This document shows positions 1 to 64,000 of a stretch of DNA of 64,000 nucleotides, one piece after another. The DNA is from Synechococcus sp. LA31. Its GTDB lineage: Bacteria; Cyanobacteriota; Cyanobacteriia; PCC-6307; Cyanobiaceae. Every line of letters starts with the position of its first letter. The stretch's first letter is position 1. The stretch covers positions 806,001 to 870,000 of the forward strand of contig NZ_CP075523.1 of the NCBI RefSeq assembly GCF_018502385.1, read 5' to 3'. The notes under the pieces are model-generated. The model worked only from the letters and a program-made list of their open reading frames with translations, was not told the origin of the DNA and did not search any database. The position numbers and the translations under genes are program-made.

Positions 1-3000
1 TCCACTCCGCCAACGCCTCGGCCATCTGCACCCCCAGCCCATGGAAATAGAGGTAGTCGCTGTACTGGTCGCCCTTGAACAGCTCCTGGGCAAATGCGGT
101 GGCCTTCTCACCCATGGTCACAGCCTGCATCGGCAACACGTCGGTGGGTTCACCACCAGCGAGGTCGGTGTAGAAGTCGGCGATGCAGTAGCGGTTGCCG
201 GCGCGCTGACGCGGCAGGGCGAAGCGGCCCAGCTCCTGGTTGCGCTGTTCGGGATTGAACACCACCACGCTGTTGCCTTCACGCCCGCAGGGGAAGTAGC
301 CGTAAGCCACGCGCGGGGTGAGCAGGCCCTGATCAAGACAACGGGCCATCCACTGCTGCAGCACCGGCTCGGCCTTCTCAGCCAACATTGCCTCGTAGTC
401 CTCGCGGGATTGCCCCTGCGCTTTGCGCAATTGCCATTGACCGGCGAACAATGCATTGCGATCGAGGAAGGCAAACACGGCCTCCAACGGGATCTCGGCT
501 TCCGTGAGCACCTGACTGTCCCAGAAGGGGGGCATGAGCGCCGCTTCTGGAGGTACTGCCTCGGAGCGGTGGTCATTGGGGTCGGCGGCGGTAGCAACAA
601 CGCTGGAAGCGACTTCAGGTGCCTTTTCGGCGCCGTTAGAAGCCGGTTCACCCGCAGCCTCGCTGTCTGACGCCATCTCCAGACCCAAGCCCTCTGGCGC
701 ACCGGCAAGGAAGCCATGCCCGTTATCCCACTGCTCGGCATCCCTGGCTGCCACGTAGGCATCCATAAAGCGCAGATCTGCGAAGGCATCGCGGCCGTAA
801 ATCACCTGGCCGCGGTACACGTCGCGGCAATCCTTGTTCACGAAGCGAGGCGTGAGGGCGGCGCCACCCAGGATCACGGGCACGTCGATGCCGGCCTCGT
901 TGAAGGCAGCAAGATTGTCTTTCATGAAAGCGGTCGACTTCACCAGCAGACCGCTCATGGCGATGCAATCAGCGTGATGGGTGCGCTGGGCTTCGATGAT
1001 CGCTTCCACCGGCTGTTTTATGCCGAGGTTGATCACCTCATAGCCATTATTAGTAAGGATGATGTCAACCAGGTTCTTGCCGATGTCGTGCACATCACCC
1101 TTCACCGTGGCAATCAAAAACTTGGCCTTGGCATTGCTCTCGCCTTCCACCTTGTCCATCAGTGGTTCAAGAAACGCCACCGCAGACTTCATCGTCTCGG
1201 CGCTCTGCAGCACGAAGGGCAGCTGCATCTGGCCTGAGCCGAACAGCTCGCCCACCACCTTCATGCCATCAAGCAAAAAGGTATTAATAATCTGCAGCGG
1301 CTGATAAGACTCCAGCGCGATCTTGAGGGCGTCTTCCAGACCAATGCGCTCGCCATCGATAATGTGCTGCTTGAGGCGCTCTTCAATCGGCAGATCACTC
1401 AGCTGCGGACCGGCGGCGCGAGCTTCCTTGGCACTGACCCCCTCAAACAACCTGGTCAGTTCAGTCAGCGGGTCGTAGATGCAAACGCCGTTGTCGAAGC
1501 GGCGGTCATCGTTGATCAGATCACGACACACCTGCTGATGTTCCTCGCTGATCTTCACCAGCGGCAGGATCTTGGCCGGGCTCACGATCGCCGCATCCAT
1601 GCCCGCTTCGCAGCAGTCGTGCAGGAAGACGGAATTGAGCACAATCCGAGCCGCCGGCGACAGGCCGAAGCTCACGTTGCTCACCCCCAGCACCACATGA
1701 ACACCGGGCAGGTTCTGGCGGATCATGCGGATCGCCTCCACCGTGGCTAGAGCGTTTTCGCGGTCTTCCTCGATGCCGGTGGAGATCGGCAGGGCCAGGG
1801 GGTCGTAAAAGATCTCATGGGCCGGGATGCCGTATTCGAGTGCATCGCGGTAGGCACGCTGGGCGATGGCGAATTTGCGCTCCGCCGTGCGGGCCATGCC
1901 CTCTTCGTCGATGGTGCCTACGACCACACCCGCGCCGTAATCGCGGGCAAGCTCCAACACCTTGAAGAAACGCTCGTCGCCGTCTTCGTAGTTGGTGGAA
2001 TTGAGGATGCACTTGCCGCCGACCATCTTCAGGCCGGCCTCCATCTTCTGCCACTCGGTGGAATCGAGCATCAGCGGCAGGTTCACGTTGGTGACCAGCC
2101 GGCTCACCAACTCGCGCATGTCGCGCTCGCCGTCGCGCCCCACATAGTCGACGTTCACATCGAGCACGTGGGCGTTTTCCTTCACCTGGCCGCGGGCCAC
2201 GGCCACCAGGCCATCCCAGTCTTCTTCGGCCAGAAGCTCGCGCACCTTCTTCGAGCCGCTGGCATTCAACCGCTCACCAATGATCAGGAACGAGTTGTCC
2301 TGCAGATACGGCGTGGTGCCGTAGATCGAGCTGGCGCTGGGTTCGTAGGCCAGGGCCGGGCGTGGATCCTCGCTGCTCTGGCGCAGTTCAGGGGTGCGCA
2401 CACGGCGCAGGGCAGGCTTGAACTCCGCGGCCAACTCCGCCAGGGCACCGATGTGGCCAGGGGTGGTGCCGCAGCAGCCACCGATCACCTGCACGCCGAG
2501 GTCTTCGACGAAGTGCATCAGCTGCATCTTCATCTCCACCGGCGTGAGCCGGTAGTGAGCCACACCGCCGATGTTCTCGGGCAGGCCAGCATTGGGAATA
2601 CAGCTCACCACAAAGGGGCTGTGCTCGCTCAAGTAGCGCACGTGTTCCTTCATCTGCTCGGGGCCCGTGGCGCAATTGAGGCCGAGCACGTCAATCGGGA
2701 ATGGCTCCAGGATCGCCACCACGGCGGCGATGTCAGAACCCACCAGCATCGTGCCGGTGGTTTCCATGGTTACGCTCACCATCAGCGGTCGCCGCTGACC
2801 GGTTTTGGCGAAAGCCTGTTCAATGCCCTGCAGCGCTGCCTTGATCTGCAGCACGTCTTGGCAGGTTTCCACGATGAACAGATCTACGTCGCCTGCGATC
2901 AGGCCTTCGGCCTGCTCCGCGAAGGCGTCGCGCATCTCGTCAAAGCCAATGTGCCCCAGGGTGGGCAACTTCGTGGTGGGCCCCATCGAGCCCGCCACAA

Positions 3001-3367
3001 AGCGAGGTTTCTCAGGGGTGCTGTAGGCATCGGCCACCTCACGCGCCAGCTCAGCGGCCCGTTTGTTGATGGCAAAGGCCTGATCCTGCAGGTCGTATTC
3101 CGCCAGCACGGTGGAAGCGGCACCGAACGTGTCAGTTTCGATCACATCGCAGCCCACCTCCAGGAACTGCCGATGCACCGCTTGCACAGCATCTGGGCGG
3201 GTGAACACAAGGTTCTCGTTGCAGCCCTCGAGGGCCGCACCGCCGAAGTCCTCGGCGCTGAGATCCATTTGCTGCAGCGAGGTGCCGGTAGCGCCATCGA
3301 ACACCAGCACGGGATGCTCCGGGCTGTGCAGACGCTCCAGGAAACCGATTCGTTGTGTAGCGAGCAT
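1..3367 (-). CDS. metH: Cobalamin-dependent methionine synthase (3' end outside window)
   Basis: Transfers a methyl group from methyltetrahydrofolate to homocysteine through protein-bound B12, giving methionine in the cytosol. About 1122 codons are present; the family is near 1200, so only the end of the C-terminal reactivation domain is missing. The homocysteine domain carries the zinc-binding [12 protein letters not shown] stretch (plus-strand region about 2460-2490). The B12-binding domain carries the DxHxxG motif as DVHDIGKN (1079-1096), the histidine that coordinates cobalt. The ATG at 3367 overlaps the TGA of ilvE by one base (TGATG), so the two are probably co-transcribed and coupled. 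N-terminus reads [13 protein letters not shown]. Identification is firm. Confidence 0.96.
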
Positions 3368-4284
3368 CAACCGTTCAAGCGCACGCGGGTCACCCAGTGA
3401 TCGAACGCCGGATCACGGCCTTCTGTAATGGCGGTGATGCGATCTCTAATCGCATGCATCACGGGGCGATCGCTCGTCAAATCAGTCGTTTCGATGCGGC
3501 GCACCGGGGTCACCTTGGCGGCGGTCCCGCTGAGGAACACCTCATCGGCAATGAACAGCTCGCTTTTGTCCACCGGGCGCTCAAGGGTGGGAATCCCCAT
3601 CGTCTTAGCCAGTTCAAGCACGCTGGCGCGGGTGATGCCCTCAAGGATGTCCTGATCCACGCCGGGCGTAATCAACACCCCATCGCGCACGATGAACAGG
3701 TTCATGCCGCTGGCTTCACTCACCTTGCCGCGGCTGTTGAGCAACAGTGCCTCGTCGAAGCCGCTTTTCACGGCTTCGGTTTTGGCCAAAGAGCTCGTGA
3801 TGTAAGCCCCGCTGATCTTGCCGCGCAGGGGTAAGGAGCGATCTTCCTGGCGGGTCCAGGAGCTGATGCGGCAGCTCACCCCTTCGGGCGAGAGGTAATC
3901 ACCCAGTTCGAGGCCGTAGATCAGGAAGTCGGTCTCGATGTTATGCAGGCGGGGCGCAATGCCCAGATCGCTGGTGTAGACGAACGGCCGCAGATACACC
4001 GGGCTGATGGGTTTGTTGGCCTGCAGGAACTGATGAATCGCGCTGTGGATTGTGTCCTCGCTCAGTTCCGTGAGCAGCAGCCGGGCGCTCTGACTGAGGC
4101 GGCGCGCATGGCGATCAGCACGAAACAGCAGGATCTCGTTGGCATCCGCCGGATTCGGCAGAGCGCGCATGCCGCCAAAGGCACCCGTGCCGTAATGCAG
4201 CGCATGGGTTGCCACAGACAGGGTGGCTTCGGCAAACGGCACGCACTTGCCACCGAACCAGGCGTAAGGCAGAAACTGATGCAT
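3367..4284 (-). CDS. ilvE: Branched-chain amino acid aminotransferase
   Basis: PLP-dependent fold-type IV transaminase for the last step of leucine, isoleucine and valine synthesis. I chose the ATG at 4284 ([12 protein letters not shown], 305 aa), where conservation normally begins; an ATG at 4329 and a TTG at 4356 are in frame but add only low-complexity residues. The [15 protein letters not shown] segment is typical of the family. The Schiff-base lysine is expected in [18 protein letters not shown], about residue 156 of the 305-aa form. It is upstream of and one base overlapping with metH, and divergent from cobN with about 90 bases between start codons, so promoters for both directions must be in that small gap. 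Confidence 0.94.
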
Positions 4285-4376
4285 GGGGTCGGTGGGCGGC
4301 GCGGCCACTGCTGCAACTGATCTTCTCATCGGCAGGGGTCTGTCCGTGGCCCGCAAGCGCCCGCCAGGATGGTGCG

Positions 4377-7300
4377 ATGCATCGCCTCGCCGCCGTTCCA
4401 GGCAGTCACAGCCCCGGCGACGGGGTGCTGTTCATCGAGCAACCCGCTGCCGCGGTGGTGCTCCTCAGCAGCGCCGATACCGACCTCTCTGCCCTAGCTG
4501 CACTGCTCGATCAGCAGCCTGAGCCCCTGGGTGCCAAGCGGAGCCTTGGCGCACTGAATCTCGCAGCGTTGCAGCACCCGGCGGTGCTCGATCACTACAT
4601 CCGAGCCAGCCTGGGTGCCACTCAGCTGGTGATCGTGCGGCTTCTTGGGGGCCGTGGCCACTGGAGCTACGGCCTGGAGCAGCTGCAAGCTTGGGCCGCT
4701 GAACAGCATGGCCGCCAGCTTCTGGTGTTGGCAGGTACAGCCGAAGAAGATCTCAGCCTGGTGGAGCTCGGCACGGCTCCACTCCCGCTGGCCCTGGCCT
4801 GCAGCCGCTGTCTGCGTGAAGGCGGTTCAGCGAACTGGATGGCTGTGCTCGGCAGCCTGGCGGCCCTCCTGGACGGTGCGGAGCCCGCGTTGCCGGCCCT
4901 GCAGGCCATTGCTGATCCGCAGCCCCACGACTGGCGTGATGAGTCAGGTCCACGCGTGGGTGTGGTGCTCTACCGAGCGCTCCTGCAGGCGGGTGATCTC
5001 GCCTTCGCCGACGCATTGCTGGAGGCGATGCGCAACGCGGGCCTGGTCCCTCGGGCCCTGTGGCTCAGCAGTCTTCGCGATCCGGCTGTCCAGCAGGGGA
5101 CCGCTGATCTGTTCGCCAGGGAGCAGGTGCAGGCGGTGCTTTGCACCACATCGTTTGCCTCGGTGCAATTCAGCGAAGCAGGCATGGGAGCCCCCCTTTG
5201 GGATGGCCTGGATGTGCCGGTGTTGCAACTGCTTTGCAGCACCCAGGGCCGCAACAGCTGGGAGTTGAGCAGCGTGGGCCTGGCGCCGCTCGATCTCACC
5301 CTGCAGATCGCCTTACCAGAGCTCGACGGGCGGATCACCACCCGGGTGGGTGCGTTCAAGGAATCAACCCAGACCGATTCGAGGCTGGCGACAGCTCTTC
5401 CCCGCTACCAGCCAGACCTCGAACGACTGGCCTGGGTGGCCCAGCTGATCGCTCGCTGGTGTGAACTCCGGCAGACCCCCGCCGCTCAGCGTCGCCTCGC
5501 CTTGGTGCTGGCGAACTACCCAACCCGCAACAGCCGCCTCGCCAATGGTGTGGGCCTCGATACCCCCGCCAGTGCGGTGTCGATGCTCCATTGGCTGGAC
5601 CAGTCCGGCTACCAACTCGGCCCCACAGCCCTTCCCACGGATGGCGACGCCCTGATTCAGCTCTTGTTGGCAGGCCGCAGCAACGACCCCGAGAGCATGC
5701 ATCGGCCGGTGCAGGCCCACCTGTCATTGGCGTCCTATGAGGCCTGGTATCAAACGCTTCCAGACGATGGCCGGCAACGGCTTGAGCAGCGCTGGGGGCC
5801 ACCAGCAGCTGATCCAAACCTGGACCCTCAAGGCTTCCCGATCCAGGTGTTGCGCTTTGGGCACATCAGCGTGCTGATTCAGCCGGAGCGCGGCTACGAC
5901 CGCGATCCCAGCCTCAGCTACCACTCACCCGATCTTCCGCCCCCACACGCCTACCTAGCCCAATACCTCTGGCTCCGGCAGGAGGCCGCCGTTCAGCTGA
6001 TCTGCCACGTGGGCAAGCACGGCAATCTCGAGTGGCTGCCGGGCAAGGGCCTTGGCCTATCCAGCAACTGCTTCCCGGAGTGGGCCCTGGGGGCGATGCC
6101 CCACATCTACCCCTTCATCGTGAATGACCCCGGCGAGGGGTCGCAGGCCAAGCGCCGCGCCCAGGCCGTGATCCTCGATCACCTCACACCACCGCTAGGC
6201 CGCGCCGGCCTCCACGGCGATCTACGAGAGCTGGAAAGCCTGATCGACGAATACTGGGAGGCCATGCAGTTGGGCAGCTCTCGCAGCGAACAGCTGCGCA
6301 GCGCTGTGTTGGAACAGTTGGCGACCCTGCAGTTGCCTGATCTGCTCGGCGGCAAAGAGAGCTCCGATCCTCTGGATGCGGCTGACGGCTATCTCTGTGA
6401 GTTGAAAGAAGCCCAGGTGCGCACTGGGTTGCATCGCTTTGGTCAATTACCGGAGCCATCAGCCTTGGCTGAGCTGCTGGCTTGTCTGGCCCGCCCACCG
6501 CAGCAGCAGGGGTTGGGTCTGACCCAAGCCCTGGCACGCGATCTGGGTTTGGAGCTTGACCCCTGGGCCGATCACGAGGAGCAACCCCTCAGTGCTGCCG
6601 ATCAAGTGCGGCTCACAACTCTGGGCGTTCCTCAGCCTCGGCTTGTTGGAGACGCGGTGGAGTGGCTCGAGGGCCAAGCAGCCCAGCTGTGCGCAGCCCT
6701 GTTGGTCGGTGATCAGCCCGCTGCTGATGCACACACTGCTGTTGTGATGCAGCGGCTAGCAGCTGGGCTTGTGCCGAATCTGCTGGCCTGTGGTGAGGCT
6801 GAACAGCAGGCCTTTCTCAAGGCCGTGGCCGGTGGCCGCATCCCAGCAGGCCCCTCCGGTGCACCCACCCGTGGCCGGCCTGATCTGCTGCCCACCGGTC
6901 GCAATTTCTACAGCGTGGATCTAAGGGCACTACCCACCGAAGCCGCCTGGGACCTCGGGCGACGCAGCGCTGAGCTGTTGCTCGATCAACACCTGATGCA
7001 GGAGGGTGAACCCCTACGCCACTTGGCTCTCTCGGTCTGGGGGACCAGCACCATGCGCAATGGAGGCGAAGACATTGCCCAGGCTCTGGCGCTGCTCGGC
7101 GTTCGGCCTGTGTGGGATGGCCCCAGCCGGCGGCTGGTGGATCTTGAGTTGATTCCACTGACCCAGCTGGGACGGCCACGGGTGGATGTGACCGTGCGGA
7201 TCTCGGGTTTGTTCCGCGATGCCTTCCCGCAGCTGGTGAGCTGGCTGAACCGTGCCACAACGCTGGTGGCAGCTGCTGATGAACCGGAGAGCGATAACCC

Positions 7301-8078
7301 ACTTGCAGCGGCAGCCGGCCGTGATGGACACGCCTGGCGGGTGTACGGATCAGCACCGGGGGCCTACGGCGCCGGGCTGCAAGGGCTGATCGACAGCGGC
7401 GAATGGGAGGAGCGGGGCGATTTGGCGCGCGCCTACCTCAACTGGAGCAGCTGGCGCTACGAGGGCCTTGGTGGGGCCGATGGAGGTAGCGCCAGCCTGG
7501 CGATTCAGAACGATCGCGCAGGCTTTGAGCAGCGGCTTGGTGCGGTGCAGGTGGTGCTGCACAACCAGGACAACCGCGAGCATGACCTGTTCGATTCCGA
7601 CGATTACTACCAATTCCAGGGGGGATTAGCTGCTGCGGTGGAGAGCGTTTCAGGCCGATCGCCAGCGTTGTGGTTCGGCGATCATTCCCGTGCCCAACGG
7701 CCGCGCGTGCATCGTTTGGAGCGTGAATTCGACAAAGTGCTGCGCTCCCGCGTGCTCAACCCGCGTTGGATCGAGGCCATGCAACAGCACGGCTACAAGG
7801 GCGGCTTTGAGATGGCCGCCAGCCTCGACTATGTATTCGCCTACGACGCCAGCACGGATCGGGTACCCGATTGGAGCTATGGCGCCATCACCGAACAGTG
7901 GCTTGGGGACGCTGCGGTGTTGAACTTCCTGCGCCAGGCCAATCCCTGGGCCCTGCGTGACATGGCAGAGCGGCTACTGGAAGCGCACCATCGTGGTCTC
8001 TGGCAAAGCGCACAAAAAAACCAGCTGGAGCATTTGCGCCAGCTGGTGCTTGAAGCGGAAGCGCTCGTGGAGGGTTAG
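4377..8078 (+). CDS. cobN: Cobaltochelatase subunit CobN / H-type chelatase
   Basis: Large subunit of an ATP-dependent cobalt chelatase that inserts cobalt into the corrin ring during cobalamin synthesis; 1233 aa from the ATG at 4377 (MHRLAAVPGSHSPG). An open frame continues upstream to 4209 but runs over ilvE and its promoter gap. The CobN/ChlH fold is shown by conserved blocks such as HVGKHGNLEWLPGKG (about residue 542), NDPGEGSQAKRRAQA shortly after, and WGTSTMRNGGEDIAQA nearer the C-terminus. Magnesium-chelatase ChlH is the alternative paralogue; length and sequence fit CobN better. No CobS/CobT-like partner is nearby; cyanobacteria are generally thought to use ChlI/ChlD instead. Its product, B12, is the cofactor of the divergently placed metH. 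Confidence 0.9.
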   Translation: MHRLAAVPGSHSPGDGVLFIEQPAAAVVLLSSADTDLSALAALLDQQPEPLGAKRSLGALNLAALQHPAVLDHYIRASLGATQLVIVRLLGGRGHWSYGLEQLQAWAAEQHGRQLLVLAGTAEEDLSLVELGTAPLPLALACSRCLREGGSANWMAVLGSLAALLDGAEPALPALQAIADPQPHDWRDESGPRVGVVLYRALLQAGDLAFADALLEAMRNAGLVPRALWLSSLRDPAVQQGTADLFAREQVQAVLCTTSFASVQFSEAGMGAPLWDGLDVPVLQLLCSTQGRNSWELSSVGLAPLDLTLQIALPELDGRITTRVGAFKESTQTDSRLATALPRYQPDLERLAWVAQLIARWCELRQTPAAQRRLALVLANYPTRNSRLANGVGLDTPASAVSMLHWLDQSGYQLGPTALPTDGDALIQLLLAGRSNDPESMHRPVQAHLSLASYEAWYQTLPDDGRQRLEQRWGPPAADPNLDPQGFPIQVLRFGHISVLIQPERGYDRDPSLSYHSPDLPPPHAYLAQYLWLRQEAAVQLICHVGKHGNLEWLPGKGLGLSSNCFPEWALGAMPHIYPFIVNDPGEGSQAKRRAQAVILDHLTPPLGRAGLHGDLRELESLIDEYWEAMQLGSSRSEQLRSAVLEQLATLQLPDLLGGKESSDPLDAADGYLCELKEAQVRTGLHRFGQLPEPSALAELLACLARPPQQQGLGLTQALARDLGLELDPWADHEEQPLSAADQVRLTTLGVPQPRLVGDAVEWLEGQAAQLCAALLVGDQPAADAHTAVVMQRLAAGLVPNLLACGEAEQQAFLKAVAGGRIPAGPSGAPTRGRPDLLPTGRNFYSVDLRALPTEAAWDLGRRSAELLLDQHLMQEGEPLRHLALSVWGTSTMRNGGEDIAQALALLGVRPVWDGPSRRLVDLELIPLTQLGRPRVDVTVRISGLFRDAFPQLVSWLNRATTLVAAADEPESDNPLAAAAGRDGHAWRVYGSAPGAYGAGLQGLIDSGEWEERGDLARAYLNWSSWRYEGLGGADGGSASLAIQNDRAGFEQRLGAVQVVLHNQDNREHDLFDSDDYYQFQGGLAAAVESVSGRSPALWFGDHSRAQRPRVHRLEREFDKVLRSRVLNPRWIEAMQQHGYKGGFEMAASLDYVFAYDASTDRVPDWSYGAITEQWLGDAAVLNFLRQANPWALRDMAERLLEAHHRGLWQSAQKNQLEHLRQLVLEAEALVEG

Positions 8079-8590
8079 AGGTCTTTCACCCAACCCTTGA
8101 AGGCGCCAATATCGCCGGGCTTGGATGCCTGTTGGCTGCTGATCTGGGGTTGCTCCTCGCTACCAGACTGAGCCTTGGGGCTGGCCGCGCCGGGTGTGTT
8201 CACCGCCACGGCGGAACCTTTCATGCGCTGCTCGAGCTCTCCCTTGCTCATTTGCTCCGCGAAGGTCTTCTTTACCGGCTTGGGAATGCCGCCGGTGAGA
8301 TTGATGTCCTCCTGCTTCTCCTCCACACCGCCAAGGCCAGGGGTGGCCATCTCGCGGCGCATTTCCATCGAGGCCACCTCTTCCACCAGCTCCTTATCAC
8401 CGGGGCTGCTGGCCGTCCCCGGGAACGTGTGACGGATGGTGTTGGAGCGCCGCATGAACTCCACGTTGCCCATGCTGGAGGAGGAATCGGCGTCTAAGAA
8501 GAACGGTTCTTCTTGTTGCTTGGCAGGTTTTGCTGGGCCGGTGACGCTCACCGCCTTGTTGCCACCGAGCAGACGATCAAACAGGCCCAT
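8075..8590 (-). CDS. Conserved cyanobacterial protein of unknown function
   Basis: A 171-aa protein beginning MGLFDRLLGGNKAV at an ATG at 8590; the frame runs further upstream but through the PHP gene. I do not recognise a characterised family. It is hydrophilic, with no membrane segment or signal peptide, a serine-rich acidic patch (FFLDADSSSSMG), a central conserved-looking stretch MRRSNTIRHTFPGT, and a Pro/Gln/Ser-rich linker before a short FKGWVKDL tail. Such composition suggests a partly disordered cytosolic protein. It converges on cobN, and the two stop codons overlap (TTAG). It lies 28 bases downstream of the PHP-domain gene and could be the last gene of that minus-strand transcript. 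Confidence 0.72.
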   Translation of the reverse strand: MGLFDRLLGGNKAVSVTGPAKPAKQQEEPFFLDADSSSSMGNVEFMRRSNTIRHTFPGTASSPGDKELVEEVASMEMRREMATPGLGGVEEKQEDINLTGGIPKPVKKTFAEQMSKGELEQRMKGSAVAVNTPGAASPKAQSGSEEQPQISSQQASKPGDIGAFKGWVKDL

Positions 8591-8618
8591 CGGCGAGGGG
8601 TTGAATGCTCGAAGAACC

Positions 8619-9269
8619 CTAGCGACCACAAAGCTCGAGGCCATGGGTATCCGTGCCACAACTTCGCAGAAGTGCGTGATCGTCGAGCAACCGCGCGATG
8701 GCCTCACAGACCACGGGCGTGGGTTGCCAGTGGGGCTGCATGGCGTAGTCGTAGTAAGCCTCACCGCCATCGAAGCCAAGCCCGGCTGCAGCAGGGATCA
8801 GGCGCTGAAAGCTGAGGCGGTAGCGGCCGGGGTGAGCCAGCAATGCCAAACCCCCAGCGGCATGAATCCGTTGCACCACCTCGCGGGCCTGCAGAGCCTC
8901 ACCCACCGGGGCCTGGCCCTGGCGATAGGGCTCTAGAGCGTCATGGCCGGATTCGAAGCCCAGGGCCAACACATGCACCAGGCAGCTCTCGAGCAGGCAA
9001 CTAATCTCAACGCCGCTCCAGAGCTGTGGCACCTGGACCCCAGCAGCGGCCTGCTGATCAAACCAGGTCTGCAGGGGTGCGAAAGCAGCGGTGCTGTGGT
9101 GATCGGTGATCGCCAAGTGTTCGAGGCCGATGGCCAAGGCCTGTTGCCCCAGCTGCTCCGGCCGCAAGCTGCCATCGCTGTGGATGGTGTGGCAGTGAAA
9201 ATTGAGCGTGCCGGGGCAGCTGCCTGGATGCACCTGTTCAAGCACCGGTCGCAGCGGATGCGCCGCCAT
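8619..9269 (-). CDS. PHP-domain phosphoesterase family protein
   Basis: Metal-dependent PHP (polymerase and histidinol phosphatase) family protein of 216 aa, starting MAAHPLRPVLEQVHPG. Metal-ligand motifs are visible in order: FHCHTIHSDGS, then AITDHHS, then a GVEISC segment, LLAHPGRY, and a terminal CGTDTHG. This set matches stand-alone PHP proteins related to nucleoside 3',5'-bisphosphate or oligonucleotide phosphatases (TrpH/YciV type); the actual substrate cannot be read from sequence. The start lies four bases after the hemJ stop codon, so the pair is very likely co-transcribed. Confidence 0.86.
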   Translation of the reverse strand: MAAHPLRPVLEQVHPGSCPGTLNFHCHTIHSDGSLRPEQLGQQALAIGLEHLAITDHHSTAAFAPLQTWFDQQAAAGVQVPQLWSGVEISCLLESCLVHVLALGFESGHDALEPYRQGQAPVGEALQAREVVQRIHAAGGLALLAHPGRYRLSFQRLIPAAAGLGFDGGEAYYDYAMQPHWQPTPVVCEAIARLLDDHALLRSCGTDTHGLELCGR

Positions 9270-9273
9270 GACG

Positions 9274-9870
9274 TCAGGCGGCCCCAGTGGCAGCTTCGCG
9301 CTCGGCCCGCAGGCGGCGCCAGCGGGCATAGAACTGAATGGAAGCAGCCATGAACACCACCAGCGCCACAATGAACCAGGTGGCCGCCCCTGTGGGGAAC
9401 TGGTTCTTGAACACCACCAACATCACCACGACCACCAAGAGCAGGGTGGGCAATTCGTTGAGCGCCCGCAACTGTTTGGGGCTCCACGTGCATCGATCGC
9501 TCTGCAGCTGCCCCATCAGGCGATAGCAAAACGCGTGGTACAGCAGCAGAGCGGCCACAAAGGCCAGCTTGGCGTGCATCCAGCCCTGATGCAGCCAGGC
9601 CGGATTGCTCACCAGCAGCCCTACCGCCATGCTCACGGCCACCACCATGCCTGGCGTGGTGATGATGTTGGCCAGGCGCTTTTCCATTAGTGCGTACTGG
9701 GCCTGGAAGGGGCCCCGTAGGGCCGGCTCCAAGTCTTCGGCTTCCCGGTGATAAATGAACAGCCGTACGAGATAAAACAGCCCTGCAAACCACACGACCA
9801 CACCAACGATGTGGAGGGTTTTGAACCAGAGATAAGCCTCAGGCGGAAGGGCTGCCAGGGGGGCGATCAC
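9274..9870 (-). CDS. hemJ: Protoporphyrinogen IX oxidase, HemJ type
   Basis: Integral membrane protein of 198 aa that oxidises protoporphyrinogen IX to protoporphyrin IX, the branch point to haem and chlorophyll in most cyanobacteria. Four hydrophobic helices are visible. Family features include LHIVGVVVWFAGLFYL near the N-terminus, EKRLANIITTPGM in the middle, WMHAKLAFVAALL, and an LRALNELPTLLL stretch before the last helices. The start is a GTG at 9870 that overlaps the preceding gene's TGA in a GTGA, so translation is probably coupled to the DUF2811 gene. The following PHP gene starts four bases after the stop. Family membership is clear; HemJ is the only family of this kind known in cyanobacterial tetrapyrrole synthesis. 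Confidence 0.92.
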   Translation of the reverse strand: MIAPLAALPPEAYLWFKTLHIVGVVVWFAGLFYLVRLFIYHREAEDLEPALRGPFQAQYALMEKRLANIITTPGMVVAVSMAVGLLVSNPAWLHQGWMHAKLAFVAALLLYHAFCYRLMGQLQSDRCTWSPKQLRALNELPTLLLVVVVMLVVFKNQFPTGAATWFIVALVVFMAASIQFYARWRRLRAEREAATGAA

Positions 9871-10100
9871 AGTCCGGTGCCGAACAGGCCATCAAGGTAG
9901 AGCTCACGCACCTCAGGCCGGGCACCACCATGCTGCACCAGGAACTGGGCCAGAGCGGTCTGCAACAGACGGGCTGGGTCAAGTCCAGGTCGCTGCGCCA
10001 CATAGGACTCAAGAGCCTGGGCCAGATCCACTGGCAGTTCCACGCCCAGCGCGTGCACCCCGACCGCTTGAGCACTAGTGGTGGTGGCGCCTTGGCTCAT
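9867..10100 (-). CDS. DUF2811 family small protein
   Basis: A 77-aa protein starting at the ATG at 10100 (MSQGATTTSAQAVG); a TTG 24 bases upstream is less likely. It matches the cyanobacterial DUF2811 pattern: a short stretch like VELPVDLAQALESYV, then DPARLLQTALAQFLVQHG, and the closing YLDGLFGTGL. The pattern resembles small ribbon-helix-helix-like proteins, but no function is established. Its TGA overlaps the hemJ GTG start (GTGA), which ties its expression to hemJ. It lies about 50 bases downstream of the photolyase gene. Confidence 0.8.
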   Translation of the reverse strand: MSQGATTTSAQAVGVHALGVELPVDLAQALESYVAQRPGLDPARLLQTALAQFLVQHGGARPEVRELYLDGLFGTGL

Positions 10101-10148
10101 GAACCCAGATCTGGTGGATGTCAAGGATCCGCTGCGCCGCTGCGCCTG

Positions 10149-11699
10149 TCAAGCAACCGTTGCAACCATTTGGCGGCGATGCTGCTGAGCCGCCTCGCGG
10201 ATCTGCTCCAGTTCCGCCTCAGGCAGCTTGTCCAGCTGCTTCATCACCAGGCCCATGCGTGGGTTCCGGCGCAGGGCTTCGGCGTGGCGATCGAGGAAAT
10301 CCCAGTAGAGGCTGTTGAACGGGCAGGCGTTGGGGCCGGTTCGCTGCTTCACGTCATAGCGGCAGCCCTTGCAGTAGGTGCTCATCCGCTTGATGTAGTT
10401 GCCGCTGGCGGCGTAGGGCTTGCTGGCCAGGCGCCCGCCATCGGCAAACAGGCCCATGCCGAGCACATTCGTCTGCATCACCCAGTCGTGGCCGTCGATC
10501 AACATGCGGTGGAACCAGGCGGTGAGGGCCTGAGGATCAAGACCGGCAATCAGGCCGTAGTTGGCGAGCACCATCAGGCGCTGGATGTGGTGCACATAGC
10601 CGTTGCTGCGCAGCTCAGCAAAAACCGTGTCAAGACAGTTGAGGCCGCTGCCGCCCAGTTGATCGAAGCTCGGCGGCAGCGGCTGGTTTGCCCCGAAGTG
10701 GTTCAGGGCCGGATACTCGGCCCCAAACCAGTGATACAGGCCGTGGGTGTATTCACGCCAGCCAAGGATCTGGCGGATCACACCTTCCAGGCCCGCCAGT
10801 GGCACCTGCTGCTCTAGGCCCGCCTGCTCCAGCCTCCGGATCACCTCCAGCGGGTGGAGCAGGCCCAGGTTCAGGTAGGGCGAAAGCAGGGCATGCCAAA
10901 GGGTCGGCTCACCGCTCACCATCGCGTCCTGATAGGGGCCAAAGCCAGCAAGGCGAGTCGCGATGAAGTGCTCCAGCACCGCCAGGGCCTGCTCGCGGTT
11001 TACGGCCCATCGGAACGGCTCGAGAACTCCCGGCAGGGGGCCCAGCCCCACCTGTTCGCGCTCCCGATCAAACTCTTGCACCTTGGCAATCACGGCGCGG
11101 GTGATCGAATCGGGCTCAAACCAGAGCGGCTCAGGCCCCTGCAGACCCTTCGGCGGCGGTTTGCGGTTGTCTGCATCGAAATTCCATTGGCCACCGATCG
11201 GTTGTGCCGTCTTGCCCTCTCCCTCCACAAGCACGCCAAAGCGGCGACGCCCCTCCCGGTAAAACAGTTCCAGGCGCAGTTGCTTGTACCCCTCCGCCCA
11301 GGCGCCGAATGCCTGGCGGCTCCAGAGAAAGGCGTTGCTCTCGATCCAACGCAGCGGCACCGGCAACTTGAGCGCTTCGATCGAGCGGCGAAAGCCTCGA
11401 TCAGCCGGTTCCATCACCCGCAATTCACGGATGCCAGTCCGCTCAACCCAGGTGGGCAATGCCGATGAGAACTGACGGCACTCGAGGTAATCCACCTGCC
11501 AACCGGCTGCACGGAGCTCTTCAGCGAAATGGCGCATGGCACTCCACACCAACACCATCTTTTGGCGGTGATAGGCGCGCCGATCCAGAACCGAAGCACT
11601 CTCCACAAGCACCACACGAGCCTGTGTTGGATCCACACCAGCCAGAGCGCTCTGCCCGGCATTGAGTTGATCCCCAAGCACCCAGATTCCGATCGTCAT
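10149..11699 (-). CDS. FeS-containing bacterial photolyase/cryptochrome (FeS-BCP, PhrB-like)
   Basis: A 516-aa flavoprotein of the deoxyribodipyrimidine photolyase-related family, predicted to repair UV lesions in DNA, probably (6-4) photoproducts as for characterised FeS-BCP members. The N-terminal Rossmann-like domain begins [15 protein letters not shown]. The C-terminal FAD domain has GWREYTHGLYHWFG and NVLGMGLFADGGRLASKPY. The four cysteines that hold the [4Fe-4S] cluster in this class are all visible: one in GSGLNCLDTV and three in STYCKGCRYDVKQRTGPNAC. The ATG at 11699 overlaps the TGA of the upstream secreted-protein gene (ATGA), and that gene overlaps uvrC, so light-dependent repair and excision repair appear co-expressed. 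Confidence 0.9.
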   Translation of the reverse strand: MTIGIWVLGDQLNAGQSALAGVDPTQARVVLVESASVLDRRAYHRQKMVLVWSAMRHFAEELRAAGWQVDYLECRQFSSALPTWVERTGIRELRVMEPADRGFRRSIEALKLPVPLRWIESNAFLWSRQAFGAWAEGYKQLRLELFYREGRRRFGVLVEGEGKTAQPIGGQWNFDADNRKPPPKGLQGPEPLWFEPDSITRAVIAKVQEFDREREQVGLGPLPGVLEPFRWAVNREQALAVLEHFIATRLAGFGPYQDAMVSGEPTLWHALLSPYLNLGLLHPLEVIRRLEQAGLEQQVPLAGLEGVIRQILGWREYTHGLYHWFGAEYPALNHFGANQPLPPSFDQLGGSGLNCLDTVFAELRSNGYVHHIQRLMVLANYGLIAGLDPQALTAWFHRMLIDGHDWVMQTNVLGMGLFADGGRLASKPYAASGNYIKRMSTYCKGCRYDVKQRTGPNACPFNSLYWDFLDRHAEALRRNPRMGLVMKQLDKLPEAELEQIREAAQQHRRQMVATVA

Positions 11700-12007
11700 G
11701 CCGTGGGCGCTTCTCCAGCCAAACGGCAGGCTTTTCGGGCCAGCGCCGCGGCATAACCCCGCTCCACCAGGCCAGCGGCTGGGCTGAGGGAGCCATTGCG
11801 GCAATCGACTGTGAGGCGCTCGCGATGCCCCTGCTGATCGCTCACCCGCATGCGCAGCTGAAAATGATGCTTCGCGCTGCGGGTGATCTCATCAGCGCAA
11901 ATGGGCCCAACACAGAGGCCTGGGGCGGCTTGCACCGCCGGAGGGTGCCAGCCGCAAAGCCCCAGCAGCACCAGCAAGGCAAAGAACGCGGAGCGGAACT
12001 TGTTCAA
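11696..12007 (-). CDS. Small secreted four-cysteine protein, unknown function
   Basis: A 103-aa protein with a clear signal peptide: basic MNKFRSAFF, a hydrophobic [10 protein letters not shown] core and an AVQAA cleavage region near residue 28. The mature part has four cysteines (about 32, 37, 69 and 94), compatible with two disulfides in the periplasm. I do not recognise the family. The start is a TTG at 12007 overlapping the uvrC TGA as TTGA, and its own TGA overlaps the photolyase ATG as ATGA, so it is sandwiched and coupled on both sides between two DNA-repair genes. Nothing in the protein itself suggests a DNA-repair role. Confidence 0.72.
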
Positions 12008-14037
12008 CCGGCCAGCTCCAGCGGTTGTTCATTCTCCTGTTCGGCCGGCACTGGCAGGTCTTGAGGATGGAAGTACTCCCACACAACCCGCGCCAGACCA
12101 GCCCCCATCCCCGGAGCAGCAGCCAGGCTCTCAACGCTGGCGAGCTGGATGGCATCAATCGAACGGAAGTGGGCCAAAAGCTCCTTGATCCGTTTCGGAC
12201 CCAGGCCGGGAATATCCGAGAGACGGGAGCGCTTCATCCGTTCGCCCCGCTGCTGGCGATGGAAGCTCACCGCAAAGCGGTGGGCTTCATCCCGCAGGCG
12301 GCGCAGCAACTGCACTCCCAACTGCTCGGGCTCGCTCTCCAGCGGTTCCTTCACCCCTGGGATGAACACCTCCTCACGCTGTTTGGCCAGGGAGCACACC
12401 ACCAGCTCTTCATCGAGATTGAGCTCGCGTAAGGCCTCCATCACGGCGGAAAGCTGACCCTTGCCGCCGTCGATCATCACCACATCAGGCCAATCGTTGA
12501 GGCCACCGGTGTGCAGCGCGCTTCCAGCGGCCCGGCGCACCTCCCTCAGATCAGCACCTTCAGCCTTGGCCTGAGCCCAGCGGCGGAAGCGGCGCCGCAT
12601 GATCTCCGCCATGGCCATGAAGTCGTCGGAATGGCCTGCGCGGATCGAACTGCTCTGAATCTTGTATTTGCGGTAGTGCTGCTTCGCCGGCAGGCCATCG
12701 ATGAACACCACCTGCGAGGCCACGGCATCGCTGCCCTGAATGTGGCTGATGTCGTATCCCTCGATCCGCCGCGGTGGACTGGGAAGCTCGAGCAGCTGGG
12801 CCAGGTCTTCCGTCGCCAAGAGGTTCTGCTCACTGGCGCGGCGGGCTCGCTCCAGCTCGTAGCTGGCATTGCGCTGCACTAGGTCGATCAGATCGGCCTT
12901 TTGCGAACGCTGCGGCACCGCCAGCTTCACCTTGCGGCCCCGCAGCTCCGACAGCCACTCCTCGATCAGGCCCTGTTGGGGCAAAGGCACCTGCAGCAGC
13001 AACTCCGGCGGGATCTCCACCGGCTCGACCTGGCTGTAGTGCTCCTCAACCACAGTCTGCAGAACGCGGCCGAGGGCCGCTGCCCGCTCCGGCGACGGCG
13101 GCAGCTCACGGCCGGAACCTTCCTCTGCGGCAGGCATGCCGATCGCATCGGCGGTGAAGCCGAGCCGCCCAACGAGCTTGCCGGCACGCATCTGGAACAA
13201 CTGCACCGCTGCCACCCGTTCATCCGCCGCGAGGGCCAACACGTCGCGGCTCACCGAGCGATCGCCGATGCTCATCTTTTGATCGGCTGTGAGTGTGTCG
13301 ATCCCCTGCAGCTGATCGCGTACCCGAGCGGCACTTTCGAAATCGAGGCGCTCGGCATAGCGTTCCATCTGCTCCTGCAGCAGCTGCAACAACTCCTCGT
13401 TACGCCCCTGGAACACCATCGCCACCTGACGCAGCGTGTGGTGATAGTCGTCCGAGCTGATCTTTTCCTGGCACACACCCGGGCAGCGGCCGATGTCAAA
13501 GTTCAGACAGGTGCGGTCTTTATGCAGCGGCTGAGGGCGTTGACGCAGCGGAAACACCCGTTTCACCAGCCCCAGGGTGCGGCGCAGCAGGCCCACATCC
13601 ACATAGGGGCCGTAGAAGCGATCGAGGGGTGAGCGGAAGCGGCGCTTGCGCGTGATGAAGATGCGCGGGTAGGCCTCACTCCAGGTGATGCAGAGGTAGG
13701 GATATTTCTTGTCGTCCTTCAGCAGCACATTGAAGTGCGGCTGATGGTTCTTGATCAGGTTGGATTCCAGTGCCAGCGCTTCGGCTTCACTGTCAGTCAC
13801 GATGAATTCGATCTCGCACACCTGCCGCACCATCAGGGCGATGCGGGGCGAATGGCCGTGGCCGCTGCCGCTTTGGAAGTAGCTGCGCACCCGATTGCGC
13901 AACACCTTGGCTTTGCCGATGTAGAGGATGCGGTCCTCGCCATCGCGCATCAGGTAGCAGCCCGGTTCGGCGGGCACCTCCTTCAGGCGTGCCCGCAGCC
14001 GGTCGCGGTCCTGAAGGAGGGGCTGGATGGTGCTCAA
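12004..14037 (-). CDS. uvrC: Excinuclease ABC subunit C
   Basis: Dual-incision nuclease of nucleotide excision repair, 677 aa. Domains in order: GIY-YIG nuclease near the N-terminus (PGCYLMRD then [18 protein letters not shown]), a Cys-containing linker ([14 protein letters not shown]), a UVR helix pair ([13 protein letters not shown]) that contacts UvrB, the RNase H-like second nuclease domain ([24 protein letters not shown]), and a C-terminal helix-hairpin-helix pair ([30 protein letters not shown]). The start is a TTG at 14037 in a good position ([17 protein letters not shown]). Lies ten bases downstream of the flavin reductase gene and overlaps the next gene by 4 nt. Confidence 0.96.
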
Positions 14038-14047
14038 CAGCTGATGC

Positions 14048-14530
14048 TCAGCCGCCGTACTGCCAGCCGGTGCTGCTCAGCTCCAGGGCTGCGCCATCGC
14101 GATGCAATACAGCACTCTTCACCTCTCCCACAAACACGGTGTGGTCGCCATGGGCCACCTGACCCACCAGCTCACATTCCACGGCACCGAGGGCATCGTT
14201 CAGCACCGGCAATCCGAGTTCACCCAGCTGATAGGGCGCAGCATCGAAACGGCCACCCACACCCTTCTGCGGCTTGAAAAACACGGCGGCCAGATCTTTT
14301 TGATCAGCGGCCAGCACGTTGAGCGAGAAGCGGCCGGTGCGCTGGATCATCCCGTTGCTGGTGCTGTCAGCCCGCACCGCCATCACCACCAAGGGCGGCT
14401 CGAAGGAGCCCTGGGTGACCCAGCTGGCGGTGAAACCATTCACCTCCTCACCCTCGGCCACCCCGCAGATGAACACGCCGTGGGGGATCTTGCGCAGCAG
14501 GGTTTTCTTGGCGTCGGCGTTCAGAGCCAT
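14048..14530 (-). CDS. Flavin reductase-like domain protein
   Basis: A 160-aa FMN-binding split-barrel protein of the flavin reductase family, which uses NAD(P)H to reduce flavin or holds FMN tightly. Family features: [14 protein letters not shown] at the N-terminus, [22 protein letters not shown], and [17 protein letters not shown]. It resembles the reductase module fused to cyanobacterial flavodiiron proteins, but here stands alone. It is the first gene of the uvrC run, with ten bases between. The substrate is not determinable; a role supplying reduced flavin to the flavoenzyme photolyase downstream is possible but only inferred from position. Confidence 0.87.
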
Positions 14531-14604
14531 GGGAAAGGGGGGAAACGAAAGGAAGTGGTGGAACCAACTCTAGAAACGCTGGAACCGCTCCATAGGATCG
14601 GCCC

Positions 14605-15093
14605 ATGCAGGCCCTCTACCCCGGCAGCTTCGATCCGCTCACCCTCGGGCACCTCGACGTGATCGAGCGTGGCGCCAGCCTGTTCGATCAGCTGGTGGTG
14701 GCGGTGCTGCGCAACCCGAGCAAGAATCCCTGTTTCAGCGTTGAACAGCGGTTGGAGCAGATTCGCCTCGCCACAGCCCATCTCAACAATGTGAGCGTGG
14801 CCGCTTTCGACGGCCTCACGGTTGATTTCGCCCAGGATTGCGGTTCGGATGTGATCCTTCGCGGACTACGGGCTCTCAGCGACTTCGAATACGAACTGCA
14901 GATCGCCCACACCAACAAAAGCTTGGCGCCGCAGCTGGAAACGTTGTTTTTGGCCACGGCGACCGCCCACAGCTTTTTGAGCAGTTCTGTGGTGAAGGAG
15001 GTGGCGCGCTTCGGTGGCAGCGTTGGTCACATGGTGCCCACAGGAGTGGCGCAAGACCTGGCCAGGCTTTTTAATCAGTCATCACGTCCTTGA
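14605..15093 (+). CDS. coaD: Phosphopantetheine adenylyltransferase
   Basis: Penultimate step of coenzyme A synthesis: ATP plus 4'-phosphopantetheine gives dephospho-CoA. 162 aa, the normal length. The nucleotidyltransferase signature is present as [16 protein letters not shown], with the T/HxGH motif as TLGH, and the C-terminal [19 protein letters not shown] block. Divergent from the flavin reductase gene with 74 bases between the starts. The downstream coiled-coil gene begins nine bases after the stop, suggesting a two-gene operon. Confidence 0.96.
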
Positions 15094-15102
15094 TCGTTTC
15101 CC

Positions 15103-16041
15103 ATGGCTGAGGCACAGCTCACGTCCGTGCTCGACCAGCTCGATCAACTGGAGGAGATCGTCTTGGACGGCACGCGCGTGCCCTTCAGCGGTGGTCGCCT
15201 GGTGAATGAGCAAGACGCGATCGAGCTGATGGATGCAGTGCGGGAAGCACTGCCCTCGCAACTCGCCCAAGCCGAAGAGCTGGTAGCCAAGAAGGAGGAG
15301 TTCATCGGTCAGGCCCGCCAACAGGCGGATGAAATGCTGCACCAGGCCCGCCAGCAGCGTGAACAGCTGATCAACAGCCAGGCGATCCGACAGGAGGCAG
15401 AGCGACAGGGTGCTGAACTGCGGGAGCAGGGGCGACAGCAAGGTGAACAATTGCTGATGCAAGCCCGCCAGCAGCTGGCCAAGACGGAGCAGGACCACCA
15501 GGCGCGCATGGCTCAGATGGAGCAGCAGTTCAGCCAGCGCCGCCAACAGCTGGAACAGGAAGCGCTGCAACGCCGTCAGCAATTGGATCAGGAAGCCATC
15601 GAGCTGAAACGGCAGCTGGCCGAGCAGCACGAGCAATCCAGGCAACAGAGCCTGGCTGAACTGGAGAAGATCCGTCAGGAGGCGGTGCGTCTACAGCAGA
15701 GCAGCCAGGCCGAATCCGAGCGTCTGCAAGCTGATGCACTGCAATTCCGTCAGCAGACCCAGCAGCAATGTGAGTCCTTGATCGGTCGCACGCGCCAGGA
15801 GGCCGCCACGATTCAGGAAGGCGCCAACCGTTATGCCGAACAGGTGCTGACCGAGCTGGAAGGGCGGCTGAAAGACATGGGGCAGGTGGTCGTTGCCGGC
15901 CGCCGCGAACTCGTTCGCCTGCAAGCGGTGGACCCCACCACCCTGGTCCAGCAGAGCCGCGCTGGTGAGGAGCAGGCTGTTCCGATCAGCCGCGCCCGCC
16001 GAGCCGCCGACCGACTCAAGCGGGCCGCCGGCCAGCGCTAA
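15103..16041 (+). CDS. Long coiled-coil protein, unknown function
   Basis: A 312-aa protein. After a globular-looking start (about residues 1-55, with LDQLDQLEEIVLDGTRVPF and VNEQDAIELMDAVREAL) nearly all of residues 60-270 is a Gln/Glu/Arg-rich heptad pattern with many RQQ units, predicted to be one long coiled coil. The tail is basic (RARRAADRLKRAAGQR). The general look recalls ATP-synthase b-subunit stalks and DivIVA-like or cytoskeletal coiled-coil proteins, but there is no membrane anchor and I cannot assign a family. It follows coaD by nine bases. Its TAA overlaps the convergent dacB stop. Confidence 0.78.
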   Translation: MAEAQLTSVLDQLDQLEEIVLDGTRVPFSGGRLVNEQDAIELMDAVREALPSQLAQAEELVAKKEEFIGQARQQADEMLHQARQQREQLINSQAIRQEAERQGAELREQGRQQGEQLLMQARQQLAKTEQDHQARMAQMEQQFSQRRQQLEQEALQRRQQLDQEAIELKRQLAEQHEQSRQQSLAELEKIRQEAVRLQQSSQAESERLQADALQFRQQTQQQCESLIGRTRQEAATIQEGANRYAEQVLTELEGRLKDMGQVVVAGRRELVRLQAVDPTTLVQQSRAGEEQAVPISRARRAADRLKRAAGQR

Positions 16042-17330
16042 AGCGCTGGTGTGGGGCAGAGCCCGGGAACCCTGCTCTGCCGCAGGACCTCACCAATCGT
16101 GCTGTTGGGGGAGCCCGCGCCGTTGGACACGGCGCTCACAAAGCGGATGCCATCAGGCGTGTCAAGCACCCCACTGATGGAGCGGACACCGCTGATGGTG
16201 CCGGTTTTGCCGCGGAAACGGCCATCGAGCTCTGTACCCCGCCAGAGATTGCGCAGCGTTCCCCGTTGGCCTGCAACAGCCATCGAAGCCCAGTAGTTGG
16301 CGGCGTAGGGATGCTGCGCCATGCGCAGCATTAGGGCAACAAGCAGCTGACTGGTGAGTCGATTACCGCGGTCAAGGCCGCTGCCATCCACCACATTCAC
16401 CCCTGCCATCGGTAGCCCTTGAGTCGACAGCCATTGCATGGCGACCTGACGAGCCTGATTGAGGTCCCAGTTCCGCGTGCCTTGGCGTAACAACACCTCT
16501 GAGGTGAAGTTGTGGCTGTCCGTGTTCGCCAGGCTGAGCAGGCCATGCATGCCAACGGAGCGCTCCTCATGCAGGAGGGTGGCGCTCTCGGTGTTGGCGG
16601 TGGTCACCGGCACCAACCGAATGGCGGCACTACCGCCCTGGCGCTTGATCTCTCGGCCCAGCAGGGTTTGTAGACGCCCGGGCGGATTGCTAACCGCCAT
16701 GTCGAGCGCATTGCTGGTCAACGCGAGACGTGTGATCGGGGCGCCATAGGCCTCAGCCCGGTCGGCCCAGTGCCACCCCTGCGGCCACCAGCGCTGCTTG
16801 GGCTCCTCCACCAGCTGGATCGTCACCGGTCCGCCTGGCGCTGCGCTGCTGCCGCCGGAACCAAGAGCCAACTTGGCGAAGCGTTGCAGCTGAGCCAGGT
16901 TGAGGTCGGGATCACCCTCGCCAGTGATCTGCAGTGAGCCATCGGTCTGGCGCCAAAGCCGCGTGGTGAGGCGGTAATCAGGCCCCAGCCGATCGAGAGC
17001 AATCGCCGTACTGATCAGTTTTTGGTTCGACGCTGGAATGCGGGCCCGGGTGCCATTCACGTCCGCCAGCAGACGCCCCCTGGCATCGGCCACACTGATG
17101 CTCCACACCCCAGATTCACCACCCACCGCTGCGCGAATGCGTTGCTGCAGCGCTGGGCAGCTCACGTGGGGTTGTAATTGGGGCAGCCCTACAGGGGGCG
17201 GAGCCACAGGCAGTGAGCTCGCCGCCACTGTTGGGATCGTGGGATCCACCTGCTCCAGGGCCTGGAGTGGCAGATGGAAGGCCAGGGGCAACACCGCCCC
17301 AGAGGCCATGACGCAGGCCGTCTGCCGCAC
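16038..17330 (-). CDS. dacB: D-alanyl-D-alanine carboxypeptidase/endopeptidase, PBP4 family
   Basis: Periplasmic class C penicillin-binding protein (peptidase family S13) that trims or cleaves peptidoglycan cross-links; 430 aa. The start is a GTG at 17330, one base past the DUF4330 stop; an ATG at 17309 (MASGAVLPLAFHLPL) would also give an export signal. Catalytic motifs: SxxK as ASNQKLIST (Ser about 101, Lys 104), SxN as DSHNFTSEVLL, and KTG as RGKTGTISGVRS. An NVVDGSGLDRGNRLT block typical of the family precedes the KTG. Converges on the coiled-coil gene with overlapping stops. Confidence 0.92.
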   Translation of the reverse strand: MRQTACVMASGAVLPLAFHLPLQALEQVDPTIPTVAASSLPVAPPPVGLPQLQPHVSCPALQQRIRAAVGGESGVWSISVADARGRLLADVNGTRARIPASNQKLISTAIALDRLGPDYRLTTRLWRQTDGSLQITGEGDPDLNLAQLQRFAKLALGSGGSSAAPGGPVTIQLVEEPKQRWWPQGWHWADRAEAYGAPITRLALTSNALDMAVSNPPGRLQTLLGREIKRQGGSAAIRLVPVTTANTESATLLHEERSVGMHGLLSLANTDSHNFTSEVLLRQGTRNWDLNQARQVAMQWLSTQGLPMAGVNVVDGSGLDRGNRLTSQLLVALMLRMAQHPYAANYWASMAVAGQRGTLRNLWRGTELDGRFRGKTGTISGVRSISGVLDTPDGIRFVSAVSNGAGSPNSTIGEVLRQSRVPGLCPTPAL

Positions 17331-17331
17331 C

Positions 17332-17847
17332 TCAGGATGCTCCCACTTGCAGGCCGGTCACCGAGCCGTTGACACGGAAAGTTGAGCCCTCAAGTTCCAC
17401 CGGGGCGCCGATCTTCAGGTTCTGGTTACCGAAGACCACACCATCGGCCCCCTTGCGCCCCTCTCCTTTAAGCACGAAGCGCACATCGAGGCTGGGGAAC
17501 TGGTCTTGGTTGGGATCCACAGCGCTCACCACCCGGCCGTCAGGCAGCACCGCTGATAAGCGGCGCTGTAAGGGGATCACCTGCTCCACGGGCACGCTCC
17601 CGTGCGGTTGATTGCGAATCACAATTGCCACCTTGCCGGCATCGCGGGCTGCATCCACCACGCTGGCGGGGTTGGCCACCGGCACACCCCGCACATCAAC
17701 CATCACGGTCACTGGCACCAAGCCTCCAGTGGCCCGGGCCACGGTGCCGCTCAGCTTCGGGCTCCACACAACCCCCGCGGCCGCCAGCAACACCGCCGCG
17801 GCAGCTCCCGCATCCACCAAGGAGAAACGACGCGACGATCCGGCCAT
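17332..17847 (-). CDS. DUF4330 membrane-anchored protein
   Basis: A 171-aa protein with one N-terminal transmembrane segment (about residues 10-29, DAGAAAAVLLAAAGVVW) and an otherwise soluble, probably periplasmic or thylakoid-lumenal domain. It fits the cyanobacterial DUF4330 pattern: PVTVMVDVRGVPVANP, then GKVAIVIRNQPHG, and a C-terminal GAPVELEGSTFRVNGSV. Function is unknown. It is immediately upstream of dacB (one base between stop and GTG start), so a link with envelope maintenance is suggested by position only. Confidence 0.82.
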   Translation of the reverse strand: MAGSSRRFSLVDAGAAAAVLLAAAGVVWSPKLSGTVARATGGLVPVTVMVDVRGVPVANPASVVDAARDAGKVAIVIRNQPHGSVPVEQVIPLQRRLSAVLPDGRVVSAVDPNQDQFPSLDVRFVLKGEGRKGADGVVFGNQNLKIGAPVELEGSTFRVNGSVTGLQVGAS

Positions 17848-17898
17848 GGGGCAACAGCAGACACCGAACTGTAAAGAGCGTGTTCGGTCCGCACAAGC

Positions 17899-18534
17899 TC
17901 AGCGGGCTGCCTCTTCCAGGGCCTCCAGCTGGGCCTCTCGGTCGGGGCGGGTTTCGAAACTGCAGACATGGCGATAGCCATCGGGATCACACCGGTAGAA
18001 CTGCCAGTCGTCTGGATAGGTGCGGCGCAGAGCACCTTCAGCCGTCGGGATCAATCCATAGGCCGCCTGCCATTCCGAGAGAAAGCCCTTGCGACGTTCA
18101 CGGGCCACGGTGCCGATCCCAATCGCGGCGTCTTCGAGGCGGCCATTGATCATCACCAGCGAGCCGCGATGCTGCGCGCAGAGGGATTCCACCTGCTCGT
18201 AGTCGGCGGGAGTAGGCGCAGCCAACAACACCAAACCATCGCTGCCGCCATCGGCCTGTTGCAGCCGCAGTAGATCTCCCAGACCGAGCAATTGCGAAGC
18301 TTGCTCAGGTGCATCCCGCTTGGCTAATGCCGTTGCACCAGCATCAGGAAAGAGCAGGCGGGCTTCCGGATGAGCGGGGGTAAGGGCCGCCAGCTGCCGC
18401 AGGGCCACCGGCAGGATGCGCAAGCCCTCAAAGCGCATCTCCACAGTCCAGAGACCCTTGGTCTGGCTGGCCAGGGCCGCCTGCACGGCTGCATGGGCCT
18501 CGGTTTCGGCGCTGCGCAGGTCGGCGGGGAGCAT
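17899..18534 (-). CDS. DUF1995 family protein
   Basis: A 211-aa soluble protein resembling the DUF1995 family of cyanobacteria and plastids. Visible features: an N-terminal helical region (LRSAETEAHAAVQAALASQ), a VEMRFEGLRILPVALR strand-helix, a central LLAAPTPADYEQVESLC, and a C-terminal part typical of the family, RRTYPDDWQFYRCDPDGY. Plant members have been linked to photosystem or chloroplast assembly, but the biochemical role here is unknown. It sits 24 bases after the cysteine desulfurase and 51 before the DUF4330 gene on the same strand. Confidence 0.82.
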   Translation of the reverse strand: MLPADLRSAETEAHAAVQAALASQTKGLWTVEMRFEGLRILPVALRQLAALTPAHPEARLLFPDAGATALAKRDAPEQASQLLGLGDLLRLQQADGGSDGLVLLAAPTPADYEQVESLCAQHRGSLVMINGRLEDAAIGIGTVARERRKGFLSEWQAAYGLIPTAEGALRRTYPDDWQFYRCDPDGYRHVCSFETRPDREAQLEALEEAAR

Positions 18535-18558
18535 TGCGGTGGAGCGTTTGCGGCGACC

Positions 18559-19746
18559 CTAAAGCGCAGCTCGGGCCCGCTCGAGTGCAGCGGGGAACTG
18601 CTCCAACAGCTCCGCACCGTGCCATGGGCCCAGACTGACGCGCAAACCCGAGGCGGCAGCAGCAGGGCCGTAGCCCATCGCTGCAAGGACTGGGCTGGCG
18701 GGAGAGCCGCTGCTGCTGCAGGCCGATCCACTGCTGCAAGCAAAACCCTGCCGCCAAAGGGCTCCCACCAGCTGCCGCCCGGCGAGCCAATCGCCGCCTG
18801 GATGTCTCACAAGCAAGCTGAGGTGATGGGGGAGGCGATCTGCCCACCCCGATTGGATTGGATTGGGGCCGCTCAACTCCAAGCCAGGCTGTTCCAAGAG
18901 GCGCATCAGCAACTGATCGCGCCAGTGCCTCGCCGGGTCGTTGCCGCCGTGAGCATCCAGCCGCTGCTGACAGAGGCGGAGGGCAGCCTCAAACCCTGCA
19001 ACCAGCGCAACGGGTTCCGTGCCCGCCCGCAGGCCCCCTTCCTGGCCTCCCCCCCCGATGCAGGCCTGTAGCTTCACCCCTTCAGCCACCAGCAGAGCCC
19101 CCACTCCACGGGGTCCCTGAATTTTGTGCGCCGCCAGGCTGAGCAGATCCACCGGAAGCAGGTCCATCGCAATGGGCCGGTGGCCAAGGATCTGCACCGC
19201 ATCCACATGCAACAAAACACCGGCTTGGCGGCACAGACCGCCAATGGCCTCAATGGCTTGAACGGTGCCGACCTCGCTCTGACCCCAGATCACCGATACC
19301 AAGCGCGTGGGAGGTTCCAGCCAGCGCTGCAGCTCCTGCAAATCGAGACTGCCCTCGCGATTCACCGGCAGCAGCTGGAGCTGCCAACCACGCCGCTGCA
19401 AGGCCTCTGCAGCCGCCCGCGTGGCGGGGTGCTCCACAGCGGAGATCAACAACCGCGGTCGCGCTGCCCCACCCTCCAGGGTTGGTGCAGCGCCTAGAAG
19501 AGCCAGATGGATGGCTTCACTCCCTCCTGACGTGATCACTAGCCGGGACTGCCTGCAGCCCAGGAGCTCGCCAAGGCCCTGCCGTGCACGCTCCAGCTGC
19601 TCAGCTGCCGCAAGGCCGAAACCATGCAGGCTGGAGGGATTGCCCCAGGCCTCGGCCTGCACAGCTGCCATGGCTGCTGCCACCTCGCTGGCTACGGGTG
19701 TTGTGGCACAGCAGTCGAGATAACCGGAGAGCGGCAGTGGCGCCAT
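18559..19746 (-). CDS. Cysteine desulfurase (NifS/IscS-like)
   Basis: PLP enzyme of aminotransferase class V, 395 aa, that takes sulfur from cysteine for Fe-S clusters or thio-cofactors. Evidence: YLDCCATTPVASEVAAAM and WGNPSSLHGFG at the N-terminus, the PLP-lysine motif SLAAHKIQGPRGVGAL, the RAGTEPVALVAGFEAAL block, and the catalytic loop cysteine in GSACSSSGSP, characteristic of group I (IscS/NifS) rather than SufS. The C-terminal half is somewhat Ala/Leu-rich. It starts five bases from the dapF stop, so is probably co-transcribed with dapF. Confidence 0.92.
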   Translation of the reverse strand: MAPLPLSGYLDCCATTPVASEVAAAMAAVQAEAWGNPSSLHGFGLAAAEQLERARQGLGELLGCRQSRLVITSGGSEAIHLALLGAAPTLEGGAARPRLLISAVEHPATRAAAEALQRRGWQLQLLPVNREGSLDLQELQRWLEPPTRLVSVIWGQSEVGTVQAIEAIGGLCRQAGVLLHVDAVQILGHRPIAMDLLPVDLLSLAAHKIQGPRGVGALLVAEGVKLQACIGGGGQEGGLRAGTEPVALVAGFEAALRLCQQRLDAHGGNDPARHWRDQLLMRLLEQPGLELSGPNPIQSGWADRLPHHLSLLVRHPGGDWLAGRQLVGALWRQGFACSSGSACSSSGSPASPVLAAMGYGPAAAASGLRVSLGPWHGAELLEQFPAALERARAAL

Positions 19747-19751
19747 GGCGC

Positions 19752-20936
19752 TCAGCCGCTGAGGCCGGTGTCGCGCTCAAAGCGGGCGCGGGTGCGCGAT
19801 TCGAGCGAGTTGGTGGCCAGCGAGACCAGATCATCCAAAGAACTGCCGCTCAGCAGAGCCTCCACGCGGGCACGGGCCTCTGCGCTAGGGCAGTGCTCCG
19901 GTCGGATGCAGCCGTTGGTGCACACCGTGGCGCAGTCGATCTCCGGTTCGACCTGCTGTTGGCTGGCAGCGGGGGTGGGAGCTACGGAATCCAGACGAGG
20001 AGCCTGAGTGCTGGCTTGCTGGCGAGCATCAGCCACGGCGCGGGGATCGGGAATCAAGCCGTCAAACACGTGCTCAGCAGGGCCATCCATGAACACCTTG
20101 CTGCTGCCCGCATCCCAATGGATCTGCAGTGGCCCCCCCGGCAAATCGAGGCGGGCCTGGCGCTGACAAAGTCCAAGGCTGTGGCAAGCCACCAGCGTGG
20201 CGCAGGCTCCTGTGCCGCAGGCCAGGGTGGGGCCCGCGCCGCGTTCCCACACCCGCATCACCAGATGATCCGGGGCCATCACCTGCACGAAGTGCACGTT
20301 GGTTTTGGCGGGGAAGGCCGGATGCCGCTCCAGCAGCGCCCCGAAGCGCTCCAAGTCGATTTCGTCCACAAGCGGCACCGGAATCACCACGTGGGGATTA
20401 CCCATGCCTGCGGCAGCAACGGCAAACACCTCTCCATCCACCTGCAACTCGCCCTGAGGAAGACCCGCAGATCCCAGCTCAAGGGTGGTGGGCACCTGCT
20501 CGGGTTGAAGGAATGGGGCGCCCATGTCCACCCGGATGGTGCCATCGGGCAACAGCTCGGGCACGATTCGGCCCGCCAGCGTGTCGATCTGCCACGTGCG
20601 ACCGGCCCCATCGCCATCGCGATCCGCCAGGAAACGCGCCAGGCAGCGGATGCCGTTGCCACACATCTCCGGCTCGGTGCCATCGGCGTTGAAGATGCGC
20701 ATGCGCAGTTCTCCACCGTTGTTAGGGGGCAGCGCCAGGATCACGCCGTCGCCGCCGACACCGAAGCGGCGGTCGCAGAGCTCAACCACCAGAGCAGGTG
20801 TGAGGCCAAACACGAACTCCGAGTCGGTGGCGCTGCGGCCATCCAGCATCAGAAAGTCGTTCCCAAGACCCTGGTACTTGCTGAAGCTCAGTTCACCCTG
20901 GAGGTTGTTGAACTGGCTCTTGCTGGGGGACGACAC
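19752..20936 (-). CDS. dapF: Diaminopimelate epimerase with a C-terminal Cys-containing extension
   Basis: Interconverts LL- and meso-diaminopimelate for lysine and peptidoglycan. The catalytic pair is present: Cys92 in EMCGNGIRCLARF and Cys240 in TLACGTGACATLVAC; the substrate loop GNPHVVIPV is also clear. The start is a GTG at 20936. A normal DapF is about 280 aa; this protein is 394. Residues about 285-394 form an extension: a linker rich in Ala, Gln and Pro, then four cysteines spaced C-x3-C-x3-C-x5-C (335, 339, 343, 349) in DCATVCTNGCIRPEHC, and a helical end with SLDDLVSLATNSLE. The Cys set could bind metal or an Fe-S cluster; that is inference. Confidence 0.93.
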   Translation of the reverse strand: MSSPSKSQFNNLQGELSFSKYQGLGNDFLMLDGRSATDSEFVFGLTPALVVELCDRRFGVGGDGVILALPPNNGGELRMRIFNADGTEPEMCGNGIRCLARFLADRDGDGAGRTWQIDTLAGRIVPELLPDGTIRVDMGAPFLQPEQVPTTLELGSAGLPQGELQVDGEVFAVAAAGMGNPHVVIPVPLVDEIDLERFGALLERHPAFPAKTNVHFVQVMAPDHLVMRVWERGAGPTLACGTGACATLVACHSLGLCQRQARLDLPGGPLQIHWDAGSSKVFMDGPAEHVFDGLIPDPRAVADARQQASTQAPRLDSVAPTPAASQQQVEPEIDCATVCTNGCIRPEHCPSAEARARVEALLSGSSLDDLVSLATNSLESRTRARFERDTGLSG

Positions 20937-20980
20937 GCGCGGCAGCCTGCCTGAGCAGGCATGAGGTTGAGGTCGATCCT

Positions 20981-21223
20981 ATGGGGAGCAGCATGGAGAA
21001 CCGAGGCTCCCTGTTCGACACCTCGCAGCCTGGAATCCGTCTGCTGCAGAGCTGGATCCGCAGCCGCACCAACCTGGCCGTGCAGTTGCTCGATGGCAGC
21101 AGCGTGAACGGGATCCCGCGTTGGGTGGATAACGAGTATTTAGCGCTCGAGCCTGAAGCGGGTGGTGAATTGCTGCTGGTGGCCCGCCAGGCCATGGCCC
21201 TGATCCGGCCGTTGTTGTCATAG
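20981..21223 (+). CDS. hfq: Cyanobacterial Hfq-like Sm protein
   Basis: An 80-aa Sm-fold protein. The core PGIRLLQSWIRSRTNLAVQLLDG, then a second strand set VNGIPRWVDNEYLALEP and the last ALIRPLL match the divergent cyanobacterial Hfq, in which the classical Hfq signature is not kept. In cyanobacteria Hfq affects motility and phototaxis and lacks the RNA-binding residues of enterobacterial Hfq. The ATG at 20981 has GAGGT seven bases upstream; an ATG at 20993 is also possible. It is divergent from dapF with 44 bases between starts, and 48 bases upstream of leuS. Placement by dapF supports the call. Confidence 0.83.
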   Translation: MGSSMENRGSLFDTSQPGIRLLQSWIRSRTNLAVQLLDGSSVNGIPRWVDNEYLALEPEAGGELLLVARQAMALIRPLLS

Positions 21224-21271
21224 AGCTGTGGGAGCATCGCCCACAAGCCCCCACTCGACCCCAGCCCGTCC

Positions 21272-23929
21272 GTGAGCGAGAGCAGCCGCTACCAACCCCA
21301 GTCGATCGAAACCGGCTGGCAGCATGCCTGGCGAGATAACGGCCTGCATGACACCCCTGCTCTGCAGGACGGCGATGAAGCGTTTTATGCGCTGTCGATG
21401 TTCCCCTACCCCTCGGGGAATCTGCACATGGGCCATGTGCGCAACTACGTGATCACCGATGTGGTGGCACGGGTGCAGCGGCTGCGCGGCAAAAAGGTCT
21501 TGCATCCGATGGGCTGGGATGCCTTCGGGCTGCCCGCCGAAAACGCCGCCATTGAACGGGGTGTGGATCCCGGCGGCTGGACCGACCAGAACATCGCCTC
21601 GATGCGGGAGCAGTTGAACCAGCTCGGGCTTTCGATCGACTGGGATCGCGAAGTGGCCACCTGCCACGCCGACTACTACCGCTGGACCCAGTGGCTGTTC
21701 CTGCAATTCCTGGAGGCGGGCCTCGCCTATCAAAAGGACGCGACGGTCAACTGGGATCCGATCGACCAGACCGTGCTCGCCAATGAGCAGGTGGATAGCG
21801 AGGGCCGCTCCTGGCGCTCCGGTGCCCTGGTGGAAAAGCGCAAGCTGCGCCAGTGGTTCCTCAAGATCACCGACTACGCCCAGCAACTGCTCGACGACCT
21901 CAACCAACTCGAAGGTTGGCCCGAGCGGGTGCGCACGATGCAGGCCAACTGGATCGGCCGCAGCAGCGGCGCTGAACTGCAGTTCACGGTGGTGGATGAC
22001 GCCGGCAATGACTCGGCCGAGCGCATCACTGTGTTCACCACACGACCCGACACGATCTTCGGGGCGTCGTACGTGGTGCTGGCCCCGGAACACCCACTGG
22101 TGGTGCAGCTCACCACAGCCGAGCAGCAGATCGCGGTGGAGGCATTCTGCGATATAGTCTCACGCCAGAGTGAGCAGGAGCGCACCGCCGACGACAAGCC
22201 CAAGCGCGGCGTGCCGATCGGTGCCCAGGTGCGTAACCCCGCCTCTGGTGAGCTGATCCCGATCTGGATCGCCGATTACGTGCTCGCCGAGTACGGCACC
22301 GGCGCGGTGATGGGTGTGCCCGCCCACGATCAGCGCGACTTCCTGTTCGCCCGCCAGTACGAACTGCCGGTGCAGCAGGTGATCATTCCCGAGGGCAGCG
22401 ATGAGCACGCCTTTGAGGGCGGCGCCTGGACCGAAGGGGGCGTGCTGATCCACTCCGGTCGATTCGATGGTCTGCCCAATGGCCAAGCCAAGCAGGCCGT
22501 GACCGCCGCCGCTGCAGCGGAGGGCTGGGGTCAGGAGAAGATCCAATTCCGACTGCGCGACTGGCTGATTTCACGCCAGCGCTACTGGGGCTGCCCGATT
22601 CCGGTGATCCACTGCGATAGCTGCGGTGTGGTGCCCGTACCCGCCGAGCAGCTCCCTGTAGAGCTGCCCCGCGATGTGGCCTTCAGCGGCAAAGGTGCCT
22701 CACCCTTGGCACAGCTCGAGAGCTGGGTGAATGTGAGCTGCCCTTGCTGTGGCAAGCCCGCCAAGCGCGAGACCGACACCATGGACACGTTCATGTGCTC
22801 CAGCTGGTATTTCCTTCGCTACAGCGACGCCAAGAACAGCCAGCTCCCATTCAGCAAAGAGGCAGTGAACAGCTGGCTGCCGGTGAATCAGTACGTCGGT
22901 GGAATCGAGCACGCCATCCTGCACCTGCTCTACTCGCGCTTCTTCACCAAAGTGCTGCGCGATCGCGGTCTGCTCAGCTTCGATGAACCCTTCACCCGCC
23001 TGCTCACCCAGGGCATGGTGCAAGGCATCACCTACAAGAACCCCCACACCGGCAAATACATCGCTCCAGCAGATGTGGCCGATCCCACCGATCCCCGTGA
23101 TCCGCTGACCAGCGACGTACTGGAGACATTCTTCGAGAAGATGTCGAAGTCGAAGTACAACGGCGTCGATCCCGCCGTGGTGATCGACAAATACGGCGCC
23201 GATACCGCCCGCATGTTCATCCTGTTCAAGGCACCGCCCGAGAAGGATCTTGAGTGGGATGACGCCGACGTGGAAGGCCAATTCCGCTTCCTGCAGCGCC
23301 TCTGGCGTCTTGTGGACAGTGCCTGCGATCGCGGCCTGAGCCTTGCCGCAGGGGCCGGCAACGCAGAAGCCGTGGCTCAAGCTCAGTCCGAGGCAAGTGC
23401 TTCTGGTGGCCTGAAGCCCGATGAACAGGAGTTGCGCCGTGCCGTGCACACGGCGATCACGGAAATCAGCGACGACCTTGATGGCGACTATCAGTTCAAC
23501 ACCGCCGTGTCGGAGCTGATGAAGCTCAGCAATGCCATGAGCAGCCACCTCGAGGGCAGCGCTGAGGTGTTTGCCTGCGAAGCCCTGCGCACCCTGCTGA
23601 TCCTGTTGGCCCCCTTCGCCCCCCACCTGGCCGAGGAGCTGTGGCTCAAGCTCGGCGGCCGCAACAGCGGCGATTCCCTAGCCGGCAGCAGCATCCATGC
23701 GCAGCGCTGGCCCGTGGCCGATGCCTCAGCTCTGGTGCGCGACACCGTACCGCTGGTGATTCAGATCAAGGGCAAGGTGCGCGGCAACCTGGAGGTGCCG
23801 GCTGACGCCGACAAAGCCTCTCTCGAAAAGCTTGCGCTTGAAAGCGATATCGCCGCCAAGTGGCTGGAGGGCAAAGCCCCGAGCCGCGTGATCGTGGTGC
23901 CCGGCAAGCTGGTGAATTTGGTGCCCTGA
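21272..23929 (+). CDS. leuS: Leucyl-tRNA synthetase
   Basis: Class I aminoacyl-tRNA synthetase charging tRNA-Leu; 885 aa from the GTG at 21272 ([16 protein letters not shown]). The HIGH-type motif is [15 protein letters not shown] near residue 50, and the KMSKS loop is KMSKSKYNG. The CP1 editing domain lies between them with the [20 protein letters not shown] block, and a zinc-like CDSC ... CPCC pair is in the inserted domain. The C-terminal [14 protein letters not shown] is typical of bacterial LeuS. Confidence 0.97.
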
Positions 23930-23968
23930 TCAAGGCTGGCCAGCCTTGGGTAACCACGCCCTGCGCTC

Positions 23969-24004
23969 TCCACCTCTGGATATCCATGGATATCTAGAGG
24001 TGGA
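23969..24004. repeat. 36-bp near-perfect palindrome between convergent leuS and pgi
   Basis: Two 18-nt arms, TCCACCTCTGGATATCCA and TGGATATCTAGAGGTGGA, are reverse complements except at one position, which would be a G-U pair on the RNA of either orientation or nearly so. There is no spacer, so transcripts could fold into a long hairpin with a tight loop. It lies 39 bases after the leuS stop and about 70 from the pgi stop. No T-run follows on either strand, so it is not a classical intrinsic terminator; a bidirectional 3'-end-protecting or terminating hairpin, or a mobile palindromic repeat, are the options. Confidence 0.8.
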
Positions 24005-24074
24005 CAGTGCATCAGTGCTGAAAAGGGCCAAACCCTTACGCCTTTGAGGGCCGCGGGTGATTGGTGCCGATCGC

Positions 24075-25679
24075 TCAGTCGTGGATAAACACCAGCGACT
24101 CGGGTTGTCCCCAATCGCCACGCGCGTCGATGTGTCGGCGGTTGGCGCAGAGGTGGCGCAGAATCCAGTAAAGCGGCTCTGCTGATGGGAGCCCCATCAG
24201 CGTCTGCAACTCGGCCAGGGTGTGCTCGCGCTTGTCGGCCATGGCCTGCTCTAGGCGTGCCTGCAGATCGAGAAGGGCCGCTGCCGCCTTCTTGCCAGCC
24301 TCCACGCCGGGTTGGTGGTAGGCGTTGATGTTCACCAGCTCGCCGTAGTAGCCCACGGCACGCTCGAACAGGGCGATCAGCGCACCCAGGCTGCGTGCGT
24401 CGAGCTTCTGCATCGTGATGCTCAGGTTGAAGCGCCCCTCCTCGGTGAGGGCGGAGCGGGTGCCCTGCAGGAAGCCATCGAGGAAATCGCCGGGATTTTC
24501 ACCCTCCAGCGGCGGGATGTCGCCGGGATCTTCAAGCACCTCGATGAAGGTGACGAAGTAGTTGTCGACGCCGTCGCGCAGCTGCTGTACGTAGGCATGT
24601 TGGTCAGTGGAGCCCTTATTGCCGTAGACGGCAATGCCCTGGTGCACGACGTTGCCCTGGCGATCAAGCTTCTTGCCAAGGCTCTCCATCACAAGCTGCT
24701 GCAGGTAGCGGCTAAACACCTCCAGCCGGTCGCGGTAGGGAAGCACCACCATGTCGCGCTGGCCCCGGCCACCACCGGCGTGGAACCAGGCAGCCGCCAG
24801 CAGGGCAGCCGGGTTGGTGTCGAGGCTGGTGGCTGCACGGGTCACCGCATCCATTTCGGCGGCCCCAGCCAGAAATGCGCGGGTGTCGGAGCCAATCAAC
24901 ACACCGGGCAGCAGACCCACCGCACTGGTGATGCTGGTGCGACCACCCACCCAATCGAACATGTCGAAGCGAGCCAGCCAATCCCCCTGCTCTGCCTCCT
25001 GATCCAGGCGACTGCCGAGCATCGTGACGGCGACGGCCTGTTTGATCCAGGTGCCACCAGCAGCCTCCACAGCGCGGCGTGCCTGCAGCATGCCGATATG
25101 GGGCTCTGGTGTTCCGCCAGATTTGCTCACCACGATCACCAGCGTGGTCTTGAGCCGATCACCCAGGGAAGCAAGGGTGCGGCGCATGCCGTCGGGATCG
25201 ACGTTGTCGAAAAAATGGAAAGGAAGGCCTGAGCCAGGATCCTGCAGTGCACGGATCATCAGCAGTGGGCCCAAGCCAGAGCCGCCGATGCCGATCCAAA
25301 GCACATCGGTGAAACGAGATCCAGTTGCCGACGTGATGGCACCACTCAGCACCTGCTGCCCAAAAGACTCGATTCGATCGATCTCCGCCTGAATGTGGGC
25401 GCCGCTGGCGGGATCTGGTGCCAGCTGCGGATGACGCAGCCAGTAATGACCCACCTGGCGTTGCTCATCGGCATTGGCGATGGCACCTCCCTCCAGCGCG
25501 GCCATGGCCTGAAAGGCTTCCTTGAAGCGCGGCCTCAGGCTGCTCAGCACAGACTCATCGAGACCCATGCGGCTCACATCCAGCCAGAAGCCAAGGCTCG
25601 GGTTGTGCCAGAGCTGAGAGCAGAACCGCTGCCACTGGCTATGGGCATCAACGCCGGGAGCGGAAGCGGTTGGAGTCAT
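24075..25679 (-). CDS. pgi: Glucose-6-phosphate isomerase
   Basis: Interconverts glucose 6-phosphate and fructose 6-phosphate, linking photosynthate to glycogen and ADP-glucose (and thus osmolyte) synthesis. 534 aa from the ATG at 25679 (MTPTASAPGVDAHSQ). Family motifs are WIGIGGSGLGPLLMIRAL, the sugar-phosphate-binding VVSKSGGTPEPHIG and the C-terminal VNINAYHQPGVEAGKKAA. Convergent with leuS. Confidence 0.96.
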   Translation of the reverse strand: MTPTASAPGVDAHSQWQRFCSQLWHNPSLGFWLDVSRMGLDESVLSSLRPRFKEAFQAMAALEGGAIANADEQRQVGHYWLRHPQLAPDPASGAHIQAEIDRIESFGQQVLSGAITSATGSRFTDVLWIGIGGSGLGPLLMIRALQDPGSGLPFHFFDNVDPDGMRRTLASLGDRLKTTLVIVVSKSGGTPEPHIGMLQARRAVEAAGGTWIKQAVAVTMLGSRLDQEAEQGDWLARFDMFDWVGGRTSITSAVGLLPGVLIGSDTRAFLAGAAEMDAVTRAATSLDTNPAALLAAAWFHAGGGRGQRDMVVLPYRDRLEVFSRYLQQLVMESLGKKLDRQGNVVHQGIAVYGNKGSTDQHAYVQQLRDGVDNYFVTFIEVLEDPGDIPPLEGENPGDFLDGFLQGTRSALTEEGRFNLSITMQKLDARSLGALIALFERAVGYYGELVNINAYHQPGVEAGKKAAAALLDLQARLEQAMADKREHTLAELQTLMGLPSAEPLYWILRHLCANRRHIDARGDWGQPESLVFIHD

Positions 25680-25808
25680 GGGGCCGGGTCAAACGGTCTC
25701 TTGGCGAACCTATCGGTGAAACCCAGACAGGCAAACCCCTTTGGCGGGGCTTGTCCCGGAAATTCCGAGACGGGTCCGCGACTGTGAGGACAATCACACA
25801 ACGGCAGG

Positions 25809-26669
25809 TTGCCCGACCAGACGATTTCGACCTTCCTTCGTAAGCTTTGGTTAACAGATGAGCTTGCCCTGGCGCACCGCCTCCGCTACCGCAGCACCCG
25901 CACGGCCTTGCTGGCCGCTGGTGTCGGCCTCTGTCTGTTGAGCCTCGGTGGCACCAATTGGATTGCTCACAAGCGTTCACTGCTCCAGCCTCAGCCCGAT
26001 AGCCCCCTCAGCAGCTCTGCCGAAGCGGATCCCACCACCTTCACAGCTGAAGAACTGCAGCAACTCCAACGTCGCTTTGGCGTGCACGGTCCTCAGCCCA
26101 AGCTGGCCCAGCTGTTTACCCGCGGTGTTGATCAGCTCACGCCTCTGCGCAACCACACCGTGAACAGACTGGACGCTCTTCGTCCAGTGGTGCTTCGTGA
26201 GAGCCGTCGCACGGGGATCAACCCAATGCTGTTGGCGGCCATTCTGTTCGATGAGATGCAGCACGCCAAACCAGGCGAAGACATCCCCCTAGCAGCCCAT
26301 TCCGGACTCTTCAGCACCCATGGCCCTGCTCAACTCGGCCTGAGTGAGATGGTGAAGCAGGGTCTTCTTCGCGAGGATGCAAGCCCCGAAGAACTGGCGG
26401 ATGCACGCAACCAGTTGCTGAATCCCGAACGCAACGTGGAACTTCTTGCGGGCAAGATGGCTCGCCTCTTGGATCTGCTCAACCAGACACCCAACTCCAC
26501 CTTCAACGTGAGTCAGAGCCGCAGCCGCGCAAAAACAGTGGCCACCTTGGCTTATCTCCACAACGGCAAACTTGATTACCCGGCTCGGATCCTGCGTTAC
26601 ATGCAGGATCCTGAGCTGCACGGGTTGATGTTCAGCGTTCGCAACAAGCCCGCTGCCGAACTGATCTGA
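25809..26669 (+). CDS. Membrane-anchored lysozyme/transglycosylase-like protein
   Basis: A 286-aa protein with one N-terminal transmembrane helix (about residues 34-53, TALLAAGVGLCLLSLGGTNW) and an exported domain. The domain resembles lysozyme-like or soluble-lytic-transglycosylase folds: RRTGINPMLLAAILFDEMQH (with the acidic residue pair expected in the active site), then GPAQLGLSEM, a stretch of NPERNVELLAGKMARLLDLL and a late ATLAYLHNG. That supports peptidoglycan cleavage, but the assignment is to a fold, not a tested family. The only early start is a TTG at 25809 with AGG directly against it, so the true start is uncertain. Converges with a cell-wall amidase six bases away. Confidence 0.65.
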   Translation: MPDQTISTFLRKLWLTDELALAHRLRYRSTRTALLAAGVGLCLLSLGGTNWIAHKRSLLQPQPDSPLSSSAEADPTTFTAEELQQLQRRFGVHGPQPKLAQLFTRGVDQLTPLRNHTVNRLDALRPVVLRESRRTGINPMLLAAILFDEMQHAKPGEDIPLAAHSGLFSTHGPAQLGLSEMVKQGLLREDASPEELADARNQLLNPERNVELLAGKMARLLDLLNQTPNSTFNVSQSRSRAKTVATLAYLHNGKLDYPARILRYMQDPELHGLMFSVRNKPAAELI

Positions 26670-26675
26670 ACTCGA

Positions 26676-27518
26676 TCAGCACAACGCACCTAAGGCGGCC
26701 AGCCGCAGCTGAAGGGCCTGCCAATTAAAACTGCGGGGATCAGCCCTAGCTGCACCGAGATCCACATGGCGGTGGGTGGTGATGTGCTCAAACGGAATTC
26801 GGTACTGCTTCATCCAGTCGGCCAGCACAACAGCCAGCGCCTCGTATTGCAGGGTTGTGTAGCCGCTGTGAGCAGGGGCATCGTCTTCACCGTCAAGCGG
26901 TGTTTCCAGGCTCACATGCAGAGCGAAGTTGTTAACGGATCCCGACATCGAGGGATTGGTGATGTCCCAACGCCCATCAAAGGCTGAATAGCCAGCGCCA
27001 AAGGCCCGTTGGCTGGGATCAAGGGTTTGAACCACCTGTCCATCTTCGCCGATCAGCAGGTGGTAGCTCACTTGGTCATCGTCATGGGGATGGTGCGTGG
27101 TGAACGTGTTGATCGCTGAACCGATGCCGTAGACGGTTTCATGCAGCACCACAAGCGATGGAGTGGGGTCTACACGGTTGCCGTAGGCATCAAGGTTGGT
27201 GCGCTGGCCAAAGTTGCTGGGGTCGATAGCGACGGTCTTGACCTGGCCCGGAAGGCTGGTCTGCAAGCTGCGCATGCGACTCACCAAGGCCTGATCGTTA
27301 ACCCGGCATTGACGAGCCAACGGACTGATCCAGGGCTCGTGCTCTGGCGGAGCCGGGGCCTGGATTGCGGGGCCTGTCTTAGGAAGAGCTTCGCTGAACG
27401 ACTGCCGCCAGTTATGCATGGCAATCATGGTGAGTGTCAGGAAGACACCGCCACCCAACACAGCAGCGGGCCACCAAGAACGGCGCGGCGGCCTTGCTCC
27501 CGCGAACAGTCTCACCAT
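26676..27518 (-). CDS. N-acetylmuramoyl-L-alanine amidase (Amidase_2 family), membrane-anchored
   Basis: A 280-aa zinc amidase that cuts between MurNAc and the stem peptide. The ATG at 27518 overlaps the TGA of the M61 peptidase gene (TGATG); an in-frame extension upstream lies within that gene. A transmembrane anchor is at about residues 16-37. The catalytic domain shows LVVLHETVYG (first zinc His), YHLLIGEDGQVVQTL, FALHVSLETP, and a terminal HITTHRHVDLGAARADP with the second His and Asp. The N-terminal linker is Pro-rich. With the lysozyme-like gene opposite, this makes a small wall-hydrolysis neighbourhood. Confidence 0.88.
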   Translation of the reverse strand: MVRLFAGARPPRRSWWPAAVLGGGVFLTLTMIAMHNWRQSFSEALPKTGPAIQAPAPPEHEPWISPLARQCRVNDQALVSRMRSLQTSLPGQVKTVAIDPSNFGQRTNLDAYGNRVDPTPSLVVLHETVYGIGSAINTFTTHHPHDDDQVSYHLLIGEDGQVVQTLDPSQRAFGAGYSAFDGRWDITNPSMSGSVNNFALHVSLETPLDGEDDAPAHSGYTTLQYEALAVVLADWMKQYRIPFEHITTHRHVDLGAARADPRSFNWQALQLRLAALGALC

Positions 27519-29245
27519 CAGCTCACTGCGCAGGAATGCTGGTGCAACCAGGCCCTCTGTCGCTGCAGCACAGCAGCGCTGGGATCCGGCAGCCGCTTGA
27601 GGCGATAACGCTCCACCTGTGGTGAATCGGCCAGGAGGTTGAGGCAACGGAGCTGGGAGCGTCGGCAAATCAACAACGCGTGCTGCTGACCCGCGGCCAG
27701 GGCTGAGCCCAGGTCAACCGGCTGACGCAGGCGCCGCTGATCGATGGCCAGAAGTTCATCGCCCACCATCACACCGGCTCGTTCAGCAGGGCCGCCGCGC
27801 ACCACCCGTGTTGCGACCAGCTGGCCGCCCTCGTGGCGTGCACGAAGTCCCGCGTAGGGATTCGCTGCCATCTCCGCCTCCAGAGCAAGACCTACCCCCG
27901 ATAGGTAGCGATCCAGATCCGGATCGTCGAGTCCATGCAGCCAGACGGGTATCTGCTGCTGCAACTCAGGCGCACACGCCGCAAAGGTCGCGACCAGATC
28001 GTCTTCGCTGTAACCCCGACCCCAACGACCGTGAGATCTCCAGAGGCTGCGCAACACGTCCATGAGTGAAGACTCAGCAGCGCGCAGATGCAGATCAAGG
28101 CAGAGAGCGATAACGGCGCCTTTCAGGTAGTAGCTGATTTGGCTATCAGCGGCATAGGCATCGGCCTTGTAAAGCTTCACCCAAGCCTCTTCGCTGCTGC
28201 TGCGCAGACATTGCACCTGGCGACCGGGCGTGAGTTTGTAGCGGCTCAGATCGTCGCCCAGGTCGCTCAGTAGAGCCTCGGCATCGCTGAGGCCTGCTGA
28301 GAGGGGCAAGAACTGATCGAGGTAGCTCGTCACACCTTCTGCAAACCAGAGGGTGGGCACGATCGGTGGAGCGTGATAATCGATCGGGCTGAGCTGCGCC
28401 GGGCGTAACCGGCGCACATTCCATTGGTGCAGGTATTCATGGGCTACCAGTTGCAGGAAGCGCCGGTAGCCATCGGGCTTCTCCAGGTTGCGCCGCCCGA
28501 AGACCAGCACAGTGCTGTCGTCATGCTCGAGCCCGCCATAGCCCTCATCCAACAGATGCAGGATCACGAGGTAATGGCCAGAAGCCGGTTGATCCACATC
28601 CATCAATCGGCAGCAGGCCTCACACACAGCTGTGAGATCGGCCAACAGTTGGGGGTGCCGATCGAGCAGCCATTGCTCATCGCCGCCATCCCCAGCCCAA
28701 ATCACGAGCCGATGGGAAACACCCAACACGGTGAACAGAAGCTCGTTATGGGGTCCTGCTTCTAGTGGCGAATCGATCAGGTGATCGAAGTGCCGGGCCT
28801 GCCAGCGCGAGCCCTGTTGCGGCAGCGGGACAAAAGCCTGCCAACCCATGGGAAGGCTGCAGCTGAGCGCATGGGGGCTCCAGCGCTCGCCCTCCACTTC
28901 CAACACCACGGCAGCCAAGGCCAGAAAGCCATGCTGCTGATCGAGATGGCAGGTGCGCACACTGAGCTCTGTGGCCAGGACGCGATAACTGATCTGCAGC
29001 TCACCCCCTTCCGGGTTGCAGTCACACGACCAGCTTGCGGGAGCAAGGCGACGCTGGGGCCGCTCTTGACCGTCCTGAATCACCACGAGCGATTCCAGCT
29101 GCCGCACGTAATCCCGAATCAGGTACGACCCCGGCGTCCAGCCAGGCAGAGCAAGCCTCATGCAGGCCAAACGTGGCTGGAGCGAGATCTGCACAGCAAC
29201 GAGGTGCTGGTGGGGATCACGCAGATCGAGGTGAACCTGAACCAC
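27518..29245 (-). CDS. M61-family (glycyl aminopeptidase-like) metallopeptidase with PDZ domain
   Basis: A 575-aa cytosolic zinc peptidase of family M61. The start is a GTG at 29245. N-terminal beta domain has LPGWTPGSYLIRDYVR, diagnostic of the family; the catalytic motif is HEYLHQWNVRRLRP with the HExxH set as HEYLH, and a distal Glu is expected in FAEGVTSYLDQF. A C-terminal PDZ-like segment is present near residues 470-540 (GGPAERAGVMVGDELLAID). The exact substrate is unknown. It is coupled by one-base overlap to the amidase gene downstream and starts nine bases after the Ycf35 gene. Confidence 0.89.
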   Translation of the reverse strand: MVQVHLDLRDPHQHLVAVQISLQPRLACMRLALPGWTPGSYLIRDYVRQLESLVVIQDGQERPQRRLAPASWSCDCNPEGGELQISYRVLATELSVRTCHLDQQHGFLALAAVVLEVEGERWSPHALSCSLPMGWQAFVPLPQQGSRWQARHFDHLIDSPLEAGPHNELLFTVLGVSHRLVIWAGDGGDEQWLLDRHPQLLADLTAVCEACCRLMDVDQPASGHYLVILHLLDEGYGGLEHDDSTVLVFGRRNLEKPDGYRRFLQLVAHEYLHQWNVRRLRPAQLSPIDYHAPPIVPTLWFAEGVTSYLDQFLPLSAGLSDAEALLSDLGDDLSRYKLTPGRQVQCLRSSSEEAWVKLYKADAYAADSQISYYLKGAVIALCLDLHLRAAESSLMDVLRSLWRSHGRWGRGYSEDDLVATFAACAPELQQQIPVWLHGLDDPDLDRYLSGVGLALEAEMAANPYAGLRARHEGGQLVATRVVRGGPAERAGVMVGDELLAIDQRRLRQPVDLGSALAAGQQHALLICRRSQLRCLNLLADSPQVERYRLKRLPDPSAAVLQRQRAWLHQHSCAVS

Positions 29246-29253
29246 AGCAGGAT

Positions 29254-29610
29254 TCAGGACTGATGCCCAGCGATCAGTTCAGCGTTGGCCGAGGGCAGCT
29301 CCTCTTGCAGCGTGCGCAGGGCCAAATGAGCTGCGTAACGGCGCGTGATGTCACCGATGAGGTGTTGGAGAGAACGGCAGCGGCCCAGCTGCTGGAGATC
29401 GCCCACCAAGGCGAACCGACCAGTGGCGTCACGCCGCCAACCGAGCCAGAGCCCATCTGGTAACTGCGTGCGCAAGCTCACAGCTTCCTGTTGATCGGCA
29501 AAACCAGTGAGGAATCCGCCCCGCACCACCGGTAGCTCCAGATCATCAAGCGCCTTGAGCAAAACGTCCTCCTCGCGGAGCACGGTTGGCAGGATGGAGA
29601 GATGGGACAT
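29254..29610 (-). CDS. Ycf35-like DUF1257 protein
   Basis: A 118-aa protein starting MSHLSILPTVLREEDVLL, matching the DUF1257/Ycf35 family found in cyanobacteria and algal plastids. Function unknown. The conserved start MSHLS, a central GGFLTGFADQQEAV and a C-terminal RRYAAHLALRTLQEEL are seen. An in-frame extension to 29685 exists but overlaps purN. The start codon of purN (29602, plus strand) lies inside the first nine bases of this gene, so both promoters must lie within the neighbouring coding regions, or purN really starts further in. Confidence 0.83.
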   Translation of the reverse strand: MSHLSILPTVLREEDVLLKALDDLELPVVRGGFLTGFADQQEAVSLRTQLPDGLWLGWRRDATGRFALVGDLQQLGRCRSLQHLIGDITRRYAAHLALRTLQEELPSANAELIAGHQS

Positions 29611-30285
29611 GGCCCGACGCCCGTTCATCAGAACGTTAGCGAGCACAACCAGGCGATCCAGTGGCCATTGCCACAGGAGTTTCAAGGCAGCGGGGAGACC
29701 TGTCTGCGGCTGGGCGTGCTGGCCTCAGGATCAGGTAGCAATTTTGAAGCTCTGGCGCAGGCCTGCCAGAGCGGCCAGCTCGCCGCCAACGTGTGCCAAC
29801 TGGTGGTCAACAACCCCGGCTGCGGGGCCAGAGAGCGCGCCGAGCGACTGGGCATCCCATGCATCGTGCATGACCACCGTGGCTTCAGCAGCCGCGAAGC
29901 GCTGGACCAAGCACTAATCGACAGCTTCCGACGTGCCCAGGTTGATCTGGTGGTGATGGCGGGCTGGATGCGCATCGTGACCGAGCGGCTGATCGATGCC
30001 TTTCCGGAACGGTTAGTGAACATCCACCCTTCACTGCTGCCGAGCTTCAGAGGCGCCCGAGCCATTGAACAGGCCCTCTCCGCCGGCGTGAGAATTACCG
30101 GCTGCACGGCCCATCTGGTGAGCCTGGAGGTTGATACGGGACCCATCCTCGTGCAGGCTGCCGTACCTGTGCTGGATGGCGACACTCTGCAGACGCTGGC
30201 GGCCCGGATCCATCGGCAAGAACACAAAATCTTGCCCCACGCCGTGCAGCTCGCAGCTCACCGCCTGGCGTTGCTCTCACCCTGA
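29602..30285 (+). CDS. purN: Phosphoribosylglycinamide formyltransferase
   Basis: Third step of purine synthesis: formyl transfer from 10-formyl-THF to GAR. 227 aa from the ATG at 29602, but the recognisable enzyme begins at about residue 36 (LRLGVLASGSGSNFEAL). Catalytic block: NIHPSLLPSF (Asn-x-His), and the Asp of VDTGPILVQAAV; also VMAGWMRIVTERLID. The extra 35 N-terminal residues and the overlap with the divergent Ycf35 gene make a later start possible, for example the TTG at 29668. Confidence 0.92.
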   Translation: MGHGPTPVHQNVSEHNQAIQWPLPQEFQGSGETCLRLGVLASGSGSNFEALAQACQSGQLAANVCQLVVNNPGCGARERAERLGIPCIVHDHRGFSSREALDQALIDSFRRAQVDLVVMAGWMRIVTERLIDAFPERLVNIHPSLLPSFRGARAIEQALSAGVRITGCTAHLVSLEVDTGPILVQAAVPVLDGDTLQTLAARIHRQEHKILPHAVQLAAHRLALLSP

Positions 30286-30290
30286 GGCCA

Positions 30291-31355
30291 TCAGGGATAG
30301 AAGGGCAGCAGCGGCAAGCCTGTCTCCGCCGGAAGCCCGGCCATCAGATTCAGGCACTGCACCCCTTGGCCAGCCTGGCCTTTGACCATGTTGTCGATGG
30401 CACTCATCACAATCACCTGACCGGTGCGCCTGTCCACCTGAACCGAGAGCAGGGCTTTGTTGGTCTGACGCACCCACTTGGTGGAGGGGTAGGTGCCCAC
30501 AGGCAACACCTGAACGCAGGGAGCATGGCGATAGGCAGCCTCCAGCAGGGTGGTGAGGTCGTCGGCAGTGAGACCGGGATCGCGCAAGCGGCCATACACC
30601 GTGGCCAGCAGACCCCGCACCATCGGGATCAGGTGGGGCGTGAACTGCAACTGGATAGAACGGCCAGCGGCACGGCTGCTCAGTTGTTCGATTTCGCTCG
30701 TATGGCGATGGCCCACCACGCCATACGGGGCCACACCCTCTGAGGCTTCAGCCAAAAGAAGATTCTCCTTGGCTGCACGTCCCCCGCCGCTGGTGCCTGT
30801 CTTGGCATCAACCACGATGCCGGCTGTTTCAATCAGGCCCTGCTTCAACAGTGGGGTGAGCGCCAACAAACTCGCGGTGGGGAAACACCCCGGCGCCGCC
30901 ACCAGTCGAGCGGTTGCGATGCGCTCACGTTCCCATTCCACCAAGCCGTACACGGCTTCGGCGCAGAGTTCACTGTCGTTGCGAGGGAACGCGCGAGCTT
31001 CAGAGGCATAGACCTCTTTCCACTGATCGAGAGCGCTGTAGCGATAGTCGGCGGAGAGATCCACCACCTTCACGCCGCGCTCCAACAGAGGCGGCACCAG
31101 CGTGGAAGCCAAGCCATTGGGAAGGCTCAGCACCGCGAAATCGGCGGCTTCGGCGATCGCCGCTGGATCCGGGGTCTGCACCACGGGATCACCCGGCAAC
31201 GGCAGAAATGGGGTGAGCTCGCTCCAGCGTTTGCCGCTGCTGCGCTCACCACCCAGAAAGCTCACCTGCAGTTCGGGGTGGCCCTGCAGCAGCCGCAGCG
31301 TCTGCAGTCCGCCATACCCGGAGGCACCGATCACCGCAACGCGCTTGCTGGCCAT
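30291..31355 (-). CDS. argC: N-acetyl-gamma-glutamyl-phosphate reductase
   Basis: NADPH-dependent third step of arginine synthesis. 354 aa from the ATG at 31355 (MASKRVAVIGASGYGG). The Rossmann fold glycines (VIGASGYGGLQTLR), the catalytic cysteine in VAAPGCFPTASLLALTPL and GHRHTSEIEQ give a firm call. Convergent with purN (five bases between stops) and divergent from ribBA. Confidence 0.96.
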   Translation of the reverse strand: MASKRVAVIGASGYGGLQTLRLLQGHPELQVSFLGGERSSGKRWSELTPFLPLPGDPVVQTPDPAAIAEAADFAVLSLPNGLASTLVPPLLERGVKVVDLSADYRYSALDQWKEVYASEARAFPRNDSELCAEAVYGLVEWERERIATARLVAAPGCFPTASLLALTPLLKQGLIETAGIVVDAKTGTSGGGRAAKENLLLAEASEGVAPYGVVGHRHTSEIEQLSSRAAGRSIQLQFTPHLIPMVRGLLATVYGRLRDPGLTADDLTTLLEAAYRHAPCVQVLPVGTYPSTKWVRQTNKALLSVQVDRRTGQVIVMSAIDNMVKGQAGQGVQCLNLMAGLPAETGLPLLPFYP

Positions 31356-31391
31356 GGCGGAATGTCTGGAACGGCAGATCGTACCGGGCTC

Positions 31392-31397
31392 TATAAA
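31392..31397 (+). promoter_or_regulatory. Possible -10 element before ribBA
   Basis: TATAAA lies about 50 bases upstream of the ribBA start in the 92-base argC-ribBA gap. A clear -35 box is not visible at the right spacing, so this is a weak call based on the hexamer and its position alone. Confidence 0.3.
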
Positions 31398-31447
31398 AGT
31401 GTCTGCGACCCGGGCCAGAAGGCCTTCCGCCCCTGAACCAAGCCGCA

Positions 31448-33055
31448 TTGGAATTCGACACCATCGCCGATGGACTGGCTGCCATCCGCAATGGCGAGAT
31501 GGTGGTGGTGGTCGACGACGAAAACCGCGAAAACGAAGGCGACCTGATCTGCGCCGCCCAGTTCGCCACGCCCGAGCAGATCAACTTCATGGCCACGGAG
31601 GCACGGGGCCTGATCTGTCTGGCGATGGAGGGAGAACGCCTCGATGCGCTCGATCTGCCCCTGATGGTGGATCGCAACACCGACAGCAACCAGACCGCCT
31701 TCACCGTCAGCGTGGACGCCGGTCCGGAGAACGGCGTCAGCACGGGCATCTCCGCTGAAGACCGTGCTCGCACGATCCAGGTGGCCATTCATCCAGCCAC
31801 CCGGCCAGCCGATCTACGCCGCCCTGGCCACATCTTTCCGCTGCGTGCGAAGCAGGGTGGGGTGTTGAAAAGGGCCGGACATACCGAGGCCGCTGTGGAT
31901 TTAGCACGCCTCTCCGGCCTCTACCCGGCTGGGGTGATCTGCGAAATCCAGAATGCGGATGGCTCCATGGCGCGACTGCCGCAGCTGGTGCAATACGCCC
32001 AGCAACACGGCTTGCGCCTGATCAACATCGCCGATCTGATCCGTTACCGCCTCGATACTGAACGGTTTGTGCGGCGTCAAGCAGAGGCCTCACTCCCCAG
32101 CGCATTTGGCAGCTTCCGGGCGATTGGTTACCGCAACGAACTCGACGGCAGCGAACACGTGGCCATCGTGAAGGGCACTCCAGAACAGGCCGAGGGGGCG
32201 GTCTTGGTGAGGGTGCATAGCGAATGCCTCACCGGCGATGCCTTTGGCTCATTGCGCTGCGATTGTCGACCGCAGCTCGAGGCGGCGCTCCGCATGATCG
32301 ATGCTGCCGGCGACGGGGTCGTGGTCTACCTGCGTCAGGAGGGGCGCGGGATTGGCCTGATCAACAAACTGCGGGCCTACTCCCTACAGGATGGGGGCTT
32401 AGACACGGTGGAGGCCAACGAGCATCTCGGCTTCCCGGCTGACCTGCGCAATTACGGGGTAGGAGCACAAATCCTCAGCGACCTGGGGGTTCACCGCCTG
32501 CGCTTGATTACCAACAATCCACGCAAGATCGCGGGTCTCGGTGGTTATGGCCTGCAAGTCGAAGATCGCGTGCCACTGGTGATGGATCCCAGCCAGCACA
32601 ACGCCGCTTACCTGCAGACCAAGCAGACCAAGCTTGGCCATCTCATGGATGGAGCTGGCATGGGGCCCGCGGCCGTTCTGGCCTGGACCAGCGCCGCAGA
32701 GCATGCCCCCACAGGCGATATCAAGGCAGCCCACTTCCAAGAGTTACGCGACTGGTGCGGCGCTCAAGATCTGGAACTCGAGCTGGAGGAGCATTCGCGT
32801 GTGCTGGCCCTGCTCAATCAGCCTGATCTAGCGGTGCTGGTGGCCAGCGGCGAGGCAGCGCAATTAGCCCAGATGCTGCACACCATGGCCGCCTGGCCTC
32901 ACACCGGCAGTGTGAGCCTGCTGCTGGCGCCCGACAGCCAGCGCACTGTGCACCCCAGCAACACGCTGGAGGCCGAGCGTCGGCCTCTGATGGAGCTACA
33001 GGCAAAACGCCCGCAGCTCCGGGTGGATGCCGGCACCCTCATGCGCTGGAGCTGA
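31448..33055 (+). CDS. ribBA: Bifunctional DHBP synthase / GTP cyclohydrolase II with C-terminal extension
   Basis: Provides both precursors of riboflavin. The N-terminal RibB domain (about 1-200) has [12 protein letters not shown] and [26 protein letters not shown]. The RibA domain (about 205-395) has the zinc-cysteine set [18 protein letters not shown] and [23 protein letters not shown]. The start is TTG at 31448 ([15 protein letters not shown]). The protein is 535 aa; the two domains end near residue 395, leaving about 135 residues of unknown function ([26 protein letters not shown] region). Confidence 0.95.
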
Positions 33056-33067
33056 GGGCCGGAGGCA

Positions 33068-33508
33068 TCAGTCCTGGATGGTGACGCTGGTGATGCGACT
33101 GCCGTTCTTCAACGCCTGGACCACATCCATGTTGCCGGTATGGCCAAACACGGTGTGGACGCCATCAAGGTGGGGCTGGGCCTCATGGCAGATATAAAAC
33201 TGCGATCCGCCGGTGTTACGGCCGGCGTGGGCCATGGCCAAGGTGCCGGACTGATGCTTCTGGCTGTTGATCTCGCAGTCAATTTGGTAGCCGGGGCCGC
33301 CAGTGCCGGCCATGCCACGGGCTCCTTCGCGGCTGTTCGGGCAGCCGCCTTGGGCCATGAAGCCAGGAATCACACGGTGGAAGGCCAGGCCGTCATAGAA
33401 GCCGTCCTTGGCCAGCTTCACGAAGTTGGCCACGGTGTTGGGCGCATCGGCTTCGAACAGGTCCAGTTCGATCGTGCCGGCGTCGGTCACCATCACGGCT
33501 TTGGTCAC
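33068..33508 (-). CDS. Cyclophilin-type peptidyl-prolyl cis-trans isomerase
   Basis: A compact 146-aa cytosolic cyclophilin that speeds proline isomerisation. Start GTG at 33508 ([17 protein letters not shown]). Family residues: [15 protein letters not shown] (active-site Arg), [19 protein letters not shown] and [14 protein letters not shown]. No signal peptide. Convergent with ribBA, twelve bases between stops; divergent from mtnP. Confidence 0.95.
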
Positions 33509-33577
33509 GGGGGAAGCAAACGCAAACAGGTTTCAGTATGGGCTCTCCGGTAGAAGGGTTGCAGGCGCTAACGACCC

Positions 33578-34489
33578 ATGGCTTCTCCAAATGGCGTGAA
33601 CCTCGCGCAGGCCCGTCTCGGCGTATTGGGGGGCAGTGGTCTCTACGCCATGGAAGGGCTGGAGAACGTGCGGGAAATAACCGTTGACACCCCCTTTGGC
33701 ACACCCTCCGACAGCCTGCGCCTGGGAACGCTGGGCGGCATGGAGGTGGTCTTCCTCGCCCGCCATGGGCGCCACCACACGTTTCTGCCGAGCGAAGTGC
33801 CTTACCAGGCGAACATCTGGGCGATGCGTTCGCTGGGGGTGCGCTGGATCCTGTCGCCTTCGGCGGTGGGTTCCCTGCAGGAGGCGGTGAAACCGCTCGA
33901 CATGGTCGTACCGGATCAATTCATTGATCGCACCCACCGGCGCCCGATCAGCTTTTTTGGCGACGGCGCCGTGGCTCATGTAGCGTTAGCGGATCCCTTC
34001 TGCCAGAGCCTCAGCCGTCTACTGGCCGATGTGGCCGACAGCTTGATGCCTGAGGGCCGCAGTCTGCATCGCGGCGGCACGTATCTCTGCATGGAGGGTC
34101 CGGCCTTCTCCACGCGCGCGGAATCCAACCTCTACCGCAGCTGGGGTTGCACGGTGATCGGCATGACGAACCACACCGAAGCCCGCCTGGCGCGTGAAGC
34201 CGAGATCGCCTACGCCACGCTCGCCATGGCGACCGATTACGACTGCTGGTATGCCGACCACGACAGCGTGACGGTGGAGATGGTGATCGGCAATCTGCGC
34301 GCCAATGCCGCACTGGCCACCCAAATCGTGCGCACGACGGCCGAGCGCATCGCGGCACAACGGCCTGCGAGCCATGCCCACAACGCACTCAGGGATGCCC
34401 TGATGACTCCCAAAGACCAGGTGCCGGCAGCTGCACGCCGCAAGCTTGACCTGTTCACCCAGCCCTATTGGGGCTCATTCGAGGGCTAG
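33578..34489 (+). CDS. mtnP: S-methyl-5'-thioadenosine phosphorylase
   Basis: Splits methylthioadenosine to adenine and methylthioribose 1-phosphate for methionine salvage. 303 aa. Motifs: LGVLGGSGLYAMEGL, FLARHGRHHTFLPSEVPYQANIWAM, and the substrate loop IGMTNHTEARLAREAEIAYATLAM with ATDYDCW. 15-base tail-to-tail overlap with murQ. Confidence 0.93.
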   Translation: MASPNGVNLAQARLGVLGGSGLYAMEGLENVREITVDTPFGTPSDSLRLGTLGGMEVVFLARHGRHHTFLPSEVPYQANIWAMRSLGVRWILSPSAVGSLQEAVKPLDMVVPDQFIDRTHRRPISFFGDGAVAHVALADPFCQSLSRLLADVADSLMPEGRSLHRGGTYLCMEGPAFSTRAESNLYRSWGCTVIGMTNHTEARLAREAEIAYATLAMATDYDCWYADHDSVTVEMVIGNLRANAALATQIVRTTAERIAAQRPASHAHNALRDALMTPKDQVPAAARRKLDLFTQPYWGSFEG

Positions 34490-35386
34490 GCGCAAATCAT
34501 CACCACTGCGTGCCAGTAAGGCGCGGGCATCCGCCGGGCTGAGCGCGCGGCGGGCCATCAACAGCGCCACCTTGACTGAACCGTCGCTGGCAGCAAGCAA
34601 CTCACGGGCCAGGCGCCTCTCCACCCCAGCCAAGTCGGCCAGGATTCGCAGCGCTCGGTCCTCGAGCTTGCTGTTGGTCACCGCCACGTCAACCATGCGG
34701 TTGCCGTACACCTTTCCCAGCCGCACCATCACACCCGTGCTGAGGATGTTCAGCGCCATCTTGGTAGCCGTTCCGGCCTTCAGGCGCGTGGAACCGGTGA
34801 GCACCTCAGGGCCGGTGATCAGGCGGATGTCGATGTCGCAAGGCATGGGCACCTGTTCGGCTGGCACGCAGGCCATGGCAATGCTCAGAGCATTGAGGCT
34901 GCGTGCATGGCTCAGGCCGCCATGCACATAGGGCGTCGTACCACCCGCAGCGATGCCCACCAGAACATCTTGCCCATTGAATCCACGGGCCCTGAGGTCC
35001 TCGGCCGCGGCTTCCAAACGATCCTCGAGACCTTCTGAACTCCGCAGCAGCGCTGGCGGGCCACCGGCGAGCACCCCTTGCACGAGCGCTGGATCACTAC
35101 AAAAGGTTGGCGGACATTCCGCCGCATCCAACACAGCCAGCCTGCCCGAGGTGCCCGCTCCCAGATAAAAAAGGCGGCCGCCGCAACGCAGCCGTTCGGC
35201 GATGGCATCAATGGCCTTGGCCAGGGCGTCTGCGGCTTGAGCCACAGCCTGCTGAGGCCGAAGATCCTCTTGAACAAACACATCCACAAGGGCTGCGGTG
35301 CTCAAGGTGTCGAGCGCATTGCTGTTGGGATTGGCCTGTTCGGTCAGGAGATGGCCCCGCTGCACATCACCGAAGGAACCGCTCAC
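34475..35386 (-). CDS. murQ: N-acetylmuramic acid 6-phosphate etherase
   Basis: Cytosolic SIS-domain enzyme that removes lactate from MurNAc-6-phosphate during peptidoglycan recycling; 303 aa. Start GTG at 35386, overlapping the previous gene's TGA (GTGA). Motifs: FYLGAGTSGRLAVLDAAECPPTF and VLVGIAAGGTTPYVHGGL, with TGSTRLKAGTATKMALN. No sugar PTS or other recycling gene adjacent. Confidence 0.93.
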   Translation of the reverse strand: MSGSFGDVQRGHLLTEQANPNSNALDTLSTAALVDVFVQEDLRPQQAVAQAADALAKAIDAIAERLRCGGRLFYLGAGTSGRLAVLDAAECPPTFCSDPALVQGVLAGGPPALLRSSEGLEDRLEAAAEDLRARGFNGQDVLVGIAAGGTTPYVHGGLSHARSLNALSIAMACVPAEQVPMPCDIDIRLITGPEVLTGSTRLKAGTATKMALNILSTGVMVRLGKVYGNRMVDVAVTNSKLEDRALRILADLAGVERRLARELLAASDGSVKVALLMARRALSPADARALLARSGDDLRLALE

Positions 35387-35805
35387 AGCAGACCCTCAAG
35401 CCGCCGGCGGAAGTCTTCCAGTTCTGCATTGCCGGTATTGATGGGGTCGTCTTCAACCCGCGGGTCGCCAGCCTGGCTCGGCTCGTCCTGCTCACGCCAA
35501 GAGCTCACGTCCATGTTTTTCTCAGGTGGCGCGATCAGCAGCCGGTCTTCAGGGGTCTGGGGTAGGAAACCCGCTGGCACGTAACGCGCCTCGTATCCCG
35601 CGCTGCTGCAGAACTCCTCCATCTCGCCGCGGTCGATCGCCTCAACGCTGGGAGGGGGAAAGTCCTGGGCTTCCAGCAAACCTGCGTAGCGTTCAGCGTC
35701 GTCACGGTCTTCAAACAACAGCACCACAGTGGCGCCGTTCAGCTCCAGAGAGTGGATGCCCTCGTTGTCGCTGCCGGCATCGAACAGCAGGACGTGAACC
35801 GACAT
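35383..35805 (-). CDS. DUF3110 family protein
   Basis: A 140-aa soluble, acidic protein beginning MSVHVLLFDAGSDNEGIHSL at the ATG at 35805; a GTG 18 bases upstream is also in frame. It matches the cyanobacterial DUF3110 pattern: a VVLLFEDRDDAERYAGLLEAQ segment, then YEARYVPAGFLPQTPEDRL and an acidic, probably disordered tail. Function unknown. A much longer in-frame extension runs over the DnaJ-like gene and is rejected. TGA overlaps the murQ GTG by four bases, so murQ translation is probably coupled to it. Confidence 0.82.
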   Translation of the reverse strand: MSVHVLLFDAGSDNEGIHSLELNGATVVLLFEDRDDAERYAGLLEAQDFPPPSVEAIDRGEMEEFCSSAGYEARYVPAGFLPQTPEDRLLIAPPEKNMDVSSWREQDEPSQAGDPRVEDDPINTGNAELEDFRRRLEGLL

Positions 35806-35854
35806 CAGAATGCGATTGCTCACGCTCAGTGTCTCACCCGTAGCCCGCCATCGC

Positions 35855-36781
35855 TCATGACCGTTCACCATCGAGGTCGGCGGCCAACTGCTGCAACCGG
35901 GCATAGAGAGCTTCTTCCGCCTCGGTGAGCGCGCTGGGAACCACGATGCGAATCTCAACGAGCTGGTCGCCGCGTTGGTCCGCGTGTTGTAGGCCGCGAC
36001 CCCGCAATCGCAGCAGGCGACCACTGGATGATCCAGGCGGAACCCGCAACTGCACAGGCCCATCCAGGGTGGGCACCACCACGGAACACCCCAGGGCCCC
36101 CTCCGCAGGGGAGAGATCGAGCTGGTAGAGCACCCGCAAACCATCAATGCGCAGGTCATCGGACGTGCGCACGCGCAGTTGCAGAAAGTGATCGGCTCCA
36201 CCGGGAGCGACCCCTTCCAGCCGCAGGCGCCAACCATCACCCGCCATCGCAGGGGTCCACACCTCAACGCTGGTGCCATCGGGAAGATCGAGTTCGACCC
36301 GCTGCCCCTGCAGAGCTTGTTCTGGTGTGAGCTCTACCAGGGATTCACAGTCAGTGCTCGCCATCACCGGCGGCGGCGGTGGCGGTGCTGTGGTCACATC
36401 GGCTCGCGGCTGCGTCGCAGGCTCCGGTGATGTAGCCGGCCTGGGCGTATGCCGCCGACGTGGAGGCCCGAACAGCTCATCCACGTAGTCGTGAAAGTCA
36501 GGAAAGCCATGGGCGAAGGGATCCAGACCCGCCGCAGCGGCCTGAGCCGTATCAAGCCCTTGTTCCCACTGCTGACGAAGCAATGGATCGCTGAGAACGG
36601 CATAGGCCTCGTTGACAGCCTTGAATTGCTCTTCGGCGTGGGGATCGTTGCCGTTGAGGTCTGGATGCCAGCGGCGAGCCTGCTGGCGGAAGGCTCGTTT
36701 AAGGGCCTGAGAATCCGCACCAGGCTCTAACCCGAGCACAACCCAATGGTTCACCGCTGAGGCCTGTGAGGCAGTGGACAC
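35855..36781 (-). CDS. DnaJ-like co-chaperone (CbpA/DnaJ class)
   Basis: A 308-aa J-domain protein. The N-terminal J domain has VLGLEPGADSQALKRAFRQQARRWHPDLN, with the HPD triplet needed to stimulate DnaK ATPase. After a Pro-rich linker (residues about 110-145), a C-terminal DnaJ-type substrate domain follows (LVELTPEQALQGQ, VPPGSSSGRLLRLRGRGLQ). It has no Cys-rich zinc domain, so it is a type II J protein. Start GTG at 36781, five bases after dnaK's stop on the same strand, so a dnaK-dnaJ unit. Confidence 0.89.
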   Translation of the reverse strand: MSTASQASAVNHWVVLGLEPGADSQALKRAFRQQARRWHPDLNGNDPHAEEQFKAVNEAYAVLSDPLLRQQWEQGLDTAQAAAAGLDPFAHGFPDFHDYVDELFGPPRRRHTPRPATSPEPATQPRADVTTAPPPPPPVMASTDCESLVELTPEQALQGQRVELDLPDGTSVEVWTPAMAGDGWRLRLEGVAPGGADHFLQLRVRTSDDLRIDGLRVLYQLDLSPAEGALGCSVVVPTLDGPVQLRVPPGSSSGRLLRLRGRGLQHADQRGDQLVEIRIVVPSALTEAEEALYARLQQLAADLDGERS

Positions 36782-36786
36782 CGAGA

Positions 36787-39030
36787 TCAGTCCTCAGCCC
36801 AGGGATCACCCTCGAAGGGTGCAGGCCGGCGCTGCGGTGAGCGTCGCGTGGGTTGGCGGTCTACATCACGCTCCAGATCGTCAACGTCATCACGCTCATA
36901 GGCCAGCTGACGATTGGTGACGTCCGCTTCAACGTCCTGATCGAAACGGGCCGTTTCATAGCGAGGGGCGTCATAGCGGGATTGGTCGTAACGGGGTTCC
37001 TCGAAGCGGGGTTCCTCGTACCGGCGCTCTGGAGCCGGGCGGTTCCAATCATCAGCGCCCCAGCCACTGCGACCGGGCGACCAAGCGGGTTCCGCCCAGG
37101 GATCGCGGCCGCGCCCTCGGCCATCCCAGTCGTCCCAGTCATCATCGGCAAAGAGCTCATCCTTGAGCGAGCCAAGGGTGTTCTTCAGCCCCTGCAGAGG
37201 GCTGCTGTCCTGACGCCGCTCACTGGCAAGGCGTCGGTTGAGGCCGTAGATGGCTTCCTGAAGCTGACTGACCGCTAGGTCAAGATCTGCGTGATCACCT
37301 GACGCGAGCTGTTCCTGCACGTCGCGCACGGAAATCTCCACGGCGCGCTGCTGGCGTTCAGCTCCGTAGGGGCCGAGCTCAAGGGCCGCATCGCGTAAGC
37401 GACGCTCGGCCTGGGCCACGAGTGTTTGAGCCCTGTTGCGTCGGTCGATCTCAGCCTTGCGCCGGCGATCCTCGCTGGCCTTCTGCTCGGCCTCCTCGAT
37501 CAGGGTCTTGATTTCATCCTCCCCGAGGTTGGAGCCGCCCTGAATGCTCACGCTCTGTTGGCGTCCAGTGGTCCGGTCGGTTGCCGACACCTGCAGCAAA
37601 CCATTGGCATCGATGTCAAATGACACCTGCACCTGCGGCACCCCTCTGGGGGCAGGCGGGATCCCAGAGAGACGGAAACGACCGAGGCTTTTGTTGCCCT
37701 CAGCCATCTGCCGTTCGCCCTGCAACACATGGATCTCAACCGAACTCTGATTGGGCTCAGAGGTGCTGAACACATCGCTCTTGCGCACTGGAATCGATGT
37801 GTTGCGCGGGATCAGCACCTTCATCACCCCCCCGATCGTCTCCAGCCCGAGTGACAACGGCGTGACGTCGTTGAGCATCAGGTCGCGCAGCTCGCCGGTG
37901 AGGATGCCTGCTTGCACAGCGGCTCCGATCGCCACCACCTCATCAGGGTTGACCGATTGGCAAGGCTCCAGCGGAATCAGGGTGCGCACCATCTGCTGCA
38001 CCATTGGCATTCGGGTGGATCCACCCACCAGCACCACGTCGTCGATGTCTTCAGCGGCGAGGCCCGAATCCCTTAGGGCCCGTTGCACCGGCCGCAACAA
38101 GCGATCGAGCAGGTCAGGGCATAGGCCTTCGAAGGTGCTGCGTTCCAGGCTGGTTTCGATGTGGAGCGGGCCGTCATCCCCCGTCGCAATGAACGGCAGC
38201 GAGATCGGCGTGCTCTGAACGCCGCTCAGCTCGATTTTGGCCTTCTCAGCTGCCTCAGTGAGCCGCTGCAGCGCCTGGCGATCTCGCCGCAAGTCAAGAC
38301 CGTGGTCCTGCTGGAACTGATCAGCCAACCAGTCCACGATGCGACGATCCCAGTCGTTACCGCCGAGCTGGGTATCGCCACTGGTGGCCTTCACATCAAA
38401 CACGCCCTGAGCGATGCGCAGCACCGACACATCGAAGGTGCCGCCACCCAGATCGAACACCAACACCCGCTTCACGGTGCTGCGATCAAAGCCGTAAGCC
38501 AGCGCAGCGGCAGTGGGCTCATTGAGAATGCGCTCAACGCTGATACCCGCCAGGCGACCGGCATCCCGCGTGGCCTGGCGCTGGGCATCGTTGAAGTAGG
38601 CGGGCACCGTGATCACCGCCGCCTCGACGGGCTCACCGAGATATGTGCTGGCGTCGTCAACGAGTTTGCGGAGAATGCTGGCCACCAGCTCCTCGGACGC
38701 GTATTCGCGTTCAGTCGCCGGACAGACCACCCGCACATTGCCTTGATCGTTGGCCCGCACGGTGTAAGGCACCGAGAGGCTGCTGTCCTCAAGCTCCTCC
38801 CACTGCCGGCCGACGAATCGCTTGAGATTGGCGAAGGTGTTACGCGGATTGAGCACCAGCTGACGCCGTGCCAACTGACCCACCAACAGCTCAGCGTCCT
38901 TGCTGAAGCCAACCACCGAAGGGGTGGTGCGCCCTCCCTCGGCACTCGCAATCACCTGGGGGCGCCCGCCCTCCAGCACGGCCACCACCGAGTTGGTGGT
39001 GCCCAGGTCGATGCCAACGATCCGTGCCAA
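36787..39030 (-). CDS. dnaK: Hsp70 chaperone, DnaK3-like, with long charged C-terminal tail
   Basis: A 747-aa Hsp70. The nucleotide domain has GIDLGTTNSVVAVLEGG, VPAYFNDAQRQATRDAGRLAG and LVFDLGGGTFDVSVL; the substrate domain has TPLSLGLETIGGVM. The start is a TTG at 39030. Beyond the usual domain (ends about residue 626) comes a 121-residue tail with repeats such as PRYDQSRYDAPRY and two DPWAE motifs, one at each end. The tail is like that of cyanobacterial DnaK3 proteins, reported to associate with thylakoids. A cytosolic DnaK2-type paralogue would be elsewhere; assignment to DnaK3 is by the tail and the length. J-protein gene is 5 bases downstream. Confidence 0.93.
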   Translation of the reverse strand: MARIVGIDLGTTNSVVAVLEGGRPQVIASAEGGRTTPSVVGFSKDAELLVGQLARRQLVLNPRNTFANLKRFVGRQWEELEDSSLSVPYTVRANDQGNVRVVCPATEREYASEELVASILRKLVDDASTYLGEPVEAAVITVPAYFNDAQRQATRDAGRLAGISVERILNEPTAAALAYGFDRSTVKRVLVFDLGGGTFDVSVLRIAQGVFDVKATSGDTQLGGNDWDRRIVDWLADQFQQDHGLDLRRDRQALQRLTEAAEKAKIELSGVQSTPISLPFIATGDDGPLHIETSLERSTFEGLCPDLLDRLLRPVQRALRDSGLAAEDIDDVVLVGGSTRMPMVQQMVRTLIPLEPCQSVNPDEVVAIGAAVQAGILTGELRDLMLNDVTPLSLGLETIGGVMKVLIPRNTSIPVRKSDVFSTSEPNQSSVEIHVLQGERQMAEGNKSLGRFRLSGIPPAPRGVPQVQVSFDIDANGLLQVSATDRTTGRQQSVSIQGGSNLGEDEIKTLIEEAEQKASEDRRRKAEIDRRNRAQTLVAQAERRLRDAALELGPYGAERQQRAVEISVRDVQEQLASGDHADLDLAVSQLQEAIYGLNRRLASERRQDSSPLQGLKNTLGSLKDELFADDDWDDWDGRGRGRDPWAEPAWSPGRSGWGADDWNRPAPERRYEEPRFEEPRYDQSRYDAPRYETARFDQDVEADVTNRQLAYERDDVDDLERDVDRQPTRRSPQRRPAPFEGDPWAED

Positions 39031-39122
39031 CTGACTGACTGCGCCCCAGGGATTGTTGCCTAAGACCCCAACGCTAACGGTCCCGCGCCGGAGCTTTAGA
39101 TTTGGGGAAGGTAAAGAACACC

Positions 39123-40076
39123 ATGGCCGCTGGTGCCCGCCCTGAACTCTTCACGCAGCGGCGGCGCCCCCCCTGGGAACTGCTGATGGACCAGGGTTTC
39201 CAGCGTCTCACAGTCGCCCTGGCCTCCGTTGTGGGCCTTGTGCTGATCGGCATTTTGTTCATCGTGATGGGTGGTGCCAGCGAGGCGATCAGCCGCTTCG
39301 GCCTGGAGTTCCTCACCACATCTGACTGGGATCCGATCGGTGAGCACTACGGCGCCCTGACATCCATCTACGGCACGTTGGTCAGCTCATTGCTGGCGTT
39401 GCTGATCGCCGTACCCCTTGGGGTTGGAACCGCGATCTTCCTGACGGAGAACATCATTCCGCTGCCGGTGCGCCAGGTGCTCGGGGTGATGGTTGAGCTG
39501 TTGGCGGCGATTCCCTCCGTTGTGCTGGGCCTGTGGGGAATCTTCGTGATGGAACCTTTTTTGCGGCCTGGGCTCACCAGCCTGCATCAGCTGCTCGGCT
39601 GGCTGCCCTTCTTTTCCACCACACCAATGGGTCCAGGCATGGCGCCGGCGATCTTGATTCTGGTGGTCATGATTCTCCCGATCATTACAGCCATCTCCCG
39701 CGACTCCTTGCAGCAGGTTCCGCTTGCGTTACGCCAGGCTGCGTATGGCGTGGGCACAACACGCTGGGGCGCCATCCTGCATGTGATTCTGCCCGCAGCG
39801 ATCTCCGGAATCACCGGCGGCGTGATGCTGGCCCTGGGAAGGGCGATGGGCGAAACGATGGCGGTCACCATGCTGATCGGCAACTCCAACAACTTCAGTT
39901 TCAGCCTGCTGGCTCCAGCCAACACCATTTCATCGATGCTGGCCAATCAATTCGGTGAGGCCGATGGCTTGCAGGTGTCAGCATTGATGTATGCGGCTCT
40001 TGTATTGATGGCGCTCACACTGTTGGTGAATCTGTTGGCCCAGATGATCGTGCGCAGGCTGAGCCTGAAGTACTGA
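39123..40076 (+). CDS. pstC: Phosphate ABC transporter permease PstC
   Basis: First membrane subunit of the high-affinity phosphate importer; 317 aa from the ATG at 39123 (MAAGARPELFTQRRRPPW), with GGGGAAGG-like pairing (GGGGAAGG at 39104) upstream. A TTG at 39102 is the alternative. Six hydrophobic helices; the inner-loop EAA-like segment is SLQQVPLALRQAAYGVGTTRW. Head of the pstC-pstA-pstB run. No clear Pho box seen in the 92-base gap to dnaK, though it must hold promoters in both directions. Confidence 0.94.
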   Translation: MAAGARPELFTQRRRPPWELLMDQGFQRLTVALASVVGLVLIGILFIVMGGASEAISRFGLEFLTTSDWDPIGEHYGALTSIYGTLVSSLLALLIAVPLGVGTAIFLTENIIPLPVRQVLGVMVELLAAIPSVVLGLWGIFVMEPFLRPGLTSLHQLLGWLPFFSTTPMGPGMAPAILILVVMILPIITAISRDSLQQVPLALRQAAYGVGTTRWGAILHVILPAAISGITGGVMLALGRAMGETMAVTMLIGNSNNFSFSLLAPANTISSMLANQFGEADGLQVSALMYAALVLMALTLLVNLLAQMIVRRLSLKY

Positions 40077-40082
40077 GCTGCG

Positions 40083-40964
40083 ATGACCTCCTTCGAACGC
40101 GGATCCCTCACCCTCGAGCCCGGTCTGGCGCGCAATCGCTGGAATCAGTCGCTCACCCTGCTGGCTGCCCTATTCACCGGCCTGGCTGTGTTGCCACTGG
40201 TTGTGGTGATTGCCTACGTGCTGATCAAGGGTGGTTCGCTGATCAGCCTGCAATTACTCACCCAACTTCCGCCGCCACCCGGCCTCGACGGCGGTGGCAT
40301 CGGCAATGCAATTCTTGGCACGCTTGTCGTCACTCTCGTCGCAGCCTTGATCGCCGTACCCGTAGGGGTTGGCTCAGGGGTCTACCTGGCGGAGTTTGCA
40401 GCAGCCGGCTGGTTTGCCCGCTTCGTTCGTTTTGGCACCAATGTGCTTGCGGGTGTGCCTTCAATCATCTGTGGAGTGTTTATTTATGGTCTGATTGTGA
40501 GCACCAGGCTATTTTTCAACCAGAGTTACAGTGCCTTGGCAGGTGGCATCGCTCTTGCCGTGCTGATGCTGCCAACGGTGATCAAAACCACCGATGAAGC
40601 GCTCAAATTGGTCCCCCAGGAGCTGCGATGGGCAGCGATGGGGGTTGGGGCGTCCAAGTTTGTGACGATCAGCCGAGTCACTCTTCCCGCGGCTTTCTCC
40701 TCGATCGCCACCGGCGTTGTGCTTGCGATCGCACGTGCAGCTGGCGAAACAGCCCCACTGATCTTTACCGCACTGTTTTCACCATTCTGGCCTGAAGGTT
40801 TGTTCAACCCGATCGCGTCAATGTCGGTGTTGATCTACAACTTCGCCATCATGCCCTACGACGCACAAATCGCCCTGGCTTGGGCCTCCTCGTTTGTGTT
40901 GGTTGTGATGATTCTGCTCGCCAACCTCCTGGCTCGTTGGCTGGGCCACCTAAGCAACAGTTGA
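40083..40964 (+). CDS. pstA: Phosphate ABC transporter permease PstA
   Basis: Second membrane subunit, 293 aa, six bases after pstC. Multiple hydrophobic helices ([22 protein letters not shown] at the N-terminus) and the inner-loop contact [19 protein letters not shown]. Pairs with PstC to form the phosphate channel. Confidence 0.94.
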
Positions 40965-40999
40965 AACCCGAGCGTTCGCATCCTGACAACACCCCCTCC

Positions 41000-41800
41000 A
41001 TGACAAACGTTCCTGCCGCCAGCAACACCTGCCTCAGCCTTGAAAACGTGAGCATCAGCTACGGCGGCCAAGCGGCGGTGAGCGGGGTGTTCATGGAGAT
41101 CCCACGCGGCAAGGTCACGGCGTTCATCGGGCCATCGGGTTGTGGCAAAAGCACCGTGCTGCGGGCTCTCAATCGCATGAACGATCTGATTGAAGGTTGC
41201 ACGCTTAGCGGCCGGGTGATCTTTGACGGCTGCGACCTTTACGACCGGCAGGTCGATCCAGTCGAAGTGCGTCGCCGTATCGGAATGGTGTTTCAGAAGC
41301 CAAATCCTTTCCCCAAGTCGATCTACGAGAACATTGCTTTTGGAGCTCGTATCAACGGCTTCCGGGGCGACATGGATGAGTTAGTGGAACGATCCCTACG
41401 CAAGGCTGCGATCTGGGATGAAACCAAAGACAAACTCAAAGAGAGTGGCTATGCCCTTTCCGGTGGCCAGCAACAACGTCTCTGTATTGCTCGGGCAATC
41501 GCTATTGAACCAGAAGTGATCCTGATGGACGAACCGTGCTCGGCCTTGGATCCCATCTCAACGCTCAAGATCGAAGAGATGATGCATGAGCTCAAGAAGA
41601 GCTACACGATTGTGATCGTGACCCACAACATGCAACAGGCTGTCCGCGTCAGCGATCTGACCGGATTCTTCAACGTCAGCAGCCAAAGCGGCAGCGACCG
41701 CAAGGTGGGAACACTCGTTGAATTCGCCGAAACTGGTCAGATCTTTAACGCACCGAAGCAGCAGGCCACCCAGGACTATGTGACCGGTCGCTTTGGCTGA
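41000..41800 (+). CDS. pstB: Phosphate ABC transporter ATPase PstB
   Basis: ATPase subunit of the Pst importer; 266 aa from the ATG at 41000 ([18 protein letters not shown]). Walker A is GPSGCGKST, signature is [17 protein letters not shown], Walker B ends in [13 protein letters not shown] longer in-frame reading starts at 40880 inside pstA and is rejected. Neither pstS nor phoU is in the window. Confidence 0.95.
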
Positions 41801-41828
41801 AACCAGCCCACAACGAACATAGTGGACA

Positions 41829-41853
41829 TAAAAAAGCCGCCCTACGGGCGGCT
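41829..41853 (-). terminator. Rho-independent terminator of tRNA-Ser
   Basis: Read on the minus strand, an 8-bp GC-rich stem (AGCCGCCC, loop GTA, GGGCGGCT) is followed by a run of seven T. It begins about 18 bases past the tRNA 3' end. On the plus strand (after pstB) the same stem has no T-run, so it acts mainly for the tRNA. Confidence 0.87.
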
Positions 41854-41871
41854 GGTCCGAGGACCTTGTAA

Positions 41872-41958
41872 CGGAGAGGGAGGGATTCGAACCCTCGATA
41901 GAGTTGCCCCTATACAGCATTTCCAGTGCTGCGCCTTCGACCACTCGGCCACCTCTCC
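41872..41958 (-). tRNA. tRNA-Ser (GGA anticodon)
   Basis: 87-nt class II tRNA on the minus strand. Acceptor GGAGAGG pairs with CCTCTCC, with discriminator G; anticodon stem GCAGCA with loop CTGGAAA, so anticodon GGA reading UCC/UCU; a long variable arm and a T-loop GGTTCGAATCC are visible. CCA is not encoded. Followed by a clear terminator. Confidence 0.95.
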
Positions 41959-42090
41959 GCGGAGGGGGGCTATTGCTGCGTTCTTCTGCACGCACTTGAG
42001 AAACTCAAGCGGGCAGAGGGGTTGTGAACGCGGCTGCGCGGGGCAACGTTGAGAATGTAGCAGTCACCACGTCCTTCTCTGGTTGCGGCC

Positions 42091-42456
42091 ATGCGTACCC
42101 ACCCGATCACGGTCCACTGGCGGCAGGAGAACCGCACCGTCCAGTTGAACGTTCCTGAGGGCGAGTACATCCTGCGCAGCTTCGAGCATCAAGGCGAGCC
42201 ACTGCCCTTCAGTTGCCGCAATGGTTGCTGCACCGCCTGCGCAGTGCGGGTGCTGGGCGGCACCATTGATCAACGGGAAGCTCTGGGACTGTCTCGTGAG
42301 GTGCGGAACAAGGGCTATGGACTGCTCTGTGTAGCAAGGGCCACGGGGCCTTTGGAAGTGGAAACCCAGGACGAGGACGAGGTATACGAGCTGCAGTTCG
42401 GACGGTATTTCGGGCGTGGCAAGGTACGGGCCGGCTTGCCCCTGGATGAGGAATGA
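42091..42456 (+). CDS. [2Fe-2S] plant-type ferredoxin
   Basis: A 121-aa soluble electron carrier. The cluster ligands are in CRNGCCTACAVR and a fourth Cys in YGLLCVARATG, so C-x4-C-x2-C plus one. The fold before it (VQLNVPEGEYILRSFEHQGEPLPFS) is typical. It has a C-terminal extension of about 25 residues beyond a normal plant-type ferredoxin (ELQFGRYFGRGKVRAG), so it is probably a specialised isoform rather than the main photosynthetic PetF. Its stop overlaps the next gene's ATG (ATGA). Candidate promoter region is the 132-base gap to the tRNA. Confidence 0.88.
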   Translation: MRTHPITVHWRQENRTVQLNVPEGEYILRSFEHQGEPLPFSCRNGCCTACAVRVLGGTIDQREALGLSREVRNKGYGLLCVARATGPLEVETQDEDEVYELQFGRYFGRGKVRAGLPLDEE

Positions 42457-43355
42457 ACGCCCCAAGCAGTTCCCGCCTATCCGATCAATGCGCGCTTGAG
42501 AGCGGATTAGCCCTACCCGAGTTGGAGCGCTTGGCCGTGGTGGCGCGCCAGGCCGCCGAAGCCGGTGCTGAGCAGCTTCAACGGCATTTCGGTCAGCTGG
42601 AGAAGATTCGGGAGAAGGGACGGGCGGGAGATCTGGTCACCGATGCTGATCTCGCAGCTGAGCGAGCCGTGCTCTCGGTGCTCGAACGTCACACCCCTGA
42701 TCTAGGGGTTCTGGCTGAGGAAAGCGGCCGCCGGGCTGGCCGGGGCTCCGAGCTCGAGTGGTGTGTGGATCCCCTTGATGGCACCACCAACTACGCCCAT
42801 GGGTATCCGTTCTTTGGGACCTCCATCGGCCTGACATGGCGCGGACTACCCCTGCTAGGGGCCCTGGCTGTGCCGGCGCTACAGCAGCTGTACTGGGCCG
42901 CGCCGGGGCTGGGTGCCTGGTGCAATAACAGTGCCATGCAGGTGAGCACCTGCGACAGCCTCAGCAGCTCACTGTTGGTCACAGGCTTTGCCTATGACCG
43001 CCACGAACGGCTTGATAACAACTACGCCGAATTTGCCTGGTTCACGCACCGCACCCGCGGGGTGCGCCGTGGAGGGGCTGCAGCTGTGGATCTGGCCTTC
43101 GTCGCCGATGGCCGCCTCGATGGCTACTGGGAGCGTGGACTCTCCCCATGGGATCTGGCGGCCGGTGTGGTGCTGGTGGAACAGGCCGGCGGGGTGGTTT
43201 GCGCCTACGACGGCGGGCCAGCCAACCTGGCTGAAGGCAGGCTGATTGCCTGCACTCCTGGAGTGAGAGAAGCCCTGATTGAGGGCCTAAAGGCTTGCAG
43301 ACCGCTCAGCGGTGCCAGCTTCGGTGCACCGGAGCTCGACAACCCTGCTCCATAG
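42453..43355 (+). CDS. Inositol monophosphatase family protein
   Basis: A 300-aa Mg2+-dependent phosphatase of the IMPase/FBPase/CysQ superfamily. Metal-site motifs: DLVTDADLAAERAVL, LAEESG, WCVDPLDGTTNYAHGYPFF and the late WERGLSPWDLAAGVVLVEQAGG. The motif order fits SuhB-like inositol or histidinol-phosphate phosphatases. In view of the next gene (hisZ) a histidinol-phosphatase role is possible but only by context. The ATG overlaps the ferredoxin TGA. Confidence 0.88.
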   Translation: MNAPSSSRLSDQCALESGLALPELERLAVVARQAAEAGAEQLQRHFGQLEKIREKGRAGDLVTDADLAAERAVLSVLERHTPDLGVLAEESGRRAGRGSELEWCVDPLDGTTNYAHGYPFFGTSIGLTWRGLPLLGALAVPALQQLYWAAPGLGAWCNNSAMQVSTCDSLSSSLLVTGFAYDRHERLDNNYAEFAWFTHRTRGVRRGGAAAVDLAFVADGRLDGYWERGLSPWDLAAGVVLVEQAGGVVCAYDGGPANLAEGRLIACTPGVREALIEGLKACRPLSGASFGAPELDNPAP

Positions 43356-43385
43356 GATCAGCATCAGTTCCCCCTTCGCCGCCCC

Positions 43386-44564
43386 ATGGCCCTGCAACCC
43401 GCTGCTGGCGCCAGGGATCTCAATCCCAGGGAAGTGGATGGCAATCGCTGGCTGTGCGACCAGCTGGCGGAGGTTTATCGCCGCTGGGGTTACGCCGAAG
43501 TCGCCCCTCCGCTCGTGGAGCGCCTGGAAACACTGGAAGCCGGCGGCGGCATCCGCAACCAGGAGTTGGCTCGACTCGCGTCTGATGAGCCCCTCGGTCT
43601 GCGGCCAGAGATGACAGCCTCAATCGCCCGCGCCGCCTGCACACGCCTGGCAACGCGACCACGGCCGCTGCGGCTGTGGAGTAGCGGTGCTGTCTTTCGC
43701 AGCGTGGTGAGCGATGTCGGCCAGCACCGCCTGGAAGAGCGCCTGCAGAGCGGTGTTGAACTGCTGGGAGCCGATGCCAGCCAGGCCTTGGTGGCTGACG
43801 CCGAACTGCTGCGGTTGCTGCTCGCGTGCCTGCGGCAGTTGCAGGTGAAGGCCGAACAGCGCCCCACACTTCTGCTAGGACACCACGGCGTGCTCACAGC
43901 CCTTCTGGATCAGGTGCCCAGTGATCAGCAGCTAGCGGTGCGGCAAGCCCTGATCACGTTTGATCCCCTCGCGCTGGCGGCGCTTGAACTGCCAGCCCAT
44001 CAACGACAGGGGCTCCAACAACTGATGCGGTTGCGGGGAGATGTGAAGGCGGTGCTGTACCAATTGGAGCAGTTGCTCGGGCCATCTGCTCTGCTCGACC
44101 AGTTGGCTGGCACCTTGAGCAGTGTGGCGTCGGTAGCAGAACAACAGGGCGTACGCCTGCAGCTCGACCCGAGCTTCCAGCCCCACTTTGATCTTTACGA
44201 CGGGCTGGTGCTCAAACTGGTGTGTCACGGCACCGTGGCTCCGGTGGCCATCGCCAGTGGTGGTCGTTACGACGCCCTTGTAGCCCGTTTCGGTGGCGCA
44301 GCCGGCGGCATGGGGTTCAGCTTCGATATCGAGGCGATTCGTGATCTGCTTGGCACCGAGACCACAGCGCCCCAGCGTGCTGGAGCAACCCTGGTTGCCT
44401 ACGCCACTGAGGATCAATTGGCCCAGGCCCTGGATCAGCTCGAATCCCTGCACAGAGCCGGACAGGCGGCTGAGCTTCTACAGACCCCCTGCAGCAGTCA
44501 GGCCGAGGCCGAGACGATCGCCACTGCGCGGAGTTGCTCCGCCTGCGAGTGGATCGGTTCCTAG
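43386..44564 (+). CDS. hisZ: ATP phosphoribosyltransferase regulatory subunit
   Basis: HisZ is a catalytically inactive histidyl-tRNA synthetase-like protein that forms the histidine-sensitive complex with a short HisG. 392 aa; no C-terminal anticodon-binding domain of a true HisRS is seen. Motifs: GARDLNPREVDGNRWLC, LGLRPEMTASIARAAC, VFRSVVSDVG-Q and the class II-like IASGGRYDALVARFGG. Starts 30 bases after the phosphatase gene. Confidence 0.92.
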   Translation: MALQPAAGARDLNPREVDGNRWLCDQLAEVYRRWGYAEVAPPLVERLETLEAGGGIRNQELARLASDEPLGLRPEMTASIARAACTRLATRPRPLRLWSSGAVFRSVVSDVGQHRLEERLQSGVELLGADASQALVADAELLRLLLACLRQLQVKAEQRPTLLLGHHGVLTALLDQVPSDQQLAVRQALITFDPLALAALELPAHQRQGLQQLMRLRGDVKAVLYQLEQLLGPSALLDQLAGTLSSVASVAEQQGVRLQLDPSFQPHFDLYDGLVLKLVCHGTVAPVAIASGGRYDALVARFGGAAGGMGFSFDIEAIRDLLGTETTAPQRAGATLVAYATEDQLAQALDQLESLHRAGQAAELLQTPCSSQAEAETIATARSCSACEWIGS

Positions 44565-44590
44565 GATCGAGCCTGACGCGTAGACCTTCA

Positions 44591-44815
44591 ATGGCCCACA
44601 CAATCGTTACCGACATCTGTGAGGGTGTGGCCGATTGCGTGGATGCTTGCCCGGTGGCCTGTATCAACCCTGGCAGCGGTGCCAATGCCAAAGGCACCGG
44701 CTTCTATTGGATCGACTTCGACACCTGCATCGACTGCGGCATCTGCCTACAGGTGTGTCCCGTTGAGGGAGCGATCGTGCCCGAAGAAAAGCCCGATCTG
44801 CAACGAGCCAGCTGA
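44591..44815 (+). CDS. Small bacterial-type ferredoxin (two-cluster)
   Basis: A 74-aa ferredoxin starting MAHTIVTDICEGVAD (ATG 44591). Second motif is the regular CIDCGICLQVCP (4Fe-4S). The first is C-x5-C-x3-CPVAC, unlike the common CxxCxxC, suggesting a [3Fe-4S] or altered cluster (7Fe/8Fe type). An in-frame extension upstream to 44534 overlaps hisZ and lacks support. Followed by a DUF3598 gene 15 bases later. Confidence 0.88.
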   Translation: MAHTIVTDICEGVADCVDACPVACINPGSGANAKGTGFYWIDFDTCIDCGICLQVCPVEGAIVPEEKPDLQRAS

Positions 44816-44829
44816 GCGGAGCAACAGCC

Positions 44830-45630
44830 GTGGCTGATCAATGGCAGAACTTCCTGGGCAACCTCGGCACATGGCGGGGGTCGTTCAGCGGTCTTGGCCC
44901 TGATGGCCAAGAGCAGAACTCCACCCCTTCGATCCTGAGTTTGATTGCCGATCCAGCTGAAGAACGGCTGGTGCACTTTCGGCTAAGGCGATTTGCCGAT
45001 CCTGCCTGCAGCGGTGAGCCGGTCTCCGATCTCCAGCAGGACTACCGCAGCCTGGGACGTCAGGTGGTGTTCTTCGAAACGGGCACCTTTTGCAAAGGAT
45101 CACTGCAGGTGGCCCCTGGCTCCAACTTTGGCGCTGAATTCGGATTCATCCATGGCGATCGCCGGCACCGGCTGGTGCAGCTTCACAACGATGAAGGGCG
45201 CTTTGACAAGCTGGTGCTGATTCGCGAGTTTCGGGAGGGATCGGATGCGCGGGAGGAGCCATCTCTCACCCCCTTCGCCTTGCGTGGCTCCTGGAGCGGA
45301 ATGGCATCCACCATCAGCGCCGATTGGCCCGAGCCTGATTTGGCCACTTGTCAGTTCAACATTGACGTCAGCGCGGGCGGAGCGCTGACCATGGAGGAAA
45401 ACTTCAGCCGCGCAACACCTGCTGCCGAAGGCTCAGACGTCCGGGTCACCTGGATGGCGGACGGGGGGTATCACCGCACACCGGAGGGGGTCAGCCACCG
45501 CGAGCCCTTCCGGATCGAAGCTGGCTGGCTGGTGGGTGACGATCGATTGGAGCGCCTCATCCGCTGCTATGACCGCACCGGCGCCTGGTTGTCAGCGACC
45601 CAGATCATCGCCACCCGAGCGAGAGCCTGA
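44830..45630 (+). CDS. DUF3598 family protein
   Basis: A 266-aa protein from a GTG at 44830 (ADQWQNFLGNLGTWRGSFSG). It fits the DUF3598 family common in cyanobacteria, a predicted lipocalin-like beta-barrel: FLGNLGTWRGSFSGLG, the GSNFGAEFGFIHGDRRHRLVQLH block and a repeat-like second half (FALRGSWSGMAST then EAGWLVGDDRLERLIRCYD). No tested function. The stop TGA overlaps the ATG of the next gene (TGATG). Confidence 0.85.
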   Translation: MADQWQNFLGNLGTWRGSFSGLGPDGQEQNSTPSILSLIADPAEERLVHFRLRRFADPACSGEPVSDLQQDYRSLGRQVVFFETGTFCKGSLQVAPGSNFGAEFGFIHGDRRHRLVQLHNDEGRFDKLVLIREFREGSDAREEPSLTPFALRGSWSGMASTISADWPEPDLATCQFNIDVSAGGALTMEENFSRATPAAEGSDVRVTWMADGGYHRTPEGVSHREPFRIEAGWLVGDDRLERLIRCYDRTGAWLSATQIIATRARA

Positions 45631-45812
45631 TGAGCGAGAGAATGGAGCAACTCAGCCGATTCGGCTTGAGGGGCTTGCGAATTGGGGCCAGCACCGTGGC
45701 GCTGTTGGAGTTGCTGCGCTCCCACTGGATGGGTGGCGCCGCAGCCGGTTTGGCCTGGGTGGTCTTCATGCAAGTGGAGCGCCGCTGGCAACAGGAATCA
45801 GATGAGGGTTGA
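45630..45812 (+). CDS. Small membrane protein, unknown function
   Basis: 60 aa, ATG at 45630 overlapping the DUF3598 TGA by one base. It has one or two hydrophobic segments (LRIGASTVALLELLRSHW, GGAAAGLAWVVFMQV) and a charged C-terminal end VERRWQQESDEG. No family recognised. The overlap supports that it is a real gene, likely co-expressed with DUF3598. Confidence 0.62.
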   Translation: MSERMEQLSRFGLRGLRIGASTVALLELLRSHWMGGAAAGLAWVVFMQVERRWQQESDEG

Positions 45813-45893
45813 ACCGTGATCAACTGCCCCCATATGGGAACTTGCTGAGGATGGCAAGCAGCAGAAGGCTGACTCCGGCCCAGAGCAAAGCCC

Positions 45894-46127
45894 ATGTCAG
45901 CCCCTACCTTCACGGCGGCACTCACGTTTGGTGAATTGGAGGCCAGCTACCTGCTCTATTGCAAAGCCCTGCGAATCCTGATCCGTGATGGGCTGACCCG
46001 TGCCAAGGCAAGCCGCACCGTGGCCTGGAGCAGGCTGGAAAGCTTGCATCATTCGCTGCCTCGCCAATACCACTATCCAGAACAGCTGTTTGTCCTGCTG
46101 AGCCGTGAGCTCATAGCTGCGAGCTGA
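45894..46127 (+). CDS. DUF3136 family protein
   Basis: A 77-aa protein with the cyanobacterial DUF3136 pattern: TFGELEASYLLYCKALRILIRDG, WSRLESLHHSLPRQYHYPEQLFVLL. All-helical prediction, no signal peptide. Function unknown. 81 bases after the membrane protein and about 100 before htpG. Confidence 0.82.
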   Translation: MSAPTFTAALTFGELEASYLLYCKALRILIRDGLTRAKASRTVAWSRLESLHHSLPRQYHYPEQLFVLLSRELIAAS

Positions 46128-46228
46128 AATCAGAGAGCGCGGCTCAGAGGTCGGTTTCCTGCCCATGTTGACCCCTTGGCGGGCTGCCCTGATTCGGAGG
46201 AATCTGGAACTACGTTGCTTTTGACGCT

Positions 46229-48136
46229 GTGGTGCTGCAGGCAGAACAGGGCCAGATCCAGATCCACACTGAAAACATCTTCCCGATCATCAAAAAGGCC
46301 GTCTACAGCGGCCATGAGGTCTTCCTGCGGGAACTGGTGAGCAATGGTGTAGACGCCATCAGCAAGCGCCGCATGGCCGCCATGGCCGGCGATTGCAGCG
46401 AGGGAAGCGAAGGCCGGATCTCCATCCGCATCGATCGTGAAGCCAAGACGCTCACGATCTCCGACAACGGCATCGGCATGAGCGCCGATGAGGTGAAGCG
46501 CTACATCAATCAGGTGGCCTTTTCCAGCGCCGAAGACTTCCTCGAGAAATACAAACAGGAAAACGACGCCATCATTGGCCACTTCGGCCTCGGCTTCTAC
46601 TCCAGCTTCATGGTGGCCAAGCAGGTGGAGCTGGTCACGCTGTCAGCGCGCGAGGGCTCAGAGGCCGTGCGCTGGAGCTGCGATGGCTCACCGAAGTTCA
46701 ACCTGGAGGCCGCAGAGCGCAGCGAAGCTGGCACCGACGTGATCCTGCACCTCATGGAGGAAGAGCTCGAGTACATCGAGCCGGCGCGGATCCGCACGCT
46801 GATCACCACCTACTGCGACTTCATGCCGGTGGAGGTACAGCTCGAGGGTGAGACCGTGAATAAGCGGGAAGCCCCCTGGCGCAAGAGCCCCCGCGACCTC
46901 ACCGACGACGACTACATCGAGCTCTACCGCTACCTCTACCCCTTCCAGGGCGACCCACTGCTCTGGGTTCACCTCAACACTGACTACCCCTACAACCTGC
47001 AGGGCATCCTCTACTTCCCCAAATTCACCGGCCGAGCCGACTGGGAGAAGGGCGAGATCAAGCTCTACTGCAACCAGGTGTTCGTGAGCGACTCGATCAA
47101 GGAAGTCGTGCCGCGTTACCTGCTGCCCCTACGGGGTGTGATCGACTCCCCTGATATTCCGCTCAACGTAAGCCGTTCAGCTCTGCAGACCGACCGGCGA
47201 GTTCGCTCCATCGGCGGCTTCGTTGCTAAGAAAGTCGCGGATCGGCTCAAGCAACTCCACCGCGATGAGCCCAAGCGCTACGCCGAGATCTGGGAATCAC
47301 TGGCGCCATTCATCAAGATTGGTGCCATGGAAGATGACAAGTTCGCGGAGCAGGTTGCGGATCTTGTGCTGTTTGGTACCACTGCCGCCGCCGGGGAAGG
47401 AGAGAACTCCGATCCCATTCCCGGTGACAACAACAAAACGTTCACCACCCTGTCGGGCTATCGCTCCCGCCTGAGCACAGATCACGACAAGCGCATCCTG
47501 TACTGCACGGATGAAGCAGGTCAGGCCGGTGCACTAGCCCTCTGGAAAGGTCAGGGTGCGGAGGTGCTGTTGGCTGACACGTTCATCGACACCCAGTTCA
47601 TTCCCTGGCTGGAATATCGCCATGAGGAGCTGAAGTTTCAGCGTGTCGACAGCGAACTCGACGACTCGCTGCAGGAGAAGGAGAGCGAACTGGCCGACGC
47701 CGACGGCAAAGACAGCTCCGAAAAGGTGCGTGACTTGTTCAAGAACGCCTTGAACAACGACAAGGTGACCATTCAGGTGCAGGCCCTCAAGGGTGACAAC
47801 TCTCCTGCGGCGCTGATCCTTCTACCCGAGCAGATGCGCCGACTCAACGACATGGGCGCCCTGATGGAGCAACGGCTTCCTGGTCTTCCGGATCACCACG
47901 TCCTGCTGGTGAACCGCAAACATCGGCTGGTGGAGGGGCTGCTCAAGCTCAGTGCCGGTTCGGTCATTACCGGTGGGAGCGGCACCTCCCCTAGTCAGCA
48001 GTTGGCCGACAACCTCAGCCGCCACGTCTACGAGATGGCGCGCCTAGCGGTGGGGGGCCTGGAACCCAACCAGCTGGCAGGCTTCCAGCAGCGCAGCTGT
48101 GATCTGATGGGTCAGCTCATGGAGCGGGGGCTCTGA
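46229..48136 (+). CDS. htpG: HtpG chaperone (bacterial Hsp90)
   Basis: 635-aa Hsp90 homologue; start GTG 46229 (VLQAEQGQIQIHTEN; a second GTG is at 46232). ATP-binding motifs: LRELVSNGVDAISKRR, DNGIGMSADEV and GHFGLGFYSSFMVA. The middle domain has GVIDSPDIPLNVSRSALQ. In cyanobacteria HtpG binds phycobilisome linkers and is needed for heat and light stress tolerance. Confidence 0.95.
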   Translation: MVLQAEQGQIQIHTENIFPIIKKAVYSGHEVFLRELVSNGVDAISKRRMAAMAGDCSEGSEGRISIRIDREAKTLTISDNGIGMSADEVKRYINQVAFSSAEDFLEKYKQENDAIIGHFGLGFYSSFMVAKQVELVTLSAREGSEAVRWSCDGSPKFNLEAAERSEAGTDVILHLMEEELEYIEPARIRTLITTYCDFMPVEVQLEGETVNKREAPWRKSPRDLTDDDYIELYRYLYPFQGDPLLWVHLNTDYPYNLQGILYFPKFTGRADWEKGEIKLYCNQVFVSDSIKEVVPRYLLPLRGVIDSPDIPLNVSRSALQTDRRVRSIGGFVAKKVADRLKQLHRDEPKRYAEIWESLAPFIKIGAMEDDKFAEQVADLVLFGTTAAAGEGENSDPIPGDNNKTFTTLSGYRSRLSTDHDKRILYCTDEAGQAGALALWKGQGAEVLLADTFIDTQFIPWLEYRHEELKFQRVDSELDDSLQEKESELADADGKDSSEKVRDLFKNALNNDKVTIQVQALKGDNSPAALILLPEQMRRLNDMGALMEQRLPGLPDHHVLLVNRKHRLVEGLLKLSAGSVITGGSGTSPSQQLADNLSRHVYEMARLAVGGLEPNQLAGFQQRSCDLMGQLMERGL

Positions 48137-48314
48137 CCAGCCTGCCCATTTGACATCGCAGGGGCTTCAGGGGAAGGTGGAGGTAGCCAGTTCTGGTCGC
48201 CTCCCCTTTTGTTGCCGGTGAACACCGGCTGGGTGGCCAGGGTTATTGCATGAGGGGCTGATCCAACCTCAGCCTTCTGCATCCCAAGGAACTGGAGTTC
48301 TTCGACAGCGCAGC
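48137..48314 (+). promoter_or_regulatory. htpG-ggpS intergenic region with two hairpins
   Basis: 178-base stretch between htpG stop and the chosen ggpS start. A terminator-like stem-loop (48179-48204: GGAGGTAGCCA ... TGGTCGCCTCC, one mismatch, two G-U) is followed by TTTT at 48207-48210. A second short hairpin at 48214-48229 (GCCGGT, loop GAAC, ACCGGC) comes next. The first probably ends htpG transcription. The ggpS promoter and any salt-response element must be here or in htpG; no characteristic operator recognised. No small ORF like GgpR identified. Confidence 0.55.
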
Positions 48315-49814
48315 GTGCCCAGTTCCTTCGTGTTGGTTTATCACCGCTCACCCTTCGATGAGGTGATCGATGCCGAAGGAAAGCGTCAGTGGCGAGATCA
48401 AAAAAGTCCAAACGGCATCATTCCCACCCTGCGCAATCTGTTTCGCTCTCAACCCTCAGGCACCTGGATTGCCTGGCGGGAGGAAGAGTCGGTCGAGGCT
48501 GAAGACGAAACTCTCACCGTAGAAGCCGGAGCCGCTACAGCCTCAGCCATTCGTCTCAGACGCATCCCGCTGCGTAAAGAGCAGATCGGCAGCTTCTACC
48601 ACGTGACCTCCAAGGAGTCGATCTGGCCGGTTCTTCATAGCTTTCCCAGCTTTTTTGAGGTCAATAATGCTGACTGGGCTATCTTCCAGGAGGTCAACAG
48701 ACGCTTTGCCGAGGCGGCGTGTAACGAAGCCGCACACGGTGCCTCAATCTGGATTCACGACTACAACCTTTGGCTGACACCGGGCTACATCCGGGCCTTA
48801 CGGCCTGACGTGAAGATCAGCTTGTTTCATCACACTCCCTTCCCCAGTAGTGATGTGTTCAGCATCCTGCCTTGGCGCGAGGAAATCCTCGAAAGCCTGC
48901 TCTGCTGTGATGCAGTGGGCTTTCACATCCCCCGCTACGCCGAAAATTTCGCCCGTGCCGCCACCAGCCTGCTCGCTGTGGAGAAGGCACCGAAAACCCC
49001 AGTTGCCAACCACTTCTTACCCTGCGGTAGTGCTCTAGCCCAGCCAGACGCAACGCCCTGGCTGGAGTACCGCGGTCGGCGAATACAACTGGTGTCCACG
49101 CCGGTAGGCACAAGCCCAGATGTGATCCTGTCACTTCGCAATAGCGAAACTGTACAGACCTTGATCCAAAGTATCGAGGAGGGCACCAAACGCGGCCGTC
49201 AGCTGATTCTTTCTGCCAGCCGTGTGGATTACACCAAAGGCAATCAGGAAATGCTTCTGGCCTACGAACGGCTCTTAGAGCACAGATCCGACCTTCACGG
49301 TGAGGTAGTACTCGTGCTCGCCTGCGTGGCCGCCAATACGGGAATGAAGGTGTACGAAGACACCCAACGCAGCATCGAAGAGACCGTGGGCCGGATCAAC
49401 GGCCGGTTCAGCCGCATTGACTGGGTGCCGATACGGCTCACCACCCAGCGCATTAGCTACGAAGAAATGGTGGCCTGGTTCGCCTCAGCTGACATCTGCT
49501 GGATCACCCCGCTGCGCGATGGACTGAATCTGGTGGCCAAGGAATACGCCGCTGCACGCAAAGGCAAGGGCGGCACCCTCGTGCTCTCGGAATTCACCGG
49601 TGCTTCAGTGGTGATGAAAGGCGCGGTGCTCACGAATCCCTACTCACACCGGCGCATGGATGAAGCCATTGAGGAGGCACTGGCCATGCCCGCTGATCAG
49701 CAGCTCACCCGTATGCAATCCATGGTGAATGCCGTTGAGCATCTGAGCGTGGATAACTGGGCCGATGAACAACTGAGGGCGATCCAGCCGGCTGTGGCGG
49801 CGCTGCCCACCTGA
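48315..49814 (+). CDS. ggpS: Glucosylglycerol-phosphate synthase
   Basis: GT20 family enzyme making 2-O-(alpha-glucosyl)glycerol 3-phosphate from ADP-glucose and glycerol 3-phosphate, the first committed step of the compatible solute GG. 499 aa from GTG 48315 (PSSFVLVYHRSPFDEV), the usual length for GgpS; a TTG 69 bases upstream is in frame but adds residues not typical. Motifs: WIHDYNLWLTPGYIRALRP, FHHTPFPSSDVFSILPW, ILSASRVDYTKGNQEM, TPLRDGLNLVAKEYAAA. Related to trehalose-6-phosphate synthases but the ggt and ggpP neighbours fix it. TGA overlaps ggtB ATG (TGATG), so ggpS heads an operon with the transporter. Confidence 0.94.
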   Translation: MPSSFVLVYHRSPFDEVIDAEGKRQWRDQKSPNGIIPTLRNLFRSQPSGTWIAWREEESVEAEDETLTVEAGAATASAIRLRRIPLRKEQIGSFYHVTSKESIWPVLHSFPSFFEVNNADWAIFQEVNRRFAEAACNEAAHGASIWIHDYNLWLTPGYIRALRPDVKISLFHHTPFPSSDVFSILPWREEILESLLCCDAVGFHIPRYAENFARAATSLLAVEKAPKTPVANHFLPCGSALAQPDATPWLEYRGRRIQLVSTPVGTSPDVILSLRNSETVQTLIQSIEEGTKRGRQLILSASRVDYTKGNQEMLLAYERLLEHRSDLHGEVVLVLACVAANTGMKVYEDTQRSIEETVGRINGRFSRIDWVPIRLTTQRISYEEMVAWFASADICWITPLRDGLNLVAKEYAAARKGKGGTLVLSEFTGASVVMKGAVLTNPYSHRRMDEAIEEALAMPADQQLTRMQSMVNAVEHLSVDNWADEQLRAIQPAVAALPT

Positions 49815-51067
49815 TGCTGCGCCGATGGCCACTGCTGCTTGTTGCACTGATCACCAGTGTTTTGCTAGGGCTCTGGGGTTTGGCAGCCCGCGCGATCGAG
49901 CCGGTGAATGTGCTGATGCCGGCACCCTTTGCCGATGCCAGCGCTGATCTGGTTGACAGCTTTAACAGGGAGCATCCTGGTATTGAGCTCAGCATCACCC
50001 GCGGGCCGCTGCAAACTGAGGCTGTCTCAGATCTTGCGATCAGCAGCCTGTTGCTGGGGAGTAGTCCCTACGACCTCCTGCTGATGGATGTCAGCTGGAC
50101 ACCTAAGTATGCAAAGGCAGGCTGGCTCGAACCACTGGAAGGTTGGCTCGGTGACGACGCCTTAGCTGATCTCGCACCAGGCGCTGAACTGGGCAACGCC
50201 TTTGGTGGCCATCTTTGGCGCTTCCCTCTCGTAGCGGATATGGGTCTGCTCTACTGGCGCACCGATCTAATGGACGCGCCCCCGCGGACCCCGATCGAGC
50301 TCGAGACGATCAGTCGCGATCTTCAGGCAGCCGGACTCGTGCCATGGGGCTACGTGTGGCAAGGCAAGCAATACGAAGGACTCAGTTGTGTCTATGTGGA
50401 GATGCTCAGCGGCTTCGGTGGCCGCTGGCTGGAGCAGGACCAGACCGAACTCAATAGCCATTCCGCCGTGCAAGCCACCGCCTGGCTGCGCCACCTTGTA
50501 GAGGCGGGCATTACGCCACCCAGCGTGGCCAACATGGCTGAACCGGAAGCGCTGCAGGCCTTCCAAGCCGGTGATGCAGCCTTCATGCGCAACTGGCCCT
50601 ACGCCTGGGCAATGCTCAACAAATCCGATTCACCCTTGAAGGGGAAGGTGGCGATTACCACCATGGTGAGCGAAAGCGGTGAACCCCATGCGGCCACCCA
50701 GGGCAGCTGGGGGCTGTCGCTGCTCAAGGGCTCCCGCCACAAGAGGGCCGCCATTGAGGCCCTTCGCTACCTCACCAGCGTGGACGCCCAAAAGCAACTG
50801 AACCTGCGCTGGGGCTACACACCCACTCGTTTGAGTGTCTTCGATGATCCGGAGCTTTTGGCAGCCAACCCGGTGCTGGCCGATCTGAAAGTAGCCCTCG
50901 CAGATTCAGTACTACGGCCGCTCACACCGATCTACGCCCAGCTGAGCGATCTGCTTTACCGCGAACTCAACAACGTGATCACTGGCGGTATCAACCCTCA
51001 ACCCGCCATGAGGCAGCTTCAAAGCAACAGCGAGCGGCTGCTAGTTACCGCTGGAGGCCAGGGCTGA
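49814..51067 (+). CDS. ggtB: Glucosylglycerol ABC transporter substrate-binding protein
   Basis: A 417-aa extracytoplasmic sugar-binding protein (family 1 SBP). N-terminal signal peptide/anchor: basic MLRRW, hydrophobic LLLVALITSVLLGLWGLAARA. Mature domain features: VNVLMPAPFADASADLVDSFNREHPGIEL, SSPYDLLLMDVSWTPKYAKAGWLEPL, and AFQAGDAAFMRNWPYAWAML. Binds GG (and possibly sucrose or trehalose as the known system in Synechocystis) outside the membrane. Its ATG overlaps the ggpS stop and its own TGA overlaps ggtC (TGATG). Confidence 0.9.
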   Translation: MLRRWPLLLVALITSVLLGLWGLAARAIEPVNVLMPAPFADASADLVDSFNREHPGIELSITRGPLQTEAVSDLAISSLLLGSSPYDLLLMDVSWTPKYAKAGWLEPLEGWLGDDALADLAPGAELGNAFGGHLWRFPLVADMGLLYWRTDLMDAPPRTPIELETISRDLQAAGLVPWGYVWQGKQYEGLSCVYVEMLSGFGGRWLEQDQTELNSHSAVQATAWLRHLVEAGITPPSVANMAEPEALQAFQAGDAAFMRNWPYAWAMLNKSDSPLKGKVAITTMVSESGEPHAATQGSWGLSLLKGSRHKRAAIEALRYLTSVDAQKQLNLRWGYTPTRLSVFDDPELLAANPVLADLKVALADSVLRPLTPIYAQLSDLLYRELNNVITGGINPQPAMRQLQSNSERLLVTAGGQG

Positions 51068-51927
51068 TGCGCTGGAAGCTGTGGCTTCTGATGGCGCCAG
51101 CACTGCTGTGGCTCGCCGCGATCTTTGCCGCGCCGATGCTGCATTACGCCTGGCTGAGCACGCAGGCCGAAACCGTGCTGACAGGGTTCCAGCCGAGACC
51201 CATCGGTACGGAACAGTGGCTGCGGCTATGGAACGACGCCCGTTTTTGGCAAGACACCTGGCAGACACTCCGGTTCAGCGCTGCCTCGGTGGGACTAGAA
51301 ATGCTGCTGGGGCTCACGATGGCCCTGCTTCTGCATCAGCCACTGCGAGGGCGGGGCACACTCCGCACCATCAGCCTGTTGCCCTGGGCCCTGCCAACAA
51401 CTGTGATGGCACTGGGCTGGCGCTGGATCTTCAACGATCCCTATGGGCCCATCAATCAAGCGATGGCCCAGCTTGGGCTGGGCTCAGTGCCGTTTCTCTC
51501 CGACCCAAACATCACCTGGCTTGCAGCCGTGTGGGCCGACACATGGAAAACAACGCCCTTTGTGGCCTTGCTGCTCCTGGCTGGCCTGCAGAACATTCCG
51601 GCCGATCTCTACGAAGCCGCAGCATTGGAAGGAGCAAGCCCCTGGCAAAACCTGCGCCGCATCACCCTGCCTTTGCTCACCCCTTATCTCTTGATTGCCT
51701 TGCTGTTCCGCTTAGCCCAGGCCCTAGGCGTGTTCGATCTGATTCAGGTGCTCACCGGCGGCGGCCCGGCCGGAAGCACTGAAAGCCTGGCTCTCTACGC
51801 CTACTTGAATGCCATGCGCTTTTTGGATTTTGGCTATAGCGCCACGGTGATGCTCGGGTCTTTTGTGGTGCTGCTGCTAGTGGCCGCCCTGGCAGGGCTG
51901 GGGCTTCGCGGGAGGTTGTTGCGCTGA
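51067..51927 (+). CDS. ggtC: Glucosylglycerol ABC transporter permease GgtC
   Basis: A 286-aa MalF/UgpA-like permease; six hydrophobic helices. EAA loop: LYEAAALEGASPWQNLRRITLPLLTP. ATG overlaps ggtB TGA by one base; TGA overlaps ggtD ATG. Confidence 0.91.
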   Translation: MRWKLWLLMAPALLWLAAIFAAPMLHYAWLSTQAETVLTGFQPRPIGTEQWLRLWNDARFWQDTWQTLRFSAASVGLEMLLGLTMALLLHQPLRGRGTLRTISLLPWALPTTVMALGWRWIFNDPYGPINQAMAQLGLGSVPFLSDPNITWLAAVWADTWKTTPFVALLLLAGLQNIPADLYEAAALEGASPWQNLRRITLPLLTPYLLIALLFRLAQALGVFDLIQVLTGGGPAGSTESLALYAYLNAMRFLDFGYSATVMLGSFVVLLLVAALAGLGLRGRLLR

Positions 51928-52724
51928 TGGCAAGGCTGGCTTTGTTGATCTGGAGCCTGGGTCCGATGCTCTGGCAGCTCTACACATCGTTCAGGCCCAC
52001 TGAAGCCCTCACCGGTGGGTTGAATGGCCCGGCTGGCTGGACGCTCTCCCATTACCAGCAGCTCCTCCAGGGGGATCCGCCGTTTCTCACGTATCTGATC
52101 AACAGCACCGTGGTGGGCGCCAGCAGCACCGCACTCACCCTGGCCTTAGCTGTTCCGTGCGCCTACGGGCTGAGCCGTATCGGTCGCGCTGCATCGCGCA
52201 ACCTTTCACTCCTGGTGGCTGCTGCGGCCGCCTTCCCGGCTGTGCTGCTGTTTCTGGCTCTGCTGGAGCTTGCAAGAGATTGGCATCTTGCCAACAACCT
52301 CCTGGCCTTAAGCCTCCCCTACGCAGGGCTCTGCCTGCCCCTCGCGATCCTGCTGCTGCAAGCCTCGTTCCGCGATATTCCCCTCGAATTGGAAGAAGCG
52401 GCGCTCATGGAAGGAATGGGCTTGTGGCAGCGTTTGCGCTGGGTGATGTTGCCGCTGATGACGCCGGCCATGGCCAGCGCTGCAGTCTTGATCTTTATTT
52501 TCTGCTGGAACGAGTATCCAATCGCGCTCACCTGGTTGAGCCAAAGCAACCTGCTCACCCTGGCTCCAGCGATGGCCCGCATCGCTGGATCTTCGGTGTT
52601 CACCATTCCCTATGGCGCTTTTGCTGCCGCCACCGTGCTCGGCAGCATGCCACTGATCCTGCTGATGCTGCTCTTCCAGCGCCAGATCATCAGTGGCCTC
52701 ACCCAAGGAGCGATTAAAGGATGA
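51927..52724 (+). CDS. ggtD: Glucosylglycerol ABC transporter permease GgtD
   Basis: 265-aa MalG/UgpE-like permease, partner of GgtC. EAA loop: LEEAALMEGMGLWQRLRWVMLPLMTPA. Hydrophobic helices throughout, opening with ALLIWSLGPMLWQLYTSFRP. ATGA overlap with ggtA. Confidence 0.91.
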   Translation: MARLALLIWSLGPMLWQLYTSFRPTEALTGGLNGPAGWTLSHYQQLLQGDPPFLTYLINSTVVGASSTALTLALAVPCAYGLSRIGRAASRNLSLLVAAAAAFPAVLLFLALLELARDWHLANNLLALSLPYAGLCLPLAILLLQASFRDIPLELEEAALMEGMGLWQRLRWVMLPLMTPAMASAAVLIFIFCWNEYPIALTWLSQSNLLTLAPAMARIAGSSVFTIPYGAFAAATVLGSMPLILLMLLFQRQIISGLTQGAIKG

Positions 52725-53773
52725 CCATGAGGCTCAACACCAGCTCATCCAGCAACGCCACCGGCTTGAGGTTGAAACATCTCAGCCGGCGCGTGCAGCA
52801 ACAAACGCTGCTGGATCAGCTCACGCTCGAGGTCGCTCCTGGCGAGATCCTGGCCCTGCTCGGCCCGAGCGGCTGCGGCAAGAGCACAACGCTACGTCTG
52901 ATCGCTGGCCTCGATCAGGCGAGCTCCGGCGAGATTGAGTTGGGCGGATCGCAGATCACCCAGTTGCCACCAGCGCAGCGGCACGTGGCCATGGTGTTTC
53001 AAAGCTATGCACTCTTCCCGCATTTAAGCGTCGAGCGCAATCTCAGCCTCGGCATGGAATTGCGGGGTGTGCCGAGAGCCGAGATTGTCCGTGATCTCGA
53101 ACAAGTGCTGGCCCTGCTACAGCTTGAAGGGTTGCGACAGCGTCGACCTGCGGAGCTCTCCGGTGGCCAGCGCCAACGGGTTGCCCTCGCCAGGGCCCTG
53201 CTGCGCAAACCGGCGCTGTTCCTGCTGGATGAACCCATGAGCAACCTGGATGCTCAGCTGCGGGAAGACCTCCGCGGCGAACTGCGAACACTGCTGCGCA
53301 GCACAGGTGTTCCTGTGGTGTATGTAACCCATGATCAGCACGAAGCGATGGGTCTGGCAGACCGCATTGCCGTGCTGCGGGAGGGGCGACTGCAGCAGAT
53401 CGGCACAGCAGAGGAGCTTTACAACTCACCTGCCAACCGCTTTGTAGCGAGCTTTCTCGGAAATCCCAGCATCAACATGATCGACACCCCAGATCGCCAA
53501 CTGGGACTCAGACCAGAGCGGCTGCAGCTGGCCGAAGCAGGCAGCGAGCTGGAAACAGACTGGGCAGCTTTGGAGGGCACCATCAGCCATCGTGAATGGC
53601 TCGGTGACCGCGTGATCACCCATGTGGATTGCGGTCTCCAAGGCACGTTGAAAGTTGTGGGTGATGCAGGCCAGGGGGCCAGCGCCGTGCAGGTGCGATG
53701 GCGGCAACAGGATGCCTTGAGTTTCGAGCGAGAGAGCGGCACGCTGCTTCCTCTCACCATACATTCTCGATAA
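52721..53773 (+). CDS. ggtA: Glucosylglycerol ABC transporter ATPase
   Basis: 350-aa MalK/UgpC-type ATPase energising GG import. Walker A is [13 protein letters not shown], signature LSGGQRQRVALARALL, Walker B LFLLDEPMSNLDAQL, H-loop VTHDQHEAMGLAD. After about residue 235 a C-terminal OB/TOBE-like regulatory domain follows. In Synechocystis ggtA is separate from ggtBCD; here all are contiguous. 20-base tail-to-tail overlap with the next minus-strand gene. Confidence 0.92.
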   Translation: MTMRLNTSSSSNATGLRLKHLSRRVQQQTLLDQLTLEVAPGEILALLGPSGCGKSTTLRLIAGLDQASSGEIELGGSQITQLPPAQRHVAMVFQSYALFPHLSVERNLSLGMELRGVPRAEIVRDLEQVLALLQLEGLRQRRPAELSGGQRQRVALARALLRKPALFLLDEPMSNLDAQLREDLRGELRTLLRSTGVPVVYVTHDQHEAMGLADRIAVLREGRLQQIGTAEELYNSPANRFVASFLGNPSINMIDTPDRQLGLRPERLQLAEAGSELETDWAALEGTISHREWLGDRVITHVDCGLQGTLKVVGDAGQGASAVQVRWRQQDALSFERESGTLLPLTIHSR

Positions 53774-55301
53774 CATTCATCGCCTGCAGATAGGCAGGTT
53801 GATCTTCGCTATTCACTGATTCATCGTCGACAAAACTATCACCGGTACCGGTTCGTCGAGCCAGATCAGCCACTACCGCACTGACCATCAGATCAAGAGC
53901 GGCAGGGTTCTCCAGATTTTGCAGTGCCTCGGCATAGCGACGGCTGTGGGTAGGCCGTACAGATTCCTGGCAGTAGTTACTAAGTTCACGGCTCTCAGTC
54001 ATCACTGCAAAGGCCGTCTGCTTAGAACTCTGCCGACCAAAAATCGCCATATAGAGCAGATTGCCAAGCGATGCATCATGGATGGGGATCTCGTACTGAC
54101 GAAGGATCTGCGGCCAATAGCGCAAAGAACGCAGGCCTTCAAGGCCGCCTTTCGCCAAACCTGCGGCCTCGCACCACTGCTCGAATTCCTCGAGGCTGTT
54201 GGGGCAACGGCCCAGCTCCCTCATCCTCTCAGCGAGTACAACACCGGCCTGAAAATTGCGGGTGGGACTGCCGGTGCTGGGCAACATCATGCTGCCGCGA
54301 ACGTCGGCGACCATGGCTGTGAGTTGCGAGAAGGTATGGTCGCGGACCTTCTCCATATCTCCATCGCGCACCAAGGCCGCTTCAATGCGCTGCACGCCAT
54401 AGCCCAACTCAGTTAGTGCGATGGGCTGGCGGTGGTACAGGCGCTGGCGATCGCTCCGGGCCATCGACACAGTGGCCGCCTGATCCAGGCTTTGCTCGAG
54501 AAGAAGGGTGAGCAATGTGGGCAGAACACCGGGATTTTCTCGGTGGTAAGTATAGCCAAACCCGGCAAAGATTGAGGCCATATTCTTGGCGGCCTTGATG
54601 TATTGACCCTCGATATTGTGAACACCAGGTGAAACCTGAATATTCGGTGACAGGCGATCGATCAACCGCGCACCCAACAGGGCTGTGAGTGCATTCGGGT
54701 GGCAGAAGTTGGCCGTGAAGCTATCCAGCGGGTTGCGCAGTGCCCCATGGCGATGGAAGCCGCTGAAGAAGGCCAGATTGGGTTGCTTCTGGCACAGCAC
54801 ATAGGCCTCGTTCGTGATCGGGTCATGACAGAACGAACCCGCTAAACAGGCCAGCACCACATGCTCTCGTCGCAGAACCTGACGCAGCTCCAGCGCTTCC
54901 TGAAGGTCTTCCTCCACGTGATTGCTGTTGGCGCTCAGCACCACCAGGTCGCAGCGTTCGATCAGATCACGGAGCGTGTTAGGAACCCGGCTTGTGCCCT
55001 GCAAATGGCTGCCCATTTGCTCCATCGTGGCCAGGTGTTCCGGATCCATTCCCGCCAAGTCGCCTGAGGAAAAGGCACCCAGCAGCTCGCGGCCTGGCCG
55101 CGGAGCCAGCAGCAGCCTCGAACCATCGGTCTGCATGGCGCAGTTGTAGGCCAGGGCAGCCGGATAGAGCCCCACGCTGTAGAAGCCCACCTTGCCCTGC
55201 TCGAGCGCGAGCAGCCGCTCACGAATCAGGGTGGGATCGAGGTTGAGCTCAAAGAATCCGTTCTGCAAAACCAGCCTGTCGGACGCACTTGTCCTGTCCA
55301 T
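53754..55301 (-). CDS. Glycerol-3-phosphate dehydrogenase-like protein, GG island
   Basis: A 515-aa protein from the ATG at 55301 (MDRTSASDRLVLQNGF). It looks like an NAD(P)-dependent glycerol-3-phosphate dehydrogenase (GpsA type) but is about 50 percent longer. Signs: a Rossmann-like GKVGFYSVGLYPAALAYN, a strand LVVLSANSNHVEEDLQEAL where the NAD loop is expected, a GVHNIEGQYIKAAKNMASIFAGFGY segment resembling the GpsA catalytic Lys-Asn helix, and a long all-helical C-terminal domain. The classical GxGxxG is not clean. Position within the GG island, opposite ggpP and ggtA, suggests supply or turnover of glycerol 3-phosphate for GgpS; that is inference and the reaction is unproven. Confidence 0.7.
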   Translation of the reverse strand: MDRTSASDRLVLQNGFFELNLDPTLIRERLLALEQGKVGFYSVGLYPAALAYNCAMQTDGSRLLLAPRPGRELLGAFSSGDLAGMDPEHLATMEQMGSHLQGTSRVPNTLRDLIERCDLVVLSANSNHVEEDLQEALELRQVLRREHVVLACLAGSFCHDPITNEAYVLCQKQPNLAFFSGFHRHGALRNPLDSFTANFCHPNALTALLGARLIDRLSPNIQVSPGVHNIEGQYIKAAKNMASIFAGFGYTYHRENPGVLPTLLTLLLEQSLDQAATVSMARSDRQRLYHRQPIALTELGYGVQRIEAALVRDGDMEKVRDHTFSQLTAMVADVRGSMMLPSTGSPTRNFQAGVVLAERMRELGRCPNSLEEFEQWCEAAGLAKGGLEGLRSLRYWPQILRQYEIPIHDASLGNLLYMAIFGRQSSKQTAFAVMTESRELSNYCQESVRPTHSRRYAEALQNLENPAALDLMVSAVVADLARRTGTGDSFVDDESVNSEDQPAYLQAMNVIENVW

Positions 55302-55358
55302 CTTGCGGGCTGAACCGGCAACCATGGGAGGGTGGAAGCCGCTCCTCACCCGTGGTGC

Positions 55359-56567
55359 ATGCCGATGCAGCGTCTCAGCCTGCACGACCTGCTGGACGAG
55401 CTCGCCTCTGAGCAGGATCTACTGCTGGTACAAGACCTTGATGGCGTCTGCATGCCACTGGTCCGCGACCCACTCACCCGAACGCTCCCGTTGGGAACGA
55501 TCCACGCTGTGGCACAGCTTGGGCACAGTTTGCGCGTGCTCACCAACGGTGAACACGGCGGCAAGCGTGGCGTAAACCGGTTGGTGGAACAGACCGTTCC
55601 AAAGGGGGTTGATCCAGCTGCTGAGGGCCTTTATCTGCCAGGGCTTGGGGCAGGCGGCGTGCAACTGCAAACGCGCCATGGCGAGCTCAGTCACCCGGGC
55701 GTGAGCGAGCGGGAATTGCAATTCCTGCAAAGCGTGCCGCAACGACTTCGAGAGGCCCTGGTGCCACTCCTGGAGCAGTTTCTACCCCAGAGCGACCAGG
55801 CCCTCCGCGCCCAGCTACTGGATCGGATCGTGCTGGATAACGCCGTTTCGCCCACCCTGAACATCAATCTGTTGATCGAACAGATGCAGGGAGAGACGCA
55901 CCGAATCAGGCGGCTCCAGGAGCAATGCCTCAATCTGCTGCTGAGCCTGTTGGACCAAGCGAATCAAGAGGAGCTGGCAGACCGTTTTTTTGTCCATCTG
56001 GCCCCAAACCTCGGCCTAGAGGGAGAGCGGGAGCGGCTTCGGCCAGCAGCGGCAGATCAGCCCGGCACCACCGATTTCCAGTTCATGCTCCAGGGTGCAG
56101 TCAAGGAGGCTGGTTTACTCGTGTTGGTCAATGAGCACATCCGTCGCCGCACAGGCCAAGCGCCCCTCGGCGACCACTTCAACGTTCGCTCCGCACCACG
56201 CGAGCTCGACGCCCTCACAGCGCTCTGCGTGGAGCGGATCCCTGAACCCCTGATGCCGCTGCTGGTGGGGGTCGGCGACACCATCACCTCAGAGCCGGCT
56301 GAGGATGAAGGCGGCTGGCAGCGCGGAGGCAGTGACCGAGGCTTTCTCACACTGGTGCAAAAGCTGGGTCAGGCCTACGGACATAGCAACCGAGTGGTGC
56401 TCGTCGACAGCAGCGGTGGCGAACTGAAGCGGCCGAGCCACAACGATCCGCAGCTGCGGGGCCTCACGGATCCTGATGATCCGCTGCAGCTGGATGTGCT
56501 CGTACCGGGTGGACCCAGCGCCTATTGCAGCTGGCTTGAGCAACTCAGCCAGAAGCGTGGCTGCTGA
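55359..56567 (+). CDS. ggpP: Glucosylglycerol-phosphate phosphatase
   Basis: Second enzyme of GG synthesis (also StpA): removes the phosphate from GG-phosphate. 402 aa from the ATG at 55359 (MPMQRLSLHDLLDEL); a GTG 27 bases upstream is the other candidate. HAD-like nucleophile motif DLDGVCMPLVRDP near residue 26 (LLLVQDLDGV). Also NEHIRRRTGQAPLGDHFNVRSAPRELDAL and a late VLVDSSGGELKRPS; VGVGDTITSEPAEDEGGW gives the metal-binding Asp. Divergent from the dehydrogenase-like gene with 57 bases between starts. Confidence 0.9.
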   Translation: MPMQRLSLHDLLDELASEQDLLLVQDLDGVCMPLVRDPLTRTLPLGTIHAVAQLGHSLRVLTNGEHGGKRGVNRLVEQTVPKGVDPAAEGLYLPGLGAGGVQLQTRHGELSHPGVSERELQFLQSVPQRLREALVPLLEQFLPQSDQALRAQLLDRIVLDNAVSPTLNINLLIEQMQGETHRIRRLQEQCLNLLLSLLDQANQEELADRFFVHLAPNLGLEGERERLRPAAADQPGTTDFQFMLQGAVKEAGLLVLVNEHIRRRTGQAPLGDHFNVRSAPRELDALTALCVERIPEPLMPLLVGVGDTITSEPAEDEGGWQRGGSDRGFLTLVQKLGQAYGHSNRVVLVDSSGGELKRPSHNDPQLRGLTDPDDPLQLDVLVPGGPSAYCSWLEQLSQKRGC

Positions 56568-56591
56568 ACAGGGGCTGACAGCGGAGCCCAG

Positions 56592-56615
56592 GCGCCTTAT
56601 CCCTGGATAAGGCGC
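56592..56615. repeat. 24-bp inverted repeat upstream of GH13 gene
   Basis: Arms GCGCCTTATCC and GGATAAGGCGC, 11 bp each, perfectly complementary, separated by only CT. It lies 24 bases after the ggpP stop and 11 before the GH13 ATG, overlapping where a ribosome-binding site would be. There is no T-run. It may be an attenuating/processing hairpin or an operator. Confidence 0.75.
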
Positions 56616-56626
56616 TGACGAAGTTC

Positions 56627-58363
56627 ATGCCGGCTCAAGCCGAAGCCAGCACTGCAACGGAGCATCCCTGGTGGGACGGCGCCGTGATCTATCAACTGAT
56701 GCCGCGGAGTTTCAGCGATGCCAACGGTGATGGCATCGGAGATCTCCAAGGGCTGCAGAATCGGCTGCCATACCTGCGCTGGCTTGGGGTGGATGCCATC
56801 TGGCTGACCCCGATCTATCCCTCGCCCCTGCGTGATGGCGGATACGACATCACAGATTTCACTGACGTTCATCCGGAGCTCGGCGACCTCGCCTCCCTGC
56901 ATCGCCTGATCGAGGCGGCCCACGGGCACGGCATCAAAGTGATTCTCGACCTGGTGCTCAATCACACCAGCCAGCTTCACCCATGGTTTCAACGGGCACG
57001 ATTCGCCGCTCCGGGTAGCTCTGAGCGGGAGTTTTATGTGTGGAGCGACAGCACCGAGCGCTACAGCAGTGCGCCAGTGCTCTTCAGGCATTTCGAGCGC
57101 TCCAACTGGCAGTGGGATCCACAGGCTGGCCAGTTTTATCTGCACCGCTTCCTGCACCACCAGCCTGACCTCAACTACGACAACCCCGAGGTGCAGGAGG
57201 CCATGCTCCAGGTGGTGGAGTTTTGGCTCGAGCGCGGCGTCGATGGCTTTCGCCTCGATGCCATCCCGTTTCTGTTTGAGCGGGAAGGGACACGCTGTGA
57301 GGGCCTGGTGGAAACCCATGCCTTTCTGAGGAGGTTGCGCCAGCGGGTGCAGCAGCACAGCCAACGCCGAGGCAAACCGGAAGTGTTGCTGCTTGCCGAG
57401 GCGATTCAGCCGATGGATGAGGCCATGCCCTATCTGGCGGAGGGAGAGCTACATGCCGCCTTCAACTTCGCCCTCACGGCCCATCTGTTTGCAGCCGTGG
57501 CGTATGGCCAGGCCGCCGACCTCGTGCGTTTCCTCAACGACCTCAGCGAAGCCGATGTGGGGCGGGGCTGGGCGCTGCCCTTGCGCAACCACGACGAGCT
57601 GTGGCTGGGAGATGGCCACCTTGTGCCACAGGACGTGATCCAGAGGATTCGCAACGGCATCCCTGCAGCCCGAGGGCACTGGCTCAATTGGGGCATCAAT
57701 CGCCGGCTAGCACCACTGCTCAACGGCGATTCCAAGCCCAACATGGCCTTGCACGCCCTGCTTTACAGCCTGCCGGGCATGCCGTGCATCTACTACGGCG
57801 ATGAGCTCGGTATGGGCGACTGGCCGGGACTGCGGGACCGCGATGCCAACCGCACCCCCATGGCCTGGACGCCCCAACGCAACGGCGGCTTCTCCTCAGC
57901 CCCCGACCCCCTGCTGGTGCTGCCACCGATCACGACACCGGGTTACGACTACCGCGTGGTGAATGTTGAGGTCCAGAAATCCCTCAATGGCTCATTACTC
58001 AACTGGCACCGCCGCATGTTGATGAGCCGAAAGCTGTTGCCTGCCTTGCGTCATGGCGATTTCCGCATGCTGCCGAGCGGACACCCCGGCATCGTGAGTT
58101 ACGTGCGTCAGAGCCCCGAGATGACGGTGCTCGTGGCGGTGAATCTGAGTGGTACCGGCGCTTCCACTCAACTGAATCTGGAACCTTGGCAAGGCGAACG
58201 GGTGCGCGAATTGCTCTGGGGCTGTGAGTTTCCTGAAGCCACCAAGCAGTGGTTCATCTATCTACCGGCCTATGGATTCGGTTGGTGGCTGCTGGGTGAT
58301 GCGGAGCTCAGTTCCTCAAGCCAAGTTGCCGCTGGAGCAGAAAGGCGCTCTGCCTCCCCTTGA
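56627..58363 (+). CDS. GH13 alpha-glucosidase, trehalose synthase-like
   Basis: A 578-aa glycoside hydrolase family 13 enzyme. Conserved regions: DLVLNHTS (region I), GVDGFRLDAIPFLFEREGT (nucleophile Asp about 211), LLLAEAIQPMDEAM (acid/base Glu about 258) and LRNHDELWLGDG (Asp about 323). The FLFEREGTRCEGLVETHAFL pattern and the whole layout follow trehalose synthase (TreS, maltose/trehalose isomerase) more than amylases. In an osmolyte island it might instead act on GG or another glucoside (hydrolysis or transglucosylation). The last ~24 residues (SSSSQVAAGAERRSASP) extend past the domain and overlap glpD by 94 bases tail-to-tail. Confidence 0.84.
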   Translation: MPAQAEASTATEHPWWDGAVIYQLMPRSFSDANGDGIGDLQGLQNRLPYLRWLGVDAIWLTPIYPSPLRDGGYDITDFTDVHPELGDLASLHRLIEAAHGHGIKVILDLVLNHTSQLHPWFQRARFAAPGSSEREFYVWSDSTERYSSAPVLFRHFERSNWQWDPQAGQFYLHRFLHHQPDLNYDNPEVQEAMLQVVEFWLERGVDGFRLDAIPFLFEREGTRCEGLVETHAFLRRLRQRVQQHSQRRGKPEVLLLAEAIQPMDEAMPYLAEGELHAAFNFALTAHLFAAVAYGQAADLVRFLNDLSEADVGRGWALPLRNHDELWLGDGHLVPQDVIQRIRNGIPAARGHWLNWGINRRLAPLLNGDSKPNMALHALLYSLPGMPCIYYGDELGMGDWPGLRDRDANRTPMAWTPQRNGGFSSAPDPLLVLPPITTPGYDYRVVNVEVQKSLNGSLLNWHRRMLMSRKLLPALRHGDFRMLPSGHPGIVSYVRQSPEMTVLVAVNLSGTGASTQLNLEPWQGERVRELLWGCEFPEATKQWFIYLPAYGFGWWLLGDAELSSSSQVAAGAERRSASP

Positions 58364-59814
58364 TCGAGGAAGCCGATGCGGGAACGTCGATCCAGCAAAT
58401 CGGCGCTGTTGCGGGCTAGCTCATGGCGATGGTTAAAGCGCCACTCGGCCCTACTCACAGGGATGACAGCGCTGAGCGGCTCCAGCTCGCTGCACTGCTG
58501 TGCTTCCTCCACCAACTGCTGGGCGCGAAGGCCGTAGCTGGTGATCAGATGCTCCGCTTGTGAAGCACCCCCGGGTAAAGCAAGCGTCAGCGTCTCACGC
58601 AGCGCTTGCAAGGCAGTGTGTGTCTCCTGCCATGAATTGGCAGCCCCCAGCAGGGGTAGTGGCTGTTCACGGGGTGGCTGGTGGTTGATCAGCTGCAGGG
58701 CATCAAGGGCAAGCCGGCGGCAGGTGGTCCACTTACCGCCCAGCAGGCTGATCAGTCCGCAGGGGAGTTGTTCCACCTCGTGTTCGCGCACCACGCTGCT
58801 GCTGTTGGTGCCACCAGCGGGCTGGATCAAGGGGCGCCCACCGGCCCAACGCGATGTGATCGACGCGGCGCTGAAGCTGGGGAACCACTGCTGCAGATGC
58901 TCGATCAGGTAATCGGTTTCCGCTGGCGTGACCTGCGTGGCCTGCTCCAGTGGACAGGCTTGATCGGTGGTGCCCACCAATGTGCGCCCGAGGAAGGGCA
59001 GCACAAACAGCACGCGCCCATCGCGGGTGCGCGGAATCAACAAGCCAACGCCACCTGGGCAGAGCTGCTCGCTCAACACGAGGTGAATCCCACGGCTGAC
59101 TAGCAGACGTGATGGAGCATCGGGTTGGGCTTGTTGCCGTAGGCCATCGGCGGCGATGCCCGTGGCATTCACAAACTGATGGGCCAGCCAACGCTGCTGC
59201 TGCCCATCGGGCCCCTGGCTGATCGCGGCCTGAAGCCGGCCGTTGACCTGTTCAAATCCGACCACACGGCAATCGCGCTGCACCGTGGCACCAGCAGCTT
59301 GGGCGGTGAGCACCAGCAGCAAATTGAGGCGAGCATCATCAAACTGACCATCGCTGTAGAGCAGCCCGCTGCTCACGCTGCCGCCTAGCCCTGGCAGCAG
59401 CTCTCTCAGCTCCGCCCCGCCCAGGCCCTGGGTGGGCTCAAGGCCAGCAGCGCCAGCCAACAGGTCATACATCCCAAGCCCAACGCGGTAGTAGAGCTGC
59501 TCGAGACCATGGCGCGTGGGTAGAGCGATGCGCAGCTCATGGGCGAGGAAGGGGGCCTGCTCGATCCAATAGCGGCGTTCAGCCAGGGCCTCGCGCACCA
59601 ACTTGAACTGAGCGGGATCGGCTTTCTTGAAAGCCAGTTCGAGATAGCGCACCCCGCCGTGCAGCAGCTTGGTGCTGCGGGAGCTCGTACCGATCCCTGG
59701 ATCACCGGCCTCCAGCAGAGCTACACGCAACCCGCGCCGCACCGCCTCAAGGGCCAAGCTGGCGCCGCTGCTGCCAGCGCCGATCACCACCAGATCAAAC
59801 GGTTGCATCACCAT
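58270..59814 (-). CDS. glpD: FAD-dependent glycerol-3-phosphate dehydrogenase
   Basis: Membrane-associated flavoprotein oxidising glycerol 3-phosphate to dihydroxyacetone phosphate, with electrons to quinone. 514 aa from ATG 59814 (MVMQPFDLVVIGAG; a second ATG is at 59808). FAD-binding GAGSSGASLALEAVRRGLRVALLEAGD; TKLLHGGVRYLELAFK is the GlpD motif; GGKWTTCRRLALDAL near the end. Start overlaps glpK stop by 20 bases, so glpK-glpD are an operon. Family match is clear. Confidence 0.93.
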   Translation of the reverse strand: MVMQPFDLVVIGAGSSGASLALEAVRRGLRVALLEAGDPGIGTSSRSTKLLHGGVRYLELAFKKADPAQFKLVREALAERRYWIEQAPFLAHELRIALPTRHGLEQLYYRVGLGMYDLLAGAAGLEPTQGLGGAELRELLPGLGGSVSSGLLYSDGQFDDARLNLLLVLTAQAAGATVQRDCRVVGFEQVNGRLQAAISQGPDGQQQRWLAHQFVNATGIAADGLRQQAQPDAPSRLLVSRGIHLVLSEQLCPGGVGLLIPRTRDGRVLFVLPFLGRTLVGTTDQACPLEQATQVTPAETDYLIEHLQQWFPSFSAASITSRWAGGRPLIQPAGGTNSSSVVREHEVEQLPCGLISLLGGKWTTCRRLALDALQLINHQPPREQPLPLLGAANSWQETHTALQALRETLTLALPGGASQAEHLITSYGLRAQQLVEEAQQCSELEPLSAVIPVSRAEWRFNHRHELARNSADLLDRRSRIGFLDQGEAERLSAPAATWLEELSSASPSSHQPNP

Positions 59815-61309
59815 GCCAGTGCAAACAACGACGGACCGCCTCCTGCCAGCGGCGGCGCCAAGCCTGGCGATCGCTAACGGAGAGCTGAGGTTCAAACCGG
59901 GTACAGCCCGCCAGGAGCCGTTCGCGGATTGGCTCAAGATCGCTCACGACACCGGCTTCCTGACCAGCCATCAACGCCACACCACGGGCTGTGGATTCCA
60001 GATGAGCAGGGCGACGAACGGCAAGCGCAATGCTGTCGGCCTGGGCCTGCATCAACACATTGGAGGCGGCAGCGCCGCCATCCACCGCGAGCTCGAGTAA
60101 GCCATGCCCGAGGGCGGTTTCAGCCGTCTCCACCAGGGTGCTGACCGCCAGTGCAATGCCATCAAGGGCGGCACGGGCGAGATGCCCCGCGCTCGTGTCG
60201 CGGGTGATCCCGATCAGCAGGCCTCGGGCGTCTGGATCCCAGTGGGGCGTGCCCCAGCCTGTGAAGGCCGGCACCAGCATCAGTTCGCCAGCGTCGGGCA
60301 CCGAGGCAGCCAGGGCATCCACCTTCGCCGAGGCATCGATCAGCCCCAAACCGTCACGCAACCACTGCACCACGGTGCCAGCGTTGAACAGGCTCCCCTC
60401 CAAGCAATAGGTGATACGGCCAGCGGCGTCGCTCCACCCCACGGTGCTGAGCAGACCACCCTCCGCCCGCACTGGCTGATCCCCGCAGGTCACCACCAGA
60501 AAAGCACCCGTTCCATAGGTGCACTTGGCTTGCCCCGGCATCACACACAGCTGCCCATAGGTAGCGGCCTGCTGATCGCCCAGCACCGCCGTGATGGGCA
60601 CTCCTGCGAAGGGAAGGCCAGCGGCAATCGTGCCAAACGAACCGCGGCTCGGTAGCAGCTGTGGAAGCTCCTCGCCTGAAAGGCCAACGATGTCGAGGGC
60701 CTGCGGCAGCCACTGGCATTGCTCTAGATCCAGCAACAGCGTGCGGCTTGCATTGCTGTGATCAGTGGCATGGAAGCGCCCGCCACTGAGCTGCCAAAGC
60801 AGCCAGCTATCCACAGTGCCGATACAGAGATCACCGCGGCTTTGGGCGGCGGCAGCCTCGGGGTGGTGATCGAGCAGCCAGCGGATTTTGCTGGCGCTGA
60901 AATAGGGATCGAGCACCAAACCGGTGCGGTGCTGCCAGGCCGCTGCCTCCGGGAGCTGCTGCCAGCTGCGGCAGACCGCGCTGGTGCGCCGGTCTTGCCA
61001 CACCAGAGCAGGACCGAGCGGTGTTCCATTGCCGCGCTTCCAGAACAGGGTTGTTTCCCGCTGGTTGGTCACACCGCACGCACACACAGCCCGGCGTTGC
61101 TCCTCGTTTAACTGGCGATCCAACGCCTGCATCGCCTGCATCTGGCTCTCCCAGATCGCCAGGGGCTGCTGTTCCACCCAGCCATCGGCGGGATAGGCAA
61201 TCGCCAGGGGGACCTGGGCCGAGGCCACCGGTTCTCCCTGAAGGTTGAACAGCACTGCTCTGGAGCTGCTGGTGCCCTGGTCGAGCGCCAGTAGAAGAGG
61301 TTCTGTCAT
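59795..61309 (-). CDS. glpK: Glycerol kinase
   Basis: Phosphorylates glycerol with ATP to glycerol 3-phosphate; 504 aa. FGGY family: LALDQGTSSSRAVLFN, GVTNQRETTLFWKRGNG, VDSWLLWQLSGG, and YGTGAFLVVTCGDQP. Upstream of glpD in a shared transcript. In a GG island it would recover glycerol released from GG breakdown back to the GgpS substrate. In Synechocystis, glpK is also near the ggpS locus. Confidence 0.94.
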   Translation of the reverse strand: MTEPLLLALDQGTSSSRAVLFNLQGEPVASAQVPLAIAYPADGWVEQQPLAIWESQMQAMQALDRQLNEEQRRAVCACGVTNQRETTLFWKRGNGTPLGPALVWQDRRTSAVCRSWQQLPEAAAWQHRTGLVLDPYFSASKIRWLLDHHPEAAAAQSRGDLCIGTVDSWLLWQLSGGRFHATDHSNASRTLLLDLEQCQWLPQALDIVGLSGEELPQLLPSRGSFGTIAAGLPFAGVPITAVLGDQQAATYGQLCVMPGQAKCTYGTGAFLVVTCGDQPVRAEGGLLSTVGWSDAAGRITYCLEGSLFNAGTVVQWLRDGLGLIDASAKVDALAASVPDAGELMLVPAFTGWGTPHWDPDARGLLIGITRDTSAGHLARAALDGIALAVSTLVETAETALGHGLLELAVDGGAAASNVLMQAQADSIALAVRRPAHLESTARGVALMAGQEAGVVSDLEPIRERLLAGCTRFEPQLSVSDRQAWRRRWQEAVRRCLHWHGDATV

Positions 61310-61391
61310 CGGCAGATCCCTTTACCGACACTGTTAGGTCGCATTAGCCCAGCTGTCAGGCGACAGTGGCCAAGAGCCCATCCCGCATGTG

Positions 61392-62420
61392 ATGCCCTTC
61401 GACCTGGGAACCTTCCTGCCTGCCCTGCTGACCCTGGTGGGCGGCGGATTTCTCTCGATCCTGTTGGCGCGGGTGCTCACGCTGATACTGGGGCGCGCGG
61501 TGCGACGCACACGCAGCCGCGCCGATGACTTCATCCTGCAGGTGTTGGGAGACACGATTCCCCCCGCCGGCTGGGTGATCAGCGCCGCTCTGGCTTGGCA
61601 AATCATTCCCACCAGCGCTAGCGGTGATCGGGTGGCCTTCGGGCTGGCGAAGCTGATCCTGGTGGCGCTGTTGGTGCGCTTGGTCAACCGCGTCAGCATC
61701 CGCGTACTGCGAGGCTGGGCCGGACGGCAGAGCGACGATGCAGTCGCCACGATGATCAGCTCTCTGGCACCGCTGATGCGGGCTCTGGTGTGGACCGTGG
61801 GCGCGCTGTTTTACCTACAAAACATCGGCGTCCAGATGGCTGCGATCTGGGCTCTGCTCAGTGCCGGCGGTATCGGCGCTGGCTTGGCCCTACGCGAACC
61901 CGTGGCCGAATTCTTCGAGTACATCACGATTTTGCTCGACAAACCCTTCGTGAGCGGACAGTTCATCAACGTGGGGGATGTCTGGGCCACGGTGGAGCGT
62001 GTGGGCGTGCGCAGCACACGTCTTCGCAGCATCAATGGTGAGGCGATTGTGATGAGCAACAGTGAGCTCACCGGATCGGTAGTGGCCAACTACGGCTCGA
62101 TGGAGAGGCGGCGCTTGATCTACCGCCTCGGGGTGACCTACGACACCAGCCACAGCACGCTGGAGCGGATTCCAGCTCTGCTCCAGGAGATCGTGGAAAG
62201 TGGAGGTGATGCAGAGTTTGACCGCTGCCACTTTGTGTCTTTCAACGACAGCAGCCTTGATTTCGAACTGGTGTATTTCGTGCCAACCAGCGATTTTGGC
62301 CAGGCGATGACTGTGCAACAGCGCATCAATCTGGAGATCGTGAAGCGATTTGCCGAGCAAAGCATCGACTTCGCCTTCCCAACCCGCACGGTGCAGATGA
62401 TCCAGCCAACGGTCGACTGA
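61392..62420 (+). CDS. MscS-family mechanosensitive ion channel
   Basis: 342-aa membrane protein; ATG at 61392 follows a GTG at 61389. Four to five hydrophobic helices; the pore helix is IWALLSAGGIGAGLALREPVAEFFEYI, then the MscS beta domain FINVGDVWATVERVGVRSTRLRSINGEAIVMSNSEL (split here at many positions). Opens on hypo-osmotic shock to release solutes such as GG. Divergent from glpK with 82 bases between. Probably a functional part of the osmotic island. Confidence 0.9.
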   Translation: MPFDLGTFLPALLTLVGGGFLSILLARVLTLILGRAVRRTRSRADDFILQVLGDTIPPAGWVISAALAWQIIPTSASGDRVAFGLAKLILVALLVRLVNRVSIRVLRGWAGRQSDDAVATMISSLAPLMRALVWTVGALFYLQNIGVQMAAIWALLSAGGIGAGLALREPVAEFFEYITILLDKPFVSGQFINVGDVWATVERVGVRSTRLRSINGEAIVMSNSELTGSVVANYGSMERRRLIYRLGVTYDTSHSTLERIPALLQEIVESGGDAEFDRCHFVSFNDSSLDFELVYFVPTSDFGQAMTVQQRINLEIVKRFAEQSIDFAFPTRTVQMIQPTVD

Positions 62421-62480
62421 TAGGATCTCAGCTGGCTCCGCTTGGAGTCATGTCGTCATTATTCCCTCAGAAGGTCGGTC

Positions 62481-62717
62481 ATGTCCCGGGTCTGCCAGCT
62501 CACAGGCAAGCGCGCCAACAACGGCATGGCCGTGTCCCACTCCCACGTTCGGACGAAAAAGCTTCAGCAGGTGAACCTTCAGGAACGTCGCCTGTGGTGG
62601 TCTGAAGGCAATCGTTTCGTGAAGCTGCGCGTTTCAACACGTGCTCTGAAGACCATCCAGAAGAAGGGTCTTGGTGCCTACGCCAAAGAGCTGGGCATCA
62701 ATCTGGCCAAGATCTGA
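62481..62717 (+). CDS. rpmB: 50S ribosomal protein L28
   Basis: 78-aa L28 from ATG 62481 ([16 protein letters not shown]), with [21 protein letters not shown], as in other bacteria. AAGGTCGGTC precedes the start. 60 bases after mscS. Confidence 0.96.
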
Positions 62718-62732
62718 GTCGGCTCTTCAACG

Positions 62733-63305
62733 ATGCAGCGCCGCCAACTTCTGCGCGGACTCGCCATCACCTCTGTGAGCCTGCTGGGTTTCTCTCGGCA
62801 GGCTCTTGCTTTGGGTGGCGTGCTTCCAGCCGAAGGCGAACCAGCCCCGGCCTTTCAACTCCATGGCGTGGTGCCGGGATCCGATGGATCCGCCATGGAA
62901 GCCGATCGCAGCCTGGCCGACTTTGCTGGCCGCTGGCTGGTGCTGTATTTCTATCCCCGCGATTTCACCGAGGGCTGCACGATCGAAGCCCGCGGTTTTC
63001 AGCGCGACCTGGATGCCTTTCACCGGGCTGGCGCTGAGGTCGTGGGTGTGAGTGCAGACAGCGCGGAATCCCATGCCGAGTTCTGCGGCAGCGAGGCCTT
63101 GGCTTATCCGCTGCTCTCCGATCCGGGTGGTCAAGTGAGCAAGGCCTACGGGAGTTGGATCCCTCCTTTTTCGCAACGCCACACCTTTTTGATCGATCCC
63201 GATGGGGTGTTACGGCAGATTTGGGTAGCCGTGCGGCCCAGTGGGCATAGCCAGGATGTGCTGGGCAGTCTCAAGCGCCAGGCGGCAGACCATCCGAGCG
63301 CCTAA
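62733..63305 (+). CDS. PrxQ/BCP-type peroxiredoxin, exported
   Basis: 190 aa. N-terminus MQRRQLLRGLAITSVSLLGFSRQALAL is a signal, twin-Arg-like, so it probably acts in the lumen or periplasm. Peroxidatic Cys is in DFTEGCTIEARGF; the usual PrxQ resolving Cys five residues on is Arg, and another Cys lies later in AEFCGSEA. Reduces peroxides with thiol donors. 35-base tail-to-tail overlap with the next gene. Confidence 0.9.
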   Translation: MQRRQLLRGLAITSVSLLGFSRQALALGGVLPAEGEPAPAFQLHGVVPGSDGSAMEADRSLADFAGRWLVLYFYPRDFTEGCTIEARGFQRDLDAFHRAGAEVVGVSADSAESHAEFCGSEALAYPLLSDPGGQVSKAYGSWIPPFSQRHTFLIDPDGVLRQIWVAVRPSGHSQDVLGSLKRQAADHPSA

Positions 63306-63861
63306 AGCTCATGCACCAACCGCTGCCCGGGCCCTCCACCTCCCATCGCGGCAGCCAGTGGCGCCAGCTGTAGGGCACGTTGTGGCCACCTGAGCCCACC
63401 CGTACATAGCCACCGTTGATGTTGTCGAGTTCTCCGTAGGGGTCGTTGAACACCCCGGCGCCGGGTTCAAACCCAATGGCAAGAATCCAGTGGCCACCTC
63501 CCCGGGGTGCAGACGAGGAGCCGTGGTGAAGAAAACCGGTCCCAACCGGGTACCCGGCTTTCAACTCCTCCTCCAGCAGGCGGCGATCGCCCGTGGTTCG
63601 ATAACGCGCCAGCACGCCGTAGTCAGCGCAAGCCTGAATCTGGGCTTGCGCCGAGGTGGTGTCGCCGTAGCGGCGCAGGGTGTGCAGATAGGTGTCGTCG
63701 GCGTTGGAGCCCTTCAACGCATCCGGCCTCAGGTATTTCACGGCCATCGCGCAGGTGCTGGAAAAACACATGCGATAGGCCTGGCCGGGAATACGGCTGT
63801 CGGTCTGAACGTAGTACTGACGCACGGGCAGCAACAAACGCTGACCGGTCGAGAGAGTCAT
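63271..63861 (-). CDS. C39-like cysteine peptidase
   Basis: 196 aa from the ATG at 63861 (MTLSTGQRLLLPVRQYY); a GTG at 63963 adds 34 residues without a clear domain. Papain-like C39-type fold: catalytic Cys in YRMCFSSTCAMAVKYL, His in APRGGGHWILAIGFE and Asp in GVFNDPYGELDN; end YSWRHWLPRWEVEGPGSGW. Such proteins occur in phages and bacteria and probably cut peptides or cell-wall peptides. No export signal seen. No phage neighbours in the window. Confidence 0.75.
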   Translation of the reverse strand: MTLSTGQRLLLPVRQYYVQTDSRIPGQAYRMCFSSTCAMAVKYLRPDALKGSNADDTYLHTLRRYGDTTSAQAQIQACADYGVLARYRTTGDRRLLEEELKAGYPVGTGFLHHGSSSAPRGGGHWILAIGFEPGAGVFNDPYGELDNINGGYVRVGSGGHNVPYSWRHWLPRWEVEGPGSGWCMSFRRSDGLPPGA

Positions 63862-64000
63862 GCCCTTCAGGCCGCTTCCCTCCTGGTAGCACGCTCCATC
63901 CGATTGAGGTGCGCCATGCCCACATGCAAGCTGTCGCAGTAGAGGCAGGTGCCTTGGAAACACACCTGAAACAGCTCACCACCACTGGCTTTTAGCTGAT

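Follow-up and report, generated by a model that had tools for sequence, protein, structure and literature searches.

The C-terminal extension of the predicted diaminopimelate epimerase DapF encoded in the window, i.e. the 64,000 nucleotides of DNA that we analysed, is a real and conserved module of two separable parts, a four-cysteine knuckle and a helix, and in most other photosynthetic cyanobacteria sampled this module is a separate protein of 60-80 amino acids. We propose, with a probability of roughly 0.4, that the module is a regulatory or docking part of DapF, made of a dispensable metal or redox knuckle and a conserved helix. The fusion points to DapF, an enzyme of lysine and cell wall synthesis, as a possible partner or target of the small protein.

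The assignment of the enzyme is supported by two profiles: TIGR00652 matches residues 17-294 with 260.9 bits, compared with a curated cut-off of 114.65, and PF01678 matches residues 175-290, again above its curated cut-off. Moreover, the catalytic-type cysteines C92 and C240 are present and are invariant in 50 of 50 alignment rows. With the full catalytic length above the cut-off and both cysteines in place, the protein is predicted to be a member of the DapF equivalog family TIGR00652. It shares the complete catalytic domain with the known DapF proteins and differs from them by about 100 additional C-terminal residues: The DapF proteins of other bacteria and of cyanobacteria outside the family of the window's organism that we examined stop no more than nine residues past the catalytic domain, among them those at the 18 labelled cyanobacterial loci outside this family. 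The preliminary description had placed the end of the catalytic part at about residue 284 and given the extension about 110 residues. The extension is indeed real; its length is closer to 100 residues, since the curated profiles end at residues 290-294. Divergent to dapF, between dapF and leuS, the window contains a small ORF that looks Hfq-like by eye (20981-21223, plus strand), with a counterpart in a Synechococcus elongatus-like locus (L145, 3835-4123).

Features of the dapF region, in window coordinates
Feature	Position	Strand	Basis
dapF, predicted diaminopimelate epimerase of 394 aa with the module fused to its C-terminus	19752..20936	-	ORF and profile matches
Catalytic DapF domain, residues 16-295	20052..20891	-	TIGR00652 (E 1.3e-77); PF01678; PDB DapF matches
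Variable linker, residues 296-334, low confidence in the model	19935..20051	-	length and sequence differ among relatives; pLDDT ~46-64 at residues 311-350
Four-cysteine knuckle C-x3-C-x3-C-x5-C, residues 335-349	19890..19934	-	invariant in 40/40
Helical part with SLDxLVxxAxxSLExR, residues 352-390	19767..19883	-	predicted helices; conserved whether or not the cysteines are present
NifS/IscS-type cysteine desulfurase, gene directly after dapF	18559..19746	-	PF00266; TIGR03402 below cut-off; synteny
DUF1995 protein, syntenic in S. elongatus-like loci	17899..18534	-	PF09353; tblastn
DUF4330 protein, syntenic in S. elongatus-like loci	17332..17847	-	PF14221; tblastn

The anatomy of the module is firmly established. 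The predicted succession of a cysteine motif and a helix was borne out, with the cysteines at positions 335, 339, 343 and 349 and predicted helices at residues 352-364 and 367-390. In the AlphaFold model the catalytic domain is confident and the two helices reach a pLDDT of about 70-78; modelled alone, the module gives a poor result (pLDDT 64). The lack of conservation of the cysteines in close relatives, which had been named as the outcome that would speak against a functional motif, was not observed: All four are invariant in the 40 module sequences of related DapF proteins that were aligned, and it is the more distant members of the family that are devoid of them. The glycine before the third cysteine and parts of the SLDxL..A...R...R pattern are also conserved in these 40 fused modules. 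Since the cysteines are invariant and the rough expectation of finding the motif in a 100-residue tail of such composition is 5e-5, the motif is not a product of chance. It was found in 103 of 104 DapF tails longer than 100 residues (L080 stops before the motif), although many loci repeat the same organisms, so that the genomes behind this number are not all independent. The genome of the window contains a single copy of the extension. Among the variants, one locus (L031, genome G140) has a short tandem repeat, IDCATIDCATIDCATVC, directly before the knuckle, which brings in two additional cysteines, and the proteins of L063 and L067 are lengthened past the helix by SGLDTPGLD-type repeats.

The module does not belong to any described family in the collections that we searched. 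The extension has no match in Pfam or NCBIfam, and six of the stand-alone proteins gave nothing in these databases except one chance match with an E value of 0.2. A profile search of the PDB with the module yielded chance matches only (E of 0.045 or higher), Foldseek with the low-confidence module model found none, and PHROGs gave single-member chance matches only. With one stand-alone protein as the query, no match was found in the collections of phages, plasmids and viral contigs. Likewise, no paper on the DapF fusion or on the small protein was found in the literature searched, which covered few subscription papers. Thus, curated families and structures provide no precedent for metal binding by the module. 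In some genomes the helix had a second match in long ORFs of 410-770 amino acids; by eye these are LpxB-like or RNase R-like, and we regard the matches as chance.

The question raised initially, whether the extension exists as a stand-alone domain elsewhere, can be answered in the affirmative. Across the phylum, a profile of the module had matches in 143 of 386 genomes (at E values up to 0.1, weak matches included). Within the class, a wider profile reached E values of 1e-5 or below in 305 of the 388 genomes sampled; 54 of these belong to the window's family and 251 do not. On 80 genomes of the phylum without a match in the first search, 73 of them from other classes, the wider profile gave three weak partial matches only; the restriction to cyanobacteria was checked within the phylum and in the phage, plasmid and viral collections. 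Outside the window's family, which we infer from named relatives to be the Cyanobiaceae, the matches sit in short ORFs, and the join to DapF was found in this family only. In the 91 stand-alone loci that were read, the cysteine spacing is exactly that of the fused module in 87, three copies, all from one genus (g194 of family f49), have a longer last loop, and one copy is free of cysteines; all four cysteines are hence present in 90 of 91 copies. The cysteine-less copy (L238, G462:C7:27159-27260) retains the helix and a PPKWVMPED tail and so parallels the fused lineages. DapF was found in each of the 80 stand-alone-module genomes checked, of 108, and a comparison of the coordinates placed the small gene next to dapF in one of the 80, the S. 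elongatus-like genome G335. In an analysis of the neighbours at 20 stand-alone loci, no partner was conserved across families; clusters that three or four loci had in common were either mixed or derived from a single family. In genome G323, a second, distant DapF-like match (G323:C83:1885-2634, 37% identity) and the stand-alone module gene are about 10 kb apart.

The gene order in G335 and in G629, the two genomes sampled of a family that appears to be S. elongatus-like as judged from its GCGATCGC repeats and its gene order, suggests how the fusion arose. In G335 (L145), dapF is followed by a frame of 85 codons for the module, the desulfurase gene, a DUF1995 gene, a gene that looks phosphatase-like by eye, a DUF4330 gene and, at a greater distance, a dacB-like gene; the window has the same order except for the phosphatase-like gene. 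The TAG stop codon of dapF in G335 is in phase with the module frame and 12 bases separate it from the ATG; G629 has the same arrangement with a TAA stop codon. Since dapF and the small gene are in the same frame, with no more than one stop codon and 12 bases between them, loss of this stop codon between neighbouring genes is the simplest and most likely route to the fusion. Programmed read-through in the S. elongatus-like genomes is less likely, as the two use different stop codons and the gene downstream starts with an ATG of its own. The small proteins of both genomes keep the P-x-W-V-F-P-E-D tail of the free copies, which the fused modules do not have, and this suggests that the S. elongatus-like state is the ancestral one rather than a later split. 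S. elongatus has been used as an outgroup to the window's clade, in a study in which DapF protein of freshwater picocyanobacteria was reported to increase with proline and glutamate (PMC11851481).

Within the Cyanobiaceae the two parts of the module have had different fates. We selected 30 genomes of the family for a weak or absent module match, so that the following numbers are not frequencies. DapF is present in all 30; 16 keep the helix without the knuckle, six of these with a relic of the fourth cysteine, one (G029) has a decayed tail, and in 13 the protein ends shortly after the catalytic domain. In the Prochlorococcus-type genomes, the module is wholly lost. Each of the 16 cysteine-less genomes matches once, at DapF, and lacks a separate copy. 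In genus g29 the module is apparently decaying, being altered in L167 (G029) and cut by a stop codon in L170 (G071). When 101 DapF catalytic domains are placed on a tree, the character "four cysteines" needs seven changes and "helix only" nine, and the well-supported branches force at least four and at least six, respectively, the exact numbers being unsure because several forks are unresolved, some branches are long and the decayed G029 was scored as a helix. Seven and nine changes were again obtained from a quick tree that left out the non-cyanobacterial rows and the long branches of Prochlorococcus type. The knuckle has thus been lost repeatedly, in several lineages. The mean helix identity is 0.55 among 15 cysteine-less DapF proteins, compared with 0.67 in their catalytic domains, and among nine cysteine-bearing marine-type proteins the values are 0.55 and 0.69. 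Since loss of the knuckle leaves the conservation of the helix unchanged where the catalytic domains have diverged to nearly the same degree, the helix must still do something. On the other hand, the repeated loss of the knuckle and the Prochlorococcus-type genomes without any module indicate that the module is not essential to DapF.

These observations bear on whether the module serves DapF at all. The small protein may have a function unrelated to DapF, and may have been a chance downstream neighbour that became attached when the stop codon was lost and works as it does when alone. This possibility, which we consider doubtful though not far-fetched, agrees with the absence of dapF linkage outside one lineage, with the flexible linker between module and enzyme and with the small genomes that lost the whole module and kept DapF. 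However, if such a passenger needed its knuckle, a constrained helix would be less expected to stay on DapF after the loss of the cysteines in several lineages, and the 16 cysteine-less genomes with their single match at DapF also speak against it. The retention of the helix argues for a function at DapF that is independent of the cysteine site; the position of the small gene, which is not beside dapF outside the S. elongatus-like lineage and has no neighbour common to different families at the 20 loci, argues against a role at DapF.

The four cysteines are kept or lost together, with only the fourth left as a relic in six sequences. That they are invariant, and disappear as a set, speaks for one site, and from this pattern it is plausible that they form a single metal or Fe-S site. 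Alternatively, the cysteines might protect or reset the two catalytic cysteines of DapF by disulfide exchange, as a built-in redoxin-like device without a metal. In the DapF of Corynebacterium glutamicum, the two catalytic cysteines form a reversible, inactivating disulfide (PMC5296763), and in cells that evolve oxygen, an enzyme with four cysteines within 15 residues would suit such a relay. Yet the window module contains no CxxC motif, the retention or nearly complete loss of the whole set fits a ligand set better, and DapF still runs in the cysteine-less lineages. We therefore regard a thiol relay as improbable.

The preliminary description had also drawn attention to the cysteine desulfurase gene five bases on, a possible Fe-S supplier. 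The distance is correct, the ORF starting five bases past the dapF stop codon, and of 63 loci tested, 57 have a desulfurase gene after dapF, separated from it by a gap in 50 and overlapping it in seven; of the six loci without a match, five are on contigs with no more than about 700 bases left and one (L049) is not. The desulfurase gene adjoins dapF just as well in 17 of 17 loci without the cysteine part and in 15 of 15 loci of the family without the module. It also follows dapF at both S. elongatus-like loci. At 17 other cyanobacterial dapF loci outside the family it was next to dapF at none, with just 632-879 bases of downstream room, and of the 20 stand-alone loci, one, in the S. elongatus-like G335, has it nearby, as does a second S. 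elongatus-like locus. Because the adjacency persists where the cysteines are gone, it does not support a link to Fe-S supply, and it is a marker of the gene order of the clade, not of the cysteines. An Fe-S cluster that is loaded by the neighbouring desulfurase, senses the iron or redox state and gates lysine and peptidoglycan synthesis would fit the four cysteines in one stretch and the desulfurase gene that overlaps or lies a few bases away, but is the least probable explanation given the adjacency without cysteines (17/17 and 15/15) and the lack of a desulfurase at 19 of the 20 stand-alone loci.

We thus favor a regulatory or docking part of DapF, which might have come about and might act as follows. 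The ancestral small gene would have stood beside dapF, and the loss of the stop codon would have created the fusion in the Cyanobiaceae. The knuckle would hold one metal ion or cluster (zinc or Fe-S) or serve as a set of redox thiols, with the SLD helix as the docking part. The free protein might bind DapF, or a partner shared with it, in trans, and in the Cyanobiaceae the module would be tethered in cis and tune the activity, stability or placement of DapF; in the lineages without the knuckle, the docking function alone would remain. DapF is a reasonable target because its catalytic cysteines can form an inactivating disulfide, as described for C. glutamicum (PMC5296763). From sequence comparisons, which are indirect evidence, we propose a link between the module and DapF activity. 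A much bolder extension, to which we give little credence, is that the free protein is a phylum-wide metal- or redox-responsive DapF-binding regulator through which the redox or iron state of photosynthesis controls the synthesis of lysine and peptidoglycan; it would have been hard-wired in the Cyanobiaceae by the loss of the stop codon, and several marine-type lineages would have dropped the metal part and kept the dock, perhaps under iron scarcity.

Irrespective of the mechanism, the analysis exposes an unnamed small protein in most of the sampled photosynthetic cyanobacteria whose most conserved feature is the set of four cysteines, and the fusion partner together with the surviving pre-fusion gene order offers a first functional lead for it. 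The natural series of free protein, in-frame neighbours, fusion, loss of the knuckle and loss of the entire module allows a direct test, in S. elongatus and marine Synechococcus, of what the cysteines and the helix do.

Among known systems, the cysteine-rich Fe-S loops of the SoxR and WhiB type have their last cysteine after a five-residue loop (x5-C) as in the module; their spacing and folds are otherwise unlike it, and we take this as a lead only. Two small cyanobacterial proteins with four cysteines were also compared. NblD/NsiR6, with 66 amino acids, a cyanobacteria-wide distribution and four conserved cysteines, starts with a CPVC pair, i.e. C-x2-C (PMC5126843), whereas the cysteines of the fused module and of all 90 cysteine-bearing stand-alone copies begin with C-x3-C. 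NblD was therefore rejected as the identity of the stand-alone protein on its cysteine spacing; the two are different families. CP12, too, is a small four-cysteine protein, and it regulates by binding to proteins, GAPDH and PRK; it carries a cysteine pair at each end (PMC7760959), whereas all four cysteines of the module lie within 15 residues (335-349), and the module has no Pfam match to CP12. Finally, the redox switch of C. glutamicum DapF differs from what we propose, as it uses the two catalytic cysteines and the part of its description available to us mentions no extra module, and resembles it in that a DapF enzyme can be controlled through cysteine oxidation (PMC5296763).
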